The notes under the pieces: model-generated
The model's database searches: none
The model's input: the letters and a program-made list of their open reading frames with translations, nothing else
What the model was told of the DNA's origin: nothing
Shown: piece after piece, positions 1-64,000 of the stretch
How the letters are laid out: each line of letters begins with the position of its first letter
Numbering within the stretch: position 1 is the first letter of the stretch
Translations under genes and position numbers: made by a program
Source of the DNA: Desulfosoma sp.
GTDB lineage: Bacteria > Desulfobacterota > Syntrophobacteria > Syntrophobacterales > DSM-9756
DNA length: 64,000 nt
Direction: 5' to 3'
Assembly (NCBI GenBank): GCA_037481875.1
Contig: JBBFKY010000005.1
Span: 163,934-227,933, forward strand

Positions 1-783
1 GCCGCGGCGATCTTTTTCCGCATACACCAGACGTGGTTCTCCCACGATACCCCCCAGTTCTTTGGCCTTGGCCACAGCGTCTTGAAAATTGCCCAGAGCA
101 TCCACAAGTTTGAGTTCCAAAGCCTTTTCACCGCTCAGCACACGACCGTCCGCCACAGCTTGCACTTGATTCGGCGAGAGACGTCGTCCGGCGGCCACAT
201 CCTTAATGAACTGCGTGTGCATCCCTTCCACGGTTTCCTGAAGCAAAGCGATTTCAGCCTCGGTTATTTCTCGTCCTGGATTCCCCACGTCCTTGAACCG
301 ACCGCTTTTCACCGTCACGGTACGATACCCCACCTTATCGAACAACCCTTGCAAATTGGGTAGATGGGCCACCACACCGATACTTCCGGTGAGGGTTCCC
401 GGGTTGGCGATGATGTAACTGGCCGCCGCCGAGGCGTAATAGCCTCCCGAAGCAGCCACGCCGCCAAAGGAGGCTACCACAGGTTTTTCCGCCGCCGTTC
501 GCTGCACTTCACGATACACTTCCTGACTGGCTCCCACACCGCCTCCGGGAGATTCCACACGCAACACCACCGCCTTGACCAAAGGATCCTTTCGAAACTC
601 GCTCAAAGACTCCAACACAGGTCGAGCGTCCGTCAAAAGTCCTTCGATTTCCACCACACCGATTCGGTTGGGCTCCTTTGTCCATTCCCATTGGGGAGCT
701 AGAAGCCAAAGATACAAGCCCACAAAAGGCACAAGCACCACAAAAGCGATCATAAGAAGAATTTTCAAAGTCTTTTTGAACAT
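1..783 (-). CDS. sppA: Signal peptide peptidase SppA (S49 family), C-terminus cut by window edge
   Basis: This gene starts at an ATG at 783 and runs off the left edge, so only 261 codons are visible. It encodes a membrane-anchored serine protease that degrades cleaved signal peptides. Residues 7-28 form one hydrophobic anchor. The motif ASGGYYAS places the nucleophile at Ser112, and Lys164 in GRFKDVGNPG lies 52 residues further on, the spacing known for the Ser/Lys dyad of bacillus-type (short) SppA. The short single-domain form is therefore likely rather than the double-domain E. coli form. It follows rpsA on the same strand, separated from it by a terminator hairpin. The family assignment is firm; the missing end cannot be judged. 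Confidence 0.9.
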   Translation of the reverse strand, partial: MFKKTLKILLMIAFVVLVPFVGLYLWLLAPQWEWTKEPNRIGVVEIEGLLTDARPVLESLSEFRKDPLVKAVVLRVESPGGGVGASQEVYREVQRTAAEKPVVASFGGVAASGGYYASAAASYIIANPGTLTGSIGVVAHLPNLQGLFDKVGYRTVTVKSGRFKDVGNPGREITEAEIALLQETVEGMHTQFIKDVAAGRRLSPNQVQAVADGRVLSGEKALELKLVDALGNFQDAVAKAKELGGIVGEPRLVYAEKDRRG

Positions 784-802
784 AGCCTTTCCCTCAAAAG
801 CA

Positions 803-832
803 AACACCCGGCATCACACAAAGCCGGGTGTT
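803..832 (-). terminator. Rho-independent terminator of rpsA
   Basis: Arms AACACCCGGC (803-812) and GCCGGGTGTT (823-832) pair perfectly over 10 bp around a 10-nt loop. Read on the minus strand the hairpin follows the rpsA stop codon (886) and is followed by a T-rich stretch, TTTGCTTTT. It lies just before sppA, so sppA may depend on readthrough or a promoter I cannot place. Confidence 0.75.
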
Positions 833-885
833 CGATAACCCAAAGGCAAGAACACGAACATCAGGTTTGGGAAAAGCGCCGAGTT

Positions 886-2661
886 TTATTCTTCCTGGGC
901 ACTTTCCGCGTTCTGGCGCGCTGCCGCTTCCAAAACTTCTCTCAAGTTGGTGGTGGCGGCTTTGGGGCTGTTTATGTATTCCTTGTACTCGCTACGTTCT
1001 TCGTGTTCTTCGGCCTTCTTGATGGACAAGCCGATCTTTCGGTCTTTGGGCGAGATATTTATCACCTTGGCCGTCACCTGGTCCCCGACTTTGTATTCGT
1101 CCGGAGCTCCCTTGGCCTTTTCCTTGCCGATTTCCGAAACATGCACCAGCCCTTCGATGCCCTCTTCCAGCTCCACAAAGAGGCCGAAGTCGGTCACATT
1201 GGTCACCGGCCCCGTAATTACGCTGCCCACCGGATAACGTTGAGCCACGCTTTCCCATGGATCAGGTTCCAACTGTTTGATACCCAAAGAAAATCTTTCG
1301 TTTTCCTTATCAATATTCAAAACGATGGCCTGAACTTCTTGACCTTTCTTATAAACCTCTGAAGGATGTCGAATACGCTTGATCCAGGAAATATCCGAGA
1401 TGTGCACCAGGCCGTCGATCCCTTCATCAATGCCGATGAAGATGCCGAAGTCTGTGATGTTTTTAATCTTGCCGGAAATGATGGTTCCAACAGGATATTT
1501 TTCGGAAATGACACTCCACGGATTGGGTTCCAACTGCTTCATGCCCAAAGAAATACGCTTTCGGGCGGGATCGATGCTCAAAATCACAGCTTCCACCTTG
1601 TCCCCGACACTCAAGATCTTGGACGGATGCCGAATCTTGCGTGTCCAGGACATTTCAGACACGTGAATGAGTCCTTCAATACCTTCTTCGATTTCCACAA
1701 ACGCCCCGTAGTCCGTCAAACTGACCACCTTGCCTTGAATCTTGGTGCCCACGGGGTACTTTTCAGCGGCGTTGGTCCAGGGATCAGGCTGAAGCTGCTT
1801 AAGGCCCAAGGAAACCCGCTCGTTTTCTCGATCGAAATGAAGCACTTTAACCTTGATGGTATCTCCAATCTGGCACAATTCCGAAGGGTGTCCCACGCGA
1901 CCCCAACTCATGTCCGTAATGTGCAGCAGGCCGTCGATACCTCCCAGGTCCACAAAAACACCATAGTCGGTGATATTCTTGACCACGCCTTCCATGACCT
2001 TGCCCTCCTCCAACAGTGACAAGGTCTGGCCTTTCTGACGTTCTCGTTCCTTTTCCAAAAGCACGCGCCGAGACAACACCACGTTGCGGCGTTTCTTGTT
2101 GTATTTGAGGATCTTGAAATCAAAGGTTTTGCCGATGAGGGCATCCAGGTTGCGTACAGGACGCAGATCCACTTGTGAGCCCGGCACAAAGGCTTGAATG
2201 CCGATGTCTACAGCCAAACCTCCCTTGACCCGGGAGACCACCTTACCCTGAATGACACCGTCTTCATTGTAGATACGGCTGATGTCGTCCCAAACTTTTA
2301 TCTTTTCCGCCTTTTCTTTGGACAGAAAGACGGTTCCTTCATCGTCGTCGTGGTATTCCAAAAGCACGTCCACCTCGTCTCCGATGGCAACTTCCAGATT
2401 CCCCTTTTCATCCTTGAATTCGGAAATGGGAATCTCTCCTTCGGACTTGTAGCCGATATCCACCATGACATAGTCATCCGAAATTTGGACAACCCTTCCT
2501 CGAACGACTTCCCCTTCCTGAATGTTGCCGAAGCTCTGGGCATAGAGCTTCTCAAAGCTGTCGCCATCCACATCATCCGTGTCGGCTTCGTGATCCGTTA
2601 AGACTTCCTGCATTTTTTGCTGCTGCATTTCTAAATTTTCCGTGGTTTCTTTCGTCATCAT
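886..2661 (-). CDS. rpsA: 30S ribosomal protein S1
   Basis: Ribosomal protein S1 binds mRNA on the small subunit and helps translation initiation. With the ATG at 2661 the protein has 591 residues and six S1 RNA-binding repeats at roughly 50-118, 135-200, 218-288, 305-375, 392-462 and 478-550; the last four share the typical ITDYGVFV / GLLHITDMSW pattern and D/E-PW linkers. The frame is open up to 2736, but 2661 is chosen because AAGGGGG lies 11 nt upstream and the extra residues do not look like S1. It lies downstream of cmk, a classical cmk-rpsA order, with its own promoter in the 87-bp gap. Confidence 0.96.
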   Translation of the reverse strand: MMTKETTENLEMQQQKMQEVLTDHEADTDDVDGDSFEKLYAQSFGNIQEGEVVRGRVVQISDDYVMVDIGYKSEGEIPISEFKDEKGNLEVAIGDEVDVLLEYHDDDEGTVFLSKEKAEKIKVWDDISRIYNEDGVIQGKVVSRVKGGLAVDIGIQAFVPGSQVDLRPVRNLDALIGKTFDFKILKYNKKRRNVVLSRRVLLEKERERQKGQTLSLLEEGKVMEGVVKNITDYGVFVDLGGIDGLLHITDMSWGRVGHPSELCQIGDTIKVKVLHFDRENERVSLGLKQLQPDPWTNAAEKYPVGTKIQGKVVSLTDYGAFVEIEEGIEGLIHVSEMSWTRKIRHPSKILSVGDKVEAVILSIDPARKRISLGMKQLEPNPWSVISEKYPVGTIISGKIKNITDFGIFIGIDEGIDGLVHISDISWIKRIRHPSEVYKKGQEVQAIVLNIDKENERFSLGIKQLEPDPWESVAQRYPVGSVITGPVTNVTDFGLFVELEEGIEGLVHVSEIGKEKAKGAPDEYKVGDQVTAKVINISPKDRKIGLSIKKAEEHEERSEYKEYINSPKAATTNLREVLEAAARQNAESAQEE

Positions 2662-2717
2662 TGAACTGACTACCCCCTTGTCCGAATTTCGGCTGACGCC
2701 GTCTTTACTGGGTGCGC

Positions 2718-2746
2718 ACCATAGCAGACACGCCAACCCTTGACAA
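2718..2746 (-). promoter_or_regulatory. Predicted sigma-70 promoter of rpsA
   Basis: On the minus strand TTGTCA (2746-2741) and TATGGT (2723-2718) are separated by 17 nt. They sit between the cmk stop codon (2749) and the rpsA start (2661), about 57 nt ahead of the start codon, so rpsA can be expressed apart from hisC-cmk. This is a sequence match only. Confidence 0.55.
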
Positions 2747-2748
2747 TG

Positions 2749-3441
2749 CTAATCTGCACGGGATCTTTGAGCCCCGGTCTCTTTTTTCGCGTTCGTCACG
2801 AGATCCGTCACGACCTGCAGCACCTGAGTAACGGAAAGCCCCGAAGTGTCGATGACCACCGCACCATCGGCAGGTTTCAAAGGCGCTAGAAAGCGATTGG
2901 CATCGGCATGGTCTCTCGATTCAATGGCCTGCAAGACAGCCTGAAAATCAGCCTTCGTTCCTTGTTCATGGTATTGGGCCACACGACGTCTGGCCCTTTC
3001 CTCGCTGGAGGCTGTAAGAAATATTTTGACTTCAGCCGTGGGAAACACCACCGTGCCCATGTCCCGACCTTCGGCCACCACAAGAGATGTGTCGCTCAGA
3101 CGTCTTTGCTGTTCCAAAAGGAATCGGCGTACGGGTTTCTTTTGAGCGATGCTGGAAGCGGCTTGAGTGATTTCCGGGCTGCGAATTTCCAAGCCCAAGG
3201 AAACCCCTTGCCAAAAAATGTGAAGTTTCTGGTCTTGAACGACAAAGGCAAGGGGCAACGTCGGCAGGACTCGCTCCAGGGTGGCATCATCGGCGTCCAG
3301 TAGACGCTCTTGCGTCAAAGCCCAGGCCACCGCACGGTACATGGCTCCGGAATCCAAATACACGCCCCCAAGCCTTTCGGCCAGGAGTCGAGCAATGGTG
3401 CTTTTTCCGGAACCTGCCGGTCCGTCAATGGCAATGATCAT
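2749..3441 (-). CDS. cmk: Cytidylate kinase
   Basis: Cytidylate kinase phosphorylates CMP and dCMP with ATP in pyrimidine nucleotide salvage and DNA precursor supply. The 230-residue protein begins with the P-loop GPAGSGKST at residues 7-15 and continues with GGVYLDSGAMYRAVAW, AEGRDMGTVVFPTAEVKIFLTAS and RARRR, all diagnostic of the family, and has the usual length. Its ATG at 3441 overlaps the hisC stop by 4 bp, indicating translational coupling. rpsA follows downstream. Confidence 0.95.
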   Translation of the reverse strand: MIIAIDGPAGSGKSTIARLLAERLGGVYLDSGAMYRAVAWALTQERLLDADDATLERVLPTLPLAFVVQDQKLHIFWQGVSLGLEIRSPEITQAASSIAQKKPVRRFLLEQQRRLSDTSLVVAEGRDMGTVVFPTAEVKIFLTASSEERARRRVAQYHEQGTKADFQAVLQAIESRDHADANRFLAPLKPADGAVVIDTSGLSVTQVLQVVTDLVTNAKKETGAQRSRAD

Positions 3442-4544
3442 GGTTGGAACTGTTCCAAAACCTTGGCAAAAGTCCGAAGAAACCGCTCGTTTTCTTCAGG
3501 AAGTCCCACATTGACACGAACATAACGATCAAGCCCGTAGGCATTCATGGCTCGAATAATTACCCCTTCGCGAAGCATGGCTTCATAAACCTTTTTGGCG
3601 TCTACGGGAACAGCAATGAGAAAGAAATTGGTCGAGGTACGTAGATAAGGGACCCCGAGAGCCTCAAGGCCTCGATACAGAAACTTCAAGCCTTCATGGA
3701 CCACGGCACGGCTTTTTTCCAGGAACTCATCGTCATCCAGAGCCGCCAGAGCGGCCGTTTGGGCCAGAGTACCCACATTGAAAGGCTGACGTACGCGGTG
3801 CAGAAAGGACGCCAATTGAGGATCCATAACACCGTAGCCGATGCGAAGGCCCGCCAAACCATAAGCTTTGGAAAAGGTGCGCGTCGTCACGACCCAGGGC
3901 CCTTGCGTGGAAACGAAATCCAACCCGTCAAAGGTGGAACCCATGGGAGCAAATTCGATATAAGCTTCGTCAATCACAACCACGACGTCGGAAGGCAGTT
4001 TTTGAAAAAAGTCTCGAAAAGCCTCTTCGGATAAAACGGTTCCGGTGGGATTGTTGGGATTATTGACGAAAATGAGACGCGTTCGATCGGTAACGGCCCC
4101 GAGGATTCCTTCTAAATCAATGGCAAAATCTTTTAAGGGCACAGAGACCACCGTGCCGCCTACCGTCTGGACGGCCAGCTGATACACGAGAAAGGACGGG
4201 TTAGGAATGACCACCTCAAGCCCGGGTCGAATCAAGGTTCGAATGACCAGCTCAATGATTTCATTGGACCCGTTGCCCAAGACCACCCCTTCCATGGGGA
4301 CTTTCAGTTTTTCGGCGATCCTTCGGCGGAGATAATACCCGCTACCGTCCGGATAGCGGTGCAGACCGCCAAGCTTTTCTCGAATGGCCGCCACAGCCTT
4401 TGGTGAAGGTCCCAAGGGATTTTCATTGCTGGCCAGTTTGATGGAATTGGTGATCCCGAGCTCTCTTTCCAGCTCTTCAATGGGCTTACCGGGCGGATAA
4501 GGATCAATGGCGGCGATATGCGGGGGCACCAAGCGAGAAACCAA
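3438..4544 (-). CDS. hisC: Histidinol-phosphate aminotransferase
   Basis: This PLP enzyme converts imidazole acetol phosphate to histidinol phosphate in histidine synthesis. The 368-residue protein has LASNENPLGPSP near residue 40, NNPNNPTGT near 161, Asp192 in IDEAY, and the PLP lysine Lys226 in TFSKAYGLAGLRIGY. The reading frame begins at TTG 4544, preceded by AGGAG 10 nt upstream; a GTG five codons in is an alternative. It is coupled to cmk by a 4-bp overlap. Family members can also act on aromatic amino acids, which the sequence alone does not exclude. Confidence 0.92.
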   Translation of the reverse strand: MVSRLVPPHIAAIDPYPPGKPIEELERELGITNSIKLASNENPLGPSPKAVAAIREKLGGLHRYPDGSGYYLRRRIAEKLKVPMEGVVLGNGSNEIIELVIRTLIRPGLEVVIPNPSFLVYQLAVQTVGGTVVSVPLKDFAIDLEGILGAVTDRTRLIFVNNPNNPTGTVLSEEAFRDFFQKLPSDVVVVIDEAYIEFAPMGSTFDGLDFVSTQGPWVVTTRTFSKAYGLAGLRIGYGVMDPQLASFLHRVRQPFNVGTLAQTAALAALDDDEFLEKSRAVVHEGLKFLYRGLEALGVPYLRTSTNFFLIAVPVDAKKVYEAMLREGVIIRAMNAYGLDRYVRVNVGLPEENERFLRTFAKVLEQFQP

Positions 4545-4786
4545 GAGATTCGGGCTCCTTTCACAGGTCGTGGGCTTTGATGAAGTTTACGCAAAGGCTT
4601 ATAAAAAAGAGCCGCTCAAAACGCAAGCTTTTGTGGTGTCTTGATCCGGTTCTGTTAATATGTTTTAAATGACCCTCAAGGAGTGGGTGGCGTTTTGACG
4701 ACCGGCACACAGGATTCCTCATCAAACATGCAAACCGAAATGGCGCCGGGAAAAACGCCGTCATAAAAGGGAGGCGGACGCAAAAG

Positions 4787-5800
4787 ATGGTCAAGAAAAA
4801 ACAATCCTTAACGCCAATGCTGGACGAGGACCTTCCGCCCGAGAGCATTCAGGAAGAAGAGCTCTTGTTCGAAACTGAGGATTTTTCTCTTCAGGATGAA
4901 ACGATTCCGGACACGCCTCGCACTGACTGGCCTCAGGTCTACGATCCTTTACGAGCGTATCTAGAAGAAATCAAGAGATACCCTCTGTTGAGCCGGGAAG
5001 AAGAAACCCAATTGGCCATTCGATACAAGGAAAAGGGCGATCTGGAAGCGGCCTACAAACTGGTCACATCCAATCTGCGACTTGTGGTGAAGATCGCCAT
5101 GGATTTTCAGCGCCACTGGATGCAGAATCTCATGGACCTCATTCAGGAAGGAAACATCGGCCTCATGCAGGCGGTCAAAAAATTCGACCCGTACCGAGGC
5201 TATAAATTCTCTTATTACGCCTCTTTCTGGATCAAGGCCTACATCATCAAATTCATTATGGACAACTGGAAGCTGGTCAAAATCGGGACCACCCAGGCTC
5301 AAAGGAAACTCTTTTTCAATTTGCGCAAAGAAAAAGAACGTTTGGAAGCCCAAGGAATCGAAGCGAGTCCCAAACTGCTAAGCCAGCGTTTGGATGTGAA
5401 GGAATCTGAAGTGACCGAAATGGACATGCGGTTGGCAAGCGGCGAAATCTCCTTGGATGCACCCCTGGATCATGACTCCACCGACACCCATAAGGCCTTT
5501 TTGCCGGCTCGAGAAATTCCCGCAGACGACCTGCTCGCCGATGCCGAAGCCAAAGCCATTCTCCAAGAAAAGCTGAAACGATTTCGAGAAGGCCTTAAGG
5601 GCAAGGAGGCTGTCATTTTCGATCATCGACTTCTAGCCGATGAGCCCATGACCTTGCAGGAAATCGGAGATCAATTTGGTATCAGCCGTGAACGGATTCG
5701 ACAAATCGAAAGCCGCTTGAAGAAAAGACTCAGAGCTTACCTGGAAGAGGAAGTCGAAGATTTGGAGCTTCTTCAAGAAAGTCTCATCGACGCCTCATGA
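4787..5800 (+). CDS. rpoH: RNA polymerase sigma factor, RpoH (sigma-32) type
   Basis: This 337-residue alternative sigma factor should direct RNA polymerase to heat-shock or stress promoters. After an acidic N-terminal extension of about 50 residues come region 1.2/2 (YDPLRAYLEEIKRYPLLSREEE, then NLRLVVKIA and LIQEGNIGLMQAVKKFDPYRG, KFSYYASFWIKAYI) and a region 4 helix-turn-helix (LQEIGDQFGISRERIRQIES). The sequence WKLVKIGTTQAQRKLFFNLRKEK is typical of the RpoH branch rather than RpoD. GGGAGG is 12 nt before the ATG, a rather long spacing. It is a single gene flanked by non-coding sequence. Confidence 0.88.
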   Translation: MVKKKQSLTPMLDEDLPPESIQEEELLFETEDFSLQDETIPDTPRTDWPQVYDPLRAYLEEIKRYPLLSREEETQLAIRYKEKGDLEAAYKLVTSNLRLVVKIAMDFQRHWMQNLMDLIQEGNIGLMQAVKKFDPYRGYKFSYYASFWIKAYIIKFIMDNWKLVKIGTTQAQRKLFFNLRKEKERLEAQGIEASPKLLSQRLDVKESEVTEMDMRLASGEISLDAPLDHDSTDTHKAFLPAREIPADDLLADAEAKAILQEKLKRFREGLKGKEAVIFDHRLLADEPMTLQEIGDQFGISRERIRQIESRLKKRLRAYLEEEVEDLELLQESLIDAS

Positions 5801-5900
5801 AAAAGCAGGCGGGAGCCCGAAACCCTAGGCCCGTAGACTTTTTAGCCAACAGTCGGCACGGCGGGGACAAGGTTTAGGAAAAGGTTTATCATTTTGTGCC

Positions 5901-5936
5901 CGAAGGGGTGCATCGGTGCGTGGTCCCTTCGCTTTT
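5901..5936 (+). terminator. Possible terminator after the sigma factor gene
   Basis: CGAAGGG (5901-5907) can pair with CCCTTCG (5925-5931) around a 17-nt loop and is followed by CTTTT. The loop is long, so this is a weak prediction between two convergent genes. Confidence 0.35.
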
Positions 5937-5998
5937 GTGACAGGGCTTACCGACTTCCCTAGTGAGCGGATGGAAAGGCTGAGGATCTTCATGAGACT

Positions 5999-6853
5999 TC
6001 AAGGCAGTGCGGCGTCAAAGGTCACCAAACGCAGCGCGTTTTGGCCGAGAATCGCCGTCTTTTCTTCAGGCATGAGCCCAGCCTCGTCCATGTCCTTTTC
6101 ATAGCGGCTTGGGGGCAACAAAGGATAGTCGCTGCCAAAAAGGATTCGGTCACAACCTACAATGTCAAGGGCCTGCCGATACACGCTGCTGCGATAAAGA
6201 AAGGGCGATGCAGCGGTGTCATAATACACATGGGCTAGTATCTGCGGCGCTTCCTTTTTGAGCAGTTCGTAAAAAAAGAGGCCTCCTCCCCAATGGGCCA
6301 AAATCAGAGGCACGTCCCGACACATGGAAGCCAGCTGGTAGTAAAAGCCCAAGCCAAAAGGCGCCTTTCCCGGGTACAGGTGGCCAACGGGCTCGTTGGC
6401 ATGCACAAGCATCAAACGTCCGAATGAACGGCACAACGTCATGAGCGCCTCATAGGCTTTCAAAGCCCGTCTTTCGTCACAAGCCTCATACACTGCCAAT
6501 TCTCCTAGACCTGCAACCCCGGCCTCCAGGCATCGGGAGGCCTCGTTCACAGCCCAGTCAGAAAGAGCGTCAAAGCAGGCCAGGGGTATCAGCCGTCGTG
6601 AATTTTGTGCCGCCGATTCCAGCACGTAGTCGTTATGGCGTCGAGCCGTTTCCCGATTCTTCCACGGGAACCCAAAAATCACGGCGCCGTCCACACCGTT
6701 TTGCTCCATGGCTTCCAGCACGGCAGGCGTATCGACCAAGCGTGCTTTAGGATGGCCGTACAAAGCACGAAAGGCAGGCTCTCCGTCAAAAAAACGTTCT
6801 CGATCCGCGACCACTTCAGGAGGAAAACTGTGGACGTGAAAATCTATTTTCAT
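5999..6853 (-). CDS. Amidohydrolase-family (metal-dependent) hydrolase
   Basis: This 284-residue protein belongs to the amidohydrolase-2 group, TIM-barrel metal enzymes that include decarboxylases and lactonases. Visible metal-ligand motifs are HVH at residues 6-8 (MKIDFHVHS), ILAHWGGG in the second half, and LFGSDYP near the C-terminus. The ATG at 6853 is preceded by AAGGAG with a 6-nt gap; the frame is open to 6880, but that start lacks a good site. It is divergent from suhB, with 79 bp between start codons. The substrate cannot be told from sequence. Confidence 0.8.
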   Translation of the reverse strand: MKIDFHVHSFPPEVVADRERFFDGEPAFRALYGHPKARLVDTPAVLEAMEQNGVDGAVIFGFPWKNRETARRHNDYVLESAAQNSRRLIPLACFDALSDWAVNEASRCLEAGVAGLGELAVYEACDERRALKAYEALMTLCRSFGRLMLVHANEPVGHLYPGKAPFGLGFYYQLASMCRDVPLILAHWGGGLFFYELLKKEAPQILAHVYYDTAASPFLYRSSVYRQALDIVGCDRILFGSDYPLLPPSRYEKDMDEAGLMPEEKTAILGQNALRLVTFDAALP

Positions 6854-6932
6854 CGTTGTCTCCTTCAGTGTTAAGGACATGAAGGCTACAGAAGGTTTTC
6901 AAGTTAACGCAAACCCTTGCAAGGAGGCAATT

Positions 6933-7784
6933 GTGAAAGATTCCGGGAGAAACCCTTCCAGCTCTGTTCTCTCACCCCAGGAAGTCCATAAGGCACGTAC
7001 GACCGCTCGATTGGCCATCTTTGAAGCCGGCTCCTATATACGAGAAAAATTTGAATCCCAAGGCCTTCAGGTGGAAAGCAAAGGGGTTTCTGATTACGTC
7101 ACCGAAGTGGACCGATTCTGTGAAGAGCTCATTCTAAAGCGTCTTCGATCTTCTTTTCCAGACCACACCTTGATGTCTGAAGAACGAGCTGTGGAAAACC
7201 ATTCCCCTTCCCATGTCTGGATCGTGGATCCCTTGGACGGCACGACCAACTTCATTCATGGATTTCCCATGATTGCCATTTCCATTGCTCTGGCGGTTCG
7301 GGGCACCGTGGTTATGGGATGGGTGTTCGATCCTTTGCGACGCGAACTCTTTGAAGTGCATCAGGGTGTCGGAGCCTGGTGTAACGATCGTCCTCTTCCT
7401 TCGATTCCTCAAAAACCCTTGCACGAGGCCCTTTTAGCCACAGGGTTTCCTTTCCGTTCCAAAAAGTTTTTGGACCCGTATCTTCAAGTTTTTAAGGAAG
7501 TCTTTGCTGAAGTCACCGGTATTCGAAGGGCCGGATCCGCCGCCCTGGATCTTGCCTACGTCGCAGCCGGCCGCGTGCAAGGGTTTTGGGAAATCGGGTT
7601 GAAACCCTGGGACATAGCTGCCGGAGCCCTCCTCATTCAAGAAACCAAGGGATTGGTTACAGATTTTTGGGGAAGATCGGCTTACCTGGAAAGCGGCCAC
7701 ATCGTGGCCGGATCTTCTCTTGTTCACCGTTTTCTACTGGAAAAAATCGAACCCCTTCGAGAAGCTCTTGGCCCAATACTCTGA
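6933..7784 (+). CDS. suhB: Inositol monophosphatase family protein (SuhB-like)
   Basis: This 283-residue Mg-dependent phosphatase hydrolyses inositol-1-phosphate or related sugar phosphates. Diagnostic motifs are TEVDRFCEE, SEERAVE, the metal-binding WIVDPLDGTTNF at about residues 96-107 and KPWDIAAGALLIQE. The frame is open from 6879, but I choose the GTG at 6933 because AAGGAGG lies 5 nt before it and the upstream residues would overlap the control region of the divergent amidohydrolase gene. FBPase or NAD-phosphatase activity is possible in this family. Confidence 0.87.
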   Translation: MKDSGRNPSSSVLSPQEVHKARTTARLAIFEAGSYIREKFESQGLQVESKGVSDYVTEVDRFCEELILKRLRSSFPDHTLMSEERAVENHSPSHVWIVDPLDGTTNFIHGFPMIAISIALAVRGTVVMGWVFDPLRRELFEVHQGVGAWCNDRPLPSIPQKPLHEALLATGFPFRSKKFLDPYLQVFKEVFAEVTGIRRAGSAALDLAYVAAGRVQGFWEIGLKPWDIAAGALLIQETKGLVTDFWGRSAYLESGHIVAGSSLVHRFLLEKIEPLREALGPIL

Positions 7785-8152
7785 GGTTTTTTGACCCCGG
7801 GAACCATAACCGGAGAAGCACAACAGAACCACGCGCCGGCGGCTCAAACCGCTCGACCATAGCCCAGCTGAACCAAAGGATCCCTGTAGGGGCGCACCGA
7901 TGTGTGCGCCCCTAATTCCAACAAAGGACGAATGATTTCAGGGCGGACACATAAATCCGCCCCACAGGCCGTCTTACGTGCTGGATCTAAAGGTCCAGAA
8001 GGCCCATGGTCTGGGAGTGGTTTAGGGCGGGCACATAGGTCCGCCCCTGCAAGTCATTTTTTGTGGCGGGAACACGGGTCTGACCCCTTGGGTTCAGGAA
8101 TGAGAAGACGAAAACCAGTGAAGCTCGCTTTTCTCCATTCCAGGGCGGCTGC
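7785..8152. other. Non-coding gap filled with palindromic repeats
   Basis: No convincing gene is present between suhB and the convergent gene at 8153. The stretch holds three copies of a palindromic repeat (listed separately) and no recognisable RNA gene. Confidence 0.7.
7888..8046. repeat. Three REP-like palindromes (GGGCGSAC family)
   Basis: Unit 1 has arms AGGGGCGCAC (7888-7897) and GTGCGCCCCT (7904-7913), a perfect 10-bp stem. Unit 2 has GGGCGGA (7941-7947) and TCCGCCC (7956-7962). Unit 3 has GGGCGG (8025-8030) and CCGCCC (8041-8046). All three carry a CACAT-like loop and recur elsewhere in this window at about 26416, 45706 and in decayed form near 26600. Confidence 0.8.
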
Positions 8153-8551
8153 TTACTCCTTGGTCCAGGTGGTTGGAGGAACCACATTCATGGCCATAAG
8201 TTTTTTGCTGGTTTCATAAACCACTTCCATTTTTCTTGGGGTGAGCACATGGCTCACGACTCCTAGCCCGAAAACAGGATGCCAGATCAGGTCCCCTTCC
8301 TTGTACGACTCAGACATGTTGTATTCAGGAACCCCTTCCCGGCTTGCTTCCAAAAGGCGAGCACGCCAGTCTTCCTCCGTTTTGGGCTTGGGACTCCCCT
8401 TGAGAAGCACCGACGGCATCATGTCGTCTTCGTCTTCTATGAGGATCCCTTCCTCTTCGTCCTCAAAATCCAGATCCGCGCCGCCTTCAAAATCCAGGCT
8501 GTCGTCTTCGTAATCTTCCATCAAATCATCTTTATCCACGTCTTTGGCCAT
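8153..8551 (-). CDS. Uncharacterised acidic protein with a C-terminal beta-rich domain
   Basis: I do not recognise a named family. The 132-residue protein has a strongly acidic, low-complexity N-terminal half (runs of Asp and Glu to about residue 50) followed by a compact basic/hydrophobic region with GDLIWHPVFGLGVVSHVL and KMEVVYETSKKLMAMN. The second part resembles small SH3-like barrels such as CarD-type modules, which is only a suggestion. The ATG at 8551 has GGAGAG 7 nt upstream; in-frame starts further up (to 8572) lack this. A sigma-70-like promoter precedes it. It is a single gene. Confidence 0.7.
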   Translation of the reverse strand: MAKDVDKDDLMEDYEDDSLDFEGGADLDFEDEEEGILIEDEDDMMPSVLLKGSPKPKTEEDWRARLLEASREGVPEYNMSESYKEGDLIWHPVFGLGVVSHVLTPRKMEVVYETSKKLMAMNVVPPTTWTKE

Positions 8552-8601
8552 CGCAACACTCTCCATCTTCATTCTGGGCTTTACCCCGCAAGGTGCCGAG
8601 A

Positions 8602-8630
8602 CTATTAAAACCGAGTTGTGTGCAGGTCAA
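8602..8630 (-). promoter_or_regulatory. Predicted sigma-70 promoter for the acidic protein gene
   Basis: On the minus strand TTGACC (8630-8625) and TAATAG (8607-8602) are separated by 17 nt. The -10 element lies about 50 nt ahead of the start at 8551. Confidence 0.5.
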
Positions 8631-8682
8631 GCCTTTTCCCGTATGGAAACTCGAAACCCTTCTCAGGCACCGGAGGCTGCGG

Positions 8683-9624
8683 ATGTTCAAGGTTTTCGTC
8701 ACCCATATCCTTCCTGTGTTTTCCATCATCGGTTTGGGCTATGTGCTCATGCACCGCCGATTCGTGGGAGATGTTTTCATCGCCTCAGCCAATCGACTGG
8801 TGTATTACGTGGCTGTCCCCGCCATGCTCTTTCACGAAGTCGCCCGATCTTCCTTTTCGCAAAACTTTCACGCCGGCGCCGTGCTATCCATGTTGGCCGG
8901 ACTTGCCATTGTGACCACCGCCGGTTTTACCATCGCCCATTCCATGGGCCGACCCAATGCTTTTAAGGCGACCTTTGTGCACAGCACTTTCCATGGGAAT
9001 CTGGGTTATATGGCCTATGCCATCGCTTTCTATGCCTTGGGAGAAAAAGCCTTTGCGCAAACCGCCATTTTGAGCAGCTTTCTCATTGTGGCACAAAATC
9101 TCCTCGCCGTATGCGTTTTTGCCTACTACAAACCCACAAACCAAAGCCCGTCCGGAATCGGAAGCTTCGATCCCATGGAAACCCTTAAACGTATCGTTTC
9201 CAATCCCATCATCGTTTCGGTAACGGCCGGAACACTTTTTTCTTACCTTTCCCTTTCACTCCATCCGGCCCTTTCACAATCCCTGAAAATCCTTTCCGGT
9301 ATGGCTCTGCCTCTCGCCTTGTTACTTATCGGCACCTCTCTTTCCTTTAAATCGCTGACAAAGCTGCTGCCCGCCATGAGTGCCATCGGTGCCTTGAAGC
9401 TCCTTCTTTTTCCTTTGATCACCTATGGGCTCATGCGCTCCTGGCACGTTCCTTCCTCCTTCTACACCCCCGTGCTCATTCTGACAGCAGCCCCTCCCGC
9501 CACCATCACCTATATCATGGCCTCGGAACTGGGCGGGGACACCGAACTGGCCGCCGCAGCCACCTCACTTCTAACTATGGTCTCCGGCTGCACCTACGCC
9601 GTGCTGCTTTCTTTTCATGGATGA
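8683..9624 (+). CDS. AEC-family (auxin efflux carrier-like) membrane transporter
   Basis: This 313-residue integral membrane protein has about ten hydrophobic segments and the layout of the AEC family: LPVFSIIGLGYVL at the N-terminus, HSTFHGNLGYMAYAIA in the middle and a C-terminal half with SGMALPLALLLIGTSL and TAAPPATITYIMASELGGD. Bacterial members export or import small organic acids such as malate or malonate; the substrate here is unknown. The ATG at 8683 follows GGAGG by 6 nt; longer frames to 8593 lack a site. It is convergent with the sigma-54 regulator gene. Confidence 0.85.
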   Translation: MFKVFVTHILPVFSIIGLGYVLMHRRFVGDVFIASANRLVYYVAVPAMLFHEVARSSFSQNFHAGAVLSMLAGLAIVTTAGFTIAHSMGRPNAFKATFVHSTFHGNLGYMAYAIAFYALGEKAFAQTAILSSFLIVAQNLLAVCVFAYYKPTNQSPSGIGSFDPMETLKRIVSNPIIVSVTAGTLFSYLSLSLHPALSQSLKILSGMALPLALLLIGTSLSFKSLTKLLPAMSAIGALKLLLFPLITYGLMRSWHVPSSFYTPVLILTAAPPATITYIMASELGGDTELAAAATSLLTMVSGCTYAVLLSFHG

Positions 9625-9701
9625 AAAGCACGCAAAACCATGATGATCTTAAAATGAATGTGCACCGAAGGGTGAAACTCTGCACTCGACCTTGTGAGGC
9701 T

Positions 9702-11120
9702 TCAGAAGGGTTTTCGGTCCAGGGTGTCTTCGTCTTCTTCGGAAGAGAGGCCATGCTTAACGAGTCGATATCGAAAAGAACGAAAGGTCAGCCCGAGAAG
9801 CTGTGCAGCCTTTTGTTTGGAGCCTCCGCATCGTTCCAGAGCCTGTAAAAGCAGGCTTTTTTCCAGGTCCTCAAGATACTTGGGAAGATTTAGGCCCTTT
9901 TCAGGCAAAACAGGCAAACCTGGTTGGTATTCTTCCTGACGTTTTTTTCGAGACGTGGCGATGGTCAAGCTTTCAGGGAGAATAATACTCGAAGATTCCA
10001 AGGCCACACCGCGTTCGATAATGTTTTCCAGTTCTCGAACGTTCCCCGGAAAATCGTACTGTTTCAAAATATCCATGGCGTAAGATGAAATTTTTTGAAT
10101 ATCCTTCCCGAAGGCTTTAGAAAATTTGGCCAGAAAATAGTCTGCAAGAAGAGGAATATCTTCCTGCCTTTCCCTCAAGGGAGGTATCCTTAGATGGATG
10201 ACGTTCAATCGAAAATATAAATCTTCACGGAACTGACGCTCGATCACCATCTGCTCCAGATCTCTGTTGGTCGCAGAGATAATGCGCACATCCACGGGAA
10301 CATCGGTGGTATCTCCAAGCATACGAATGGTTTTTTCCTGAACCAGGCGTAAAAGCTTGACCTGAAGGCTTGGAGACAATTCCCCGATTTCATCCAAAAA
10401 AAGGGTCCCGCCTTGAGCGGCTTCCACCAGCCCTTTACGGTCCATGGTGGCGCCCGTAAAGGCTCCTTTGCGGTACCCGAAAAGTTCGCTTTCGATAAGG
10501 GATTCCGGAACGCCGGCGCAATTGACCACCACAAAGGGTTTTTCGGCTCGAGCGCTTCTTTTATGGATGGCTTTGGCCACCAGTTCCTTGCCTGTACCGC
10601 TTTCTCCGGTAATCAACACATTGCTGGTGGTGGCTGCCACACGTTCAATGAGTTCATAGATCTTTTTCATGGCCGGGCTTTCGCCGATCATGCAGCCGAA
10701 ATGCAAGGGGCCTTGGCGGGCATGGGGCGGCACTTCTCGGCCCTGAGTCTTCAAGGCGTTTTGAATGACCCGGCGCATCTCATCAATTTTGAAGGGTTTG
10801 GGCAAATAGTCGTAGGCCCCTTCACGCATGGCGGCCACGGCCGTTTCGGTACTGGCATAGGCCGAAATCATAATCACCACCGTGGAAGGAGACAGTTGTT
10901 TACATTCCCTGAGAACTTCCAGACCGTCTACGGGTTTCATGCGAATATCGGTGATGACCAAATCAAAGCGCTGTTCTTTGAGAATCTTCAGGGCTTCCGT
11001 GCCGCTGGCCGCACAGTGCACCACATAGCCTTCTTTCTGGAGCATGATCTCCAGAAATTCACGCATGCTCCTTTCATCATCCACCACGAGGATTCGGCGT
11101 CCGTCGGCATGGTAGGACAT
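9702..11120 (-). CDS. Sigma-54-dependent response regulator, NtrC/PilR type
   Basis: This 472-residue transcription activator has a receiver domain with phospho-acceptor Asp58 (LVITDIRMKPVDG), a central AAA+ domain with Walker A GESGTGKE and the sigma-54 contact loop GAFTGA, Walker B LFLDEIGEL, and a C-terminal Fis-type helix-turn-helix (KQKAAQLLGLTFRSFRYRL). The HTH resembles PilR. No histidine kinase gene is in the window, so it is an orphan here. It lies 15 nt after pyrC on the same strand, with AAGGAG 11 nt before its ATG, so it is probably cotranscribed with pyrB-pyrC. The target genes are unknown. Confidence 0.9.
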   Translation of the reverse strand: MSYHADGRRILVVDDERSMREFLEIMLQKEGYVVHCAASGTEALKILKEQRFDLVITDIRMKPVDGLEVLRECKQLSPSTVVIMISAYASTETAVAAMREGAYDYLPKPFKIDEMRRVIQNALKTQGREVPPHARQGPLHFGCMIGESPAMKKIYELIERVAATTSNVLITGESGTGKELVAKAIHKRSARAEKPFVVVNCAGVPESLIESELFGYRKGAFTGATMDRKGLVEAAQGGTLFLDEIGELSPSLQVKLLRLVQEKTIRMLGDTTDVPVDVRIISATNRDLEQMVIERQFREDLYFRLNVIHLRIPPLRERQEDIPLLADYFLAKFSKAFGKDIQKISSYAMDILKQYDFPGNVRELENIIERGVALESSSIILPESLTIATSRKKRQEEYQPGLPVLPEKGLNLPKYLEDLEKSLLLQALERCGGSKQKAAQLLGLTFRSFRYRLVKHGLSSEEDEDTLDRKPF

Positions 11121-11135
11121 GCGAATGTACGCTCC

Positions 11136-12443
11136 TTAAGGAAAAGGATAACGCACGAGGCCATTCACCAGGGTCATGACGGCCCTCCCTTTGACGGACC
11201 ATCCTCGAAACGGACAGTTACGCCCTTTGGATTGAAAGGTTTCGGGATCGATCACGTGTTCCGCATTCGGGTCAATAATGGTTATATGGGCCGGCGCACC
11301 CTTTCGAAGGCTTCCAAAAGGGATGCCCAAAATTTTCGAAGGATTCCATGTGACCTTGGCCAAAATATCCAGGGGATCGCCGACCCCTTCTTCAATAAGG
11401 TTCAGCACCAAAGGAAGGGCGGATTCCAGGCCGATCATGCCATTGGCAGCATCCTGAAATTCCGTGTCTTTTTCCAAAAGGCTGTGCGGTGCATGGTCGG
11501 TGGCGATGACATCGATGGTGCCGTCCGCAAGGGCTTCCTTGATGGCTTCCACGTCTCGGCGAGTCCGCAACGGAGGGTTGACCTTGTAAACCGTGTCAAA
11601 ACCTTCCACGAATTCGTCGGTAAGGGTGAAATAATGGGGAGCCGTTTCACAGGTCACAGGAATGCCTCGGCGTTTTGCTTCACGGAGAATCCACACCGAA
11701 GCTTCGGTGCTCACATGAGCCACATGAAGGCGGCCACCGGTGAGCTCGGCTAAAAGCACATCACGGGCGATCATGACGGCTTCCGCAGCCGCGGGAATAC
11801 CCTGAAGCCCCAATCGAGTCGACATAACGCCTTCATGCATGTGGCCCCCTTGGGACAGGGCCGTCTCTTCGGCATGCGTGATCACCAGCAAGTCAAAGGC
11901 TTTGGCGTATTCCAGGGCTCTTCGCATAAGAGCCGCGTTCATCACGGGACGTCCATCATCAGAAACAGCCACCGCACCCGCTTCACGAAGTTCTCCAAAT
12001 TCGGCCAGTTCTTCACCTTTAAGACCTTTGCTGATGGCGGCTACAGGGTAAACATGGCAATGCCCTTGTTCGAAGGCTCGACGTGTTATGAAAGAAGTCA
12101 CCGCCGCACAATCGTTGACCGGTTTTGTATTGGGCATGCAGGCCACAGCTCCGAATCCTCCGGCCACAGCGGCGGCGGTTCCCGTCATGATGGTCTCTTT
12201 GTACTCTTCGCCGGGTTCCCTGAGGTGCACATGCATATCCACCCACGCCGGGACCACCCATTTTCCGGTCACATCGATCACGCGGGTTTGGGAAGACGGC
12301 GACACGGCATGAGGTTCCCACACCAGCTCATGAATTACCCCATTCCGTATAATGAGGTCCCCGATTCTATCGATTCGCCTTTGCGGATCCAGAATACGAC
12401 CGCCACGCAGGACGATCTCCACAGCTCCCTCCCTTGTCGTCAT
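11136..12443 (-). CDS. pyrC: Dihydroorotase (class I)
   Basis: Dihydroorotase closes the ring of carbamoyl aspartate to dihydroorotate in pyrimidine synthesis. The 435-residue protein has metal-binding His71 and His73 in DMHVHLREPG, the substrate loop MPNTKPVND, and ATDHAPHSLLEKD toward the C-terminus, with the usual length for the class I, bacillus-type enzyme. It follows pyrB by 17 nt and precedes the NtrC-type regulator. No clear ribosome-binding site precedes the ATG, so translation may be coupled to pyrB. Confidence 0.94.
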   Translation of the reverse strand: MTTREGAVEIVLRGGRILDPQRRIDRIGDLIIRNGVIHELVWEPHAVSPSSQTRVIDVTGKWVVPAWVDMHVHLREPGEEYKETIMTGTAAAVAGGFGAVACMPNTKPVNDCAAVTSFITRRAFEQGHCHVYPVAAISKGLKGEELAEFGELREAGAVAVSDDGRPVMNAALMRRALEYAKAFDLLVITHAEETALSQGGHMHEGVMSTRLGLQGIPAAAEAVMIARDVLLAELTGGRLHVAHVSTEASVWILREAKRRGIPVTCETAPHYFTLTDEFVEGFDTVYKVNPPLRTRRDVEAIKEALADGTIDVIATDHAPHSLLEKDTEFQDAANGMIGLESALPLVLNLIEEGVGDPLDILAKVTWNPSKILGIPFGSLRKGAPAHITIIDPNAEHVIDPETFQSKGRNCPFRGWSVKGRAVMTLVNGLVRYPFP

Positions 12444-12460
12444 CGGGTCATGAAACCCAT

Positions 12461-13393
12461 TCAGTCGGCCGATTCGTCTCTTTGCACCAAGAGGTAAAGC
12501 AGCGCCATGCGCACCGCCACACCGTTGCTCACCTGATCCAAAATGACGGCATGGGGGCCGTCGGCCACTTCCGGGCTTATTTCCACACCGCGATTCATGG
12601 GCCCCGGGTGCATGATGAGCACATCAGGCTTGGCGTGCGCCAGTTTTTTGGAATCGATGCCATAATAGGCGGCGTATTCCCGCAAAGAAGGCAGCAACCC
12701 CTGACCCTGCCTCTCCTTTTGAAGCCTTAGAACCATAATCACATCCGCCTCTGGAATCACCGGCTCCAGACGCAGGGAAACCGTTACCGGCAGATGTTCG
12801 AGATGCGAAGGCAGAAGCGTCGGTGGGCCGCATACCACAACACGAGCCCCCATTTTGGTCAGGCCCCAGATGTTGGACCGGGCCACTCGGCTGTGCGCGA
12901 TATCCCCCACAATGAGCACCGTCAAGCCGTCCAGGCGACCCTTGTGCTGGCGAATGGTCAGCATGTCCAAAAGGGCCTGAGACGGATGTTCGTGCATGCC
13001 GTCTCCGGCATTGATCACGGAAGCCTTGGTACGCTGAGCAATGCGATGTGGAGTCCCCGAAGCCGAATGCCGAATAATGAAAACGTCCGGCTGCATGGCT
13101 TCCAGGTTCTTCACCGTGTCCAGAAAGGTCTCCCCCTTCACCATGGAACTGGTGGAAGTACTAATGCTGTAAGTATCCGCGCTGAGCCTCTTGGCGGCGA
13201 TGTCAAAAGAGGTGCGGGTTCGTGTGCTGGGTTCATAGAACAGGTGCACAACCGTTTTGCCTCGAAGGGTGGGGACTTTCTTGATGGACCGTGTGTTGAT
13301 TTCCTTAAGGGATTCGGCGGTGTCGAGAATGGTTTCAATTTCATCCACCTCCAGATCCCTCATGCCGAGTAGGTCTTTTCTCGAAAAGGCCAT
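12461..13393 (-). CDS. pyrB: Aspartate carbamoyltransferase catalytic subunit
   Basis: This enzyme joins carbamoyl phosphate and aspartate, the committed step of pyrimidine synthesis. The 310-residue protein has the carbamoyl phosphate loop [11 protein letters not shown] (residues 54-64), [12 protein letters not shown] and the C-terminal aspartate-binding region ending in LLYLLVQ. I use the ATG at 13393 because GAGG lies 8 nt upstream; a GTG two codons earlier (13399) is the alternative. No regulatory subunit gene (pyrI) follows; dihydroorotase is next, consistent with a PyrB/PyrC pair. Confidence 0.95.
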
Positions 13394-13502
13394 GGGCACA
13401 TCCTCAATGTGTTTCCTAAGACCTCAAAATAGTTTTTTGTGAAAATACCATTTTTCAGACTGAAAAGTGAGGAAAAAATCAGAGCCTAAAACACAGGACC
13501 TC

Positions 13503-13529
13503 TTGACACCGGAAGCGCATCCCTATAAA
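13503..13529 (+). promoter_or_regulatory. Possible promoter upstream of greA
   Basis: TTGACA (13503-13508) and TATAAA (13524-13529) are separated by 15 nt, shorter than ideal. They lie about 155 nt before the greA start, in the 291-bp divergent pyrB-greA gap. Confidence 0.35.
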
Positions 13530-13684
13530 GGAATCGGTACCTCAAGGCTGTGCGATCTTTTCATGCTTTGGATTGTGGAAACGCCCTCTGCAGCGCCCTT
13601 CCGACGGCGAAGGGCGGCGGGGAGCGTTTTTGCGTTTACAAGACACGGCTTTGACGGGGACATCCTTGAACCTGGAGGCAGGAC

Positions 13685-14155
13685 ATGGAAAGGGTTCCAA
13701 TCACAAGGGAAGGCTATGAAAGACTGAGACAGGAACTCCAACGGCTCCAAAAGGAAGAACGCCCCAAAGTGATCAAGGCTATTGAAGAAGCTCGAGGACA
13801 TGGGGATCTTTCCGAGAACGCCGAGTATGAAGCTGCCAAGGAAAAACAGGCCCTGATCGAAGGACGCATCGCCGATATTCAGGAAAAACTGGCTCATTCG
13901 GAAATCGTTGAAACTAACGGTGCCGACGGCGGGAAAGTCATGTTCGGGCTGACCGTAGTGCTGGAGGACCTGGACAGCGGGGAAGAGCTTACCTATAGGC
14001 TTGTGGGACCTTACGAAGCGGACATTCAAGCAGGAACACTGTCGGTCAGTTCGCCCCTGGGCAAGGCCTTGATCGGCAAAGAAGAAGGCGACACGGTTTC
14101 GGTGAGGACTCCAAAGGGCGTTCGTCAGTTGGAAATTGTGGAAGTGCGTTCCTAA
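13685..14155 (+). CDS. greA: Transcription elongation factor GreA
   Basis: GreA enters the secondary channel of RNA polymerase and stimulates cleavage of backtracked RNA. The 156-residue protein starts with the typical MERVPITREGYERL, followed by the N-terminal coiled coil with acidic tip (GDLSENAEYEAAKEKQ) and the C-terminal FKBP-like domain ending SPLGKALIGKEEGD. GGAGG lies 6 nt before the ATG. rpsT follows in the same direction from its own predicted promoter. Confidence 0.95.
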   Translation: MERVPITREGYERLRQELQRLQKEERPKVIKAIEEARGHGDLSENAEYEAAKEKQALIEGRIADIQEKLAHSEIVETNGADGGKVMFGLTVVLEDLDSGEELTYRLVGPYEADIQAGTLSVSSPLGKALIGKEEGDTVSVRTPKGVRQLEIVEVRS

Positions 14156-14170
14156 AAAACGCAAAGCGTC

Positions 14171-14199
14171 TTGACAGAAAACCTTTACACGGGTAAAAG
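14171..14199 (+). promoter_or_regulatory. Predicted sigma-70 promoter of rpsT
   Basis: TTGACA (14171-14176) and TAAAAG (14194-14199) are separated by 17 nt. The expected start of transcription is about 65-70 nt ahead of the rpsT start codon. Confidence 0.6.
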
Positions 14200-14273
14200 A
14201 CAAGGCTCCCGAAAGAGAAACCTAGAACACTTTTTCCATATGATGACGGTGAAAAACGGAAGGAGGAAAGGTC

Positions 14274-14552
14274 TTGGCCAATCACAAATCAGCCCTGAAG
14301 AGAGCCAAACAGAGTGAAGCGCGCCGCATGCGCAATCGAGCGCGGAAAAGCCGCATGAAGACGGCTATCAGGAAGCTGGAAGAAGCCATTCGCACCAACG
14401 CAGTGGATGCAGCTATGGAGCACCTTCGAGAAGCCACGTCGATCATTGCAAAAACCGCCGCCAAAGGAACCATTCATCGCAACACGGCTTCGCGTAAAAT
14501 TTCCAGACTGGCCAAGAAAGTCAACATGCTTAAGGCTGCCCAGAGCGCCTGA
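14274..14552 (+). CDS. rpsT: 30S ribosomal protein S20
   Basis: S20 binds 16S rRNA in the body of the small subunit. The 92-residue, lysine/arginine-rich helical protein begins MANHKSALKRAKQSEARRMRNRARKS, the family signature. The start codon is TTG, with AGGAGG about 8 nt upstream. TTG starts at rpsT are known from other bacteria, where they are linked to autogenous control; that applies here only by analogy. A strong hairpin terminator follows at 14623. Confidence 0.96.
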   Translation: MANHKSALKRAKQSEARRMRNRARKSRMKTAIRKLEEAIRTNAVDAAMEHLREATSIIAKTAAKGTIHRNTASRKISRLAKKVNMLKAAQSA

Positions 14553-14609
14553 AACCACCTCAGGCTCTTTCAGAGTCGAATTTGCAAGGGTCGAGGCCCG
14601 TTATCGCCC

Positions 14610-15653
14610 CTACGAAAATTCTGAAGGAGGTCCCGCGGGAAGGACCTCCTTCTTTTGTGCCTTCAAAGTCGCCATGCGATAGAGAAGACCTTCCAAGGCT
14701 CTAGCCGGATCAAGGGTTGTGGTTTTCAAGGAAAGGTCTATGGCGATTATGGCCGCATGCAGTTGAAGAAGGGCATCTTCCGAAAAGAGGTGCGCATGGC
14801 GAGCGGTCTTTTCCACCGCAAAGGGAGGAAGGCGCATCTTTTGTGCTAGGCTCCCCACCGTTTCTCCTCGATCAAGTCCATCCTTGACTTGCCACAAAAG
14901 ACGAACATGGCGTGCCAGGAGCGCCAAAAGGGCCAGGGGGGCATCCCCCTTGAGGAGCAGTTGACGAAGGGTTTCAAGGGCTGCCTTGGATCGACCTTCC
15001 ACCACATGGTCCATGAGCTTGAAAACATGCTCGGATCGTACTCGGCTACAGGCGGCCTCCACGTCTTCCGCCGTGATGGTGGCGGCATCTCCTACGTAAA
15101 GACACAGCTTTTCGATCTCAGTTTCCAAAGCATGAAGATCTGTGCCCACAGCTTCCACGAGCAGGAAGGCCGCCGAGGGTGTCATGGCTTTTCCTTGAGC
15201 CGCCGCCTTTTCTCGAACCCAAACAGGAAGCTGGCGTTCTTGCATGGGCTGAAAATCCACGATGGCCCCATGAGCTGCCACGGCCTTTTCCAAGTTCTTC
15301 CAGCTTTTTTTGCTTCCCAAGGTCAAGACCACATGGCTTCTTGGGCTTGGGTATACCACGAAACGTTCCAGAAGATCCCGCTGCTCTTTGGGCCATAGGT
15401 CCACATCGCGCACCCGAAGCACACGCCGGGAAGCGAACATGGGTACTGTACGGGCTCGACTGAGCACTTCATGCACGGAGGTTTCCTTGGCATCCATCTG
15501 TTCCCCCTGAATCGGGGAACCCTCCCGGGCCCTGACGGCCTCAACCAAGGCTTCCCATGCCTTGTCCAACAAGGACGGGTCATCACCACGAAAAAGATAA
15601 ATGTTGCGCAGAGGAGCCTCTCGAAGCTGTTTGAAGAAAAGCCGGCTGTCCAT
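14610..15653 (-). CDS. holA: DNA polymerase III delta subunit
   Basis: HolA is the clamp-loader subunit that opens the beta sliding clamp. The 347-residue protein has the divergent AAA+ fold of the family: IYLFRGDDPSLLDKAWEAL at the N-terminus, RRVLRVRDVDLWPK in the middle and a C-terminal helical collar (APLALLALLARHVRLLWQVK). It is the last gene of leuS-lptE-holA and starts 6 nt after lptE. Its final codons (KKEVLPAGPPSEFS) are encoded inside the terminator hairpin that also serves the convergent rpsT. Confidence 0.92.
   Translation of the reverse strand: MDSRLFFKQLREAPLRNIYLFRGDDPSLLDKAWEALVEAVRAREGSPIQGEQMDAKETSVHEVLSRARTVPMFASRRVLRVRDVDLWPKEQRDLLERFVVYPSPRSHVVLTLGSKKSWKNLEKAVAAHGAIVDFQPMQERQLPVWVREKAAAQGKAMTPSAAFLLVEAVGTDLHALETEIEKLCLYVGDAATITAEDVEAACSRVRSEHVFKLMDHVVEGRSKAALETLRQLLLKGDAPLALLALLARHVRLLWQVKDGLDRGETVGSLAQKMRLPPFAVEKTARHAHLFSEDALLQLHAAIIAIDLSLKTTTLDPARALEGLLYRMATLKAQKKEVLPAGPPSEFS
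14623..14656 (+). terminator. Terminator of rpsT embedded in the 3' end of holA
   Basis: Arms GAAGGAGGTCC (14623-14633) and GGACCTCCTTC (14642-14652) form a perfect 11-bp stem with an 8-nt loop, followed by TTTT. It lies 70 nt after the rpsT stop but inside the coding end of holA on the other strand. Confidence 0.75.
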
Positions 15654-15659
15654 GGTGGG

Positions 15660-16178
15660 CTAAAATCGGCTCATGAACCGATCAAAAACGCGGGTAGCTA
15701 TTTCCAGGGCCGCCCTTTGAAGGGCTTCCTGACGATTTTGAAAACCTACGATGGCTTCCGGATCGTGAGCATAGTCCTCAAAGTAGGTCAAGGCACGGTC
15801 TTGCCAGAGAATGGTTCCTGTTTTTCGATCCACACTGCGCACATCCAGGATCACGGTCAGGCGCGTGAGGACTGTGTTTTGAGCCTTGCTATGGCCCACC
15901 TCGGTGGTTGAAAGACGTCGAATCTGACCGATAAAGACCACGTCCGCTTCGGATTCAGGCACCAGACGAAGTCGGCTTTTCATGAGAAACTCTCGACGTA
16001 AAGCTCCCGTAAAAACCGCTTCGATTCCAGGTTCAGCCGTCAGGTTTTCAAAGACGGGAACCGCCACCGTTTGCAGACGTGCATCCAGTTGGGCCCCGTC
16101 CCCTGCGAACCGGTAACCACACGCGCCGCACCATAGCATCAGGCTGAAGGCAAAAAGGCTGTGCAGATACCGGCCCAT
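15660..16178 (-). CDS. lptE: LPS-assembly lipoprotein LptE
   Basis: LptE is the outer-membrane lipoprotein that plugs the LptD barrel and helps insert lipopolysaccharide. The 172-residue protein has a signal peptide with a lipobox-like end (LWCGAC, Cys20) followed by the signature CGYRF, then VAVPVFENLTAEPGIE and a C-terminal amphipathic helix. The -3 position is Cys, an imperfect lipobox. Its place between leuS and holA is the common leuS-lptE-holA order of proteobacteria. Confidence 0.9.
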   Translation of the reverse strand: MGRYLHSLFAFSLMLWCGACGYRFAGDGAQLDARLQTVAVPVFENLTAEPGIEAVFTGALRREFLMKSRLRLVPESEADVVFIGQIRRLSTTEVGHSKAQNTVLTRLTVILDVRSVDRKTGTILWQDRALTYFEDYAHDPEAIVGFQNRQEALQRAALEIATRVFDRFMSRF

Positions 16179-16203
16179 GAGCGTCTCTTTTACCTGGGAT
16201 GGT

Positions 16204-18693
16204 TTACATCACGATGTTGACCAGTTTCTTCGGCACCACAACGACTTTCCGCACCGGCTTGCCTCCTAGAAAACTCTGAATCTTAGAGTCTTTCAGAGCA
16301 GCTTCTTTTAAAGCTTCCTCGGAAATGTCCGCTGGAACCATGAGCCGGCTTCGTAATTTACCGTTCACCTGAATCACCACGAGAACGGTATCCGCCGTCA
16401 AGGCCTCTTCTCTGTAGGAAGGCCAAGACACCTTGGCGACGCTGGCAGGCATGCCCAGTTGGGTCCAGAGTTCTTCAGCGATATGGGGAGCCATGGGAGA
16501 AAGCATCAGAATAACCGATTCAACGGCTTCCCGAAGAACAGGCCAGCACGCGGAATCTTGCCTGGCTTTGTCCAGGCACCCGTAGATCTCATTGACCAGT
16601 TCCATGATGGCGGCAATAGCCGTGTTGAAATGGAATCGCTGCTCGATATCTTCGGTGACTTTCTTGATCGTCTGATGGGTTTTGCGATGAAGACTTTGAA
16701 GTTCCTGTGTCAGGGGTTCGCTTCCATCATAAGGGCGCACGGCTTTGAGTTCATCCAGGTTTTCTGAGACCAGTCGCCACACACGCCCTAGAAAACGGTA
16801 GGCCCCTTCCACTCCCTGGTCGCTCCATTCCAGCTCCTTTTCCGGCGGAGCCGCAAACAAGCAAAACAGCCGGACCGTATCCGCTCCGTAAGTGCGAATC
16901 ATATCGTCGGGATCCACCACGTTCCCCTTGGACTTGCTCATCTTGGCACCGTCTTTAATCACCATGCCTTGCGTGAGCAAGTTCGTGAAGGGTTCGTCCA
17001 CGTGCAGAAACCCCATGTCCCGAAGGACTTTGGTAAAAAACCGGGAATAGAGCAGATGCAACACCGCGTGTTCAATGCCGCCGATGTATTGATCTACCGG
17101 CATCCAGTAACGCACGCGGCGATCGTCCAACGGTCCTTCGTTGTGGTCGGCGCAGGCGAACCTTGCGAAATACCAGGAAGATTCCACAAAGGTGTCCATG
17201 GTATCCGTTTCCCTCTTTCCCGGACCGCCGCATCGAGGGCACGTGGTCTTGACAAAGGCGTCACTGGAAGGGAGCGGCGAAGCGCCGTTTTCCGGCATTT
17301 CCAAATCCAAAGGGAGAATCACGGGAAGATCTTCTTCCTTGACCGGGACCGTTCCGCAACGATCACAGTAAACGATGGGAATAGGAGCCCCCCAGTAACG
17401 TTGTCGAGAAATGCCCCAATCCCGAAGCCGATATTGCACGGTCAAACTGCCTTGTCCTTTGGCTTCCAGATCCCGAGTGATGGCTTCGCGGGCTTGTTGG
17501 GAGGACATGCCTGAATAAGGGCCGGAATTAATAAGAATGCCGTCCTCTTCAAAGGCATGAGTCAGATCTTCTGCAGCAGGCTCGGAAGCCGCCTCGCTTT
17601 CTTTGATGACCACTTTGATGGGTAATCCGTATTTTCGAGCGAACTCAAAGTCCCTCTGATCATGTGCCGGAACGGCCATAACGGCACCCGTGCCGTATTC
17701 CATGACCACGAAATTGGCCACAAAGATGGGCATACGCTCTTGGGTCATAGGATTGATACAATAAGAACCCGTGAATATACCTTCCTTTTCCAAAAGCCCT
17801 ACCGTACGGTCACCCCGTTTGGCCTGTTTCGCTTTTTCCACAAAAGCCAAAACGGCCTGTTCCTCGTCATGCCCTCGGCACAGTTCCGCCACCATGGGGT
17901 GTTCCGGAGCCAAGCTCATAAAGGTGGCTCCAAACAGCGTATCGGCTCGGGTCGTAAAAACTTCGATAAAACCTTGACCCGACGCTAAAGGAAATCGAAT
18001 GGTGCTGCCGTAGCTTTTACCGATCCAGTTCCGCTGCATGGTCAACACCCGCTCCGGCCAGCCAGGAAGCTTGTCCAACCATTCCAGAAGCTCTTCCACA
18101 TAGTCCGTGATCTTAAAAAACCATTGCTCCATTTCCTTCTGAACCACAGGCTGGTCACAACGCCAGCACGCGCCGTCTTCCACCTGTTCATTGGCCAAAA
18201 CCGTCTGGCAGGTGTTGCACCAGTTGACATAGGATTTCTTCTTGTAAGCCAGTCCCCTCTCAAACATCTTGATAAAAAACAACTGCTCCCACCGATAATA
18301 GGACGGATCGCAGGTGGCGAATTCTCGGGACCAGTCGTAAGAAAAACCCAACTGTTTAAGCTGGCTTCGCATGTACTCGATGTTTTCATAGGTCCACTTG
18401 GCCGGATGGGTTTTCGCTTTGATGGCCGCATTTTCGGCGGGCATGCCAAAAGCGTCCCATCCCATAGGATGCAGAACATTGTAGCCTCGCATGGAAAGGA
18501 ACCTGGCCACCACATCCCCAATGGAATAATTGCGCACATGGCCCATATGAATACGGCCTGAAGGATAGGGAAACATTTCCAAAAGGTAAAATTTCTTCTT
18601 GCCGGGATCTTCAAAAGCTCGAAAGAGCTGTTCCTTTTCCCAGAAATCCTGCCATTTTTTCTCGATGTTTTTAGGATCGTATCGGCTGTCCAT
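16204..18693 (-). CDS. leuS: Leucine-tRNA ligase
   Basis: This class I synthetase charges tRNA-Leu. The 829-residue protein has the HIGH-type motif in [14 protein letters not shown], an inserted CP1 editing domain ([21 protein letters not shown]), a zinc-ribbon-like [12 protein letters not shown]...CWRC, and [13 protein letters not shown]. The ATG at 18693 has GAGGAA about 7 nt upstream and gives the normal N-terminus [15 protein letters not shown]; the frame is open to 18861 but those residues do not belong to the family. It leads the leuS-lptE-holA operon. Confidence 0.97.
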
Positions 18694-19070
18694 GTCACCG
18701 TTCCTCACGTGTGGTTTGACCGGCTGAAGCCGGTAGGCGAATGCAACGGTCAAAAGCGCTTGCCTTGTAGCACAGGCGCCCTTGAATCGCAACGGTGCAT
18801 ACCAACAGGAGTACGGTGGAAACACCGCAAGGGTCCGGCCAAAGCCTTTGAACCCCTCCACGGCTTATTTCACCCGGGAATGGCAAGGCCTTTCCCGACA
18901 GTGGATCAGGAAAGTAGAAAGCATGCAAGAAATGATTGGAGAAGAGAATTTGAAAGGGAAAGAAGAGATGTGGAAGGCCAAATTTTTGGTGAAAAAACTC
19001 CGCTATGAGCCGCATCGGGAAGGTGTCAAGGCGCAGGGAACGGCATAAAACCTCGACACCCCAATCCCGC
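18694..19070. other. Intergenic gap between leuS and the parA-like gene
   Basis: No gene is supported in these 377 bases. A short perfect palindrome, ACCGGC (18719-18724) with GCCGGT (18729-18734), lies about 25 bases from the leuS start and resembles part of the composite repeat near 50715. Confidence 0.6.
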
Positions 19071-20015
19071 TCAACTCAAAAGGGTCTCATCTCCAGCCAC
19101 CCGGCGAACCAAGTCGCGATAGTCCCTGGCTCCAGGAGATCCCGGCGCATATTCGTAAATGGTCTTGCCATACCCGGGCGCTTCGGACAGCCGCACGTTG
19201 TAACGAATAGGGGCACACATCCGGCTGTTGTAATGGGCGCTCAGCTGCTCGAGGATTTCTTCCGATTGCTTGACACGCTTGTCCAGGAAGGTGGGTACCA
19301 CGTATTTGAGTGCAAGATCTTTGTGATAGTTCTGGACGGAGGCCAGGCTTCGACTGAATTCCAAAAGACCTTGAATGGCCATCACTTCCAGACTTACCGG
19401 AATCAAGACTTCCTTGACATAAAACAGCACGTTGATGGTCAACACATCCCATCCCGGCGAAGTATCCACAATCACGTAATCAAAGCGGTCCTCAATGGGC
19501 GTGAGGGCCTCGGTGAGGGTCATTTCCCCGCGAAAGTCTTTGCGTGCAATGAGGCGTTTCACCCCTGCCAAAGAACGCCCTCCGGCCAGAAGCCACAAGC
19601 GCTCTCGAGCCTGGACCAGGCATTCCTCGGGGATAACCTCACCGGTCATGAGTTCCGTGAGACCCGCTTTTGGCTTCACTCCGAGCATGTAGGACGCCTG
19701 CCCTTGCGTGTCGGTATCCACCAAAAGCACTTTAAAACCAGCCATGGCTAATCCCGCGGCAAGATTGACCGCCGTGGTCGTTTTGCCCACACCCCCTTTG
19801 CTTAAAGAGACGGCAATGCGACGCTTGGGCCATCGCGCCTCCTGAGCCGCCTGTTGAGGCTGCGGCGCCTTTGCCCCTTCCTGTTCCCCATCGGAAGGTC
19901 TCGGTAAGGGAAACCGATGACCGCAAAAGACACATTTTGCGGCCTTCACCTTTTCAGAAAGGCGAGTCTCATCCACCTTGTGCTGCCGATTGCAGCTGGG
20001 ACACACGATAATCAT
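19071..20015 (-). CDS. ParA-family ATPase with N-terminal zinc ribbon
   Basis: This 314-residue protein joins two modules. Residues 1-40 form a four-cysteine zinc ribbon (Cys5, Cys8, Cys28, Cys31). From residue 66 comes a ParA/MinD-type ATPase with the deviant Walker A KGGVGKTT (73-80) and VIVDTSPGWD, ending with the conserved RYNVRLSEAPGYGKTI. Such ATPases position DNA or protein cargo by cycling on the nucleoid. The ATG at 20015 follows AGAGG and overlaps the stop of the ribbon-helix-helix gene by 4 bp. The cargo is unknown; it is not next to a parB or to an origin. Confidence 0.85.
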   Translation of the reverse strand: MIIVCPSCNRQHKVDETRLSEKVKAAKCVFCGHRFPLPRPSDGEQEGAKAPQPQQAAQEARWPKRRIAVSLSKGGVGKTTTAVNLAAGLAMAGFKVLLVDTDTQGQASYMLGVKPKAGLTELMTGEVIPEECLVQARERLWLLAGGRSLAGVKRLIARKDFRGEMTLTEALTPIEDRFDYVIVDTSPGWDVLTINVLFYVKEVLIPVSLEVMAIQGLLEFSRSLASVQNYHKDLALKYVVPTFLDKRVKQSEEILEQLSAHYNSRMCAPIRYNVRLSEAPGYGKTIYEYAPGSPGARDYRDLVRRVAGDETLLS

Positions 20016-20449
20016 GGGACCTCTTCTCCTGATGACTTCCTGGAAACCTGTACGGTTTCTTTGGGTTTTCGGCACACCTCGTGAACCATTTGAAACAATC
20101 GACTCTTGGGCCCCTTGGCGTCCAGTTCCTGAAGTGCTGTTCGTAAAGCCGTCTCAACGATCACGGATTTGGAAATCCTCGGTTTGGATTCATCCGATGG
20201 AGCGTCCAACAAGATATGTTGCGCTTTCTCCAAGTGTTGAATGATCAGCTTGGTAAGATAATAGGTAACCTTCTTTTTCGGCTGAGCATCTTTGGGCCGA
20301 GTCAAAGTCCCTTTGCGGTCATCATGCCCGGCTGAGGCGTTTCGGTGTTCCAAGCGCCTTAAGTAAAAAGCCAACCGTTCAAGGATGTCGTTTTCTTCTG
20401 TGGTGACCTTGGGCTCTTCCCCACGGAGCAAGGCCCCCATAATGTCCAT
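20012..20449 (-). CDS. Putative ribbon-helix-helix partner of the ParA-like ATPase
   Basis: This 145-residue basic protein is not from a family I can name with certainty. Residues 59-112 fit a ribbon-helix-helix DNA-binding fold: a basic beta strand (KKKVTYYL), a helix (LIIQHLEKAQHIL) and a second helix (ISKSVIVETALRTALQEL). Residues 15-35 form another likely helix. The ATG at 20449 has AAGGAGG 5 nt upstream. It is translationally coupled to the ParA-like gene, so it probably acts as its adaptor (ParG- or CopG-like), but this is inference. Confidence 0.65.
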   Translation of the reverse strand: MDIMGALLRGEEPKVTTEENDILERLAFYLRRLEHRNASAGHDDRKGTLTRPKDAQPKKKVTYYLTKLIIQHLEKAQHILLDAPSDESKPRISKSVIVETALRTALQELDAKGPKSRLFQMVHEVCRKPKETVQVSRKSSGEEVP

Positions 20450-20582
20450 CGGTTCCTCCTTACGAGACGGCGCCACCGGAGATCCTCCTGTCCAACCCAG
20501 CTTTTCAAAGCCCCAAAACAATTCTCCCATGTTCATGCACCTTTGACGGCTTTAGGGGGCTCTGCCTTCAGAGGCATGTGCC

Positions 20583-21005
20583 TCAATTCTGCTCGAAAAA
20601 CCGTTCGCGGGCTTTTTGCACGAAATCCACCATGAAATCCCTATCCGCGTCATTTTTCAGTTCGAGAGAAAGACCGTACAAGAATCCTGAACCTTCAAGG
20701 GGGGTCACATGTCGAACGGTTCCGTAAGCCTGAAGATGCCTATCGCCGAACCGCAATTCCACGGAGTCCAATCCCTGACCGATCTGGGCCAAGTTTCCGG
20801 AATCCGCCAAAAATCCCACACCGCCTTCACTGATATTGGCTACACGGAAAGAAACGCCTTGGATGAACAAGCTGACCGGTGTTTGTTCGTTGACGGGAAC
20901 ACGAAAGGTTTTTCGAACCACCGTCTGTTCCTCAAAAACACCGGTCAGTTCCAACGTTTCCTCTAAGTCCTTGAGTTCTTCCAGAAGATTGTCTTTGTTC
21001 GTCAT
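20583..21005 (-). CDS. PilZ-domain protein
   Basis: This 140-residue protein has the two hallmarks of a c-di-GMP-binding PilZ domain: RKTFR at residues 31-35 (RxxxR) and NISEGG at 57-62 (N/D-x-S-x-x-G), followed by a beta-barrel pattern (VELRFGDRHLQAYGTVRHV). The first 28 residues are an acidic helix. The ATG at 21005 has GGAGG 8 nt upstream. It precedes the RHH and ParA-like genes by 133 nt on the same strand, so it may link the positioning system to c-di-GMP; there is no direct proof of cotranscription. Confidence 0.85.
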   Translation of the reverse strand: MTNKDNLLEELKDLEETLELTGVFEEQTVVRKTFRVPVNEQTPVSLFIQGVSFRVANISEGGVGFLADSGNLAQIGQGLDSVELRFGDRHLQAYGTVRHVTPLEGSGFLYGLSLELKNDADRDFMVDFVQKARERFFEQN

Positions 21006-21121
21006 CGATGTTTCCTCCATGCCCATGACGGCGTGCCTTGATCTGTTTCAACCATTTTAGTATTCGGCATCTTGACGGCTGACCTTAAATACTTTTGAAA
21101 CCGATGCATCCTCAGCCTTCC

Positions 21122-21150
21122 TTGAAAAAGCGAATGGAGCGCCTTATAGT
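21122..21150 (+). promoter_or_regulatory. Predicted sigma-70 promoter of the ClpX-like/heme operon
   Basis: TTGAAA (21122-21127) and TATAGT (21145-21150) are separated by exactly 17 nt and lie about 57 nt before the ATG at 21207. Confidence 0.6.
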
Positions 21151-21206
21151 CAAAGGGCGTCATTGAAAGACGCATTCAGCGGACAAACCGAAAGGCTAGG
21201 TGCCCC

Positions 21207-23000
21207 ATGAGTGATCAGTGCCAAAAATTTCCGGATCAAGAAGAACTGGAAAGGGAGCTCAGCGAATTCCTTTCCAAGAAATACGGACGCCAGATCAGGG
21301 TCATTTCCCCCATGATGGTTGCCCACCCCAAAGCAGGCGAATCCAAAAAGTCTTCGTCGGAAAAGGTGCGTCAGATTCAGTTTGACATGAAACCCGAAGA
21401 GCTGGAAGCCTACCTCGACCAATACGTGGTCAAGCAGGAGCAGGCCAAGGCCATTTTGGCGACCAAGATCTGCACGCATTACAACCGTATCAAGTGGCGC
21501 TTGGAACGGGGACATCGAAACGCCGATCCCATCGGGCGCATTAAGAACAACATTATCCTGATGGGCCCCACCGGAGTGGGGAAAACCTATCTTATCAAGC
21601 TGATTGCTCAGAAGATCGGTGTTCCTTTCGTCAAGGGAGATGCCACCAAGTTCAGCGAAACAGGCTATGTGGGCGGAGATGTGGAAGACTTGGTGCGAGA
21701 CCTGGTGCGTGCCGCCGATGATGATCTGGAACTGGCCCAGTACGGAATCATTTACATTGACGAAATCGATAAGATCGCTTCCTCTTCACAGCTTATCGGA
21801 CCTGATGTGTCGCGAACCGGTGTTCAGCGAGCCTTGTTAAAGCCCATGGAAGAGACCGAAGTGGATCTACGGGTTCCTCATGATCCCATCTCCCAACTGC
21901 AGGCCATCGAACAATACCGAAGAACCGGCAAAAGGGACAAGCAAACCATCAACACCAAAAACATTCTCTTTATCGTCAGTGGCGCTTTTAACGGTTTGGC
22001 CGAAATCGTCAAAAAACGCCTGCAACAGCAAGGTGTGGGATTTCGCGCCGCCGTTCACAGTCGCACAGACGACCACAAGTTCCTTCAGCACGTCAAAGCG
22101 GAAGACCTCATCGAATATGGATTTGAAAGTGAGTTCGTGGGGCGTCTTCCCGTGATCGCTGTTTTGGAACCTTTGGAAGTGGAAGATTTGTATCAAATCC
22201 TGAAGAATCCAAACAGTCCGATCATTCAAGGGAAAAAAGAGGATTTTCGCTGCTACGGGATCGATCTTAAATTCCAGGACGAGGCTCTGTGGACCTTGGC
22301 GGAAATGGCTTACCAGGAAAGAACGGGAGCAAGAGGGCTGGTGAGTGTCATCGAGCGGATCTTGTTGGGATTTGAGAAACGCTTGCCGTCCACCTCCATT
22401 CGCCATTTGGTGGTGACCAAGGACCTGGTCCTGCATCCCCAGGAAGCTTTGGAAGCCATTCTTAAGGATCCGGATTCGCCCCAGCAGCGTGAGCTTTATG
22501 AACGGATGGTGCGAGAGGAAAAAGAAGCCGTTCATCAACAGGTCCTCAAGAAAAAGAAACATTACGTCCACAACTATCCCTTCGTCTTTACGCCGGGACG
22601 GTTGGAACTCTTGGTGGATCAGCATGTGAAAACCGGAGAACCCATCGAAGGGCTCTTTGACGCCATGATCACCATGTATAACCAGATCAAGGTTTTTGAA
22701 GAAGAATTTCACGACCATCAGGGTTTTAAAATCCATTTCGACGATCAGGCTATGACCGCCATTATGATCAAGGCCTTGACGGAGGATAAGACAGCCACGG
22801 CTGTGTGTCGGGAAATTTCGCGGGATTACGACTATGCCTTTCGACTGGTCGCCGAAAGAAGCGGTCAGATTCAATTCATTCTCCCCAAGGGTGCCGTGGA
22901 TGCTCCGGAAGCCTACCTGGATGAACTCATTCGGGACACCTACCGCAAGCACCCTCTCCCTGAGGAAAAGGCCTCATCGCAGAAAGGATCGACCTCATGA
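21207..23000 (+). CDS. ClpX-like AAA+ ATPase lacking the N-terminal zinc domain
   Basis: This 597-residue protein follows the ClpX plan: Walker A GPTGVGKT (120-127), pore loop in SETGYVGGDVED (150-161), Walker B IIYIDEID (181-188), then ISQ-type inserts and the sensor-2 arginine region GARGLVSVIERIL. A GVGF sequence sits where ClpX has its ClpP-binding IGF loop. The usual four-cysteine zinc domain is missing; instead there are about 60 unrelated N-terminal residues and about 160 extra residues at the C-terminus. The stop overlaps ahbC by 4 bp, tying it to heme synthesis. It could be a second ClpX or a dedicated unfoldase; the substrate is unknown. Confidence 0.8.
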   Translation: MSDQCQKFPDQEELERELSEFLSKKYGRQIRVISPMMVAHPKAGESKKSSSEKVRQIQFDMKPEELEAYLDQYVVKQEQAKAILATKICTHYNRIKWRLERGHRNADPIGRIKNNIILMGPTGVGKTYLIKLIAQKIGVPFVKGDATKFSETGYVGGDVEDLVRDLVRAADDDLELAQYGIIYIDEIDKIASSSQLIGPDVSRTGVQRALLKPMEETEVDLRVPHDPISQLQAIEQYRRTGKRDKQTINTKNILFIVSGAFNGLAEIVKKRLQQQGVGFRAAVHSRTDDHKFLQHVKAEDLIEYGFESEFVGRLPVIAVLEPLEVEDLYQILKNPNSPIIQGKKEDFRCYGIDLKFQDEALWTLAEMAYQERTGARGLVSVIERILLGFEKRLPSTSIRHLVVTKDLVLHPQEALEAILKDPDSPQQRELYERMVREEKEAVHQQVLKKKKHYVHNYPFVFTPGRLELLVDQHVKTGEPIEGLFDAMITMYNQIKVFEEEFHDHQGFKIHFDDQAMTAIMIKALTEDKTATAVCREISRDYDYAFRLVAERSGQIQFILPKGAVDAPEAYLDELIRDTYRKHPLPEEKASSQKGSTS

Positions 23001-24187
23001 TCGGTATTTCCAAGCTGTACTGCGGCACCGTGGAACCTTCGGACGCCTTGCGCTACGGTCGCCGCAGCGGAGAACTCCCTTCGCATCTTTTACAGTTTTC
23101 CCAGGACAAAAAGCCTGTCGTGGTCTGGAACATGACCCGTCGATGCAATCTCAAATGCGTTCACTGCTACGCTCAGGCTCTGGATCGCCATTTTCCCGAT
23201 GAACTGACCACGGCTGAAGGGAAACTTCTTCTGGACGATTTGGCCGCCTTTGGGTGCCCCGTGGTTCTGTTTTCAGGTGGAGAACCTCTCATGAGGCCGG
23301 ATCTCGTGGAACTGGCCGCTTATGCCGTAGAGAAAGGTATGCGTGCCGTTGTTTCCACCAACGGCACCTTGATCACGCCCGGCATCGCTCAGGAACTGAG
23401 ACACATAGGGCTTTCGTACGTAGGCATCAGTCTGGACGGCATGGAATCGGTCAATGATCGGTTTCGAGGGGTCAAAGGGGCGTTTCAAAGGGCGATGGAA
23501 GGGATTGCCGCCTGCCGGGAAGCCGGCATCAAGGTGGGGTTACGCTTCACCATGAATCGACGGAACGCCGCCGAAATCCCGGCTATCTTTGATCTGTTGG
23601 AATCCCAAGATATTCCGAGGGTCTGCTTTTATCATTTGGTGTATGCCGGTCGAGGCTCCAAGCTCATGGAAGAAGATCTCACTCATGAAGAAACGCGGCG
23701 TGCCGTGGATCTTATCATCGATCGTACAGCGGATCTGCATCGACGCGGAAAACCCAAGGAAGTGCTCACGGTGGACAACCACGCCGACGGTCCCTACGTC
23801 TACCTGCGCCTGCTTCGAGAAGGGTCTCCTCGAGCACCGGATGTTCTCAAACTTCTGGAAATGAATGAAGGCAACAATTCCGGGCGAGGAATCGGCTGTG
23901 TGAGTTGGGATGGTCAGGTGCATGCGGACCAGTTTTGGAGGCATTATTCCTTCGGCAATGTTCGGCAACGACCCTTCAGCGCCATCTGGACCGATCTTTC
24001 CAATCCCCTCATGGCTCGCTTGAAGGACAAGAAAACCTACGTGAAAGGCCGATGCGCTCAATGCCGCTGGTTGTCGGTATGTGGGGGTAATTTTCGCGTA
24101 CGCGCGGAAGCGGCGACTGGGGATCTTTGGGCCCCTGACCCCGCCTGTTACCTGACGGACGAAGAGATCGGCTTCCAAGCCGGCTGA
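22997..24187 (+). CDS. ahbC: 12,18-didecarboxysiroheme deacetylase (radical SAM), AhbC
   Basis: AhbC removes the two acetate side chains of 12,18-didecarboxysiroheme to give iron-coproporphyrin III in the siroheme-dependent heme route. The 396-residue protein has the radical SAM cluster CNLKCVHC (Cys50, Cys54, Cys57), FSGGEPLMRPDL, and a C-terminal cysteine segment CAQCRWLSVCGGNFRVRAE with a later Cys, which separates AhbC (CGGNFR) from AhbD (CGGCRAR). It is coupled to the ClpX-like gene by an ATGA overlap and followed by hemB and ahbD. Confidence 0.9.
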   Translation: MIGISKLYCGTVEPSDALRYGRRSGELPSHLLQFSQDKKPVVVWNMTRRCNLKCVHCYAQALDRHFPDELTTAEGKLLLDDLAAFGCPVVLFSGGEPLMRPDLVELAAYAVEKGMRAVVSTNGTLITPGIAQELRHIGLSYVGISLDGMESVNDRFRGVKGAFQRAMEGIAACREAGIKVGLRFTMNRRNAAEIPAIFDLLESQDIPRVCFYHLVYAGRGSKLMEEDLTHEETRRAVDLIIDRTADLHRRGKPKEVLTVDNHADGPYVYLRLLREGSPRAPDVLKLLEMNEGNNSGRGIGCVSWDGQVHADQFWRHYSFGNVRQRPFSAIWTDLSNPLMARLKDKKTYVKGRCAQCRWLSVCGGNFRVRAEAATGDLWAPDPACYLTDEEIGFQAG

Positions 24188-24205
24188 TCCAAGGAGGTTT
24201 GGTGC

Positions 24206-25180
24206 ATGTACTTTCCTGAATACCGGCCGAGACGCTTGAGACGCACGGAAAATTTGCGACGTATGGTCCGGGAGACACGCCTGAGTCCGGACATGTTCAT
24301 CTATCCCCTTTTTGTCCGAAGCGGTCGAGGAATTCGTCAGGCTGTTCCGTCCATGCCCGGTGTGTTTCAATGGTCCCGAGATACCGTGGTCCACGAAGTG
24401 AAAGAGGTCCATGGGCTGGGAATTCCTGCGGTGATCCTCTTTGGACTGCCGGAAAAAAAAGACGAAATAGGATCGGAAGCCTATGCTTCGAACGGCGTGG
24501 TACAGGAAGCCGTGAGAGCCATCAAAGACGCCTGTCCTGATCTGGTAGTCATTACAGATGTATGCCTGTGCGAATATACAAGCCACGGGCATTGCGGCGT
24601 GTTACACGCTCAGGAAGTGGACAACGATCCGACCCTGGGTCTTCTAGCCAGAATCGCCGTCTCCCATGCTCAGGCGGGAGCGGACATGGTGGCTCCATCG
24701 GATATGATGGACGGTCGTGTCGGCGCCATTCGCGAAAGCCTTGATGAAGAAGGATTTCACCAAACAGGCATCATGGCCTATTCAGCCAAGTATTGTTCCG
24801 CTTTTTACGGCCCGTTTCGTGAAGCGGCGGATTCAGCGCCTCAATTCGGGGACCGGCGTTCCTACCAGATGGATCCACCCAATGCTCGTGAAGCCCTTCG
24901 CGAGATTCAGCTGGATATCGAGGAAGGAGCCGACATTGTCATGGTGAAGCCCGCTTTGGCTTATCTGGATATTATTCGACGCGTCAAAGAAGAATTCGAC
25001 TGGCCTGTAGCCGCTTATAATGTCAGTGGGGAATACGCCATGATCAAGGCCGCTGCCGCCAACGGCTGGCTGGATGAACAACGTGTCATGATGGAAGTGC
25101 TCACGGCCATTCACAGGGCCGGAGCCGACATGATCCTCACTTACTTCGCCAAGGATGCCGCCAGGCTGCTATCCTCCTAA
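24206..25180 (+). CDS. hemB: Porphobilinogen synthase (delta-aminolevulinate dehydratase)
   Basis: HemB condenses two 5-aminolevulinates to porphobilinogen, an early step of all tetrapyrrole synthesis. The 324-residue protein has the zinc-type cysteine site [14 protein letters not shown], the first Schiff-base lysine in [14 protein letters not shown] and the second in [18 protein letters not shown] precedes the ATG. Its position between ahbC and ahbD groups early and late heme steps in one operon. Confidence 0.96.
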
Positions 25181-25194
25181 AGAAAGGAGTGTTC

Positions 25195-26316
25195 ATGCCT
25201 TCCCACGCCGTTTCCTCCACCGGTCCTCATGCCGCCGGGACTCCTCACACTGAAGCTCATGCATGGACTCTCCGCCTTGTGGCCTGGGAAGTCACCCGCA
25301 CCTGCAATCTCTCCTGCGTGCACTGCCGCGCCGCGGCCATGGACAAACCCTACCCCAACGAACTCAGCACAACGGAAGGTCTTCGCCTTTTAGATGACCT
25401 GGCGGCCCTGGGATCGCCCATTGTCATCCTTACGGGAGGGGAGCCTCTGCTCAGGCCGGATATTTTCGACTTGGCCGCTTACGGCCATGAACGAGGGCTT
25501 CGCATGACCATGGCACCCAACGGCACTCTTGTGACCCTCGATGCCGCGCGAAGAATGAAAGAGGTTGGGATTCAGCGTATCAGCATCAGCCTGGACGGAG
25601 CGGACGCCGCAAGCCACGATGCGTTTCGCCAAATGCCGGGAGCCTTTGACGGAGCGCTTAAAGGAATTCGTTCTGCTAGGGAAGCCGATCTTCCCTTTCA
25701 AATCAACACCACCATCACGGCCACAAACCTCAAGGAGCTGCCTCGCATTCAGGAACTTGCCGTGAATCTGGGTGCTGTGGCACACCATATCTTTCTGCTG
25801 GTTCCCGTAGGTCGAGGAAAGTCTCTGGAAGAACAGGCTATCAATGCAGAACAATACGAACAAACCTTGCACTGGTTTTACGAACAGCGCGACAAGGTTC
25901 CCTTGCAGCTCAAGGCCACCTGTGCCCCTCATTATTACCGCATCCTTCGGCAAAGAGCCCGTCAGGAAGGCCGTTCTGTGGACATGAAAACCTTCGGGTT
26001 GGATGCTATGACTCGAGGTTGCTTGGGAGGCACAGGGTTTTGCTTCATTTCCCACGTGGGTCAGGTGCAACCGTGCGGCTACCTGGAAGTGAACTGCGGG
26101 AATGTTCGGGATCAAGGATTTCGCGAGATTTGGGAAAACTCCGAGGTTTTTCGAAGGCTTCGAAACTTCAAAGCGTTGGAAGGAAAATGCGGGCGTTGCG
26201 AATACGTTCGTGTCTGCGGCGGATGCCGCGCTCGCGCCTTTGAAGCTACGGGAAATTACATGGCCGAAGAGCCCCTTTGCCTTTATGAACCCAAAGCTTT
26301 ACGATCTCCGGTCTAA
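25195..26316 (+). CDS. ahbD: Heme b synthase (radical SAM), AhbD
   Basis: AhbD decarboxylates two propionates of iron-coproporphyrin III to vinyl groups, giving heme b without oxygen. The 373-residue protein has the cluster motif CNLSCVHC (Cys37, Cys41, Cys44), LTGGEPLLRPDIF and a second cluster region CGRCEYVRVCGGCRARAFE with a final Cys near the end. The ATG at 25195 has AGGAG 5 nt upstream; a GTG two codons earlier is less likely. It is 14 nt after hemB. PqqE-like maturases look similar, but the AhbC/HemB context settles the call. Confidence 0.9.
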   Translation: MPSHAVSSTGPHAAGTPHTEAHAWTLRLVAWEVTRTCNLSCVHCRAAAMDKPYPNELSTTEGLRLLDDLAALGSPIVILTGGEPLLRPDIFDLAAYGHERGLRMTMAPNGTLVTLDAARRMKEVGIQRISISLDGADAASHDAFRQMPGAFDGALKGIRSAREADLPFQINTTITATNLKELPRIQELAVNLGAVAHHIFLLVPVGRGKSLEEQAINAEQYEQTLHWFYEQRDKVPLQLKATCAPHYYRILRQRARQEGRSVDMKTFGLDAMTRGCLGGTGFCFISHVGQVQPCGYLEVNCGNVRDQGFREIWENSEVFRRLRNFKALEGKCGRCEYVRVCGGCRARAFEATGNYMAEEPLCLYEPKALRSPV

Positions 26317-26778
26317 TGCGTGATCGACTGTTGCCCTGCTGACCTGGGCTTTCCCGACTTGTCCGGATCCAACATCGGCCGACCGTGCATTTCCCCAATT
26401 CGCGGCCCTCATAGAGGGCGCACGGGGGCACACACCGGTGCGCCCCTAAGATACAGGCTTCTCGGCAGGTACCGACCCATGACAGACGGGACCAAAATTT
26501 CGCCACAGATTATTCTCGCTATGAGCGGATGCATGCGTCAGGTCTCGCAGCCAATCCCCGGCAAGGGCGCGCCGAAGTGTTCACCCTCATAGCCAGTTGG
26601 TTGTGGAGCGAACCCGTGTGTCCGCCCACTGCTCCCGCACGGAAATCCCGTGACTTGGCAGACACTGACACAGCCCGCGCCCCCATAGGCCGTGGGTAAG
26701 TCACCACCAAAGGGCCGGCCCCTCCATTTTTCGATACTCACCGGGAACATTCATTCGGGATAAAAGGCATGGGCCTTT
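26317..26778. other. Convergent intergenic gap with decayed palindromic repeats
   Basis: No gene is supported. The stretch contains one clear palindrome, GGGCGCAC (26416-26423) with GTGCGCCC (26438-26445), and decayed fragments of the same family near 26600-26650. Confidence 0.65.
26416..26445. repeat. REP-like palindrome (same family as at 7888)
   Basis: Arms GGGCGCAC (26416-26423) and GTGCGCCC (26438-26445) pair perfectly. The loop contains GGGGCACACACC, similar to the 7888 copy. Confidence 0.75.
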
Positions 26779-26779
26779 T
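26762..26779 (-). terminator. Possible terminator of the ctpA-deacetylase-DUF1573 operon
   Basis: AAAAGG (26762-26767) pairs with CCTTTT (26774-26779) around a 6-nt loop and abuts the stop codon of the DUF1573 gene. The short stem is only 6 bp but ends in Ts on the minus strand. Confidence 0.4.
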
Positions 26780-27915
26780 CACTGATGGGCCACAAAAACC
26801 TGCACATCAAGCGGGTCTTCAGGGCGAATGCTTGTGTACACTTTTAGCTCAGTGCGTTTCTGGAATCCCTGCGGAACTGTCTCAAGCTTCGCCGTGATTT
26901 CCAATAAATAACCGGCAACACCTTCTTCAAGCTTTGTCTCCACGTTCAAAAGCTTCGCATCGTATTCCAACCGCAAAATACGAAAGTCGGTTCCGCCGTG
27001 GTGCACCACCAGAACTCGGCCCACCCGGTTTTCGTTGGATCCTTTCACCTTTCCAACCAGAACACTTGTGGGCCGAATCCCCACAGGCCCTTCCACCATT
27101 CCTCGAACCGTGAGCAGCACTTCCGGCTTTTGAGGGTGGTCCGTCTCCAATCGAACATACCCGGCATAACTGCCCTGCTCAGCCCTATTTTCGACGATCA
27201 GCCGGTAACGCCTGCCTTCCTCCAGCGTCTCCACCTGTGTGCGAATCTCCTTTTCCAGGTTGGTTTCCACACGCAGAATGCGCATCGGCACTTTCAGACT
27301 TTCCACTTCCACGTGCTGCGCTTGTAACCCCGCCGACGGCCCTCGAAAAACCACCGTATCGCTTGGGCGAATATCAACAAAAGGAACCACCTTGAGGCTT
27401 ACGGCAAGTGAAGCCCTAGGGCTTTGGGGATCATTGCAGTGCACTGTGGCGCTCTTGGTGACCTTTCCCCGAAATCCCGAAAGATTGATGGATAACGTGA
27501 TTTTTCCCTCTCCACCTGGAGGGATAAGCCGGTCGAACCTGGCCACGCTGCAGCCTCAGCCAGGGCGAACCTGTTCGATGGAAAGAGGCGCCGTACCGGT
27601 ATTACGTACCACAAAATCGTGGGAAACAGTGCCGTTTTCCATCACTTCACCCAAGTCTACCACTGGATTTTCAATGATAATTCGGGGAGTATCTGTTTTT
27701 TCCGAAGGAGTCGAAGTCGGTGGCGTTGAATCTGCCGATGCCATGAAAGAGACAAACATCACCGAGAAAATAGCCGGAACAAACGTGAGGCCTTTCAAAA
27801 GAGAACGGAGGTCTTTCAGGCTATTCCTTGAATGAGGCCGAGCTTTTGGGCGCCTGTGCCCATTCCCGGTCAAAACAGCCGCCTTGATCCGACTTCCTTG
27901 CATTTGTGCGGGCAC
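26779..27915 (-). CDS. DUF1573-type exported protein, predicted selenoprotein (Sec120)
   Basis: Two abutting reading frames join through one in-frame TGA at 27556-27558 into a 378-codon gene. The UGA is codon 120 in the sequence V-R-P-G-U-G-C-S, exactly where DUF1573 proteins have the first Cys of CGCT, followed by the normal IPPGGEGKI continuation. I read it as selenocysteine (U-G-C redox pair) rather than a stop. A hairpin at 27528-27543 (stem GCC/GGC plus GGT/ACC, one bulged A, UCG loop) lies 12 nt after the UGA, the right place for a bacterial SECIS. Residues about 42-62 look like a signal peptide, and three Ig-like repeats follow. The start is GTG 27915 with GGGAG 8 nt upstream (ATG 27903 is an alternative). 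Function is unknown. Confidence 0.82.
27528..27543 (-). promoter_or_regulatory. Candidate bacterial SECIS hairpin
   Basis: On the minus strand the 16-nt element pairs GCC with GGC and GGT with ACC, leaving one bulged A and a UCG apical loop 19-21 nt after the UGA, within the 16-37 nt window known for SelB recognition. A second hairpin (27506-27523) begins about 32 nt after the UGA and is a fallback. Confidence 0.5.
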
Positions 27916-27928
27916 GCTTGTGTCTCCC

Positions 27929-29071
27929 TTAAGAAACGTCTGATGGAGCGCCCTTATGAGACGACGGTTCCTGCCACAGTTTCTTGAGAGGAACTATTTC
28001 GATTCCTTCCTTTTGAAAAGTCTCCGCCTCCTCCTGCAACACTTTCAAAGTGATCGGATGAGGATGACCGATAGCGACGGCTTCACCTTGCACCCTGGCT
28101 CGACGAATGAGCTCGGCGATTTGACGACGAACAAACTCTTCCGTCGGTTCATGATCCAGAAAAATATCCCTCTGGGCACAGGTCACCCCAATCTCCCGCG
28201 CCACCGAAACCGCCACGCTTCGGCCACTGGTGTAACTGTCCAAATAATAAAACCCTCTCGATTTCAGATACTGCAGCACAACCCTCATGGCCTCGGGGTC
28301 TTCCGTGAACTTGGAACCCATATGGTTGTTAAGACCTCGAGCGTAGGGGTTTTCCTTCAGAGCCTTTTCAATCTGGGCCACCATTTCCTGAGGGGTCATA
28401 GCCACCAACAGGGCACCTTTGCCGGGGTTTGTTGCAGGATAGCCGTGGGGTTCCATGGGCATATGGATCAGCACTTCATGCCCATGGGCCGCCGCCAAAG
28501 CCGCCACTTCACGCGTGTGGGGAAGGTGAGGCAGCACGGAAAAGGTCAAGGGTAAGGGAAGGTTAATGAATTTACGTGCTATTTTCAGATCGTAGCCGAA
28601 ATCGTCGATCACCAAGGCCACTCGAGCCAGGGCAGGTTTTTCCGGCACCGTGGGCGGTACCGGCGGCTCAACGGGTGGTTTCGGCACCGCAGCCACCACG
28701 CTGGGCCCCTGGGAGTCCGCCGTATGACGAGAAGTTTTGGATGTCTCCTCCAAGGACCCATTGGACGTCACTGACTTGGTTCTTCTAGGAGCTTGAGCCT
28801 GTGACGCAGGACCAGTCATCTCCCCAGTCTGTCTTCCCTTGATTTCCACTGAGGATGTTCGAAAAGGGTTCCCTTTAGCCCAAAACACAAGGCTTAGAAG
28901 AATAAACAGCACAACAATCCACACGGTGAGCATAGGGACAAAGACGCTTTCCTTGGGGGACTTTCGTCCTGCTCGACCGGATGTCGCGGCTCCCTTTCGC
29001 GTTCTCTGTCCCAAGAGGGCCCTTGGACGCTTGCCTGTTGAGACGGGCCTTTTACCTTGGGTTGTGGCCAT
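27929..29071 (-). CDS. Divergent polysaccharide deacetylase family protein
   Basis: This 380-residue protein has one transmembrane segment (about residues 46-65: FVPMLTVWIVVLFILLSLVF), a proline/serine-rich linker to residue 148, and a domain with the divergent polysaccharide deacetylase pattern: VALVIDDFGYD, LPLTFSVLPHLPHT, HEVLIHMPMEP and GLNNHMGSKF. The family is thought to act on cell-wall glycans; activity is unproven. Its place directly after the protease ctpA is common in proteobacteria, and the DUF1573 gene starts 13 nt after its stop. Confidence 0.85.
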   Translation of the reverse strand: MATTQGKRPVSTGKRPRALLGQRTRKGAATSGRAGRKSPKESVFVPMLTVWIVVLFILLSLVFWAKGNPFRTSSVEIKGRQTGEMTGPASQAQAPRRTKSVTSNGSLEETSKTSRHTADSQGPSVVAAVPKPPVEPPVPPTVPEKPALARVALVIDDFGYDLKIARKFINLPLPLTFSVLPHLPHTREVAALAAAHGHEVLIHMPMEPHGYPATNPGKGALLVAMTPQEMVAQIEKALKENPYARGLNNHMGSKFTEDPEAMRVVLQYLKSRGFYYLDSYTSGRSVAVSVAREIGVTCAQRDIFLDHEPTEEFVRRQIAELIRRARVQGEAVAIGHPHPITLKVLQEEAETFQKEGIEIVPLKKLWQEPSSHKGAPSDVS

Positions 29072-29091
29072 CTGAGCGCGGGTCCTTTGCT

Positions 29092-30414
29092 CTATTTGTA
29101 CCGTGTTTCCGCCATGATGCGATAACTCTTGAGCAGCTCCAGAGCGTGGCGCACTTGATTGTCCACCTCAAGCCATTTTTCCGTCTCCGTCGGCTGCTCC
29201 GGCACCGCCCCCTTGTCCTGTTGCTCGGGACTGTCGGACGGGGCCTCCATGTGCCGAGGTAAATCTTTTTCACGCAAACGTCGTGCCGATTCCTCACTGC
29301 CATTTTCCGGGTTGGGCACAATGCGCTTGACCACAATGTCCGGCGTAATGCCCTTGGCTTGAATGGAACGTCCGCTGGGAGTGTAATACAGCGACGTGGT
29401 CAGACGTACCGCCGATCCGTCGTTGAGCGGGATGACGGTCTGCACGGAACCCTTACCGAAAGTGGGTTCACCCACAATGACAGCCCTTCGGTGATCTTGC
29501 AAGGCCCCTGCCACAATTTCCGACGCGCTGGCACTACCCCCGTTTACCAGAACCACGATGGGATACGGATGGGGCACGGCGTTTTTGGTCGCTTCAAAGC
29601 GCATCTGCTGGTTTTCACGACGTCCGCCCGTGTAGACAATAAGGCCCGAGTCCAAAAACTCGTCGGCCACGGCCACCGCCTGATCCAGTAAGCCTCCCGG
29701 GTTATTGCGCAGATCCAGAATCAATCCCTGCAGCGGTTTTTCCTCCGCCTCCAGCTTTTCCAAGACCTTCCTCAGATCGCGTCCCGTACCGCTCTGAAAG
29801 CTGGAAATACGCACATAACCATAGCCTTTTTCCAAAAAGCGCGTTCGTACGCTTTGAATGGAAATGATGTCTCGAGTCAACTCAAATTCCAGGGGTTTGC
29901 GCTGACCTTCCCGCATGATCGTGAGCTTGACCTTGGTGCCCTTTGGGCCCCGCATCTTTTGCACCGCTTCCGTCAGACTCATTTCCTGGGTCGGAGCTCC
30001 ATCGATCTTGATGATCTGGTCATTGGCTTGAATACCGGCCTTGTCCGCCGGGGTTCCTTCCAAGGGAGCCACCACGGTCAGGACTCCGTTGCGAACGGTA
30101 ATCTCGATGCCGATCCCGCCGAACTTCCCCTTGGTTTCTATTTCGAGCTCTTTGTAGTCCTCAGGGCGCAAAAAGGACGAGTGAGGATCCAGTTCTCGAA
30201 GCATGCCGCTGATGGCCCCGTAAATGAGCTTTCGAGAATCCACCTCCTCCACGTAATGATCCTGGACCAAATTCATCACATCACTAAAGAGCTTGAGCTG
30301 CTCGTAGACGCCCTTTTCAGCCCCCGTCGCCATGGCTCTCAAAGCGATCCATCCCGCCAAGGCCACACAAGCGGTCATGACAACCAAACGAGTCTTTCTG
30401 CTCCCTTTTTTCAT
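29092..30414 (-). CDS. ctpA: Carboxy-terminal processing protease (S41 family)
   Basis: This periplasmic serine protease trims or degrades proteins from the C-terminus. The 440-residue protein has an N-terminal signal/anchor (residues 9-27), a PDZ domain around 90-180 (KFGGIGIEI...DQIIKIDG) and the catalytic domain with Ser296 (GGSASASEIVAG) and Lys321 (GEPTFGKGSVQT), exactly 25 residues apart as in known CtpA. The tail after residue 375 is charged and low in complexity. It heads a three-gene operon with the deacetylase and the DUF1573 protein. Confidence 0.93.
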   Translation of the reverse strand: MKKGSRKTRLVVMTACVALAGWIALRAMATGAEKGVYEQLKLFSDVMNLVQDHYVEEVDSRKLIYGAISGMLRELDPHSSFLRPEDYKELEIETKGKFGGIGIEITVRNGVLTVVAPLEGTPADKAGIQANDQIIKIDGAPTQEMSLTEAVQKMRGPKGTKVKLTIMREGQRKPLEFELTRDIISIQSVRTRFLEKGYGYVRISSFQSGTGRDLRKVLEKLEAEEKPLQGLILDLRNNPGGLLDQAVAVADEFLDSGLIVYTGGRRENQQMRFEATKNAVPHPYPIVVLVNGGSASASEIVAGALQDHRRAVIVGEPTFGKGSVQTVIPLNDGSAVRLTTSLYYTPSGRSIQAKGITPDIVVKRIVPNPENGSEESARRLREKDLPRHMEAPSDSPEQQDKGAVPEQPTETEKWLEVDNQVRHALELLKSYRIMAETRYK

Positions 30415-30723
30415 CGTTTCTTCCTTTTGAATCCCAAAATGTCATCGACTTCACAGCACACGAGGGCCCTCAGGGGTTTAACCTCAGCCCATGCCATTAT
30501 AAAAGAACTCGTCAAAGAAAGAACGTTTTTTTAACACAAACGATGGACTCGAACGCGCTCACAAAATCCGTTTTTCTCAGGACATTGCACTTCGCCTGTC
30601 AAGAAGCTATAAGAGATTCGGGTCGCCTCGACAAAGAAGGCCACCCGTCCGTTTTTCGACTCTTTCGACGACTTTGCCGCTCGAGGGACTCACAATTCGG
30701 TAACGAGAAAGGGGGGAGACCCC
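30415..30723. other. Divergent control region between ctpA and an unknown gene
   Basis: No gene is supported in these 309 bases. A rightward promoter is listed at 30585. For ctpA, a TATAAT is seen on the minus strand (30501-30496), but I find no -35 element at a suitable distance. Confidence 0.6.
30585..30613 (+). promoter_or_regulatory. Predicted sigma-70 promoter for the 30724 gene
   Basis: TTGCAC (30585-30590) and TATAAG (30608-30613) are separated by 17 nt, about 110 nt before the start codon. Confidence 0.5.
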
Positions 30724-31335
30724 ATGGCCGAAATCAAAAGCACGCTCGATATTGTTTTGGAAAAAACCAAGCACTTGGTCCTCACCCCGCAAGAACGACA
30801 AGCCATGGAACGAAAAGAACACCTGGAGAGGGTGCCCGGCATGGTGCAACGCTTCTTGGACGGGGCTTGGAGCCTTGAGCAGATGCTGGAAGCCTGGAAA
30901 AACATCCCTGAAACTTACCGAGAAGACGCTCGCAAAAGCATGCTTCAAAAGCTCCTGGACTTCTTGTCGGAAAAGAAGTCCCTGGGCGCCCTGGTCCCGG
31001 CTTTTCAAGCCTTGGGCTCCACGACGGATCTTCCCTATGTGGATCGGCTGAGTCAGCTGGCCATGAAAAACAAAGAAGCCGATGACTCTTGGGAAGCACG
31101 GCAAAACCGTCTCTTAGCCCGGCTTGCCGAAAAGGGGATTCGAGGAGACGCCGTCCATGTGACACCCGCCTTGGATCCGCAATGGAACGAATCCCTTGAC
31201 ACTATGGCCCATCAGATCGAGACTTTGAAGATCCAGTGGCTTGCAGCTCTTACCGAAAATGTTTCTTCTGCGCCTTCTGGACCTATTGGGGCCAGGCCTG
31301 TGGGGTCTGAGGGCCGAAAAAATACTGACGAATGA
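30724..31335 (+). CDS. Uncharacterised charged helical protein
   Basis: I do not recognise this 203-residue protein. It is rich in Lys, Glu, Arg and Leu, predicted mostly helical from its heptad-like spacing (for example LTPQERQAMERKEHLERV and MLQKLLDFLSEKKSLGAL), and has no signal peptide or membrane segment. AAAGGGGGGAG precedes the ATG and a promoter match lies upstream, which supports real expression. Its last 53 bases overlap the end of the convergent MBL-fold gene. Confidence 0.65.
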   Translation: MAEIKSTLDIVLEKTKHLVLTPQERQAMERKEHLERVPGMVQRFLDGAWSLEQMLEAWKNIPETYREDARKSMLQKLLDFLSEKKSLGALVPAFQALGSTTDLPYVDRLSQLAMKNKEADDSWEARQNRLLARLAEKGIRGDAVHVTPALDPQWNESLDTMAHQIETLKIQWLAALTENVSSAPSGPIGARPVGSEGRKNTDE

Positions 31336-31969
31336 GATAAAAATTTTCTTTGACGGCGCCTCGCCCGTCCAGTACCGGTCCGTGACCGGGACACAGCACT
31401 TGAGTGTCCAGTTGCATCAATTTATCCAAGCTGCGCACCAACAAGCCCGCATTCCCACCGGGAAGATCCACTCGGCCGACACTTTGGACAAAGACCACAT
31501 CTCCGGAAAACAGCACGCCAGGTTTTTCCCAGTAAAAACAAACAGACCCCGGCGCATGCCCCGGTGTTTCGATCACCTGAAACACCTCCGGGCCCAGTTC
31601 CAACCGACCTTCTTTGATGAAAAAATCCACGGAAAACTCGGGCATCTTTTGCCCCGTCATCTGCTCCCACTGAGCGCTGAAACGGCGAAGGAACGCTAAG
31701 GCCTCTTCATGCATGGAAATAAGCGTCCCTAGTTCCTTGAGCTTCAGTAACCCTTCACAGTGATCCGGATGAGGGTGCGTGGCCAAAGCGACATGAACAT
31801 CTTCCAAGCTGAATCCATCCTGAGCCATGCGTGCTTCCAAATGATGCAACAGATGAGCGTGTCCGGGATCGATGAGAATTCTCACCGGACCATCGATTAA
31901 GTAACTGTTGCAATTATTTTCCGTATAGCTTTCCCAAGGATAGATATACAAGTTTTTCGGTAAGGGCAT
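31283..31969 (-). CDS. MBL-fold metallo-hydrolase
   Basis: This 228-residue protein has the metallo-beta-lactamase fold metal motif HPHPDH at residues 65-70 (first His of the HxHxDH set at 65), then ETPGHAPGSVCFY, LFSGDVVF and LCPGHGPV. These fit hydrolases of the glyoxalase-II-like group; the substrate is not known. It is the last gene of a minus-strand run lgt, CoA-transferase, nuclease-like, MBL, with 57 bp before it. The 3' end overlaps the convergent unknown gene by 53 bp. Confidence 0.85.
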   Translation of the reverse strand: MPLPKNLYIYPWESYTENNCNSYLIDGPVRILIDPGHAHLLHHLEARMAQDGFSLEDVHVALATHPHPDHCEGLLKLKELGTLISMHEEALAFLRRFSAQWEQMTGQKMPEFSVDFFIKEGRLELGPEVFQVIETPGHAPGSVCFYWEKPGVLFSGDVVFVQSVGRVDLPGGNAGLLVRSLDKLMQLDTQVLCPGHGPVLDGRGAVKENFYLIRQYFFGPQTPQAWPQ

Positions 31970-32026
31970 AAGGTTGTCAACCTCCGGGTTTTCTCTTAGC
32001 TCACCAAACCAATCCCAAAAATCCGA

Positions 32027-32962
32027 TTACACGTTTTCTTTAGAGGCTCGAGGCCTGCCGGCGACTTTTATGGTGGATGAAGGGCCGGCCAAGGCATGCC
32101 ATCGAAAGGCGTCACGAAGGCACACACGCAGGTTACTGTAAATCCCTCTTCGACTGTTGATGAGATACACACTGTGACCGATATGAAACAGCTCGTGCAC
32201 CAGCCGGCACACTTCCCGATTGTCCAAAGACTCCCTCGAATCCGCTAAAGCCTCCTCGAACAAGACGGCAATCTTGTCGCGCATGCGCAGCTCGGTGTCC
32301 ACAAGGAACACGGCCACTTCAGGTTGCAAGTCTTTAAGACGGTTAAGAAAAGCCTTCACCGCCGGCATCTCGACACCTCGCGGCGGGGACGATTTCACTT
32401 CCACGTAAACCAACCGGTGGTTGACCAAGGCGATCACATCATAGTCTCCACCATGACGGGTACGATTCAACCGAACGTTAAATATGGCTGGAGCCAAAAA
32501 TTCTCTTTGAAAAATCTGCCATACGTACCATTCCAAAGTAGGCCCGAAACTGGGCACCGGGGGTCGTATCCATTGCCAACGCCACTGGGAGTCCATGCGG
32601 ACGAGCCCCATATGTTCCAATTCTTTAAGGTAACAGCGCACGGTTTTTGGGGAGCAGTATCGTGTGAGGGGCTCCAAAGATTCCCCATGGGAAGTGCGAA
32701 TGGCATCGCGCAGAAATAAGCGAAAGGAATAACGGCGAAGCAAAGCGTAAAGACGATCCACAGCCTCTTGAGGGGCTTCCGGAGGAATAATCACTTGGCT
32801 GGTGTCTCCATGACTCACCACGGGAAGTCCCCTCTGACTCAAAGCGCTTTCCACAGGGTGCACCCATGCGGCCTGAGACGCCTTAAGAGTCCAAAGTTCG
32901 TGTTGTAAACGATCCAATCGCTGAGAAAGTTCGCGAATGGCTTCCCATTCCTTCTCCCCCAT
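32027..32962 (-). CDS. PD-(D/E)XK nuclease-like protein with N-terminal coiled coil and winged helix
   Basis: This 311-residue protein is not assigned to a named family. Residues 5-27 form a short coiled coil, 65-122 look like a winged helix (SPKTVRCYLKELEHMGLV), and 140-230 carry a restriction-endonuclease-like core: Glu144, Asp175 in GGDYDVIAL and the pair Glu188/Lys190 in VYVEVKSSPP. The complete E/D/E-x-K set suggests metal-dependent nuclease chemistry. The ATG at 32962 overlaps the stop of the CoA-transferase gene as TGATG, so the two are translationally coupled, although no functional link is obvious. Confidence 0.6.
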   Translation of the reverse strand: MGEKEWEAIRELSQRLDRLQHELWTLKASQAAWVHPVESALSQRGLPVVSHGDTSQVIIPPEAPQEAVDRLYALLRRYSFRLFLRDAIRTSHGESLEPLTRYCSPKTVRCYLKELEHMGLVRMDSQWRWQWIRPPVPSFGPTLEWYVWQIFQREFLAPAIFNVRLNRTRHGGDYDVIALVNHRLVYVEVKSSPPRGVEMPAVKAFLNRLKDLQPEVAVFLVDTELRMRDKIAVLFEEALADSRESLDNREVCRLVHELFHIGHSVYLINSRRGIYSNLRVCLRDAFRWHALAGPSSTIKVAGRPRASKENV

Positions 32963-34893
32963 CACGATGCCACCTCTGTGAGACACACATCCACAGGCTT
33001 GTCGAAATGGACTCGAATTTCATAGAAACCATCCATATAAGAACTGTCCACAAAATATCCAAGCCTTTGAAAGATACCGAAGACCTTTTCATTGCCCGGC
33101 CGAATGTAAGCCCGAAATTGACGAATACCGTTCCGTATGGCGATTTCCGCAAGGTATTGAATCATAAAAGATGCGATACCTCTTCGTCCGTAATCGGGAT
33201 GAACCGCAAAGTCCACTTCCGCCCCCGGAGATTCCTCATCGGCAATGAAACGGCCCACGGCGACAATTCTTTCTTCTTCCATGTGTCCCACAAGACCTAC
33301 CAGGGTCATTTCCCGATCATAGTCGATATTGACCAGACGATGGACATCCACCTGAGGATACACCTTCATGGTGGAAAGGAACCGAATGTAGGCTTCATCC
33401 TTGGGTAAGGAGTAGAAAAACTCTCGTAACAAACGTTCATCCGTGGGTTTGGCCGGTCGGAAAAAGACTTCCGTTTCCTCGTCAAACACCTGTTTGACTT
33501 CCAGTTCTTCCGGGTAAATAGCCTTGGCAGCTCGAATGGCGAATTGCTCTTTCTTGAGCAACTGAATACGGTAGGCGTGACGTGTCAGTTCCTCGCGAAA
33601 ATCCGGATGGGCAATACCGATCAAAGCCAACGCCCGTTCTCGAAGGCTCTTGCCCTGAAGCTGAGCAATACCGTACTCGGTCACCACGTATTGAACACCA
33701 CCTCGAGTGGTCACCACACCACCTCCGGGGGTGAGTGTGGGAACGATGCGGGAACGGCCGTCTTCCGTCAAGGACGGAAGCACCGTAATGGTTCTACCTC
33801 CCTTGGAATTTCGAGCCCCCCTCAAGAAATCCACGGCGCCTCCCACGCCGCTGTAAATCTGGTATCCCATGGAATCGGAACAGACCTGCCCGGTGAGATC
33901 GATTTCCAGAGCGGAATTGACACACACCATTTTCTCGTTTTGAGAAATAATCAGGTAATTGTTGGTGTATTCCACGGGATAAAGAGCCACCATGGGATTG
34001 TTGTCAACGAAATCAAAAAGAGTTCGAGTCCCGATACAAAAACTGGCGATGATCTTTCCAGGATGAAGCGTCTTCTTGGCGTTGGTGATAACACCTTTTT
34101 CCACAAGATACAGGTAAGCATCGGTGAGCATATCCGTATGAACGCCGAGATCCTTTTTGTCTTCCAACGCATAAAGAACGGCGCTCGGAATGGACCCGAC
34201 ACCGATACGGATCGTAGAGCCGTCTTCAATGAGTTTGGCTGCTTGAGCCCCGATAGCCGAGGCCACCTCGGTCACTTCGGATGGAGGCATTTCCAGCAGC
34301 GGTTCGTCCCATGCAATCAAGGCATCGATTTCATCCACGTGAATGAAGGAGTCCCCCAAAGTGCGAGGCATATACCTGTTGACTTGAGCGATGACCGTCT
34401 TGGCCGTCTCTGCAGCCGCTTTGACGATGTCCACGGAAATGCCGAGTGAGCAAAAACCGTGGTCGTCAGGGGGAGCCACCTGAATGAGAGCCACGTCGAT
34501 GGGAAGGGTACCACTTCGAAACAACCCGGGGACATCCCCTAAATTGATGGGTGTGTAATCGGCCCGTCCTTCAGCGACGGCCTTTCGGGAAGCCGCGGCC
34601 ACAAAAAAGGATTTCAATCGGCACTTGTCATGGTAACTTTCTTCCAGGAACGTGTGTTTTCCCAAGCTCAAAATATGAAGGATTTCGATGTCGGCCAGTT
34701 TGGGCAGGGCTTCTTCCAAAGCACGTACGAGCTGCTGAGGTTCTCCGCAGGCTGAGCCGATAAAAATCCTTTGGCCTCTTTTCAGGGCTCGAAAGGCTCG
34801 GCGTATGTCGGTGAGCTTCTTGTGCCATTCACCTTGCCGAGCCTCTTCGGCATTTCGGCTTGTATTCACCAACGGATTCTGCGAGTCGCTCAT
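32962..34893 (-). CDS. Acetyl-CoA hydrolase/transferase with C-terminal GNAT domain
   Basis: This 643-residue fusion has a two-half class I CoA-transferase of the acetyl-CoA hydrolase/4-hydroxybutyrate CoA-transferase group (RIFIGSACGEPQQLVRAL, IRIGVGSIPSAVLYAL, VVTEYGIAQLQGKSL) to about residue 475, then a GNAT acetyltransferase domain with the acetyl-CoA loop YGRRGIASFMIQYLAE. Such fusions occur in deltaproteobacteria; the GNAT part may act as a sensor or acetylate partner proteins. It sits between lgt (13 nt upstream) and the nuclease-like gene. Confidence 0.88.
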   Translation of the reverse strand: MSDSQNPLVNTSRNAEEARQGEWHKKLTDIRRAFRALKRGQRIFIGSACGEPQQLVRALEEALPKLADIEILHILSLGKHTFLEESYHDKCRLKSFFVAAASRKAVAEGRADYTPINLGDVPGLFRSGTLPIDVALIQVAPPDDHGFCSLGISVDIVKAAAETAKTVIAQVNRYMPRTLGDSFIHVDEIDALIAWDEPLLEMPPSEVTEVASAIGAQAAKLIEDGSTIRIGVGSIPSAVLYALEDKKDLGVHTDMLTDAYLYLVEKGVITNAKKTLHPGKIIASFCIGTRTLFDFVDNNPMVALYPVEYTNNYLIISQNEKMVCVNSALEIDLTGQVCSDSMGYQIYSGVGGAVDFLRGARNSKGGRTITVLPSLTEDGRSRIVPTLTPGGGVVTTRGGVQYVVTEYGIAQLQGKSLRERALALIGIAHPDFREELTRHAYRIQLLKKEQFAIRAAKAIYPEELEVKQVFDEETEVFFRPAKPTDERLLREFFYSLPKDEAYIRFLSTMKVYPQVDVHRLVNIDYDREMTLVGLVGHMEEERIVAVGRFIADEESPGAEVDFAVHPDYGRRGIASFMIQYLAEIAIRNGIRQFRAYIRPGNEKVFGIFQRLGYFVDSSYMDGFYEIRVHFDKPVDVCLTEVAS

Positions 34894-34906
34894 GGGCTTC
34901 GTTTCC

Positions 34907-35710
34907 TCATTTCAAATGGAAAGGCTCTTGCTGCGATCGACGCCACACATAGAGAACCGCCGCAGTAAGCATCATGACCGAACATAAAATCTGTCCCATG
35001 GTCAAGGAACCCCAAAGAAAACCCAGATTTTCGTCGGGTTCTCGAAAGAACTCGAGAAGAAAACGAATAGCTCCGTAGAAAAAAAGAAAAGCCGTCACCA
35101 GGACTCCATCCTTGCGTTGGTGCCGTGACAGCCGCCACAGAATGATAAAAAGCAGCACACCTTCTCCCAAAGCCTCATAGATTTGGGAAGGATGTCGAGG
35201 GATGGGACCGCCGTCAGGAAAAACCATAGCCCACGGCACCCGGCTTGGCCTTCCGTATAATTCCCCATTGATGAAGTTGCCGAGACGCCCTAATCCCAAG
35301 CCGATGGGAGCCGTGACAGCCACGCAGTCCGCCACGCCCCAAAAGGGTAAGCCGATACGACGGCAAAAAATCCATCCTGCAAACACACTGCCGATAAGGC
35401 CACCGTGAAAGGACATGCCCCCATGCCATGTGGCGATGATTTCCAGAGGATTCTTTAGATAAAAGGACCAGTTATCGTACTGGTAAAAAAGAAGAAAACC
35501 AAGTCGGGCTCCCACCACCAAACCCACAGCCAGGTAAAGAATCAAATCCTGCATACGTTCCGAAGTCAGGCCGATTTCCTTGGCTTTTGGAAGTCGTGAA
35601 GCCAAATAGTAGGTGCTCAAAAAACCCAGCACATACATCAAACCGTACCAGCGAAGCTGAATGGGCCCAATGGAAAGGATTTCAGGACGAATGTTAGGAT
35701 ACGGAATCAT
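34907..35710 (-). CDS. lgt: Prolipoprotein diacylglyceryl transferase
   Basis: Lgt transfers diacylglycerol from phosphatidylglycerol to the lipobox cysteine of prelipoproteins in the inner membrane. The 267-residue protein has about seven transmembrane segments and the Lgt signatures RWYGLMYVLGF, WHGGMSFHGGLIG and GRLGNFINGELYGRPS. The ATG at 35710 follows GGGAGG by 7 nt; the frame is open to 35767 without a better start. It heads the minus-strand run to the MBL-fold gene. Confidence 0.95.
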   Translation of the reverse strand: MIPYPNIRPEILSIGPIQLRWYGLMYVLGFLSTYYLASRLPKAKEIGLTSERMQDLILYLAVGLVVGARLGFLLFYQYDNWSFYLKNPLEIIATWHGGMSFHGGLIGSVFAGWIFCRRIGLPFWGVADCVAVTAPIGLGLGRLGNFINGELYGRPSRVPWAMVFPDGGPIPRHPSQIYEALGEGVLLFIILWRLSRHQRKDGVLVTAFLFFYGAIRFLLEFFREPDENLGFLWGSLTMGQILCSVMMLTAAVLYVWRRSQQEPFHLK

Positions 35711-35936
35711 AAGATGGCCTCCCTTTCTTTCGAGCCCATATAAACACACGCCTGGTATCAGCGTCAACGTCGGTCGGCTCCTTCGGATTTTCCTTGCAGA
35801 AAGACACGGTGTTTGTCGCCGGTGGCTGCGTTGACACGCCTGGGGCGCTGTGGCATAGAGTCAACGCTGTGGCAGTGCTGTTTTCGAAATTTAGCATTTC
35901 CAAGAGTTTTTAATTTCATGGAGCCTTTCAGCGGGC

Positions 35937-37409
35937 ATGGAGAATGCGGGATTGGTTCGAAACACGGCGGTAACGGAAGTGCAGAAAAGGGTCGGCTTTT
36001 GGTTGGACGGGGCCGAACAATGGGCAGAACCATGTTTGCCCGTCGTGGATCCAGCCACGGAAGAACCTTTTGCTTCCGTACCTGTTTGTGACGCCTTGTG
36101 TGTGGATCGAGCCGTCACCGGAGCGGTGCAGGCCCAAAAGGATTGGAAAAAGACGCCACCGCAACACCGTCGCCATGTGCTTCGATCCCTCGCCGAAAAG
36201 ATCCGCCTTCACAAGGAACATCTAGCAGCCCTGATCACCCGGGAAACAGGGAAACCCAAGCACGCGGCACAAGCGGAAGTGGACAACACGGCTCAATTGA
36301 TCGACTATTTCGCAGAAGAAGCTTACCGCCTTTCAGGGATTCTTCCCCTGCTTGGGGACCCTCATAGGCACACCTTGGTTGTTCGAGAACCCTTGGGAGT
36401 GGTGGCCGCCATCACGCCTTTCAATTACCCTTTGAGCACTCTTGTGTGCAAAGCGGCCCCGGCTTTGGCCGTAGGATGCGCTGTGGTGGCCAAGCCCGAT
36501 GAACACACACCCTTGTCCTCTTTGGCTCTGGCGAAACTTGCCTTTGAGTCCGGCCTTCCTGCCGGGCTTTTCCAAGTTATCACCGGACCCGGACCTGTTA
36601 CGGGAGCCGCTCTGGTGGATCACCGAGACGTGCGCGGTGTCTCCTTCACAGGAAGCACAGAGGTGGGGAAAGAAATTCAACGTCGTGGGGCCGCTGGAGT
36701 CAAACGCATGATTCTGGAACTGGGCGGATCATGCCCCGTCATCGTGTGCCAAGATGCGCGCTGGCGCACTCACCTGCCTCACATGGTCGCTCAGGCTTAC
36801 AAAAATTCAGGTCAGTACTGCTACCGCATGACCCGTTTCTATGTGCACAAAACCCTATGGACCGATTTTGTCACCGAATTCACGGACCAAGTGATGAAGC
36901 TTCGCCTCGGGCATCCCGAGGAACCTGAAACGGATTTGGGACCGCTCAGTCATCAAGGCATTCTGCAACGGGTCAGCACCCAAGTGTCCCGGTTTCGGGA
37001 AGCTGGAGCCACCATTCATCAGGCTGTGGTTCCGGAACACTTGACCCGAGGGTTTTATTTTCCACCGACTGTCATCACGGATGTTCCAACCCAGGTGCCT
37101 GAGGTTTACGAGGAAATTTTCGGCCCGGTCACTTTGCTTGTTCCATTTGACAATGAAGCGGAAGCCTTGGAAGACGCTAATCGTTCTCCGTACGGCCTTG
37201 CGGCCTATGTTTTCACCGAGGACCTAGCCAAAGGACTGCGCCTGGCCGACCATTTGGAAGCCGGCAGTGTTTGGATCAATGAAGTGCATCAAGCCCTGCC
37301 GGAAGCTCCCTTTGGAGGCATGAAGGAAAGCGGGCTGGGGCGTGAAAAGTCCCGATTCGGCGTGGAAGCCTTTACGGAACTGAAAACCATCTACATATCT
37401 TATGCCTAA
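35937..37409 (+). CDS. NAD(P)-dependent aldehyde dehydrogenase
   Basis: This 490-residue enzyme oxidises an aldehyde to the acid. It has the cofactor motif TPFNYPLSTL, Lys186 in VAKPDEHTPLS, SFTGSTEVG, the general base Glu261 in ELGGS, and the nucleophile Cys295 in NSGQYCYRM. The short C-terminus and the sequence around Cys295 suggest a lactaldehyde, succinate-semialdehyde or phosphonoacetaldehyde-type branch; the substrate is open. It starts 226 bp after the divergent lgt start and ends 11 bp before mobB. Confidence 0.88.
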   Translation: MENAGLVRNTAVTEVQKRVGFWLDGAEQWAEPCLPVVDPATEEPFASVPVCDALCVDRAVTGAVQAQKDWKKTPPQHRRHVLRSLAEKIRLHKEHLAALITRETGKPKHAAQAEVDNTAQLIDYFAEEAYRLSGILPLLGDPHRHTLVVREPLGVVAAITPFNYPLSTLVCKAAPALAVGCAVVAKPDEHTPLSSLALAKLAFESGLPAGLFQVITGPGPVTGAALVDHRDVRGVSFTGSTEVGKEIQRRGAAGVKRMILELGGSCPVIVCQDARWRTHLPHMVAQAYKNSGQYCYRMTRFYVHKTLWTDFVTEFTDQVMKLRLGHPEEPETDLGPLSHQGILQRVSTQVSRFREAGATIHQAVVPEHLTRGFYFPPTVITDVPTQVPEVYEEIFGPVTLLVPFDNEAEALEDANRSPYGLAAYVFTEDLAKGLRLADHLEAGSVWINEVHQALPEAPFGGMKESGLGREKSRFGVEAFTELKTIYISYA

Positions 37410-37420
37410 GGGGGCAAACC

Positions 37421-38080
37421 ATGGTTCCCATCGTCTGTGTTGTGGGCGCATCCAATGTGGGCAAAACCACTTTCCTGGAAAAGCTCATTCCAGCTTTGGT
37501 GCAGCGAGGGTATCGTGTAGGAACCATTAAGCACGATGTGCACGGGTTTCAGATGGACCGGGAGGGCAAGGACACTTGGCGCCATGCCCAAGCGGGAGCT
37601 CAAACCATCGCCATTTCATCCCCTGTCCGAGTGGCTTCCATTCGCACCGTTGCCGCCGAACTCCCTCTGGAAGAAGTGGTCTCTCGCTATTTCTGGGATG
37701 AAGACATTGTGCTCGCTGAAGGATTCAAACGTTCCGTCTTTCCAAAGATCGAGGTCTTTCGCTCCGCCATTGAACCTCAGCCTTTGTGTTCCGCATCCGA
37801 CAATCTTATCGCGCTCATCACGGACGAGCTTCTGGAAACGGAGGTCCCTCGGTTCGGCTTTTCCGATGTGGAAGGAGTCGCCGACTTTCTTCAAGCCCGC
37901 TACCTGCAAGACCGAAAAAAGCCTCGTGTGCTGGTTCAGATCGACGGAAAAAAACTTCCCATGAAGGATTTCGTTCAAGATTTTATCGCCGGCGGCATTG
38001 TGGGCATGGTCTCGCAGCTTCGAGGCTGGAAAAGGCCGAAACAGCTGAAGGTGACCATAACTCTGGGAGACGAGGCGTGA
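37421..38080 (+). CDS. mobB: Molybdopterin-guanine dinucleotide biosynthesis protein B
   Basis: MobB is a GTP-binding helper for adding GMP to molybdopterin. The 219-residue protein has the P-loop GASNVGKTT (9-17), KHDVHGF and LAEGFKRS. It is about 50 residues longer than E. coli MobB; the C-terminal extension (IDGKKLPMKDFVQDFIAGGI) is seen in MobB-like proteins of anaerobes. The stop overlaps mobA as GTGA. Confidence 0.92.
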   Translation: MVPIVCVVGASNVGKTTFLEKLIPALVQRGYRVGTIKHDVHGFQMDREGKDTWRHAQAGAQTIAISSPVRVASIRTVAAELPLEEVVSRYFWDEDIVLAEGFKRSVFPKIEVFRSAIEPQPLCSASDNLIALITDELLETEVPRFGFSDVEGVADFLQARYLQDRKKPRVLVQIDGKKLPMKDFVQDFIAGGIVGMVSQLRGWKRPKQLKVTITLGDEA

Positions 38081-38706
38081 TTGCCGGAGCGGTGTTGGCC
38101 GGGGGAAAAAGCCGGCGTTTTGGACGGAACAAAGCTCTGGAAGTTTTTCAAGGACTGCGCCTCATCGACCGCGCCGTAATGAACCTCTCCAGGGTGTGCG
38201 ATGCCGTCATGGTCGTGGCCAATGACCTCCTTCCTTACGCAGACATGGACCTTTTGTTGGTTCGCGATATTGTGCCTCAATTCGGACCGCTTGCCGGCAT
38301 CTTTACCGCTCTCTATTTTTCCCCGCATTCTTGGGTGTTTGTTCGTGCCACCGACATGCCTTTTCTTGACCCGTCTTTAGCGCACGCCATGACGGCCTTC
38401 ACCCATCTTCCTCGTGTGGATGTGGTGGTGCTCAAGAAAGAAGAAAAATTCGAACCCCTCATGGCGCTCTACCATGTGCGCTGCCTGCCCCATATTCGAC
38501 GATGCATCGAATCGGATCAACGACAAATCATCAGTTTTTACCGAAATGTGCGCGTATACGCCGTGGAAGAATCCCAATGGCGCCGTTATGATCCTGAAGG
38601 CCGAAGTCTTTGGAATATCAACACTCCTGAAGACTATGAGCAAATGCTCGAGTTGTGGAAAACACTTGATTCGACGGAATCCGGCGGAACCAATCCTGAA
38701 CCATGA
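38077..38706 (+). CDS. mobA: Molybdenum cofactor guanylyltransferase
   Basis: MobA attaches GMP to molybdenum cofactor to form the MGD type used by formate dehydrogenases and similar enzymes. The 209-residue protein begins with the nucleotidyl-transferase motif AGAVLAGGKSRRFGRNKA, followed by VANDLLPYADMD, GPLAGIFTAL and RATDMPFLD. The start is the GTG at 38077, inside the mobB stop (GTGA) with GGGAG 7 nt upstream; the frame is open much further upstream within mobB and should not be extended. moeA overlaps by 4 bp. Confidence 0.92.
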   Translation: MIAGAVLAGGKSRRFGRNKALEVFQGLRLIDRAVMNLSRVCDAVMVVANDLLPYADMDLLLVRDIVPQFGPLAGIFTALYFSPHSWVFVRATDMPFLDPSLAHAMTAFTHLPRVDVVVLKKEEKFEPLMALYHVRCLPHIRRCIESDQRQIISFYRNVRVYAVEESQWRRYDPEGRSLWNINTPEDYEQMLELWKTLDSTESGGTNPEP

Positions 38707-39998
38707 TATCGCAGCCGCAAGCCATCCCTCTGGAAGAGGCCGTCCGTCTGGCCGCTCAAATTGTGCAGCCGGCTTCCCTTGAATGGGTGCCTTTGCCGGA
38801 AGCCCTTCATCGAATTCTGGCTCAGGACATCATCGCTCCATTTTCTATTCCCAGCGAAAGCCGTTCACGCATGGACGGCTACGCCGTTCGGGCCGCGGAC
38901 ACACAAGGGGCCACACTGAAGCATCCACGGTTGGTGCACTGCCTCGAGCACGTCTTGTCGGCAGGAAGCGTGCCTGCTGTAAAGTTGGAGCCAGGCACGG
39001 CGTGCCGGATTCTTACAGGCGCCGTGTTGCCAGCTGGAGCGGATGCCGTCGTGCCCGACGAAAATACGGAGCGAATCGACGGCCAACTGAAAATTTACTC
39101 CGAAGTTCTTCCAGGCCAGTGGGTGACTTCAGCGGGGGAATGGCTGGAACGGGGCACCGTGACGCTTCGAGCCGGTCACAGGCTGACGCCTTCAAGAATC
39201 TCTGCTGCGGCCGCTTTGGGCTGCAGCCTGCTTCCTTTGGTTGTTTCCTGTCGAGTGGCCTTGGCGAGTACAGGCGACGAGATTCTGGAGCTTGGAACAA
39301 AGCATGAAAGAGGCGGATCGTATCCCGATACTCGGTACCTCTTGGCAGCCATGCTCCAAAACGCCGGTGCCGTCCCGATGCACCTGGGATGTATTCCAGA
39401 CAACCCCTTCCATATCAGCGCCGTTCTGGAGGCAGCCGCTGGGGATATAGTGATCACCACCGGAGGAACCGGTGGAGGAAACAAGGATCTGATTTTTCAA
39501 GTGTGGAACGATCTCGGCATCGTTCCTGTTTTTCGAGGGGTCGAGATCAAGCCTGGAAGCAGCACAGCCTTGGGAACCCGAAAAAACCAACTCTACTGGG
39601 CTCTTCCCGGATCCCCCTGGGCTGCCCAAGTGATTTTCCATGAACTTTTCTTACCCGTCCTTGAACGTTGGTATGGCACAAGGGAGCCTTTGGCTCAGAC
39701 GTTTTCGGCAAGGCTTAAATGTTCGATGGAACCAAAAGGGAGGGGGGCTCGTGCCATACCGGGAAACCTGGTGTGCTGCGATGGAACCCTTTGGTTTGAT
39801 CCTCTCCTCCAAGAATCCCCGTCTTCCCTGATTCCGCTGGCGGAAAAAAACGCCTACGCTCTTGTGCCGGCTCAGGCCGGACTCCTTCCTGCGGAAACCT
39901 TTGTCACGGTACGCCTGCTTCTTGGATCTTCCCTGGACTCGAGCCATAGGGGAAAATCGCCTCCTGACACAGAAAAGCGACCCATGAGTTCGCCATAA
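38703..39998 (+). CDS. moeA: Molybdopterin molybdenumtransferase MoeA
   Basis: MoeA inserts molybdate (or tungstate) into adenylated molybdopterin. The 431-residue protein has the family signatures PSESRSRMDGYAVRAADT, ILTGAVLPAGADAVVPDE, STGDEILELG, ITTGGTGGGNKD and ALPGSPWAAQVIF. It is coupled to mobA by ATGA. Whether this copy serves molybdenum or tungsten cannot be told. Confidence 0.93.
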   Translation: MISQPQAIPLEEAVRLAAQIVQPASLEWVPLPEALHRILAQDIIAPFSIPSESRSRMDGYAVRAADTQGATLKHPRLVHCLEHVLSAGSVPAVKLEPGTACRILTGAVLPAGADAVVPDENTERIDGQLKIYSEVLPGQWVTSAGEWLERGTVTLRAGHRLTPSRISAAAALGCSLLPLVVSCRVALASTGDEILELGTKHERGGSYPDTRYLLAAMLQNAGAVPMHLGCIPDNPFHISAVLEAAAGDIVITTGGTGGGNKDLIFQVWNDLGIVPVFRGVEIKPGSSTALGTRKNQLYWALPGSPWAAQVIFHELFLPVLERWYGTREPLAQTFSARLKCSMEPKGRGARAIPGNLVCCDGTLWFDPLLQESPSSLIPLAEKNAYALVPAQAGLLPAETFVTVRLLLGSSLDSSHRGKSPPDTEKRPMSSP

Positions 39999-40120
39999 TT
40001 CGCTGTTTTCTTCAGAGTTTTTACGAAAAGTGGTCCAAAATCGCACATGACTCTATTCAACGAAGTCAGGAGCGTGTATAGTGCTGGCTCGATTTCTCAA
40101 GCACGGAGGGAATACCGTTC

Positions 40121-40798
40121 ATGCTCAAAGGCACATACATCGAAAAGCAATACTATAAAATCCTGCAAACCATTCTGGTACCTCTTCTGGTTCGGCTCAA
40201 GGTTCAACCGAACCAGGTCTCCATTATGGGCTTAGGTCTAAGCGTGGCGGCAGGGCTGGCTTTCCTCTTTCAACCCTTTTGGGGGGGCCTTCTCACTCTT
40301 CTGGCCGGCTTGGTGGACACATTGGACGGGAGTTTGGCTCGCAGCACAGGAAAAGCCCGTAACTCAGGCGCTTTTCTGGATTCCGTTCTGGACCGTTATT
40401 CCGAATTCTTTATCTATCTCGGCATCTGGGGTTATTTTTGCCGAAAAGGTTCCTCGGAACCCTTTCTTTCCTTTCTGGTACTTTGTATACTTTTTGGATC
40501 CTTGATGGTCAGTTACACACGGGCCCGTGCCGAAGGGCTCGGACAAAAATGTCTGGTTGGCTTTTTGCAACGTGGAGAACGCGTGATTTTGATCGGGCTC
40601 GGCGGCATGGCCAATCCGGCCTTTAACAAACTCTCCCGCCTTCCTTTCAGCGCCTCAGGCGAGGACGCCTTTCTCATGGTGACTCTTTTTATTCTGGCTG
40701 TCGGCACCAACCTGACGGCTCTATGGCGTTTCTGGCACGTTCTTCAAGCTCTGCACGAAGAGGGAACCTCAAAATCCATGACGGACATAAGGAGCTGA
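40121..40798 (+). CDS. CDP-alcohol phosphatidyltransferase family protein
   Basis: This 225-residue membrane enzyme has the complete CDP-alcohol phosphotransferase signature: Asp66 and Asp69 in DTLDGSLAR, then Gly83, Asp87 and Asp91 (GAFLDSVLD). About five hydrophobic segments follow. The family makes phospholipids such as phosphatidylglycerol phosphate or phosphatidylinositol phosphate; the acceptor alcohol cannot be read from sequence. A TATAGT box is seen at 40077-40082 but with a poorly spaced -35. Confidence 0.87.
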   Translation: MLKGTYIEKQYYKILQTILVPLLVRLKVQPNQVSIMGLGLSVAAGLAFLFQPFWGGLLTLLAGLVDTLDGSLARSTGKARNSGAFLDSVLDRYSEFFIYLGIWGYFCRKGSSEPFLSFLVLCILFGSLMVSYTRARAEGLGQKCLVGFLQRGERVILIGLGGMANPAFNKLSRLPFSASGEDAFLMVTLFILAVGTNLTALWRFWHVLQALHEEGTSKSMTDIRS

Positions 40799-40889
40799 TC
40801 CGTCACCCGATGGCCCGGTCTCCTTTTGCAGACCCCGCAGGCCGCTGAAGGGGCGTCTTCAGCCCATGCCCCTTGTTTTCCAACATATT

Positions 40890-41387
40890 CTAGATCAAAG
40901 GTTCCGGAAGCTTTCGCAGAATGACTCGGTCATCTTCTCGGTAGATTTCAAAGGAATCCCCTACGGAAAAGCCAAGCTGGTCGATAAGAAGCGCCTTGTT
41001 GAGAGTGATGCTTCCGCTTTGCCCTATGGTGCGATGGTTCGTGGTCTTGATGATCACCGAGGGCGCCTGAGCTTCCATTTGCTTGGGACGTCTTCGAACC
41101 ACGGGTTTGGTGATAACCTCGGGTTCTGGACGCTCTTCAAACTTTTCCCGCACTCGAGGCTGGCTGGTGGCTCTGGCAGGACGATTCAGAGCAGGCTCCG
41201 AAGCCCGTTGCTTACCGAAACCCATTTGAGGAATTTCGCCTAATTCCATGAGGCCCTTGAGGTATAAGTCTTGAACCTCGCTTTTAAATCGAAGCCCAAA
41301 AAGCTTCTGCACCGCTTCCAATGATCGGCCGTTTCGAATTTCATTGACGATCAGTTTCGGGTCGATGTTTTTGTATTCCACATCCAT
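40890..41387 (-). CDS. Small two-domain regulator with AbrB-like C-terminus
   Basis: I do not recognise the family. Residues 6-50 of this 165-residue protein look like a small helical DNA-binding or dimerisation unit (IVNEIRNGRSLEAVQKLFGL). A basic, proline-rich linker follows to about 110. Residues 115-165 (GQSGSITLNKALLIDQLGFSVGD...IYREDDRVILRKL) resemble an AbrB/SpoVT swapped-hairpin domain. The ATG at 41387 has AAGGAA 6 nt upstream; the longer frame to 41450 is less likely. Convergent with the phospholipid synthase gene. Confidence 0.6.
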   Translation of the reverse strand: MDVEYKNIDPKLIVNEIRNGRSLEAVQKLFGLRFKSEVQDLYLKGLMELGEIPQMGFGKQRASEPALNRPARATSQPRVREKFEERPEPEVITKPVVRRRPKQMEAQAPSVIIKTTNHRTIGQSGSITLNKALLIDQLGFSVGDSFEIYREDDRVILRKLPEPLI

Positions 41388-41921
41388 AGCACGTTCCTTT
41401 CCGGTAAACATTCTTGGTTCTCTTTCCTGATCACAAGAGTCGTGACACAAAAATCACGTCTTGATACCTAATCGCATCCTCTGCACATACTCCAACCCAC
41501 AACTGAAAAACATTGGGGATTTTCAGCGCTTCCCCATGTCATGATGCGCTCCGCCTTTTTGCGGCGCCTTCGAAGGCAAGCAACTTACCGGCGAAGGGGT
41601 TTGCTGAGAGTATGTTGTCAGCTCACGAGTTTTGGGAATTTTTTGAGATGCGACGACAATGCCGTCAACGGCATTCTAAAGCTAACAAAGCCTTCTCAAA
41701 GAATCAACCGTGTTTCACATCCAATTTCAAAATGCCCCCTCGATACCACCACAGCCGCGGCATTTCTCAAAAAGAGGAAGCGCGGCGCGCGTCCTTATAG
41801 GGAAAGCCTTCGCAAAGGTCAACGGCAAAACGACATTGTTCCGTATTTTTTTGAAGTCCAGGCACCGGGAAAGGAGGAAAAAAAACCGCGCGGAACTTTC
41901 CGCTACCTCTCGTTTCGCCTT
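41388..41921. other. Gap without recognised genes
   Basis: Open frames here lack ribosome-binding sites and resemble no known protein. A perfect hairpin AATGCCG/CGGCATT lies at 41658-41675. Nothing else is recognised. Confidence 0.55.
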
Positions 41922-42983
41922 CTAGCATTGGCTTCGCAAAATCCGTGACAAATCCCTTGTCAACTCGGCGACACGCTCCGCATGGCGCTCACTCAAGGTA
42001 CCACATCCACAACTCGGCGTCACAAGGCTTTGCTGCAGCACCGATGCTATCGATATCTCGGATCCGCACAAAGTTCGGACTTGATCCTTCCAGCGTTGCG
42101 CCAGTGATTCCGCCGACACTTTGTCGATTAAGGCCTCTTCCGACGTTGGGACCATGCCCCAAGCCACGATGCCGCCTCGATAAAAGAACTCAAGATACTG
42201 CTTTCGATATAAGGCGAAACGATCAAAGAACTGATACGCATCCAGGTTGATAATATCAAGGGGACATTCAAAGACGAGACCCCAGTCCGTATTGGCGCAG
42301 ACGTGCACACCGACCAAAGCCCCCGCCTGTCTCAAAGGTTCGGCGACCTGTGTGATCAGCGACTTCACTTGATCCGCGGAAACAGTGATAAACGCCGATG
42401 TGCCGAAACCTGCCAGGGCCGGTTCATCCAGAAAAAGGATGACGGGTTTTTGCCATCGACTCAGATGCTGCAATTGCCATAGGGCTTTCATGGCCAAATG
42501 CTTCACCACAATATCGCACATGCGGTCGTCAAAGAGCAGCGCACGCCGATTCTGATCCGTCATGCCGCTCAAAAGCGTAAAAGGGCCGACAATTTGTCCT
42601 TTGACAGCACTCCAATCGCGGGGTCTTTGATCGAGCCTGTCTAAAAAGAGGCGAAAGGTTCGGCCTGTCTCCTTTCCCATGGCAAAGCGGGACTCCTCTA
42701 GAAGGGACAGGGAGGCCTCTACGGCCAGATAATCTTCATAAAAAGATAGAATTTCCTGGTCAGAATCCAGCGTATCCACCCATACGCGATCATTTTGTTG
42801 ACGGACTCCAGGAAGTCCTTCCAAGTACTGCAGCATCATCTGTTCGGCGGCATATCGGGACAACTGAGGCCAGACCGGAATGTCGGTCATGGTTTCCAAA
42901 ATGACGCTTACCGCACGCTCAGGGTCTGCGTGCGGCATGCTGCCCACAAGTGTTGCCCGTCCTGCAGGATCAAAAAGTCCCAT
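41922..42983 (-). CDS. Methionine synthase (cobalamin-independent)-like / UROD superfamily protein
   Basis: This 353-residue protein resembles the C-terminal catalytic half of MetE and related uroporphyrinogen decarboxylase-superfamily proteins: VGSMPHADPERAV at the N-terminus, FLDEPALAGFG, VGVHVCANTDWGL (a HxC zinc-type site) and TPSCGCGTLSE with two Cys near the end. These supply the zinc ligands of MetE. It lacks the N-terminal half of MetE, like the 'core-MetE' proteins of anaerobes that use corrinoid proteins as methyl donors. The ATG at 42983 has GAGGAG 10 nt upstream. The exact reaction is unknown. Confidence 0.72.
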   Translation of the reverse strand: MGLFDPAGRATLVGSMPHADPERAVSVILETMTDIPVWPQLSRYAAEQMMLQYLEGLPGVRQQNDRVWVDTLDSDQEILSFYEDYLAVEASLSLLEESRFAMGKETGRTFRLFLDRLDQRPRDWSAVKGQIVGPFTLLSGMTDQNRRALLFDDRMCDIVVKHLAMKALWQLQHLSRWQKPVILFLDEPALAGFGTSAFITVSADQVKSLITQVAEPLRQAGALVGVHVCANTDWGLVFECPLDIINLDAYQFFDRFALYRKQYLEFFYRGGIVAWGMVPTSEEALIDKVSAESLAQRWKDQVRTLCGSEISIASVLQQSLVTPSCGCGTLSERHAERVAELTRDLSRILRSQC

Positions 42984-43132
42984 TGCAAAGTCGCTCCTCA
43001 AAGAGTATGGTTTCTATTCTGTGAATATCTTTCAGGTATCTGGGTTGCCGCAGAAATTTCCTTCGCCCGCCTTCCCCGGAATCGTCTAGCATAGAGCGGC
43101 ATCCTGGTCAAACACGCAGAGTGGAGGCCAAG

Positions 43133-44125
43133 ATGGAGGAAAGAGCCCCCAGGCGTTCCAACCGGGAATTGGAAAACAAGAAATTTTTACTGATTTTACT
43201 TGCTTTGCTGCTCGTTCTGACCGTGGGGGCTCTTTATGTGCTCATGAAAACCGGCCGGCCTCCCTTTGAGACCACTCCGCCCTCGACACAAAAGCCGGCG
43301 GAATCCGATCAAAGCACCGCTTCGGCAGGACCTGACAAAATACGAAGACCTATCCCCGTCGTTGTGGAAGAAAGGCCGCCTGCTCCGGCTTTGAGTGAGC
43401 CAGCTGCTTCCAGCTACCCGGAAGTTTCCCCTGAGACCTCTCAGGAAGAGCGAAAAGACGCTTTCGGTCTTAAAACCAGTGTGGATCACGTGGTTCAGCC
43501 CCAGGAACCCTTCAGCGCTCATGGCCGACAATGGACCGTGGAAGAGATACAAAAGCGTCTAGCCGGTCGGGCCACTCAAACCCCGAACCAACCCGGGCCC
43601 TCTCCAGAACCCGGAACAGAAAGACAAGCCGTTGGAGGCTTTCTGCCGAAACCCCTGCCCACAACACCTCCCAGAACGGTGTCTGAAAAGACGATTTACT
43701 ACGGAGTCCGTCTGGTTCGACCCGGCGAAAACCTATGGAAGATTCACTATGGTGTCATTCGAGAATATTTCGCACGGCGCGGTATCGAGCTTCCGCCTCG
43801 CGCCGATCAACCTCGAGCTGATGGACGCAGCTCCGGGATTGGGCGCCTTTTAAAATTCCTGGAAAGCATCGTGCACGTTTATGATGCTCGAAGGAATCGT
43901 CTGGTCGACGACATCAACCTTCTCCATCCCGATGACCTTATTGTTTTCTTCAATATCTCCGAATTGTTTGAAGCTTTGGACCAGGTGGAAGCCAAAGACC
44001 TGGAAGCTTTGCGTTATCTTGGGTCCTCGTTGCAAATAAGAAGGCCTTCGGCATCGAGAATTCTTCTAAACCGAAAAGACCTTCAAGGATTTTCCGTTCC
44101 GCCTTTGCCTTCTGAGCTGCGTTGA
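43133..44125 (+). CDS. Uncharacterised single-pass membrane protein with LysM-like C-terminus
   Basis: The 330-residue protein has one membrane segment at about residues 18-38, a long proline/glutamate-rich linker (to about 190) and a folded C-terminal region of about 110 residues (YYGVRLVRPGENLWKIHYGVIREYF ... VDDINLLHPDDLIVFF) that resembles a divergent LysM module. That suggests periplasmic peptidoglycan association. The ATG at 43133 has GGAGG 5 nt upstream; a GTG at 43121 is an alternative. It is 42 nt before the AICAR transformylase gene. No family name can be given. Confidence 0.62.
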   Translation: MEERAPRRSNRELENKKFLLILLALLLVLTVGALYVLMKTGRPPFETTPPSTQKPAESDQSTASAGPDKIRRPIPVVVEERPPAPALSEPAASSYPEVSPETSQEERKDAFGLKTSVDHVVQPQEPFSAHGRQWTVEEIQKRLAGRATQTPNQPGPSPEPGTERQAVGGFLPKPLPTTPPRTVSEKTIYYGVRLVRPGENLWKIHYGVIREYFARRGIELPPRADQPRADGRSSGIGRLLKFLESIVHVYDARRNRLVDDINLLHPDDLIVFFNISELFEALDQVEAKDLEALRYLGSSLQIRRPSASRILLNRKDLQGFSVPPLPSELR

Positions 44126-44167
44126 AAACCGTTGACAAACATAACGTTCTCCCGAAGGAGCAAACAC

Positions 44168-45457
44168 ATGGCACAAGATCTCAAGAAAATGTACCGCACC
44201 GTGATGGATGATCATTTTCCGGAAGAACTTTGTATTCGTTTTGGACATCAGGAACTGCTGTACCGAAAAAGGACATGGAAATTTCCCGACGAAAAAACAG
44301 GGGAACTCATCGAAAAGGGTCTTCGTTATGGAGAAAACCCCGGTCAGGAAGCGGCACTCTACGAGCTTGTTTCAGGAAACCTAACCTTGGGAGACTGTCA
44401 CTTTATTGAGCCAGGTCGAGGGCTTGTGAGCGCCATAACCGAAGAGGATATGGTGCAGGCGGGAAAACATCCGGGAAAGATCAACCTTACGGATCTGGAT
44501 AACGGGCTGAATATCATCAAATATCTCATGGATCGCCCCTGCGCCGTCATCCTTAAGCATAATAACCCCTGCGGCGTCGCGCACGGGGAAATTTTAGCGG
44601 AAGCGTATTATCGAGCCAATCGAGCGGATCGCATTGCGGCTTTTGGAGGATGTCTGGTTTTGAATCGAAGTCTCGATAAGGATACCGCGGAATTGGCGGC
44701 TCAAAATTACCTGGAGGTTCTGGCGGCTCCGGATTTTGAAGAAGGCGCTTTGGATATTGTCAAAAAGCGGGCGAATCTTCGAATTATTCAAGTGCGACGG
44801 ATGGATCGGCTGGAAGAATATCGAAACTTGCGTTTTGTGGATTTTAAATCGCTCATGGATGGCGGTCTCATCGTGCAACAATCCCAACTATGCGCCGTCA
44901 AAGGTCCCCAAGATCTCAAACTGGCCGAAACGATCCATGAAGGCAAAACCTACCGGATTCAACGGGCTCCCACGGATAAAGAAATGCAGGATCTTCTTTT
45001 CGGGTGGTATGTGGAACAAGGGGTGACCTCCAATTCCGTTCTTTATGTGAAGGATCTGTGCACGGTGGCTATCGGCACGGGAGAACAGGACCGAGTGGGA
45101 GTTGCGGAACTGGCCGTCTATAAGGCTTACCGCAACTACGGCGATGCGCTCTGCTTTGAAAAATACGGCATCTCCTACAAGGAACTGGAACGCGCCGTGG
45201 AAACAGGACAAAGGCCTCGAAAGGACCGTGAAGAAATCGATGCGGCGGTTCGTGAAGTGAAAGCGGGCCTGGTAGGATCCACCATGGTCTCCGACGCCTT
45301 TTTCCCGTTTCGAGACGGCGTGGATGTGGGGCTTCGCCAAGGGGTCACCGCAGTGGTCCAACCCGGTGGATCTCTGAGAGACTGGGAAGTCATTGAAGCC
45401 TGCAATGAAGCGGGAGCCACCATGGTGTTCACGGGGCAACGAGCTTTTAAGCACTAG
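44168..45457 (+). CDS. Stand-alone AICAR transformylase-type protein (PurH C-terminal domain)
   Basis: This 429-residue protein matches only the transformylase half of PurH (5-aminoimidazole-4-carboxamide ribonucleotide formyltransferase): LRYGENPGQEAALYE, the catalytic KHNNPCGVA, AFGGCLVLNR, SNSVLYVKD and VGSTMVSDAFFPFRD near the end, with the IMP cyclohydrolase half absent. The ATG at 44168 has AAGGAG 7 nt upstream; the frame is open to 44132. Another gene must provide IMP cyclohydrolase. Confidence 0.87.
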   Translation: MAQDLKKMYRTVMDDHFPEELCIRFGHQELLYRKRTWKFPDEKTGELIEKGLRYGENPGQEAALYELVSGNLTLGDCHFIEPGRGLVSAITEEDMVQAGKHPGKINLTDLDNGLNIIKYLMDRPCAVILKHNNPCGVAHGEILAEAYYRANRADRIAAFGGCLVLNRSLDKDTAELAAQNYLEVLAAPDFEEGALDIVKKRANLRIIQVRRMDRLEEYRNLRFVDFKSLMDGGLIVQQSQLCAVKGPQDLKLAETIHEGKTYRIQRAPTDKEMQDLLFGWYVEQGVTSNSVLYVKDLCTVAIGTGEQDRVGVAELAVYKAYRNYGDALCFEKYGISYKELERAVETGQRPRKDREEIDAAVREVKAGLVGSTMVSDAFFPFRDGVDVGLRQGVTAVVQPGGSLRDWEVIEACNEAGATMVFTGQRAFKH

Positions 45458-45520
45458 CAGTTTTGCCGAGAACGTGGAACGAGTCAGGCCAGACCAGGCC
45501 CAAAACTTTTGTTTACCTGG

Positions 45521-45545
45521 GTGCGCGGGCATCCCGCCCGCATCA
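45521..45545. repeat. REP-like palindrome (GCGGGC family)
   Basis: GCGGGC (45525-45530), loop ATCCC, and GCCCGC (45536-45541), flanked by GGGTGC. A decayed copy is near 45756 (GGGTGCGGGGCATCCCACAC). Confidence 0.7.
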
Positions 45546-45705
45546 TGAGTGGGCCGTCCCGAACATGAGCGTGCTGGGAATCGAGCTTTCAGGAAAACCA
45601 TGGCCTTTTTTTTCCGGCCAAGCCTGGATGTTTCTGCCGCTACCGCATCTGTGGGGGTGGACCTGAGTATCCGCCCTAAACGATTGGCATGCCTGAACGG
45701 CCTGG

Positions 45706-45729
45706 GGGCGGACACATGGGTTCGCCCCG
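45706..45729. repeat. REP-like palindrome (same family as at 7888)
   Basis: GGGGCGGA (45706-45713) opposes TTCGCCCC (45722-45729) around ACACATGG-type loop sequence, with one mismatch. A fragment TCCGCCC lies at 45671. Confidence 0.7.
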
Positions 45730-45963
45730 ACGTGGGTGACCGAGAATTTTTCCTTGGGTGCGGGGCATCCCACACACATACACGGCAGGTCAGAGGCTCC
45801 AGCTCCCACGAAAACAAAGGTCTTGCAGTTTCGGGGCGACGGTGAGCCTCACCCCTAGGGGTCTGGGAGTAGGTTTATTCCTGATGGTGCAAGTCAGCGG
45901 CCCGCTCCCTTCACGGCTGGGACATCGATGATTCCAGGAGAAAGGCTGTTTTCAGACAACTGC

Positions 45964-46530
45964 TTAGAGGCCCTGCCAAGCGGGTACGAGGTCCTGAGGG
46001 ACACCCAAGTGGTCCAGGATACGGGCGACGATAAAGTCTAGAAGATCCTTCACACTTTGCGGATGGTGGTAAAAACCTGGAGCCGGAGGCAGTACAAGAC
46101 CGCCCGCTTCAGTTATCGCCATCATGTTTTTCAGGTGCACAAGACTGAGCGGGGTTTCTCGAGGCACCACAATAAGCGGCCTTCTTTCCTTGAGACACAC
46201 GTCGGCCGCCCGATGAATGAGGTTATTGGCCAAACCGTTGGCGATGGCGGCTAGAGTCCCCATGGTGCAGGGGACAATCACCATGCCTTGCGTGCGAAAG
46301 GAGCCGCTGGCGATAGGGGCACTGAAGTCTTCTTCACCATAAAGAGGCACTCCGTCCGGCAGGTCCTCTTCAAGATTTCTCCCCGTTTCCAAATGATAAA
46401 CAAGCCTTCCGGCCGAAGAGGCCACCACATGGGCCGAAACACCTCGCTGGGCAAAAAATTGAAATAACCTTTGCGCATAGGGTGCTCCACTGGCGCCCGT
46501 GACCGCCACAATGACCGGAAGAGAGCTCAT
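45964..46530 (-). CDS. ubiX: UbiX-type flavin prenyltransferase
   Basis: UbiX makes prenylated FMN, the cofactor of UbiD-type decarboxylases. The 188-residue protein has VAVTGASGAPYAQRL at the N-terminus, VIVPCTMGTLAAIANGLANNLIHRAADV and LKERRPLIVVPRETPLSLVHLKNM, which are diagnostic. It ends the menaquinone operon and overlaps the upstream aldolase gene by 4 bp, so it probably serves the decarboxylation of 1,4-dihydroxy-6-naphthoate-type intermediates (sometimes called MqnM). The UbiD partner is not in the window. Confidence 0.92.
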   Translation of the reverse strand: MSSLPVIVAVTGASGAPYAQRLFQFFAQRGVSAHVVASSAGRLVYHLETGRNLEEDLPDGVPLYGEEDFSAPIASGSFRTQGMVIVPCTMGTLAAIANGLANNLIHRAADVCLKERRPLIVVPRETPLSLVHLKNMMAITEAGGLVLPPAPGFYHHPQSVKDLLDFIVARILDHLGVPQDLVPAWQGL

Positions 46531-47312
46531 GGGCTCCAGACCTCCTCCACTGTTCGTCCTTCATGGACCAAAGCGACAATGGCCGCTAAGAAACGTTCCG
46601 GGGTCGCGTGCTGAAAAACATTGCGGCCCACCGCCACACCTGCAAGGCCGGCTTGTAGTCCCTGCTGAATTTTTGTCAGAAAAGCTCTTTCATCGGCTTC
46701 TTTGCTGCCACCGGCCATGACCACCGGCACAGGAACACTGTTCACGATGTGTTCCAGGCTTTCTTCATGCTGCGGCGCCGGTATCTTGATGATATCCGCC
46801 CCCAGTTCGGCGGCCACCCGTGCCGCATGCATCACGGCTTCATCAGGCAGCGGTTTCGGGGCGTGGGCTCCTCGCACATAAATCATCACCAAAAAAGGCA
46901 GGTTCCACAGGGCACAGGCCTCTCCCACATGTCCAAGGTCTCTGAGCATGTGAGGTTCGGCATCATCTCCCAAATTCACGTGAACCGAAACCCCGTCCGC
47001 TCCTCGACGAATGGCTTCTTCCACAGACCCAACCAAAACCTTTTGATGAAAAGCGGGACCAAGCTGGGTACTGGCCGAAAGATGCATGAAAATGCCGGGA
47101 AGAGGCCCAGGGATTTGTTCCAGATACGTCATCATGCCTTTATGCAGCACGAGCCCATCCGCCCCCGAGGCAATGCCGTAGCGAATCACGTATTTCATGC
47201 GCTCAAGGCCGCGTATGGGGCCGCAACTGACGCCGTGATCCAAAGGAAACAGCACCAGACGACCGTCTTCTCTGGAAAAAAAACGTCGCAACCTTAAATG
47301 CTTACCGCCCAT
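46527..47312 (-). CDS. Class I aldolase of the ADH-synthase / DeoC-LacD fold
   Basis: This 261-residue protein belongs to the class I fructose-bisphosphate aldolase / 2-amino-3,7-dideoxy-D-threo-hept-6-ulosonate synthase group: VLFPLDHGVSCGPIRG, ADGLVLHKGMM, GADGVSVHVNLGDD, the Schiff-base Lys in GADIIKIPAP and VVMAGGSKEADERAFL. The archaeal enzyme starts an alternative route to dehydroquinate and chorismate. Its place directly after mqnA, which consumes chorismate, hints at such a role, but an aldolase of sugar phosphates is equally possible. The start is ATG 47312, overlapping mqnA by 19 bp. Confidence 0.78.
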   Translation of the reverse strand: MGGKHLRLRRFFSREDGRLVLFPLDHGVSCGPIRGLERMKYVIRYGIASGADGLVLHKGMMTYLEQIPGPLPGIFMHLSASTQLGPAFHQKVLVGSVEEAIRRGADGVSVHVNLGDDAEPHMLRDLGHVGEACALWNLPFLVMIYVRGAHAPKPLPDEAVMHAARVAAELGADIIKIPAPQHEESLEHIVNSVPVPVVMAGGSKEADERAFLTKIQQGLQAGLAGVAVGRNVFQHATPERFLAAIVALVHEGRTVEEVWSP

Positions 47313-48214
47313 TGTTTGCCTTCTCCTGCAAAAGGTTCCCCTCCCGTGGTCTCCTCTCTTACGTCGCTTTCGGCCCAAAAATCCAATGGGGGACAGGCAG
47401 GAATATCGCCGACGTCCACCATGAAACGGTAAAAAAGCCTCAAACCTTCTAAGGCCCTTTCATGAAGGTCAAAAATGAAAGTTTTGTAATATCGCTGCAA
47501 ACCCACGAGATCCAAAATACCCAAGCGGCTGGCTTCTTGACACAAAACATCCAGATGCTGAAGTCCCCACGACTTGGATGCCCATAAAGATCGCACCGCC
47601 TCGCGGACCAGGGCCGGCTCTCGAGCCGCCACATCCCGGCGCACCACCCACAGGGCAAACACAAAGGGATGCCCCGTCCAGCCATGCCACACTTCCGCCA
47701 GATCATAGCGAAAAGGATAGTTCGCATGACCGCGCCACACCAGGGCTTCGTCACCGATGGCCAAAAAGGCCGTCGGTGACGATCCGTTGGCCAAAGCGTC
47801 AGCCAGAGCTCCACGATGGTAGCGTACATTTTTAAGGTTCCAGAATATTTCCACGAGGATCTTCAGCAGCACAACGGAAGTGTCCGAATGCCGAGTTAAA
47901 AGAATATCTTCACCTTCAAGGGATTCCAAAGGCTTTTGGCTTAACAACAACACACTATGGACCGGCCCGGCACAGGCGATGGCCAAGCCGGGGACAATCT
48001 TGAACAACTGCGGATGCCGAGCATACATAACCGAAGAAACAGCACTGAGATCCAACTCTCCGCGACACACCATGGCGTTCAGTTCCGATGGACAATGGGC
48101 CGAGATGTGACACGGATTGGGAACCAGACGCTGTTCCATAGCGTAATAGACCGGCCAAACATTCAAGTAATCGATTTTTCCGAGCTTCAGTGTGAGGTGG
48201 TGTCCGCGACCCAT
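47294..48214 (-). CDS. mqnA: Chorismate dehydratase MqnA
   Basis: MqnA removes water from chorismate to give 3-enolpyruvylbenzoate, the entry step of the futalosine menaquinone route. The 306-residue periplasmic-binding-protein-like enzyme has KLGKIDYLNVWPVYYAM, LDLSAVSSVMYARHP, LTRHSDTSVVLLKIL and FLAIGDEALVW. It overlaps mqnX by 28 bp and the aldolase by 19 bp. A GGGG run 8 nt upstream may serve as its ribosome-binding site. Confidence 0.93.
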   Translation of the reverse strand: MGRGHHLTLKLGKIDYLNVWPVYYAMEQRLVPNPCHISAHCPSELNAMVCRGELDLSAVSSVMYARHPQLFKIVPGLAIACAGPVHSVLLLSQKPLESLEGEDILLTRHSDTSVVLLKILVEIFWNLKNVRYHRGALADALANGSSPTAFLAIGDEALVWRGHANYPFRYDLAEVWHGWTGHPFVFALWVVRRDVAAREPALVREAVRSLWASKSWGLQHLDVLCQEASRLGILDLVGLQRYYKTFIFDLHERALEGLRLFYRFMVDVGDIPACPPLDFWAESDVREETTGGEPFAGEGKQWAVSI

Positions 48215-49416
48215 ACCATAGACCCCTGCGCCGCATGGCGAATGATTCTTTCGGCCAGATCGTTTTCCGTGGAAAAAGAACCCGAAACGGAAACGGCCAA
48301 GAAAGGCGTTTTGGCCCCAGGACCCAAATGTCCGAAAAATGGATGGAGACCAAGGGCCTGAGCCCCTATGGACGTGACCATACGTAACACCGTCGCCGGC
48401 GTGATGCCCGGCATGCCATCCAAGACAGCGGTTGCTTCACGAAACAGATTCAGGTCTTCATTACTGGCCAGGCTGTCCGTTCCCAAAGCACAGCGAATCC
48501 CTCTTTGAAGGGCCGCTTCGATGCGGGGAATCGTTCCTTCGATCCACGCATTGCTTCGCGGACAAAAGCACACGGCGGCCCCACAGCGCGCCACCACGTT
48601 CCAATCCTCTTCGTTCACATGCACCATGTGGACCAAAAGGGTCTGAGCGTCCAAAACACCCAAGGTCTGCAGGGTTTTCACCGGGGATGTTCCCGAAGGA
48701 CGCCAGGAGGCATCCCAACGCCCCAAGGACTGCAACAGATCGCGGCAAAAGCCCGTGCCGTCTCGAACAAAGTGCACCTCGTCGGAATGCTCGGCTGCAT
48801 GGATGGAAAAAAGCAACCCTCTGGAACGGCTCCAGGCTTTGGCTTGGGCGATAACTTTCCAAGATGTTGCATAGAGGGAATGCGCTGCCAGAAACGTGTA
48901 TGGCTTGTGGGTTATGGCCTCTGGAGAAAAGAGTTCATGAAGATTCTGACAATGAAATCCCAATAACTCCACGAATCGATGTTCATGGGGAATTTTTGAA
49001 GGTTCCGGAAATGACTCCACAGGCGGATTCATAACGTTGGCAAAGCACCGCGTGCCGGACTGAAAGGCCTGTAGGGATCCCGTTTTGTGTGCATCCCGTC
49101 GTTTAGAAGGACTCAGGTTTTCTTTGGCCTGAAACACGGATACAAGCCATTGAGGAAATCCCATGGGCTGTGAAGGTCTGGAAAGAGAAAGAAGACTGAA
49201 GTCCAAATGCGTATGGGCGTTCACAGCTCCGGGAACAAGGGCGGCCTCCTCATGATCCCACAAACGCACCGAAGCGTTCCCGAATTTTTTGCGCATGTCC
49301 TGAGCCCGGCCGGATTCCAGGATTCGGTCGTGACTCACCACCACGGCCCCGTCGGCCACGGGCGGTCCCATACCCACAAAAACCCAAGGCGCTCGATGGA
49401 TCTCCACGCCTTTCAT
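48187..49416 (-). CDS. mqnX: Aminodeoxyfutalosine deaminase (amidohydrolase), MqnX-type
   Basis: This 409-residue amidohydrolase should deaminate 6-amino-6-deoxyfutalosine to futalosine. Metal and active-site motifs are NAHTHLDFS, FSIHAAEHSDEV, LVHMVHVNEED, CPRSNAWIEG and ALGTDSLASNEDLNLF, as in the chlorohydrolase/cytosine deaminase group. The menaquinone genes on both sides support this function; on its own it could be another deaminase. AAAGGA precedes the ATG; it starts 9 nt after mqnC. Confidence 0.86.
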   Translation of the reverse strand: MKGVEIHRAPWVFVGMGPPVADGAVVVSHDRILESGRAQDMRKKFGNASVRLWDHEEAALVPGAVNAHTHLDFSLLSLSRPSQPMGFPQWLVSVFQAKENLSPSKRRDAHKTGSLQAFQSGTRCFANVMNPPVESFPEPSKIPHEHRFVELLGFHCQNLHELFSPEAITHKPYTFLAAHSLYATSWKVIAQAKAWSRSRGLLFSIHAAEHSDEVHFVRDGTGFCRDLLQSLGRWDASWRPSGTSPVKTLQTLGVLDAQTLLVHMVHVNEEDWNVVARCGAAVCFCPRSNAWIEGTIPRIEAALQRGIRCALGTDSLASNEDLNLFREATAVLDGMPGITPATVLRMVTSIGAQALGLHPFFGHLGPGAKTPFLAVSVSGSFSTENDLAERIIRHAAQGSMVWVADTTSH

Positions 49417-49425
49417 GCCATTCCT

Positions 49426-50499
49426 TTAGGTTCCTTCGATCCATTCATAAGCCATGGTCCGCTGCTTGGGCACAAAACCGGCGTCACAAATGAGCCGACG
49501 GATTTCTTCCACGGAGAGACGAAAATGAACCCCTGCAGCCGCCACTACGTTTTCTTCAATCATGGTGGAGCCGAAATCGTTGGCACCGAAAAAGAGCGCC
49601 GCCTGAGCCACCTTTGGACCCATGGTGACCCAAGAGGCTTGCAGGTTATCGAAGTTGTCCAGGACCAAACGAGACAGGGCCAGCAAACGCAGATAGCTCA
49701 CCGCCGTTTCCGGCCGCTTGGAAATGGATGTGTTGCCAGGTTGAAAAGTCCATGGAATAAAAGCCGTAAAACCTCCCGTTCGATCCTGCAGGTCGCGAAG
49801 CGCAAAAAGATGGCTTAACCGGTCCTCCAGGGATTCTTCATGACCGAACATCATGGTCGCCGTTGTGCGTAATCCCTGGCGATGCGCCTCTTCCATCACC
49901 GCCAGCCATTCTTCTGCGGAACATTTGTTGGGAGACACCCGGCGACGCACCTCATCCACAAGAATTTCCGCCCCTCCTCCGGGAATGGAATCCAATCCGG
50001 CGCTTTTCAGCCGAGCAATCACCGTGGCCACATCGATTCGTTCGCGCTTGGCAAAAAAGACAATTTCCGGCGGGGAAAAAGCATGAAGATGAACCGGATA
50101 CCTTTCCTTGATGAAGCGCAGCATGTCTTCATAGAAACTCAAAGGAAGATCCGGGTGATGCCCCCCTTGAAGAAGAATCTGAGTCCCTCCTAAAGCCAAA
50201 GTTTCCTCAATTTTCTTAGCAAGGAGGTCTCTTCCCAGAACGTAGCCTTCAGGGTGGCCTGGAGGCCGAAAGAAAGCACAGAACCGGCAACCACAAACGC
50301 AAATGTTGGAATAATTGATGTTGCGGTCTACCACATAAGTGACCACATTTTCGGTATGCTTTTTTTGACGGAGGCGATGCGCCGCATGGCCTAGGCGGTG
50401 AAAATCCGCATGAAGATAGATTTCTCGTGCTTCATGGCGGTCCAACCTTCGACCTTCCTCCACAACGCCTTCCAGCAACGCCTCATGCCAGGAGCGCAT
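49426..50499 (-). CDS. mqnC: Cyclic dehypoxanthine futalosine synthase (radical SAM), MqnC
   Basis: MqnC closes the carbocyclic ring of dehypoxanthine futalosine. The 357-residue protein has VVDRNINYSNICVCGCRFCAFFR with the CxxxCxxC cluster, LQGGHHPDLPLSFYEDML, HAFSPPEI, DSIPGGGAEILVDEVR and ATMMFGHEE. The ATG at 50499 is chosen (GAAGG 7 nt upstream); an ATG at 50526 (GAGG 5 nt upstream) is a possible alternative. Downstream mqnX starts 9 nt after its stop. Confidence 0.92.
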   Translation of the reverse strand: MRSWHEALLEGVVEEGRRLDRHEAREIYLHADFHRLGHAAHRLRQKKHTENVVTYVVDRNINYSNICVCGCRFCAFFRPPGHPEGYVLGRDLLAKKIEETLALGGTQILLQGGHHPDLPLSFYEDMLRFIKERYPVHLHAFSPPEIVFFAKRERIDVATVIARLKSAGLDSIPGGGAEILVDEVRRRVSPNKCSAEEWLAVMEEAHRQGLRTTATMMFGHEESLEDRLSHLFALRDLQDRTGGFTAFIPWTFQPGNTSISKRPETAVSYLRLLALSRLVLDNFDNLQASWVTMGPKVAQAALFFGANDFGSTMIEENVVAAAGVHFRLSVEEIRRLICDAGFVPKQRTMAYEWIEGT

Positions 50500-50834
50500 T
50501 TTGGAACCTTCACCTATGCCCTTCATCACCACCTCGGAAAAATTCAAAAGCCTTCCTTGCCTTTAAGAAACCTGTGACGTCTGGATCTCCCATGCGACGT
50601 GGCTTTACCATGCCATAAAAAATGTGCCTCATTGAGGACTCGCCCTCATTGTCCTGGAAGCGCGGGTCTCCGACCCGCCCAAGACCCGGACCGAACGCCC
50701 GTGGAAAAAGCCGGCTGAAGGCCGGCACTTCCGGCGAATAAGCCGACTTTAGGGTTCCAGGGGCGAGACGCCGTCTTGTCCCTACGACAAAACGGCAATA
50801 GCACCATCGGCATAACCGGTTCCCAGACGACTTC
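50500..50834. other. Intra-operon gap with repeats between mqnE and mqnC
   Basis: About 335 bases lie between mqnE and the mqnC start used here. A perfect palindrome and a composite repeat occupy 50662-50790. No gene or RNA is recognised. Confidence 0.6.
50662..50790. repeat. Palindrome plus composite repeat (copy A)
   Basis: GCGGGTC (50662-50668) and GACCCGC (50672-50678) pair perfectly. Beyond lies a composite element containing GGCCGGCACTTCCGGC, a spacer, then GGGGCGAGACGCCGTCTTGTCCCTAC ends split by palindromic pairing. The same arrangement recurs near 54388-54463 (copy B). Confidence 0.7.
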
Positions 50835-51950
50835 CTAAGCCCCGCAAGACGGCGGGGCCGCAGCTTCTTCAAAAAAGCAATTACGCTCCACGGGATGAAA
50901 ACCAGCCTCGCGAATCAAAAATTCCAGCTCCTCTCTGGTAAGAAAGGATTCGGATTCGGCTCCGGCCATGTGCCCGATTTTTTCTTCCACCACGGTCCCG
51001 TCCAAATCGTCGGCTCCGAAATGAAGGGCCACTTGCGCCTGCTTCACTCCCAACATGACCCAATAGGCTTTGATGTGAGGAATATTGTCCAACATGAGGC
51101 GGGAGACGGCGATGGTTTTCAGTTCATCCACACCCGTCGGGCCTTGAGCATGCGGCACGTCCGTGTTTTTCGCCTGAAAAGGTAAAGGGATGAAGCATAC
51201 GAAGCCTTGTGTTTCATCCTGGAGTCGACGCAAAGCGTCCAGATGCTCCAGGCGTTCCTCAAGGGTTTCCTTATGCCCGAAAAGCATGGTGGCGTTGCTT
51301 TTTATGCCCAATTGGTGAGCTTCCCGCATGACTTGTAGCCAACCCTCGCCACTGAGCTTCTGAGGACACAGAAGGGCGCGCACTCGAGGGCTGAACACTT
51401 CGGCGCCACCGCCGGGTAACATGTCCAGTCCAGCCGCCTTCAAGCGCAAAAGAACATCACGAATGGAAAGGCCTTCCAGGCGGGCAAAATGAGCGATTTC
51501 CACCGCTGTAAAGGCTTTGATGTGCACCTGCGGCCGAACCTGTCGAATGGCCCGCAACATCGCCTCAAAGGTTTCCAGCCGCAGTTCCGGATGACACCCT
51601 CCCACCATGTGCACTTCCGTGATGGGTTCTTGAAGCCGATCTTGAACTTTCTCCACAATATTTGAAACCGTCAGTTCAAAGGCTCCAGCTTCACCCTTAC
51701 GGCGTCGAAAGGCGCAAAACAAGCAGCCGTTGACACAGATATTGGAATAGTTGATGTGCTGGTTGACTACGTAGTAAGTGTTCGTCCCGTGCCGGCGGTG
51801 TCGCACCTCATAGGCCAATCCCCCTACCGCCACCAAATCCGGACATCGAAAAAGTCGAAGCCCGTCTTCAAGGGTCAGCCGTCGGCCTTCCATCACCTTG
51901 TGGTAAATATCCTCAAGACCCAAAGACCTGTAGACCGTTACGGGAAGCAT
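50835..51950 (-). CDS. mqnE: Aminofutalosine synthase (radical SAM), MqnE
   Basis: MqnE joins 3-enolpyruvylbenzoate and SAM to form aminofutalosine. The 371-residue protein has VVNQHINYSNICVNGCLFCAF with the radical SAM cysteines, HMVGGCHPELRLETFEAML, IKAFTAVEIAHFAR, DMLPGGGAEVFSPRVR and ATMLFGHKETLEERL, distinguishing it from MqnC. The ATG at 51950 follows AAAGGGA by 6 nt. Its start lies within the last 38 bases of the TetR gene, so the two are coupled. Confidence 0.92.
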   Translation of the reverse strand: MLPVTVYRSLGLEDIYHKVMEGRRLTLEDGLRLFRCPDLVAVGGLAYEVRHRRHGTNTYYVVNQHINYSNICVNGCLFCAFRRRKGEAGAFELTVSNIVEKVQDRLQEPITEVHMVGGCHPELRLETFEAMLRAIRQVRPQVHIKAFTAVEIAHFARLEGLSIRDVLLRLKAAGLDMLPGGGAEVFSPRVRALLCPQKLSGEGWLQVMREAHQLGIKSNATMLFGHKETLEERLEHLDALRRLQDETQGFVCFIPLPFQAKNTDVPHAQGPTGVDELKTIAVSRLMLDNIPHIKAYWVMLGVKQAQVALHFGADDLDGTVVEEKIGHMAGAESESFLTREELEFLIREAGFHPVERNCFFEEAAAPPSCGA

Positions 51951-52638
51951 TTTCGGTCCCTTTCGTGTCCAAAGCCGTCTCCTTTGCCATGACCATGCCG
52001 TCACCGGCCAACCCGTTTTTCAATACCTTGATGAATTCGTCGATCAAACGCCCCGTCACTTCCGAGGATCCTTCGTACAAACCCGTACCACCGTCCAGAA
52101 AGGAAACACAATGCGCCTGAAGAAAACGATCCATGACAGCGTCCAGAAAAAAAACCACAAATTCAGGATCCATGTCCGAACGCACTTCGCCTCGAGCCAT
52201 CCCTGCGAGCACAATGGGGCGCAAGTATTCAGCTGAGAAAAACCGCACCCGCTGCAGAAGCTCATCCCGCAAGGGGAAATCTTCCTGAAAGAGCATCTTG
52301 AGGTAGATGCGGTAAACTCGAGGATGCTTTTGAATGAAGTCGACTCCCGCTATGAGGCTTTGGCGAATCCTTTCAAAAAAGTCCTTATCCGCCGTGTTGT
52401 GCTTGACCTGACCCAATCGCTGACGCACTAAAGCTACGGCATGATCAAAGATGAAAAGAAAGAGCCCTTCCTTGTTGCCGAAGTATTGAAAAAGAGAGCC
52501 TTTAGAAATCCCAAGAGATTCTGCCAATCGGTTGAGGCTCGCCTGTCGAAACCCGTGCCGGGAAAATTCTTCCACCGCCGCATCCAGAATCTTTTCCCGT
52601 TTCGAGGTCTTGAGCCTCATGAAACGATCCATGCCCAT
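51913..52638 (-). CDS. TetR-family regulator, probable regulator of the menaquinone operon
   Basis: This 241-residue protein has a TetR N-terminal helix-turn-helix (ILDAAVEEFSRHGFRQASLNRLAESLGISKGSLFQYFGNKEGLF) preceded by MGMDRFMRLK, and a C-terminal ligand domain resembling those with long helices for fatty or aromatic ligands. The start at ATG 52638 (AGGGG 9 nt upstream) is preferred although the frame is open to 53043. A perfect 22-bp palindrome lies 33 nt upstream, in its own promoter. The 3' end overlaps mqnE, so it heads the menaquinone operon. Confidence 0.85.
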   Translation of the reverse strand: MGMDRFMRLKTSKREKILDAAVEEFSRHGFRQASLNRLAESLGISKGSLFQYFGNKEGLFLFIFDHAVALVRQRLGQVKHNTADKDFFERIRQSLIAGVDFIQKHPRVYRIYLKMLFQEDFPLRDELLQRVRFFSAEYLRPIVLAGMARGEVRSDMDPEFVVFFLDAVMDRFLQAHCVSFLDGGTGLYEGSSEVTGRLIDEFIKVLKNGLAGDGMVMAKETALDTKGTENASRNGLQVFGS

Positions 52639-52670
52639 TTTTCTGCACCCCTGAAAGGACCCCGCATCAG

Positions 52671-52692
52671 AAAGTGACCAGGTGGTCACTTT
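52671..52692. promoter_or_regulatory. Predicted TetR operator
   Basis: Arm AAAGTGACCA (52671-52680) and its exact reverse complement (52683-52692) are separated by GG. The palindrome overlaps the -10 region of the minus-strand promoter listed next and lies upstream of the divergent aminotransferase promoter. Confidence 0.72.
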
Positions 52693-52718
52693 TACCCAAG
52701 CTCGGGAAGGCTTGTCAA
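52689..52718 (-). promoter_or_regulatory. Predicted promoter of the tetR-mqn operon
   Basis: On the minus strand TTGACA (52718-52713) and TAAAAG (52694-52689) are separated by 18 nt. The -10 overlaps the operator palindrome, consistent with repression by the TetR protein. Confidence 0.6.
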
Positions 52719-52726
52719 CCAATCCC

Positions 52727-52755
52727 TTGCCACCAGGAAGGGGCCGCGGTAATAG
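52727..52755 (+). promoter_or_regulatory. Predicted promoter of the aminotransferase gene
   Basis: TTGCCA (52727-52732) and TAATAG (52750-52755) are separated by 17 nt and lie about 30 nt before the GTG start. Confidence 0.45.
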
Positions 52756-52785
52756 AGCAGGGAAAACCACATGAGGAGGTGAGCC

Positions 52786-54111
52786 GTGCGACGACCCATT
52801 ATTCATGGGCCTCTTCCCGGACCCAAGGCCCAAGCTCTGACCGCCAAGGATCATACCTATGTCTCTCCGTCCTACACGCGCATTTACCCTCTTGTGGCGG
52901 AAAAGGGCCAGGGGGTCTGGGTGGAGGATGTGGATGGAAACCAGTTCTTGGACTTTACGGCAGGCATTGCGGTATGTGCCACGGGCCATTGTCATCCGCG
53001 CGTCGTGAAGGCTGTTCAAGAACAAGCCCAGCGGTTGCTTCACATGTCAGGGACGGATTTTTACTACACACCGCAGATTCGCTTGGCGGAAAAGCTCTCT
53101 TCACTTCTTCCTCAAAAAGATCCCTACAAGGTCTATTTCGGCAATTCCGGTGCAGAAGCGGTGGAAGCGGCTTTCAAGCTGGCTCGATGGCATACGCGCC
53201 GGGAACTCAACATCGCCTTTTTCGGGGCCTTTCACGGCAGAACCATGGGCGCTCTGTCTTTGACCGCCAGCAAGACCATTCAAAAGAAACATTATCATCC
53301 CTTTGTTCCAGGCATTACGCATATTCCTTATCCCTATTGCTATCGCTGTCCATACAATCTCACTTATCCATCGTGCGATCTGGAATGCGTACGCTGGATA
53401 GAAGAAACCCTGTTTCGAACCACCATGCCCCCTGAAGAAGTGGCGGCTATCTTTGTGGAACCCATTCAGGGGGAAGGCGGTTACATTGTCCCGCCGCCGG
53501 AATTTCATAAGCGCCTTCAGGCCATCGCCCACAAGTACGGTATCCTTTATGTGGCCGATGAAGTGCAGACAGGAATCGGTCGAACGGGCAAAATGTTCGC
53601 CATGGAACATTTCGGTGTTGTGCCGGATATCATTGCCCTGGCTAAGGGCATCGCTTCCGGGCTGCCTCTAGGAGCCATGATGGCTCCTACAAGCATCATG
53701 ACGTGGGAAGCCGGAAGCCATGCGTCCACCTTTGGAGGCAATCCTCTTTCGTGCATGGCCGCATTGGAAACCCTGGCTCTGGTGGAATCCAGTCTTATGG
53801 AGAACGCGGCCGTCAACGGGCGCCGGCTTTTGGAAGGTTTGCGTCGATTGCAGCAGGATTGGGAATGCCTCGGCGATGTTCGCGGACTGGGGCTCATGGT
53901 GGGCGTGGAACTGGTCAAAGACCGGCATACAAAGGAGAGGGCGAGTGAGTGGCGAAACGGCCTCATTCAGGAAGCTTTTCAAAAGGGGCTCCTCCTTTTG
54001 GGATGCGGGGAAAACACCGTGCGTTTTTGTCCGGCTCTTACCGTGTCCGCGGATGAGGTGGACTGTGCTTTGGAACTTTTTGAAACAGCCCTTCGCGCTT
54101 TATTTCGTTGA
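52786..54111 (+). CDS. Class III aminotransferase (acetylornithine / 4-aminobutyrate type)
   Basis: This 441-residue PLP aminotransferase has FTAGIAVCATGHCHP, the PLP phosphate site in NSGAEAVEAAFKLAR, GAFHGRTMGALSLT, EPIQGEGGYIVPP, DEVQTGIGRTG and the PLP lysine in LAKGIASGLPLGAM. The sequence fits the archaeal/anaerobe 'acetyl ornithine aminotransferase' branch with a conserved Cys-rich YPYCYRCPY segment. The start is GTG 52786 with AGGAGG 6 nt upstream. Its divergent position behind the TetR operator makes common control possible. The substrate is open. Confidence 0.86.
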   Translation: MRRPIIHGPLPGPKAQALTAKDHTYVSPSYTRIYPLVAEKGQGVWVEDVDGNQFLDFTAGIAVCATGHCHPRVVKAVQEQAQRLLHMSGTDFYYTPQIRLAEKLSSLLPQKDPYKVYFGNSGAEAVEAAFKLARWHTRRELNIAFFGAFHGRTMGALSLTASKTIQKKHYHPFVPGITHIPYPYCYRCPYNLTYPSCDLECVRWIEETLFRTTMPPEEVAAIFVEPIQGEGGYIVPPPEFHKRLQAIAHKYGILYVADEVQTGIGRTGKMFAMEHFGVVPDIIALAKGIASGLPLGAMMAPTSIMTWEAGSHASTFGGNPLSCMAALETLALVESSLMENAAVNGRRLLEGLRRLQQDWECLGDVRGLGLMVGVELVKDRHTKERASEWRNGLIQEAFQKGLLLLGCGENTVRFCPALTVSADEVDCALELFETALRALFR

Positions 54112-54387
54112 ACAAAACAGAAGTTTTTAACAGTCAGGTCATTTCGCGTTTTTTTTCACGTTTCCAGGCGAAACATGGGTGAACCTGGGTTGCCTCTTCC
54201 ATGAAGCCTGACCAAGGTCTTCACCTCACGAATCCCTGAATCTGCCCGGTGAAGATTCAATATTCCCGAAAGCTGGTCTTTCAATTTAGAGTGATTCCAG
54301 CCCAGAGCGTAGGGGCACGGCGCGCCGAGCCCATATACTCAAACCCTTTGGTTTCCTGGGAGCGAAGAGCTCTGAGCCGCCAAATAC

Positions 54388-54466
54388 GGGCGGAACGCCG
54401 GCGCTTCCGGAAGAAAACAAGGTTTCAGGCTTGCGGGGGCGAGGCGCCGCCTCGTCCCTACCTTGA
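54388..54466. repeat. Composite repeat (copy B)
   Basis: This stretch contains GCCGGCGCTTCCGG, a spacer of about 30 bases, and GGGGGCGAGGCGCCGCCTC followed by GTCCCTAC. Order and spacing match copy A at 50715-50790, although the spacer differs. Confidence 0.65.
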
Positions 54467-54758
54467 AATGACATAAAAAACCTTGTTGTTGCGAGTCTTC
54501 GGAGAGGCTCTAGGCGGACCTAAGTACTCACCCGTGCCCTGCCTGATGGACCAACCTAGCGGCAAACAAGCCGGTATTTCGGTGCAAGCCCTGCCAATGC
54601 CCCGTTCCATGAGAAAGCATCGGCGCCCCATTGGTATATCCCTTGGTGGGATTTGTCAGTTGAAGGACACGAAGCACATCTTCCCAAAAACCTCGCTGGT
54701 CACCCTCGAACGTCGGAGGTGCGGCCTTGAGCCATGCTTTTTGAATGCGCGAAAATCC

Positions 54759-54788
54759 TTGACCCTGCCAAAGGGCCGTTCCTATAAT
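54759..54788 (+). promoter_or_regulatory. Predicted dsr promoter P1
   Basis: TTGACC (54759-54764) and a perfect TATAAT (54783-54788) are separated by 18 nt, about 205 nt before the RsbRD-type gene. Confidence 0.65.
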
Positions 54789-54863
54789 TCATCCGCTTTT
54801 GTCGCCTTTATGGGGAAGGTTCTTCAAAGCTTTGTGCATTCTTCAGCGAAGGTTTTCAAAAGC

Positions 54864-54892
54864 TTGACACATTTCTTTGCTTTTTCTATAGT
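54864..54892 (+). promoter_or_regulatory. Predicted dsr promoter P2
   Basis: A perfect TTGACA (54864-54869) and TATAGT (54887-54892) are separated by exactly 17 nt, about 100 nt before the first gene. Confidence 0.7.
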
Positions 54893-54994
54893 GAGATACT
54901 TCACAAGATCAGCGCCGAAGCGCCCTTCTCGAACCCTTTTCGCGAAGGAAGGTTTGTTTCGGCCGAACCAGCCTTGAGCACAAACGGTGGCGAC

Positions 54995-55534
54995 ATGAGC
55001 TTCAGCCAGTATTTGGAACGTAATCAAAAGGCCATTCTGAAAGAATGGTTTCATTCGGTGGTGGAAACCTATCCTGAAGAAACGGCCAAGTTTCTGAAAA
55101 AAGAAAAAGATCCCTTTTCAAACCCTGTGGGGAGTTCCATCCTTGAGGGGATTCGGGGCATTTTTGCGCAGATCCTGGAAGGGCTGTCTTCCGACGAGGT
55201 GTTACCCTTTTTGGATCGAATCGTGCGCGTGCGCGCCGTCCAAGATTTTACACCCGCTCAGGCGGTCTCCTTCATGTTTTCTTTGAAGGACGTCGTGCGA
55301 GCTCAAACGGACAAAGACGGTCTTACCGCCCAGTATGCGGCTGAACTTGTGGGTTTTGAACGCACCGTGGATCGAGCGGCCCTGATGGCCTTCAACATCT
55401 ATATGCAATGTCGTGAACAGCTCTATCAGCTGCGCGTGGACGAGATCAAGAACAGGACCGGAAAACTTTTGGAGCGGGCTCAGGCCATATGGGAGAGCCG
55501 CCGTGCGGAAGACGGCTCCCGGGAGGAATCTTAA
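54995..55534 (+). CDS. RsbRD N-terminal-domain-like protein at the head of the dsr operon
   Basis: This 179-residue protein matches the helical RsbRD N-terminal domain (non-heme globin-like sensor fold of stressosome proteins): FSQYLERNQKAILKEWFHSVVETYP at the start, SSILEGIRGIFAQILEGL and FTPAQAVSFMFSLKDVVR. The STAS domain of full RsbR is absent. Genes of this kind often precede dsrM in sulfate reducers, from general knowledge. The ATG at 54995 follows GGTGG; a TTG at 54974 is the alternative. Role unknown, possibly redox sensing. Confidence 0.8.
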   Translation: MSFSQYLERNQKAILKEWFHSVVETYPEETAKFLKKEKDPFSNPVGSSILEGIRGIFAQILEGLSSDEVLPFLDRIVRVRAVQDFTPAQAVSFMFSLKDVVRAQTDKDGLTAQYAAELVGFERTVDRAALMAFNIYMQCREQLYQLRVDEIKNRTGKLLERAQAIWESRRAEDGSREES

Positions 55535-55566
55535 CTATTTATTAACCAAAACGAGGTGGGGTGGTT

Positions 55567-56571
55567 ATGAACGCATCACAAGCCATGGTCTTTTCCCTTG
55601 TCGCCGTCGGGATCCTCGTGTGCCTCCCCCTGATCGGCGTGACGGCCGGGATGACGACCCTCTTTGCGGTCTTCATTCCCTATGCGGCCGTCGCTCTGTT
55701 TTTTATAGGGGTTGTGGCACGCGTGGTGCGATGGGCCCGATCGCCGGTCCCGTTCCGCATCCCGACCACCTGCGGGCAGCAAAAGAGCTTCCCCTGGATC
55801 AAGGCGGACCCCTTGGAGAATCCAACGGATACCAAAGGGGTGGTATTGCGCATGATTCTTGAGGTTTTGCTGTTCCGGTCCCTGTTTCGAAACACCCGGT
55901 TAGAGTTTTACGAAGGGCCGAAGATTCGGTATGCATCGGCCAAGTGGCTGTGGCTCGGAGCCATCGTGTTCCATTACTCCTTTTTGGTGGTTCTTCTCAG
56001 GCATCTTCGATTTTTCTCGGAACCTGTCACTCCTTTGGTCACGCTGTTGGAAAGCGTGGACGGCTTTCTGGAAGTGGGTTTGCCTCGGCTTTACATTTCC
56101 GGCCTGGCTCTGTTGGCCGGTGTGACCTATCTTTTCCTTCGCCGTGTCACCATTCCCCAGCTCAAGTACATTTCGCTGCCGTCGGACTACTTTCCCTTGT
56201 TCCTGATCTTCGCCGTCGCGGCAACCGGCCTGCTTATGCGCTACATTTACAAGGTAGACATCGTGGGGGTTAAGGAACTCACCATGGGGCTGGCCACCTT
56301 TCGCCCTGTGATTCCCGAAGGGATCGGGGTCATTTTCTATATTCATCTTTTCTTGGTCAGCGTGCTCTTTGCCTATTTCCCCTTTAGCAAACTGGTGCAC
56401 ATGGCTGGAGTTTTCCTGAGTCCTACAAGGAATCTTCCCAATAACAGCCGTATGGTGCGCCATATCAATCCTTGGAATTACCCGGTCAAGGTTCATACCT
56501 ATGAAGAGTATGAAGATGAATTCAGGGAAAAGATGATTGAAGCTGGTCTTCCAGTGGAAAAGAAGGAGTAA
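55567..56571 (+). CDS. dsrM: DsrM, heme b-containing membrane subunit of the Dsr complex
   Basis: DsrM is the NarI-like diheme b cytochrome that exchanges electrons with menaquinol. The 334-residue protein has five or six hydrophobic segments, starting at residues 8-50, and histidine-containing helices (GAIVFHYSFLVVLLRHLRFF, FYIHLFLVSVLFAYFPFSKLVHMAG) suited to bind two hemes. The ATG at 55567 is preferred, with GGGG 5 nt upstream; a GTG at 55561 is possible. dsrK follows after 2 nt. Confidence 0.93.
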   Translation: MNASQAMVFSLVAVGILVCLPLIGVTAGMTTLFAVFIPYAAVALFFIGVVARVVRWARSPVPFRIPTTCGQQKSFPWIKADPLENPTDTKGVVLRMILEVLLFRSLFRNTRLEFYEGPKIRYASAKWLWLGAIVFHYSFLVVLLRHLRFFSEPVTPLVTLLESVDGFLEVGLPRLYISGLALLAGVTYLFLRRVTIPQLKYISLPSDYFPLFLIFAVAATGLLMRYIYKVDIVGVKELTMGLATFRPVIPEGIGVIFYIHLFLVSVLFAYFPFSKLVHMAGVFLSPTRNLPNNSRMVRHINPWNYPVKVHTYEEYEDEFREKMIEAGLPVEKKE

Positions 56572-56573
56572 AC

Positions 56574-58199
56574 ATGGCGAGCGTACCGAAACCCAGCGAA
56601 CTAGGCAAGGTGGACCATCGGCCGCCGCAAAAGCCTTGGACCGAAACGGTCCCGGAGTTTCGGCCCGGCACCTTTTGCTATGGGGCAAAGGCCAAAAACT
56701 TGGAAGTGGTCGGGTTGCCCAATCCTCGAGAATGGAACCCTGCGGATGAGGATTGGAAGCTACCCGATGACTGGAAAGACATCACCCTGAAGGGCATGAA
56801 GGATCGACTGGACAAATTCCGTTCCTTCAAGCTTTTCATGGACATCTGCGTGCGTTGCGGCGCCTGTGCTGACAAATGCCATTATTTCATCGGTTCCGGG
56901 GATCCCAAAAACATGCCGGTCTTGCGGGCGGAACTTATTCGCTCCATTTACCGCAATTATTTCACCGGCAGCGGCAAGATTCTGAAAAAATACGCCGGTG
57001 CCCGCGCCTTGACGGAACAAATCATCAAGGAATGGTTCTATTACTATTATCAATGCACGGAATGCCGACGTTGCTCCGTCTTTTGCCCCTACGGTATCGA
57101 TACGGCTGAAATCACCATGATGGGCCGTGAGCTGCTCAATGAACTGGGCTGCGGTATCGACTGGATCATGGGCCCTGTGGCCAACTGCTACATGAACGGA
57201 AACCACCTGGGGATACAGCCGCATGCTTTCAAAGACATGATCATGTTCTTTGTGGACGAGATCGAGGCGGTCACCGGTGTGCGCGTGGAACCCACGTTCA
57301 ACCGCAAGGGCGCTGAAGTCCTCTTCATCACCCCGTCGGGAGACGTCTTTGCCGATCCAGGAACCTACACCCTCATGGGGTACATGATGCTTTTCCATGA
57401 AATAGGCCTGGATTACACCTGGAGCACCTACGCTTCGGAGGGTGGCAATTTCGGCTTGTTCACGTCCCATGAGATGATGAAGCGCCTAAACGCCAAGATG
57501 TATGCCGAAGCGAAGCGCCTCAAGGTCAAATGGATTCTTGGCGGCGAATGCGGCCATATGTGGCGTGTCATCAACCAGTACATGGACACCATGAACGGCC
57601 CTGCGGATTTCCTGGAAGTGCCTAAATCCCCCATCACCGGCACGGTGTTTGAGAACGCCAAGAGCACCAAGATGGTTCATATTGCCGAATTCACGGCGGA
57701 TCTCATTCGCCACGGCAAGTTGAATCTGGATCCCAGCCGAAACGACAACAAGATCGTGACTTTCCACGACTCATGCAACCCATCTCGAGCCATGGGCCTG
57801 TTTGAGGAACCCCGTTACGTGCTGAAAGCTGTCTGCAACCATTTTTATGACATGCCCGAAAACACCATTCGCGAAAAGACCTTCTGCTGTGGATCCGGAT
57901 CGGGGCTTAACACCGACGAATTCATGGAAATGCGTATGCGCGGCGGGCTGCCTCGAGCCAACGCCGTCCGCTATGTCCATGAAAAGTACGGCGTGAACAT
58001 GCTGGCCTGCATCTGCGCCATTGACCGCGCCGTGCTGCCGCCCTTGATGAATTATTGGGTTCCGGGGGTGAATGTCACAGGACTTCACGAGCTGGTAGGC
58101 AACGCCCTTGTGATGAAAGGTGAAAAGAAGCGCACCACCGACCTCCGCTACGAACCCCTGCCGGGGATGGAAGAAGAGGAGGAGACCGAAGATGTATGA
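56574..58199 (+). CDS. dsrK: DsrK, HdrD-like iron-sulfur subunit
   Basis: DsrK is the cytoplasmic catalytic-like subunit thought to act on the DsrC trisulfide or disulfide. The 541-residue protein has two [4Fe-4S] ferredoxin motifs, CVRCGACADKC (near residue 92) and CTECRRCSVFCPYG (near 161), and CCG-domain cysteine clusters (HDSCNPSRAMG, FCCGSGSGLN) that hold the special noncubane-type cluster of HdrB/HdrD proteins. AAGGAG precedes the ATG within the end of dsrM. The end overlaps dsrJ by 8 bp. Confidence 0.95.
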   Translation: MASVPKPSELGKVDHRPPQKPWTETVPEFRPGTFCYGAKAKNLEVVGLPNPREWNPADEDWKLPDDWKDITLKGMKDRLDKFRSFKLFMDICVRCGACADKCHYFIGSGDPKNMPVLRAELIRSIYRNYFTGSGKILKKYAGARALTEQIIKEWFYYYYQCTECRRCSVFCPYGIDTAEITMMGRELLNELGCGIDWIMGPVANCYMNGNHLGIQPHAFKDMIMFFVDEIEAVTGVRVEPTFNRKGAEVLFITPSGDVFADPGTYTLMGYMMLFHEIGLDYTWSTYASEGGNFGLFTSHEMMKRLNAKMYAEAKRLKVKWILGGECGHMWRVINQYMDTMNGPADFLEVPKSPITGTVFENAKSTKMVHIAEFTADLIRHGKLNLDPSRNDNKIVTFHDSCNPSRAMGLFEEPRYVLKAVCNHFYDMPENTIREKTFCCGSGSGLNTDEFMEMRMRGGLPRANAVRYVHEKYGVNMLACICAIDRAVLPPLMNYWVPGVNVTGLHELVGNALVMKGEKKRTTDLRYEPLPGMEEEEETEDV

Positions 58200-58569
58200 T
58201 GCAAAGAAAATCGTTCCGGGAATTCTGATCTTTGTGGTGCTGTTCACCTTCCCCCTGTGGTCCAACTTGGGGAAGGCAGCCCCGGCGCCGAAAGTCGAGC
58301 TGCCGAAAACGGAAAAAGTCTGTGTCATGGACGCGGCCTACATGAAAACGGAACACATGGTGCTTCTCAACCAGTGGCGGGACCTGGTGGTTCGCGATGC
58401 CAACAGATTGTGGGTGGGGCCCGACGGTAAAGAACATGTCATGAGCCTGCAGAACGCTTGCATGAAATGCCATTCCAGCAAGGTGAAGTTCTGCGACCAG
58501 TGCCACAATTACGCCGGGGTCAAACCTTATTGCTGGCAGTGTCACATCGAGCCTAAGGAGAACATGTGA
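58192..58569 (+). CDS. dsrJ: DsrJ, periplasmic triheme cytochrome c
   Basis: DsrJ is the triheme cytochrome of the complex. The 125-residue protein has an uncleaved N-terminal anchor (residues 7-24, IVPGILIFVVLFTFPLWS) and three heme-binding motifs, CMKCH, CDQCH and CWQCH, in its last 40 residues. One heme in known DsrJ has a rare His/Cys ligation, for which Cys44 (EKVCVMD) is a candidate here. The ATG at 58192 lies within dsrK with GGAGG upstream; the longer in-frame extension to 58120 is rejected. Confidence 0.94.
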   Translation: MYDAKKIVPGILIFVVLFTFPLWSNLGKAAPAPKVELPKTEKVCVMDAAYMKTEHMVLLNQWRDLVVRDANRLWVGPDGKEHVMSLQNACMKCHSSKVKFCDQCHNYAGVKPYCWQCHIEPKENM

Positions 58570-59360
58570 TGGAAAAAAATCGCCGTGAATTCCTGAAGAT
58601 AGGCGGAATATCCGTCTTGGGGCTGAGTGCTCTGCCTGTCTTTCAGGCGCTCGCCCAAGAGAAAGGGCCTCGCTACAAACCCGACCCCAAGGCCCTCAAA
58701 GGGGCTCAGTGGGCCATGATCGTGGATATGAAGAAGTGCTGGGAACAGCAAGAAAAACGCCAATGCAAAGACTGCATTTTGGCATGCCACAAGATCCATA
58801 ATGTGCCGGATATTCCCGACCAAAAACGGGAAATCAAATGGATCTGGTTGGAAGAATACAAGCACGCTTTTCCGGACCAAGCCCATGAGTATGCTCCGGA
58901 AAAAGTCAAGGAAAGCCCCTTCATGCTTCTGTGCAACCATTGCAGCAATCCGCCCTGTGTGCGAGTGTGCCCTACCAAGGCCACATTCAAGCGTTCACAG
59001 GACGGCATTGTCATGATGGACTTTCACCGCTGCATCGGGTGCCGTTACTGCATGGCGGGCTGTCCCTACGGCGCTCGAAGCTTCAATTGGGGTGACCCTC
59101 GGCCCTATCTCAAGCCCGAAGACATCAACATGACATACCCGACACGTCGCAAAGGTGTGGTGGAAAAATGCACCTTCTGTTACGAACGTATCGATGAAGG
59201 CTTGCAGCCGGCGTGTGTGGAAGCTTGCAAGGTCAAGGCCCTGATCTTCGGCGATGTGACCAACCCCAATTCCGAAGTGCGCAAGATCCTTTCCGGCCAT
59301 TACAGTCTGCGCCGTAAGATCGAGCTGGGTACGGGGCCGAATGTTTACTACCTGATCTGA
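58569..59360 (+). CDS. dsrO: DsrO, periplasmic ferredoxin-like subunit
   Basis: DsrO is an NrfC/HybA-like iron-sulfur protein carrying about four [4Fe-4S] clusters: CKDCILACH, CNHCSNPPCVRVCP, CIGCRYCMAGCP and CTFCYERIDEGLQPACVEAC. The 263-residue protein starts with a Tat-type signal (NRREFLKIGGISVLGLSALP). The ATG at 58569 overlaps the dsrJ stop as TGATG, with AAGGAG 8 nt upstream; a GTG at 58566 is an alternative. Confidence 0.95.
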   Translation: MEKNRREFLKIGGISVLGLSALPVFQALAQEKGPRYKPDPKALKGAQWAMIVDMKKCWEQQEKRQCKDCILACHKIHNVPDIPDQKREIKWIWLEEYKHAFPDQAHEYAPEKVKESPFMLLCNHCSNPPCVRVCPTKATFKRSQDGIVMMDFHRCIGCRYCMAGCPYGARSFNWGDPRPYLKPEDINMTYPTRRKGVVEKCTFCYERIDEGLQPACVEACKVKALIFGDVTNPNSEVRKILSGHYSLRRKIELGTGPNVYYLI

Positions 59361-59372
59361 TGAGGGGACGAC

Positions 59373-60530
59373 ATGCTTGAAAAGGCTTTCAAAGGTGGAC
59401 AAAAGTACTGGAGCCTTCTGCTGGGCCTGGCGATCCTTTCAGGGGTCGGCTTCGCCTGCTTCATGCTCCAGCTCAACCAAGGCTTAAAAATCACCGGCAT
59501 GAGCCGGGATGTGTCCTGGGGGTTTTACATCGCTCAGTTCACTTTCCTGGTCGGAGTGGCCGCTTCGGCGGTCATGGTGGTGCTTCCCTACTATTTGCAC
59601 CATGTCAAGGAATTCGGCCGCATCACCATTTTGGGTGAATTTTTGGCGGTAAGCGCTGTGACCATGTGTCTTCTGTTTATCATCGTGGACCTTGGGCAGC
59701 CCATGCGTCTTCTGAACGTGCTGCTTCACCCGACACCCAATTCCATTCTCTTTTGGGACATGGTCGTTTTGAACGGCTATCTTTTCTTGAACGCCGTGAT
59801 CGGCTGGACCGTGTTGAGCGCCGAGCGCAAGGAAATGCCTCCGCCTGCGTGGGTCAAACCGCTTATCTACATCTCCATACCCTGGGCAGTGAGCATTCAC
59901 ACGGTGACGGCTTTCTTGTACGCCGGTCTTCCGGGTCGCCATTTCTGGTTGACGGCCATCATGGCCGCCCGCTTTTTGGCTTCGGCCTTCGCTTCCGGTC
60001 CTTCGCTTCTGATCCTTTTGTGCTTCCTCATTCGGAAGCGCACCAACTTCGATCCGGGTCCCTCGGCCATTGAAAAGCTCTCCAAGATTGTCACCTACGC
60101 CATGATCACCAGTGTGTTCTTCTTGCTGCTGGAAATCTTCACCGCGTTCTACAGCAAGATTCCGGGACACATGCACGGGTTTGTCTACCAGTTTGCCGGC
60201 TATGAAGGGCATGCGGAACTGGTGCCTTTCATGTGGCTTTCCGTGATCTTGTCGGTGATTGCTTTGGTTCTTCTGGTGCCGCCTCAATTTCGAAACAATG
60301 AAAAACTGCTGAAGATCGCCTGCCTTGCGGTCTTTTTCGGGCTGTATTTGGAAAAAGGTGTCGGGCTGGTGGTGACCGGCTTCATTCCCAATGTGTTCGA
60401 CAAGGTCACGCCGTATATCCCGACCGCTCCCGAACTGGCGATTACTTTGGGAGTATGGGCTACAGGTTTCCTGATCATGGCGGTGCTCTACAAGGTGGCC
60501 ATCGGTGTGAAGGAGGAAATTCGCGCCTAA
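59373..60530 (+). CDS. dsrP: DsrP, NrfD-like integral membrane subunit
   Basis: DsrP is the ten-helix quinone-interacting subunit. The 385-residue protein is hydrophobic throughout, with LNQGLKITGMSRDVSWGFYIAQFTF near the start, characteristic of NrfD/PsrC proteins. It ends the dsrMKJOP operon, 12 nt after dsrO, with GAGGGG 5 nt before its ATG. A strong terminator follows. Confidence 0.95.
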   Translation: MLEKAFKGGQKYWSLLLGLAILSGVGFACFMLQLNQGLKITGMSRDVSWGFYIAQFTFLVGVAASAVMVVLPYYLHHVKEFGRITILGEFLAVSAVTMCLLFIIVDLGQPMRLLNVLLHPTPNSILFWDMVVLNGYLFLNAVIGWTVLSAERKEMPPPAWVKPLIYISIPWAVSIHTVTAFLYAGLPGRHFWLTAIMAARFLASAFASGPSLLILLCFLIRKRTNFDPGPSAIEKLSKIVTYAMITSVFFLLLEIFTAFYSKIPGHMHGFVYQFAGYEGHAELVPFMWLSVILSVIALVLLVPPQFRNNEKLLKIACLAVFFGLYLEKGVGLVVTGFIPNVFDKVTPYIPTAPELAITLGVWATGFLIMAVLYKVAIGVKEEIRA

Positions 60531-60575
60531 GGGCCTCTTCTGACCCCGTGGACTACTCCTCTTGACGAAACACAG

Positions 60576-60612
60576 GGAAAGGGCGCGGTACCTTACCGCG
60601 CCCTTTCCTTAT
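60576..60612 (+). terminator. Rho-independent terminator of the dsr operon
   Basis: Two 15-nt arms (60576-60590 and 60594-60608) are exact reverse complements, with core GGGCGCGGTA, around a 3-nt loop, followed by TTATT. It lies 46 nt after the dsrP stop and 24 nt before lipB. Confidence 0.85.
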
Positions 60613-60631
60613 TGAAGGAGTCTTCGGCCTT

Positions 60632-61339
60632 ATGGTTCGCCTCTGGCGACTTGTCGACCTGGGTGTGCTTGACTACGACCAGGCTTTGCAGCTGCAACAC
60701 CGATGTGTGGACGCACGTAATCTTGGTGTCTTGGACCGAGACGTTTTTTTTCTTCTGGAACATCCAGCCGTGATTACCTGCGGACGTCGAGGGGGTACGG
60801 AACACTTGTGCGTGCCGTCCAGTGTCTTGAAAGCGCATGGGGTGCGCGTTCTTTCCGTGGAACGTGGTGGATCCATCACTTACCATGGGCCTGGACAGCT
60901 TGTGGGCTATCCCATTGTGCATCTTCCTTCGGCGGGTTGGAAAGCTGTGGAGTGGGTGACCGCCCTGGAAGAGGTTATGATTCGAACCGCCGCTCGATTC
61001 GGGGTCAAGGCCACACGAAACACTCGCAATCGAGGTGTGTGGGTCGGTGACAAAAAATTGGGAAGCATCGGCATTGCGGTCCGCCACGGTGTGAGTTTTC
61101 ACGGTTTCGCTTTGAATGTGAACAATTCTCTGGAACCTTTCGGCTGGATTCACCCCTGTGGCCTAGAAAATGTGAGCGTCACATCTCTCGCTTTGGAAAC
61201 CGGAACCATGTTATCTATGATTCAGGTGAAAGCTACGCTCACGGCCTGTGCTGAGCAAGTTTTGGACGTCCGTTTTGAAAGAACCGATCTCGAGGCGCTT
61301 TACGTTGCCATAGGAAAAAGGCCCGATGCGTCCGGATGA
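60632..61339 (+). CDS. lipB: Octanoyltransferase LipB
   Basis: LipB moves octanoate from acyl carrier protein to lipoyl domains. The 235-residue protein has RGGSITYHGPGQLVGYPI, the catalytic lysine region in DKKLGSIGIAVRHGVSFHGFALNVN and the nucleophile cysteine in HPCGLENVSVTS. AAGGAG lies 11 nt before the ATG. The 3' end overlaps lipA by 14 bp. It sits directly after the dsr terminator, so it must have its own promoter or rely on readthrough. Confidence 0.95.
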   Translation: MVRLWRLVDLGVLDYDQALQLQHRCVDARNLGVLDRDVFFLLEHPAVITCGRRGGTEHLCVPSSVLKAHGVRVLSVERGGSITYHGPGQLVGYPIVHLPSAGWKAVEWVTALEEVMIRTAARFGVKATRNTRNRGVWVGDKKLGSIGIAVRHGVSFHGFALNVNNSLEPFGWIHPCGLENVSVTSLALETGTMLSMIQVKATLTACAEQVLDVRFERTDLEALYVAIGKRPDASG

Positions 61340-62204
61340 AAACCAGACCCAAAAGCTCGCAAAACCTTCATGGTTAAGAAAACGTCTCACCAGTTCGGCG
61401 TCCTACGAAGCTGTGCGAGACCTATTGCACAAATGCCATGTCCATACGGTCTGCCAGGAAGCTCGATGCCCAAATCATTGGGAATGCTTTTCTCAAAAGA
61501 CGGCAACCTTTCTTCTCCTGGGGGATCGTTGCACGCGCCGATGTCGTTTCTGTGCCGTGAACCACGGTAATCCCATGCCGCCCGACCCCGAAGAACCGTC
61601 TCGTATAGCTCAAGCCGTGCTGACCCTCGGGCTTCGTTATGTGGTGTTGACTTCCGTAACAAGAGATGATCTTCCCGATGGAGGCGCTTCCTTTTTTGCC
61701 CAAACCATTCGAATTCTGCACAGCACTGTTCCCGGACTTCAGGTGGAAGTTCTGATTCCCGACTTTCAGGGCCGCGTTTCCGATGTGAGCACGGTGCTTG
61801 AAGCAGGTCCTGCGGTCTTGAATCATAATGTGGAAACCGTCCCTCGGCTCTACGACACCGTCAGGCCCCAAGCCGACTACCGTCGATCTCTGGCCTTACT
61901 TCGAGCCGCTTCGAACATCGCCCCTCAGATTCCTCTTAAGTCTGGCATCATGCTCGGTCTTGGAGAAACCCAGGATGAAATTTTGAAGACTCTGGACGAT
62001 CTTTTGATGTCCGGATGCCGTCTCGTCACCTTGGGCCAGTATTTGCAGCCGGCTTCGCATCTTCTTCCCGTCGCTCGTTACGTGCCGCCGGAAGAATTTG
62101 AAGCTTGGCGAGAAAAAGCTTTGTCCATGGGCTTTTACCAAGTGGCTGCAGGACCGTGGGTGCGCAGCTCCTATCGAGCCCATGAAATGTATGGCGGCCT
62201 ATAA
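61326..62204 (+). CDS. lipA: Lipoyl synthase LipA (radical SAM)
   Basis: LipA inserts two sulfur atoms into protein-bound octanoyl chains. The 292-residue protein has the auxiliary cluster motif in CHVHTVCQEARCPNHWEC and the radical SAM motif CTRRCRFC, with RSSYRAHEMY at the C-terminus containing the conserved Ser ligand. It overlaps lipB by 14 bp. Lipoylation serves 2-oxoacid complexes and the glycine cleavage system. Confidence 0.95.
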   Translation: MRPDENQTQKLAKPSWLRKRLTSSASYEAVRDLLHKCHVHTVCQEARCPNHWECFSQKTATFLLLGDRCTRRCRFCAVNHGNPMPPDPEEPSRIAQAVLTLGLRYVVLTSVTRDDLPDGGASFFAQTIRILHSTVPGLQVEVLIPDFQGRVSDVSTVLEAGPAVLNHNVETVPRLYDTVRPQADYRRSLALLRAASNIAPQIPLKSGIMLGLGETQDEILKTLDDLLMSGCRLVTLGQYLQPASHLLPVARYVPPEEFEAWREKALSMGFYQVAAGPWVRSSYRAHEMYGGL

Positions 62205-62243
62205 CCCGCATGCTTTCGAAAACTCGGAGAAAGGAGCACCACG

Positions 62244-63356
62244 ATGATCCTTGGCATCCTTAAAGAAATCAAACCCGAGGAATACCGCGTTTCGATGACC
62301 CCATTTGGAGCCGAAGTGGCCGTGCAACAAGGCCACACGGTGCTTGTGGAAAAGGGCGCCGGTCTGGCCAGCGGTTTTCCCGATGAGGACTACCAGCGTG
62401 TCGGTGCCCAGATTGTAGAAAGTCCCGCCGAGATTTATGCTCGCGCCGACATGATCATGCATGTCAAGGAGCCGTTGCCGCCGGAATACAATCTTATTCG
62501 AGAAGGTCAAATCCTTTTCACCTATCTTCACTTGGCTGCCGACGAATCCTTGACCCGTGTGCTCATGGAACGTGGGTCCGTAAACATCGCCTACGAGACC
62601 ATTCAAAAAGCCGATGGGTCCTTGCCTTTGCTGACCCCCATGAGTGAAGTGGCCGGGCGTATGGCTGTGCAGGAGGCCGCCAAGTACCTGGAAAAAGCCT
62701 ATGGAGGTCAGGGGATTTTGCTGGGGGGAGTCCCTGGGGTGGAGCCGGCCACGGTGGTGATTCTAGGAGGCGGCGTGGTCGGGACCAATGCGGCCAAGAT
62801 CGCCTGCGGCTTGGGAGCTAAGGTCTATGTCCTGGACAAGAATCTGGAAAGGCTTCGTTACCTGAGCGACATCATGCCGCCCAACTGCTTTCTTGTGGCC
62901 TCTTCTCCAGCCGCCATTCGCGATCTGGTCAAAAAGGCCGATGTGGTCATCGGAGCCGTACTCATCCCCGGAGCCAAGGCACCGAAGCTGGTCACTCGTG
63001 ACATGCTTTCCACCATGAAGCACGGTGCCGTCTTGATCGATGTGGCTATTGATCAAGGCGGCTGTTTCGAGACTTCCAGGCCCACCACCCACAGGGATCC
63101 CATCTATATGGTGGACGGTATTGTCCATTATTGTGTGGCCAATATGCCCGGCTCCGTTCCCAAAACCTCCACTTTGGCTTTGACCAACGCCACCCTGCCC
63201 TATGCATTGGAAATCGCCAATAAAGGCTGGCGTCGAGCCATGAAAGAAAACCCTGAAATCGCTAAAGGCGCCAACGTGATCGCCGGCAAGGTCACTCATC
63301 CCGGAGTCGCCGAGGCCTTCGACCTGGAGTACGTGCCCGTGGAAAACTTTCTGTAG
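62244..63356 (+). CDS. ald: Alanine dehydrogenase
   Basis: Alanine dehydrogenase converts alanine and NAD to pyruvate, ammonia and NADH. The 370-residue protein begins ILGILKEIKPEEYRVSMTP and has MHVKEPLPPEY, HLAADESLT, the Rossmann motif VILGGGVVGTNAAKIACGLGA and ALTNATLPYALEIA. AAGGAG precedes the ATG. It is 39 nt after lipA and is followed by a repeat-rich gap. Confidence 0.95.
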   Translation: MILGILKEIKPEEYRVSMTPFGAEVAVQQGHTVLVEKGAGLASGFPDEDYQRVGAQIVESPAEIYARADMIMHVKEPLPPEYNLIREGQILFTYLHLAADESLTRVLMERGSVNIAYETIQKADGSLPLLTPMSEVAGRMAVQEAAKYLEKAYGGQGILLGGVPGVEPATVVILGGGVVGTNAAKIACGLGAKVYVLDKNLERLRYLSDIMPPNCFLVASSPAAIRDLVKKADVVIGAVLIPGAKAPKLVTRDMLSTMKHGAVLIDVAIDQGGCFETSRPTTHRDPIYMVDGIVHYCVANMPGSVPKTSTLALTNATLPYALEIANKGWRRAMKENPEIAKGANVIAGKVTHPGVAEAFDLEYVPVENFL

Positions 63357-63698
63357 TCTATCAGGCTTTTTGGGGAAGAGCCTGCGCCGGGTGCTTTTTG
63401 CCGGTACCCTATCCGTAGGGCGGATGAAGCGAAGCGAAATCCGCCTCCATATCCGTAGGGCGGATGAAGCAAAGCGAAATCCGCCTCCATATCCGTAGGG
63501 CGGATGAAGCATAGCGAAATCCGCCGCATCCTCTCCTGCCAAGCGAAATCCGCCACCTTACCGTCGAGCGAACCAAAAATCCCCGTTCTACGGAAGCCCT
63601 TGCTCGGGGGTAGGAACACATCCATAAGGCTTCCCTGCGCCGTTTATGTCTTCCTGGCATCGAAGGCCACCGATCTTACAAATGTGGGTTAGGAATTC
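63357..63698. other. Repeat-containing gap after ald
   Basis: No gene is supported between ald and the IS66 remnant. The main content is the tandem repeat listed next. Confidence 0.65.
63410..63558. repeat. Three and a half tandem copies of a 40-bp palindromic repeat
   Basis: Units start at 63410, 63450 and 63490, each beginning TATCCGTAGGGCGGATGAAG and ending near ATCCGCC. Within each unit GGCGGAT pairs with ATCCGCC. The units differ at one internal triplet (CGA, CAA or CAT). A partial copy follows to about 63558. Units abut without unique spacers, which rules out a CRISPR array. Confidence 0.85.
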
Positions 63699-64000
63699 AT
63701 TGACTTCCGAACCCAATCCGCCAAGGGAAAAACCGGTCGTACCGAGGTGTCCTTGGGCTACCTTCAGCGGCTCTAGGCCGTTGGAAATAAAGCTCGCAGC
63801 CAGGAATTGAGCCCTGTGGATTTCTATGCCTTCCGCAAGGAGCGGGCCTTTTCCAAGTTGGAGCGCTTTCATCACGGGCGCGCTGCGGCATCTGTGGCAC
63901 CCGAAGTCCCGCCCAAAAGCCATCTGGGTAAAGCCGTGGGCTATTTATTTCTTGAATGGCTGGAAGAAAATCGTTCGGTATCTGGAACATTCCTCCATCA
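63699..64000 (+). pseudogene. Degenerate IS66-family transposase, C-terminal part
   Basis: Translation in one frame gives GKTGRTEVSLGYLQRL, a TAG stop (63774-63776), then ELSPVDFYAFRKERAFSKLERF and PPKSHLGKAVGYLFLEW. This follows the order of the C-terminal DDE-domain region of IS66 transposases. After about 63955 the match continues in another frame (WKKIVRYLEHSSI), so there is one stop and one frameshift. The remnant runs off the right edge, and its far end may lie outside. Confidence 0.72.

Follow-up and report, generated by a model that had tools for sequence, protein, structure and literature searches.

The question raised by this locus is whether a single in-frame UGA breaks a gene in two, or is read as an amino acid within an intact one. 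In the window, a 64,000-nucleotide stretch of a Desulfosoma sp. genome, a DUF1573/OS_HP2-family gene lies on the minus strand at 26779..27915. Read from 27915 down to 26779 with TGA as selenocysteine (Sec, U), it encodes 378 residues followed by a terminal TGA (26781-26779, minus), and contains exactly one internal TGA, codon 120 (27556..27558, minus). Without read-through (table 11), the DUF1573 frame consists of ORFs of 119 and 255 amino acids. The coordinates and the single in-frame UGA at 27556-27558 given by the original prediction hold. Since this gene also uses TGA to terminate, UGA has not been reassigned globally. Codon 120 falls on the first residue of the DUF1573 C-G-C motif, the surrounding peptide being LSIEQVRPG-U-G-C-SVARFDRLIPPGGEGK (in short, EQVRPG-U-G-C-SVARFD), with Cys122 (27550..27552, minus) as the second member of the predicted U-G-C redox motif.

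Translation starts at GTG (27915-27913, minus) or at an ATG at codon 5. A Shine-Dalgarno-like AAGGGAG (27924..27930, minus) stands 8 nt before the GTG and overlaps the TAA of the upstream gene, an arrangement likely to reflect translational coupling to that gene. At the N-terminus, a hydrophobic core, LTFVPAIFSVMFVSFMASA, with A-S-A at its end (27733..27789, minus; read by eye), has the look typical of export signals and supports the proposal of an exported protein with a signal peptide, which precedes three Ig-like domains.

That the two ORFs are halves of a single DUF1573 protein, as first proposed, is borne out by the Pfam DUF1573 (PF07610) match, which spans residues 81-166 across the TGA and scores 70.7 bits against a gathering score of 26.1. 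The whole protein reaches 104.6 bits with NCBIfam NF041425, just above the cut-off of 100 (the domain match in the raw genome, at 93.6 bits, falls below it), and its U-x-C motif lies inside pfam07610, the feature by which OS_HP2 is defined. The original prediction had suggested a possibly unreported selenoprotein family, which is wrong: NF041425 carries the name ‘OS_HP2 family (seleno)protein’, OS_HP2 was tabulated in 2008 with pfam07610, UxC and 354 Cys homologues (PMC2398784), and two reviews list a DUF1573 domain-containing protein with pfam07610 and UGC, citing Zhang & Gladyshev 2007 (PMC9312934, PMC13188914). On these tables, and on the 2007 work as the reviews cite it, the family dates to 2007-2008.

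The Desulfosoma protein shares with OS_HP2 of the Olavius symbiont (NF041425) the pfam07610 domain and Sec at the same U-G-C (UxC) position. It differs in that the NF041425 model covers the first domain only, of ~98 residues, whereas two further Ig-like domains follow in the Desulfosoma protein, whose gene belongs to a Ctp-YibQ gene order; many other relatives are short and lack the two additional domains. The Cys-containing DUF1573 (PF07610) proteins have the same domain with C-G-C at the same place, but carry Cys for Sec, and the hairpin after the codon is often damaged.

Relatives in genome contigs were retrieved with a profile, a single-sequence scan having given none. Among 30 long homologues, codon 120 is TGA in 25, TGC in three, ACA in one and TCA in one; the check for Cys at position 120 thus finds it in L018, L032 and L036, with TGA in most. 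Across 80 relatives from named genomes, a set that overlaps the first and was found with a pattern that may favour the Sec lineage, the same codon is TGA in 77, and TGC, TGT and ACA in one each. These genomes represent Desulfosoma, Desulfacinum, Desulforhabdus, Desulfoferrobacter and many Desulfobacterales, with TGA present in cultured Desulfacinum and Desulfoferrobacter strains and in a Desulforhabdus sp., and the TGA is kept down to ~30% identity among homologues. Near relatives of the window's genome belong to Desulfosoma and Desulfacinum; the genome itself has one convincing DUF1573-selenoprotein copy, and several relatives have up to five. Dozens of genomes share the TGA at this codon, which is more than chance would give.

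Selection tells the same story on both sides of the codon. For the pair L009/L010, dN/dS comes to ~0.2 on either side of the TGA, and all pairs tested have a pN much lower than pS; purifying selection 3' of the TGA indicates that the downstream part is translated and constrained. Synonymous identity (codons for the same residue) is 0.59 at codons +1 to +17, compared with a background of 0.41, and of all 17-codon windows in the gene, the eleven best begin no more than 11 codons after the TGA. That a Cys codon mutated to TGA, or was so misread in sequencing, to leave a dead protein, is thus scarcely credible: a decaying gene would indeed show a lone stop in one frame, but this explanation is refuted by conservation of the TGA across divergent homologues, in dozens of independent genomes and assemblies, isolates included, and by purifying selection on both sides with synonymous constraint peaking right after the codon.

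The genome was found to hold complete machinery for Sec, as the check for selA, selB, selC and selD had asked: a tRNA-Sec(UCA) (74.5 bits), selA (630 bits), selB, and selD (385 bits) with an in-frame TGA of its own. None of the outcomes that the original prediction had listed as counting against it, such as missing SelB or tRNA-Sec genes, was found. The selD gene lies outside the window (G000 contig C8:51971-52897; L043), and SelD is probably itself a selenoprotein. Further above-threshold matches to the tRNA-Sec model were rejected, as ARAGORN calls them tRNA-Cys or tRNA-Ser.

Also outside the window (G000 contig C2:315649-318791; L002) is a 90-nt tRNA-Cys(GCA) with a long variable arm, which scores as tRNA-Sec in Rfam and is followed 1.2 kb downstream by a second selB; together they make up a selC*/selB* pair of the kind known from Syntrophobacterales (PMC7609411). 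Cys decoding by a selC*/SelB* system has been described for Syntrophobacterales and for Desulfobacterales (Mukai et al. 2017, as reported in PMC7609411), and the long-arm tRNA-Cys beside its own selB would favour the idea that UGA120 is decoded as Cys by such a pair. This is nonetheless very unlikely, because the anticodon of the selC* tRNA is GCA, which reads UGC/UGU and not UGA; the canonical tRNA-Sec(UCA), selA and selD are, moreover, all present.

Comparison with relatives places a SECIS element directly after the UGA, at 27520..27556 on the minus strand, with a lower stem pairing 27556-27553 with 27523-27520, an upper stem pairing 27546-27540 with 27530-27524, and an apical loop at 27539-27531. 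Counted from the U of UGA, the upper stem joins columns 13-19 with 29-35, and 87.5% of cells are paired. The covariation comes mostly from a single column pair, 15/33, formed by the silent third base of a Val codon and that of the codon six further on: GC occurs seven times, CG six, UA four, UG two, and AU and GU once each. These columns show 13 two-sided changes, the covariation score was reached in 0 of 500 shuffles, and the signal is lost when the pairing partner is slid.

The Desulfosoma copy, in the family register, forms five of the seven upper-stem pairs, three of them wobble, and its locally stable form is a shifted hairpin, GGCC-A-GGU/UCG/ACC-GGCU. The UCG-loop hairpin of the original prediction exists, although its loop lies at nt 20-22 after the UGA rather than at 19-21. 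Against shuffled sequence the hairpin has no excess stability: the 39 nt that start at the UGA give z = +1.38, and the 21-nt hairpin alone gives -0.82. As the folding energy of this copy is unremarkable, the evidence for the SECIS is the comparison with relatives. In the TGC, TCA and TGT copies, the upper stem is often damaged, with 3, 3, 3, 6 and 5 pairs of seven. The stem of the ACA copy is intact (7/7), which suggests, from sequence, a recent codon change.

The selenocysteine reading is strongly supported at the level of sequence, by the machinery, the conservation of the UGA, selection, synonymous constraint and hairpin covariation, and the in-frame UGA very probably encodes Sec in a protein that a sulfate-reducing bacterium exports. 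Replacement of the first Cys of C-G-C by Sec, as originally put forward, is supported by the TGA conservation together with the Sec machinery. There is high confidence that the gene encodes a true selenoprotein, a member of the previously described DUF1573/OS_HP2 family; SelB and Sec-tRNA-Sec(UCA) would recode UGA120, guided by the hairpin just downstream.

Natural losses of Sec occur in one genus of Syntrophobacteraceae MAGs, where the Sec codon is ACA (Thr) in L026/L052 (G019), and TCA (Ser) in L033 (G028), the partner Cys of the latter now being Trp. Loss of selB was rejected as the explanation, as selB persists in the Sec-less genomes too. Because the Thr and Ser copies keep both the protein and selB, the DUF1573 scaffold is of some value without the redox pair. 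In a tree of the long forms, non-TGA copies fall among TGA copies; most of the relevant forks are weak, so no direction is claimed for the changes between Sec and non-Sec.

The AlphaFold2 model, built with 28 sequences, has three Ig-like domains at a mean pLDDT of 90. Sec and Cys (model residues 61 and 63) fall on a loop that links two strands of domain 1, where confidence dips to ~76. A sequence search for solved structures gave none matching the selenoprotein. Structural matches to VesB (4lk4, Z 11.8), HYDIN (2e6j, Z 10.8), VesC and bacterial S-layer Ig arrays all speak for the fold only. In sequence, PF22544 (HYDIN/CFA65/VesB-like Ig domain) matches residues 78-173 at 45.8 bits. The likeness to this group, of ASH/PapD-like fold, is one of both sequence and fold, though a shared fold does not mean a shared function.

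The selenoprotein gene is the last of a conserved trio on the minus strand, which begins with a C-terminal processing peptidase of the S41 family with a PDZ domain (CtpA/B type; 29092..30414), followed by a divergent polysaccharide deacetylase (PF04748, YibQ type; 27929..29071) immediately upstream of the selenoprotein. This order was found at 16 of 22 Syntrophobacterales loci (L045-L066), the remaining six including two too short for the test and some second copies, and it persists down to ~36% selenoprotein identity. In Desulfobacterales (L076-L122), the redox-sensing repressor Rex lies upstream at 14 loci and RNase HI downstream at 15. When 95 neighbour genes from other orders were scanned with Pfam and NCBIfam, no redox enzyme recurred as a partner, but Rex and RNase HI did recur; as contexts vary by clade, no dedicated partner is fixed. 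The Ctp-YibQ-selenoprotein order suggests, as far as gene order can, work at the cell envelope. That the three-domain form is a dedicated Sec redox partner of Ctp-YibQ, serving cell-wall or envelope maintenance in Syntrophobacterales, is a doubtful extension of this. Elsewhere in the window, a radical-SAM/ALAD/radical-SAM(SPASM) cluster at 22997-26316 (plus strand) probably represents the haem pathway that sulfate reducers run from siroheme (Ahb), and 32962-34893 (minus strand) encodes an acetyl-CoA hydrolase/transferase with a fused GNAT acetyltransferase domain.

As to what the protein does, the exported product would have three tandem HYDIN/ASH-type Ig-like domains, the first of which bears Sec-Gly-Cys in a loop. 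The U-G-C pair may cycle between a selenolate/thiol and a selenenylsulfide; the protein would then be a periplasmic thiol/selenol oxidoreductase, or a reductant of envelope proteins in an anaerobe, while domains 2-3 would provide a scaffold or a docking surface. This is the favoured but tentative proposal, with a somewhat less than even chance of being right; the selenenylsulfide-type U-x-C site put forward in the original prediction is reasonable on this view.

Two other roles are each unlikely. The three Ig-like domains might themselves be the function of a structural envelope protein, with Sec and Cys only forming a stabilising selenenylsulfide. Such a role would suit a fold that resembles HYDIN/ASH, VesB/VesC Ig domains and S-layer Ig arrays, and the two close relatives that retain the protein without the Sec-Cys pair. 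It sits poorly with the retention of Sec, a costly residue, in nearly all copies, when Cys would suffice for a mere bridge, as in the TGC paralogues. The Sec-Gly-Cys loop could instead serve mainly as a periplasmic ligand for a soft metal or metalloid (mercury, copper, arsenic or the like), rather than cycle in redox. A U-x-C pair presented by an Ig scaffold would bind soft metals strongly, and the same tables include several other families of selenoproteins that handle mercury or metals (PMC9312934, PMC13188914); against this, the contexts examined have no recurring metal-handling neighbour, and many Desulfobacterales copies adjoin the redox regulator Rex instead.

The three-domain form, the Ctp-YibQ gene order and the natural Sec losses were not found described in the searchable literature, and are small additions to a known family. 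The locus demonstrates that recoding of a single UGA is recognisable from raw sequence. It belongs to a known but uncharacterised family in which Sec is retained in nearly every Desulfobacterota copy examined, and for which the conserved peptidase/deacetylase order and the Sec-to-Thr/Ser losses provide handles on function.
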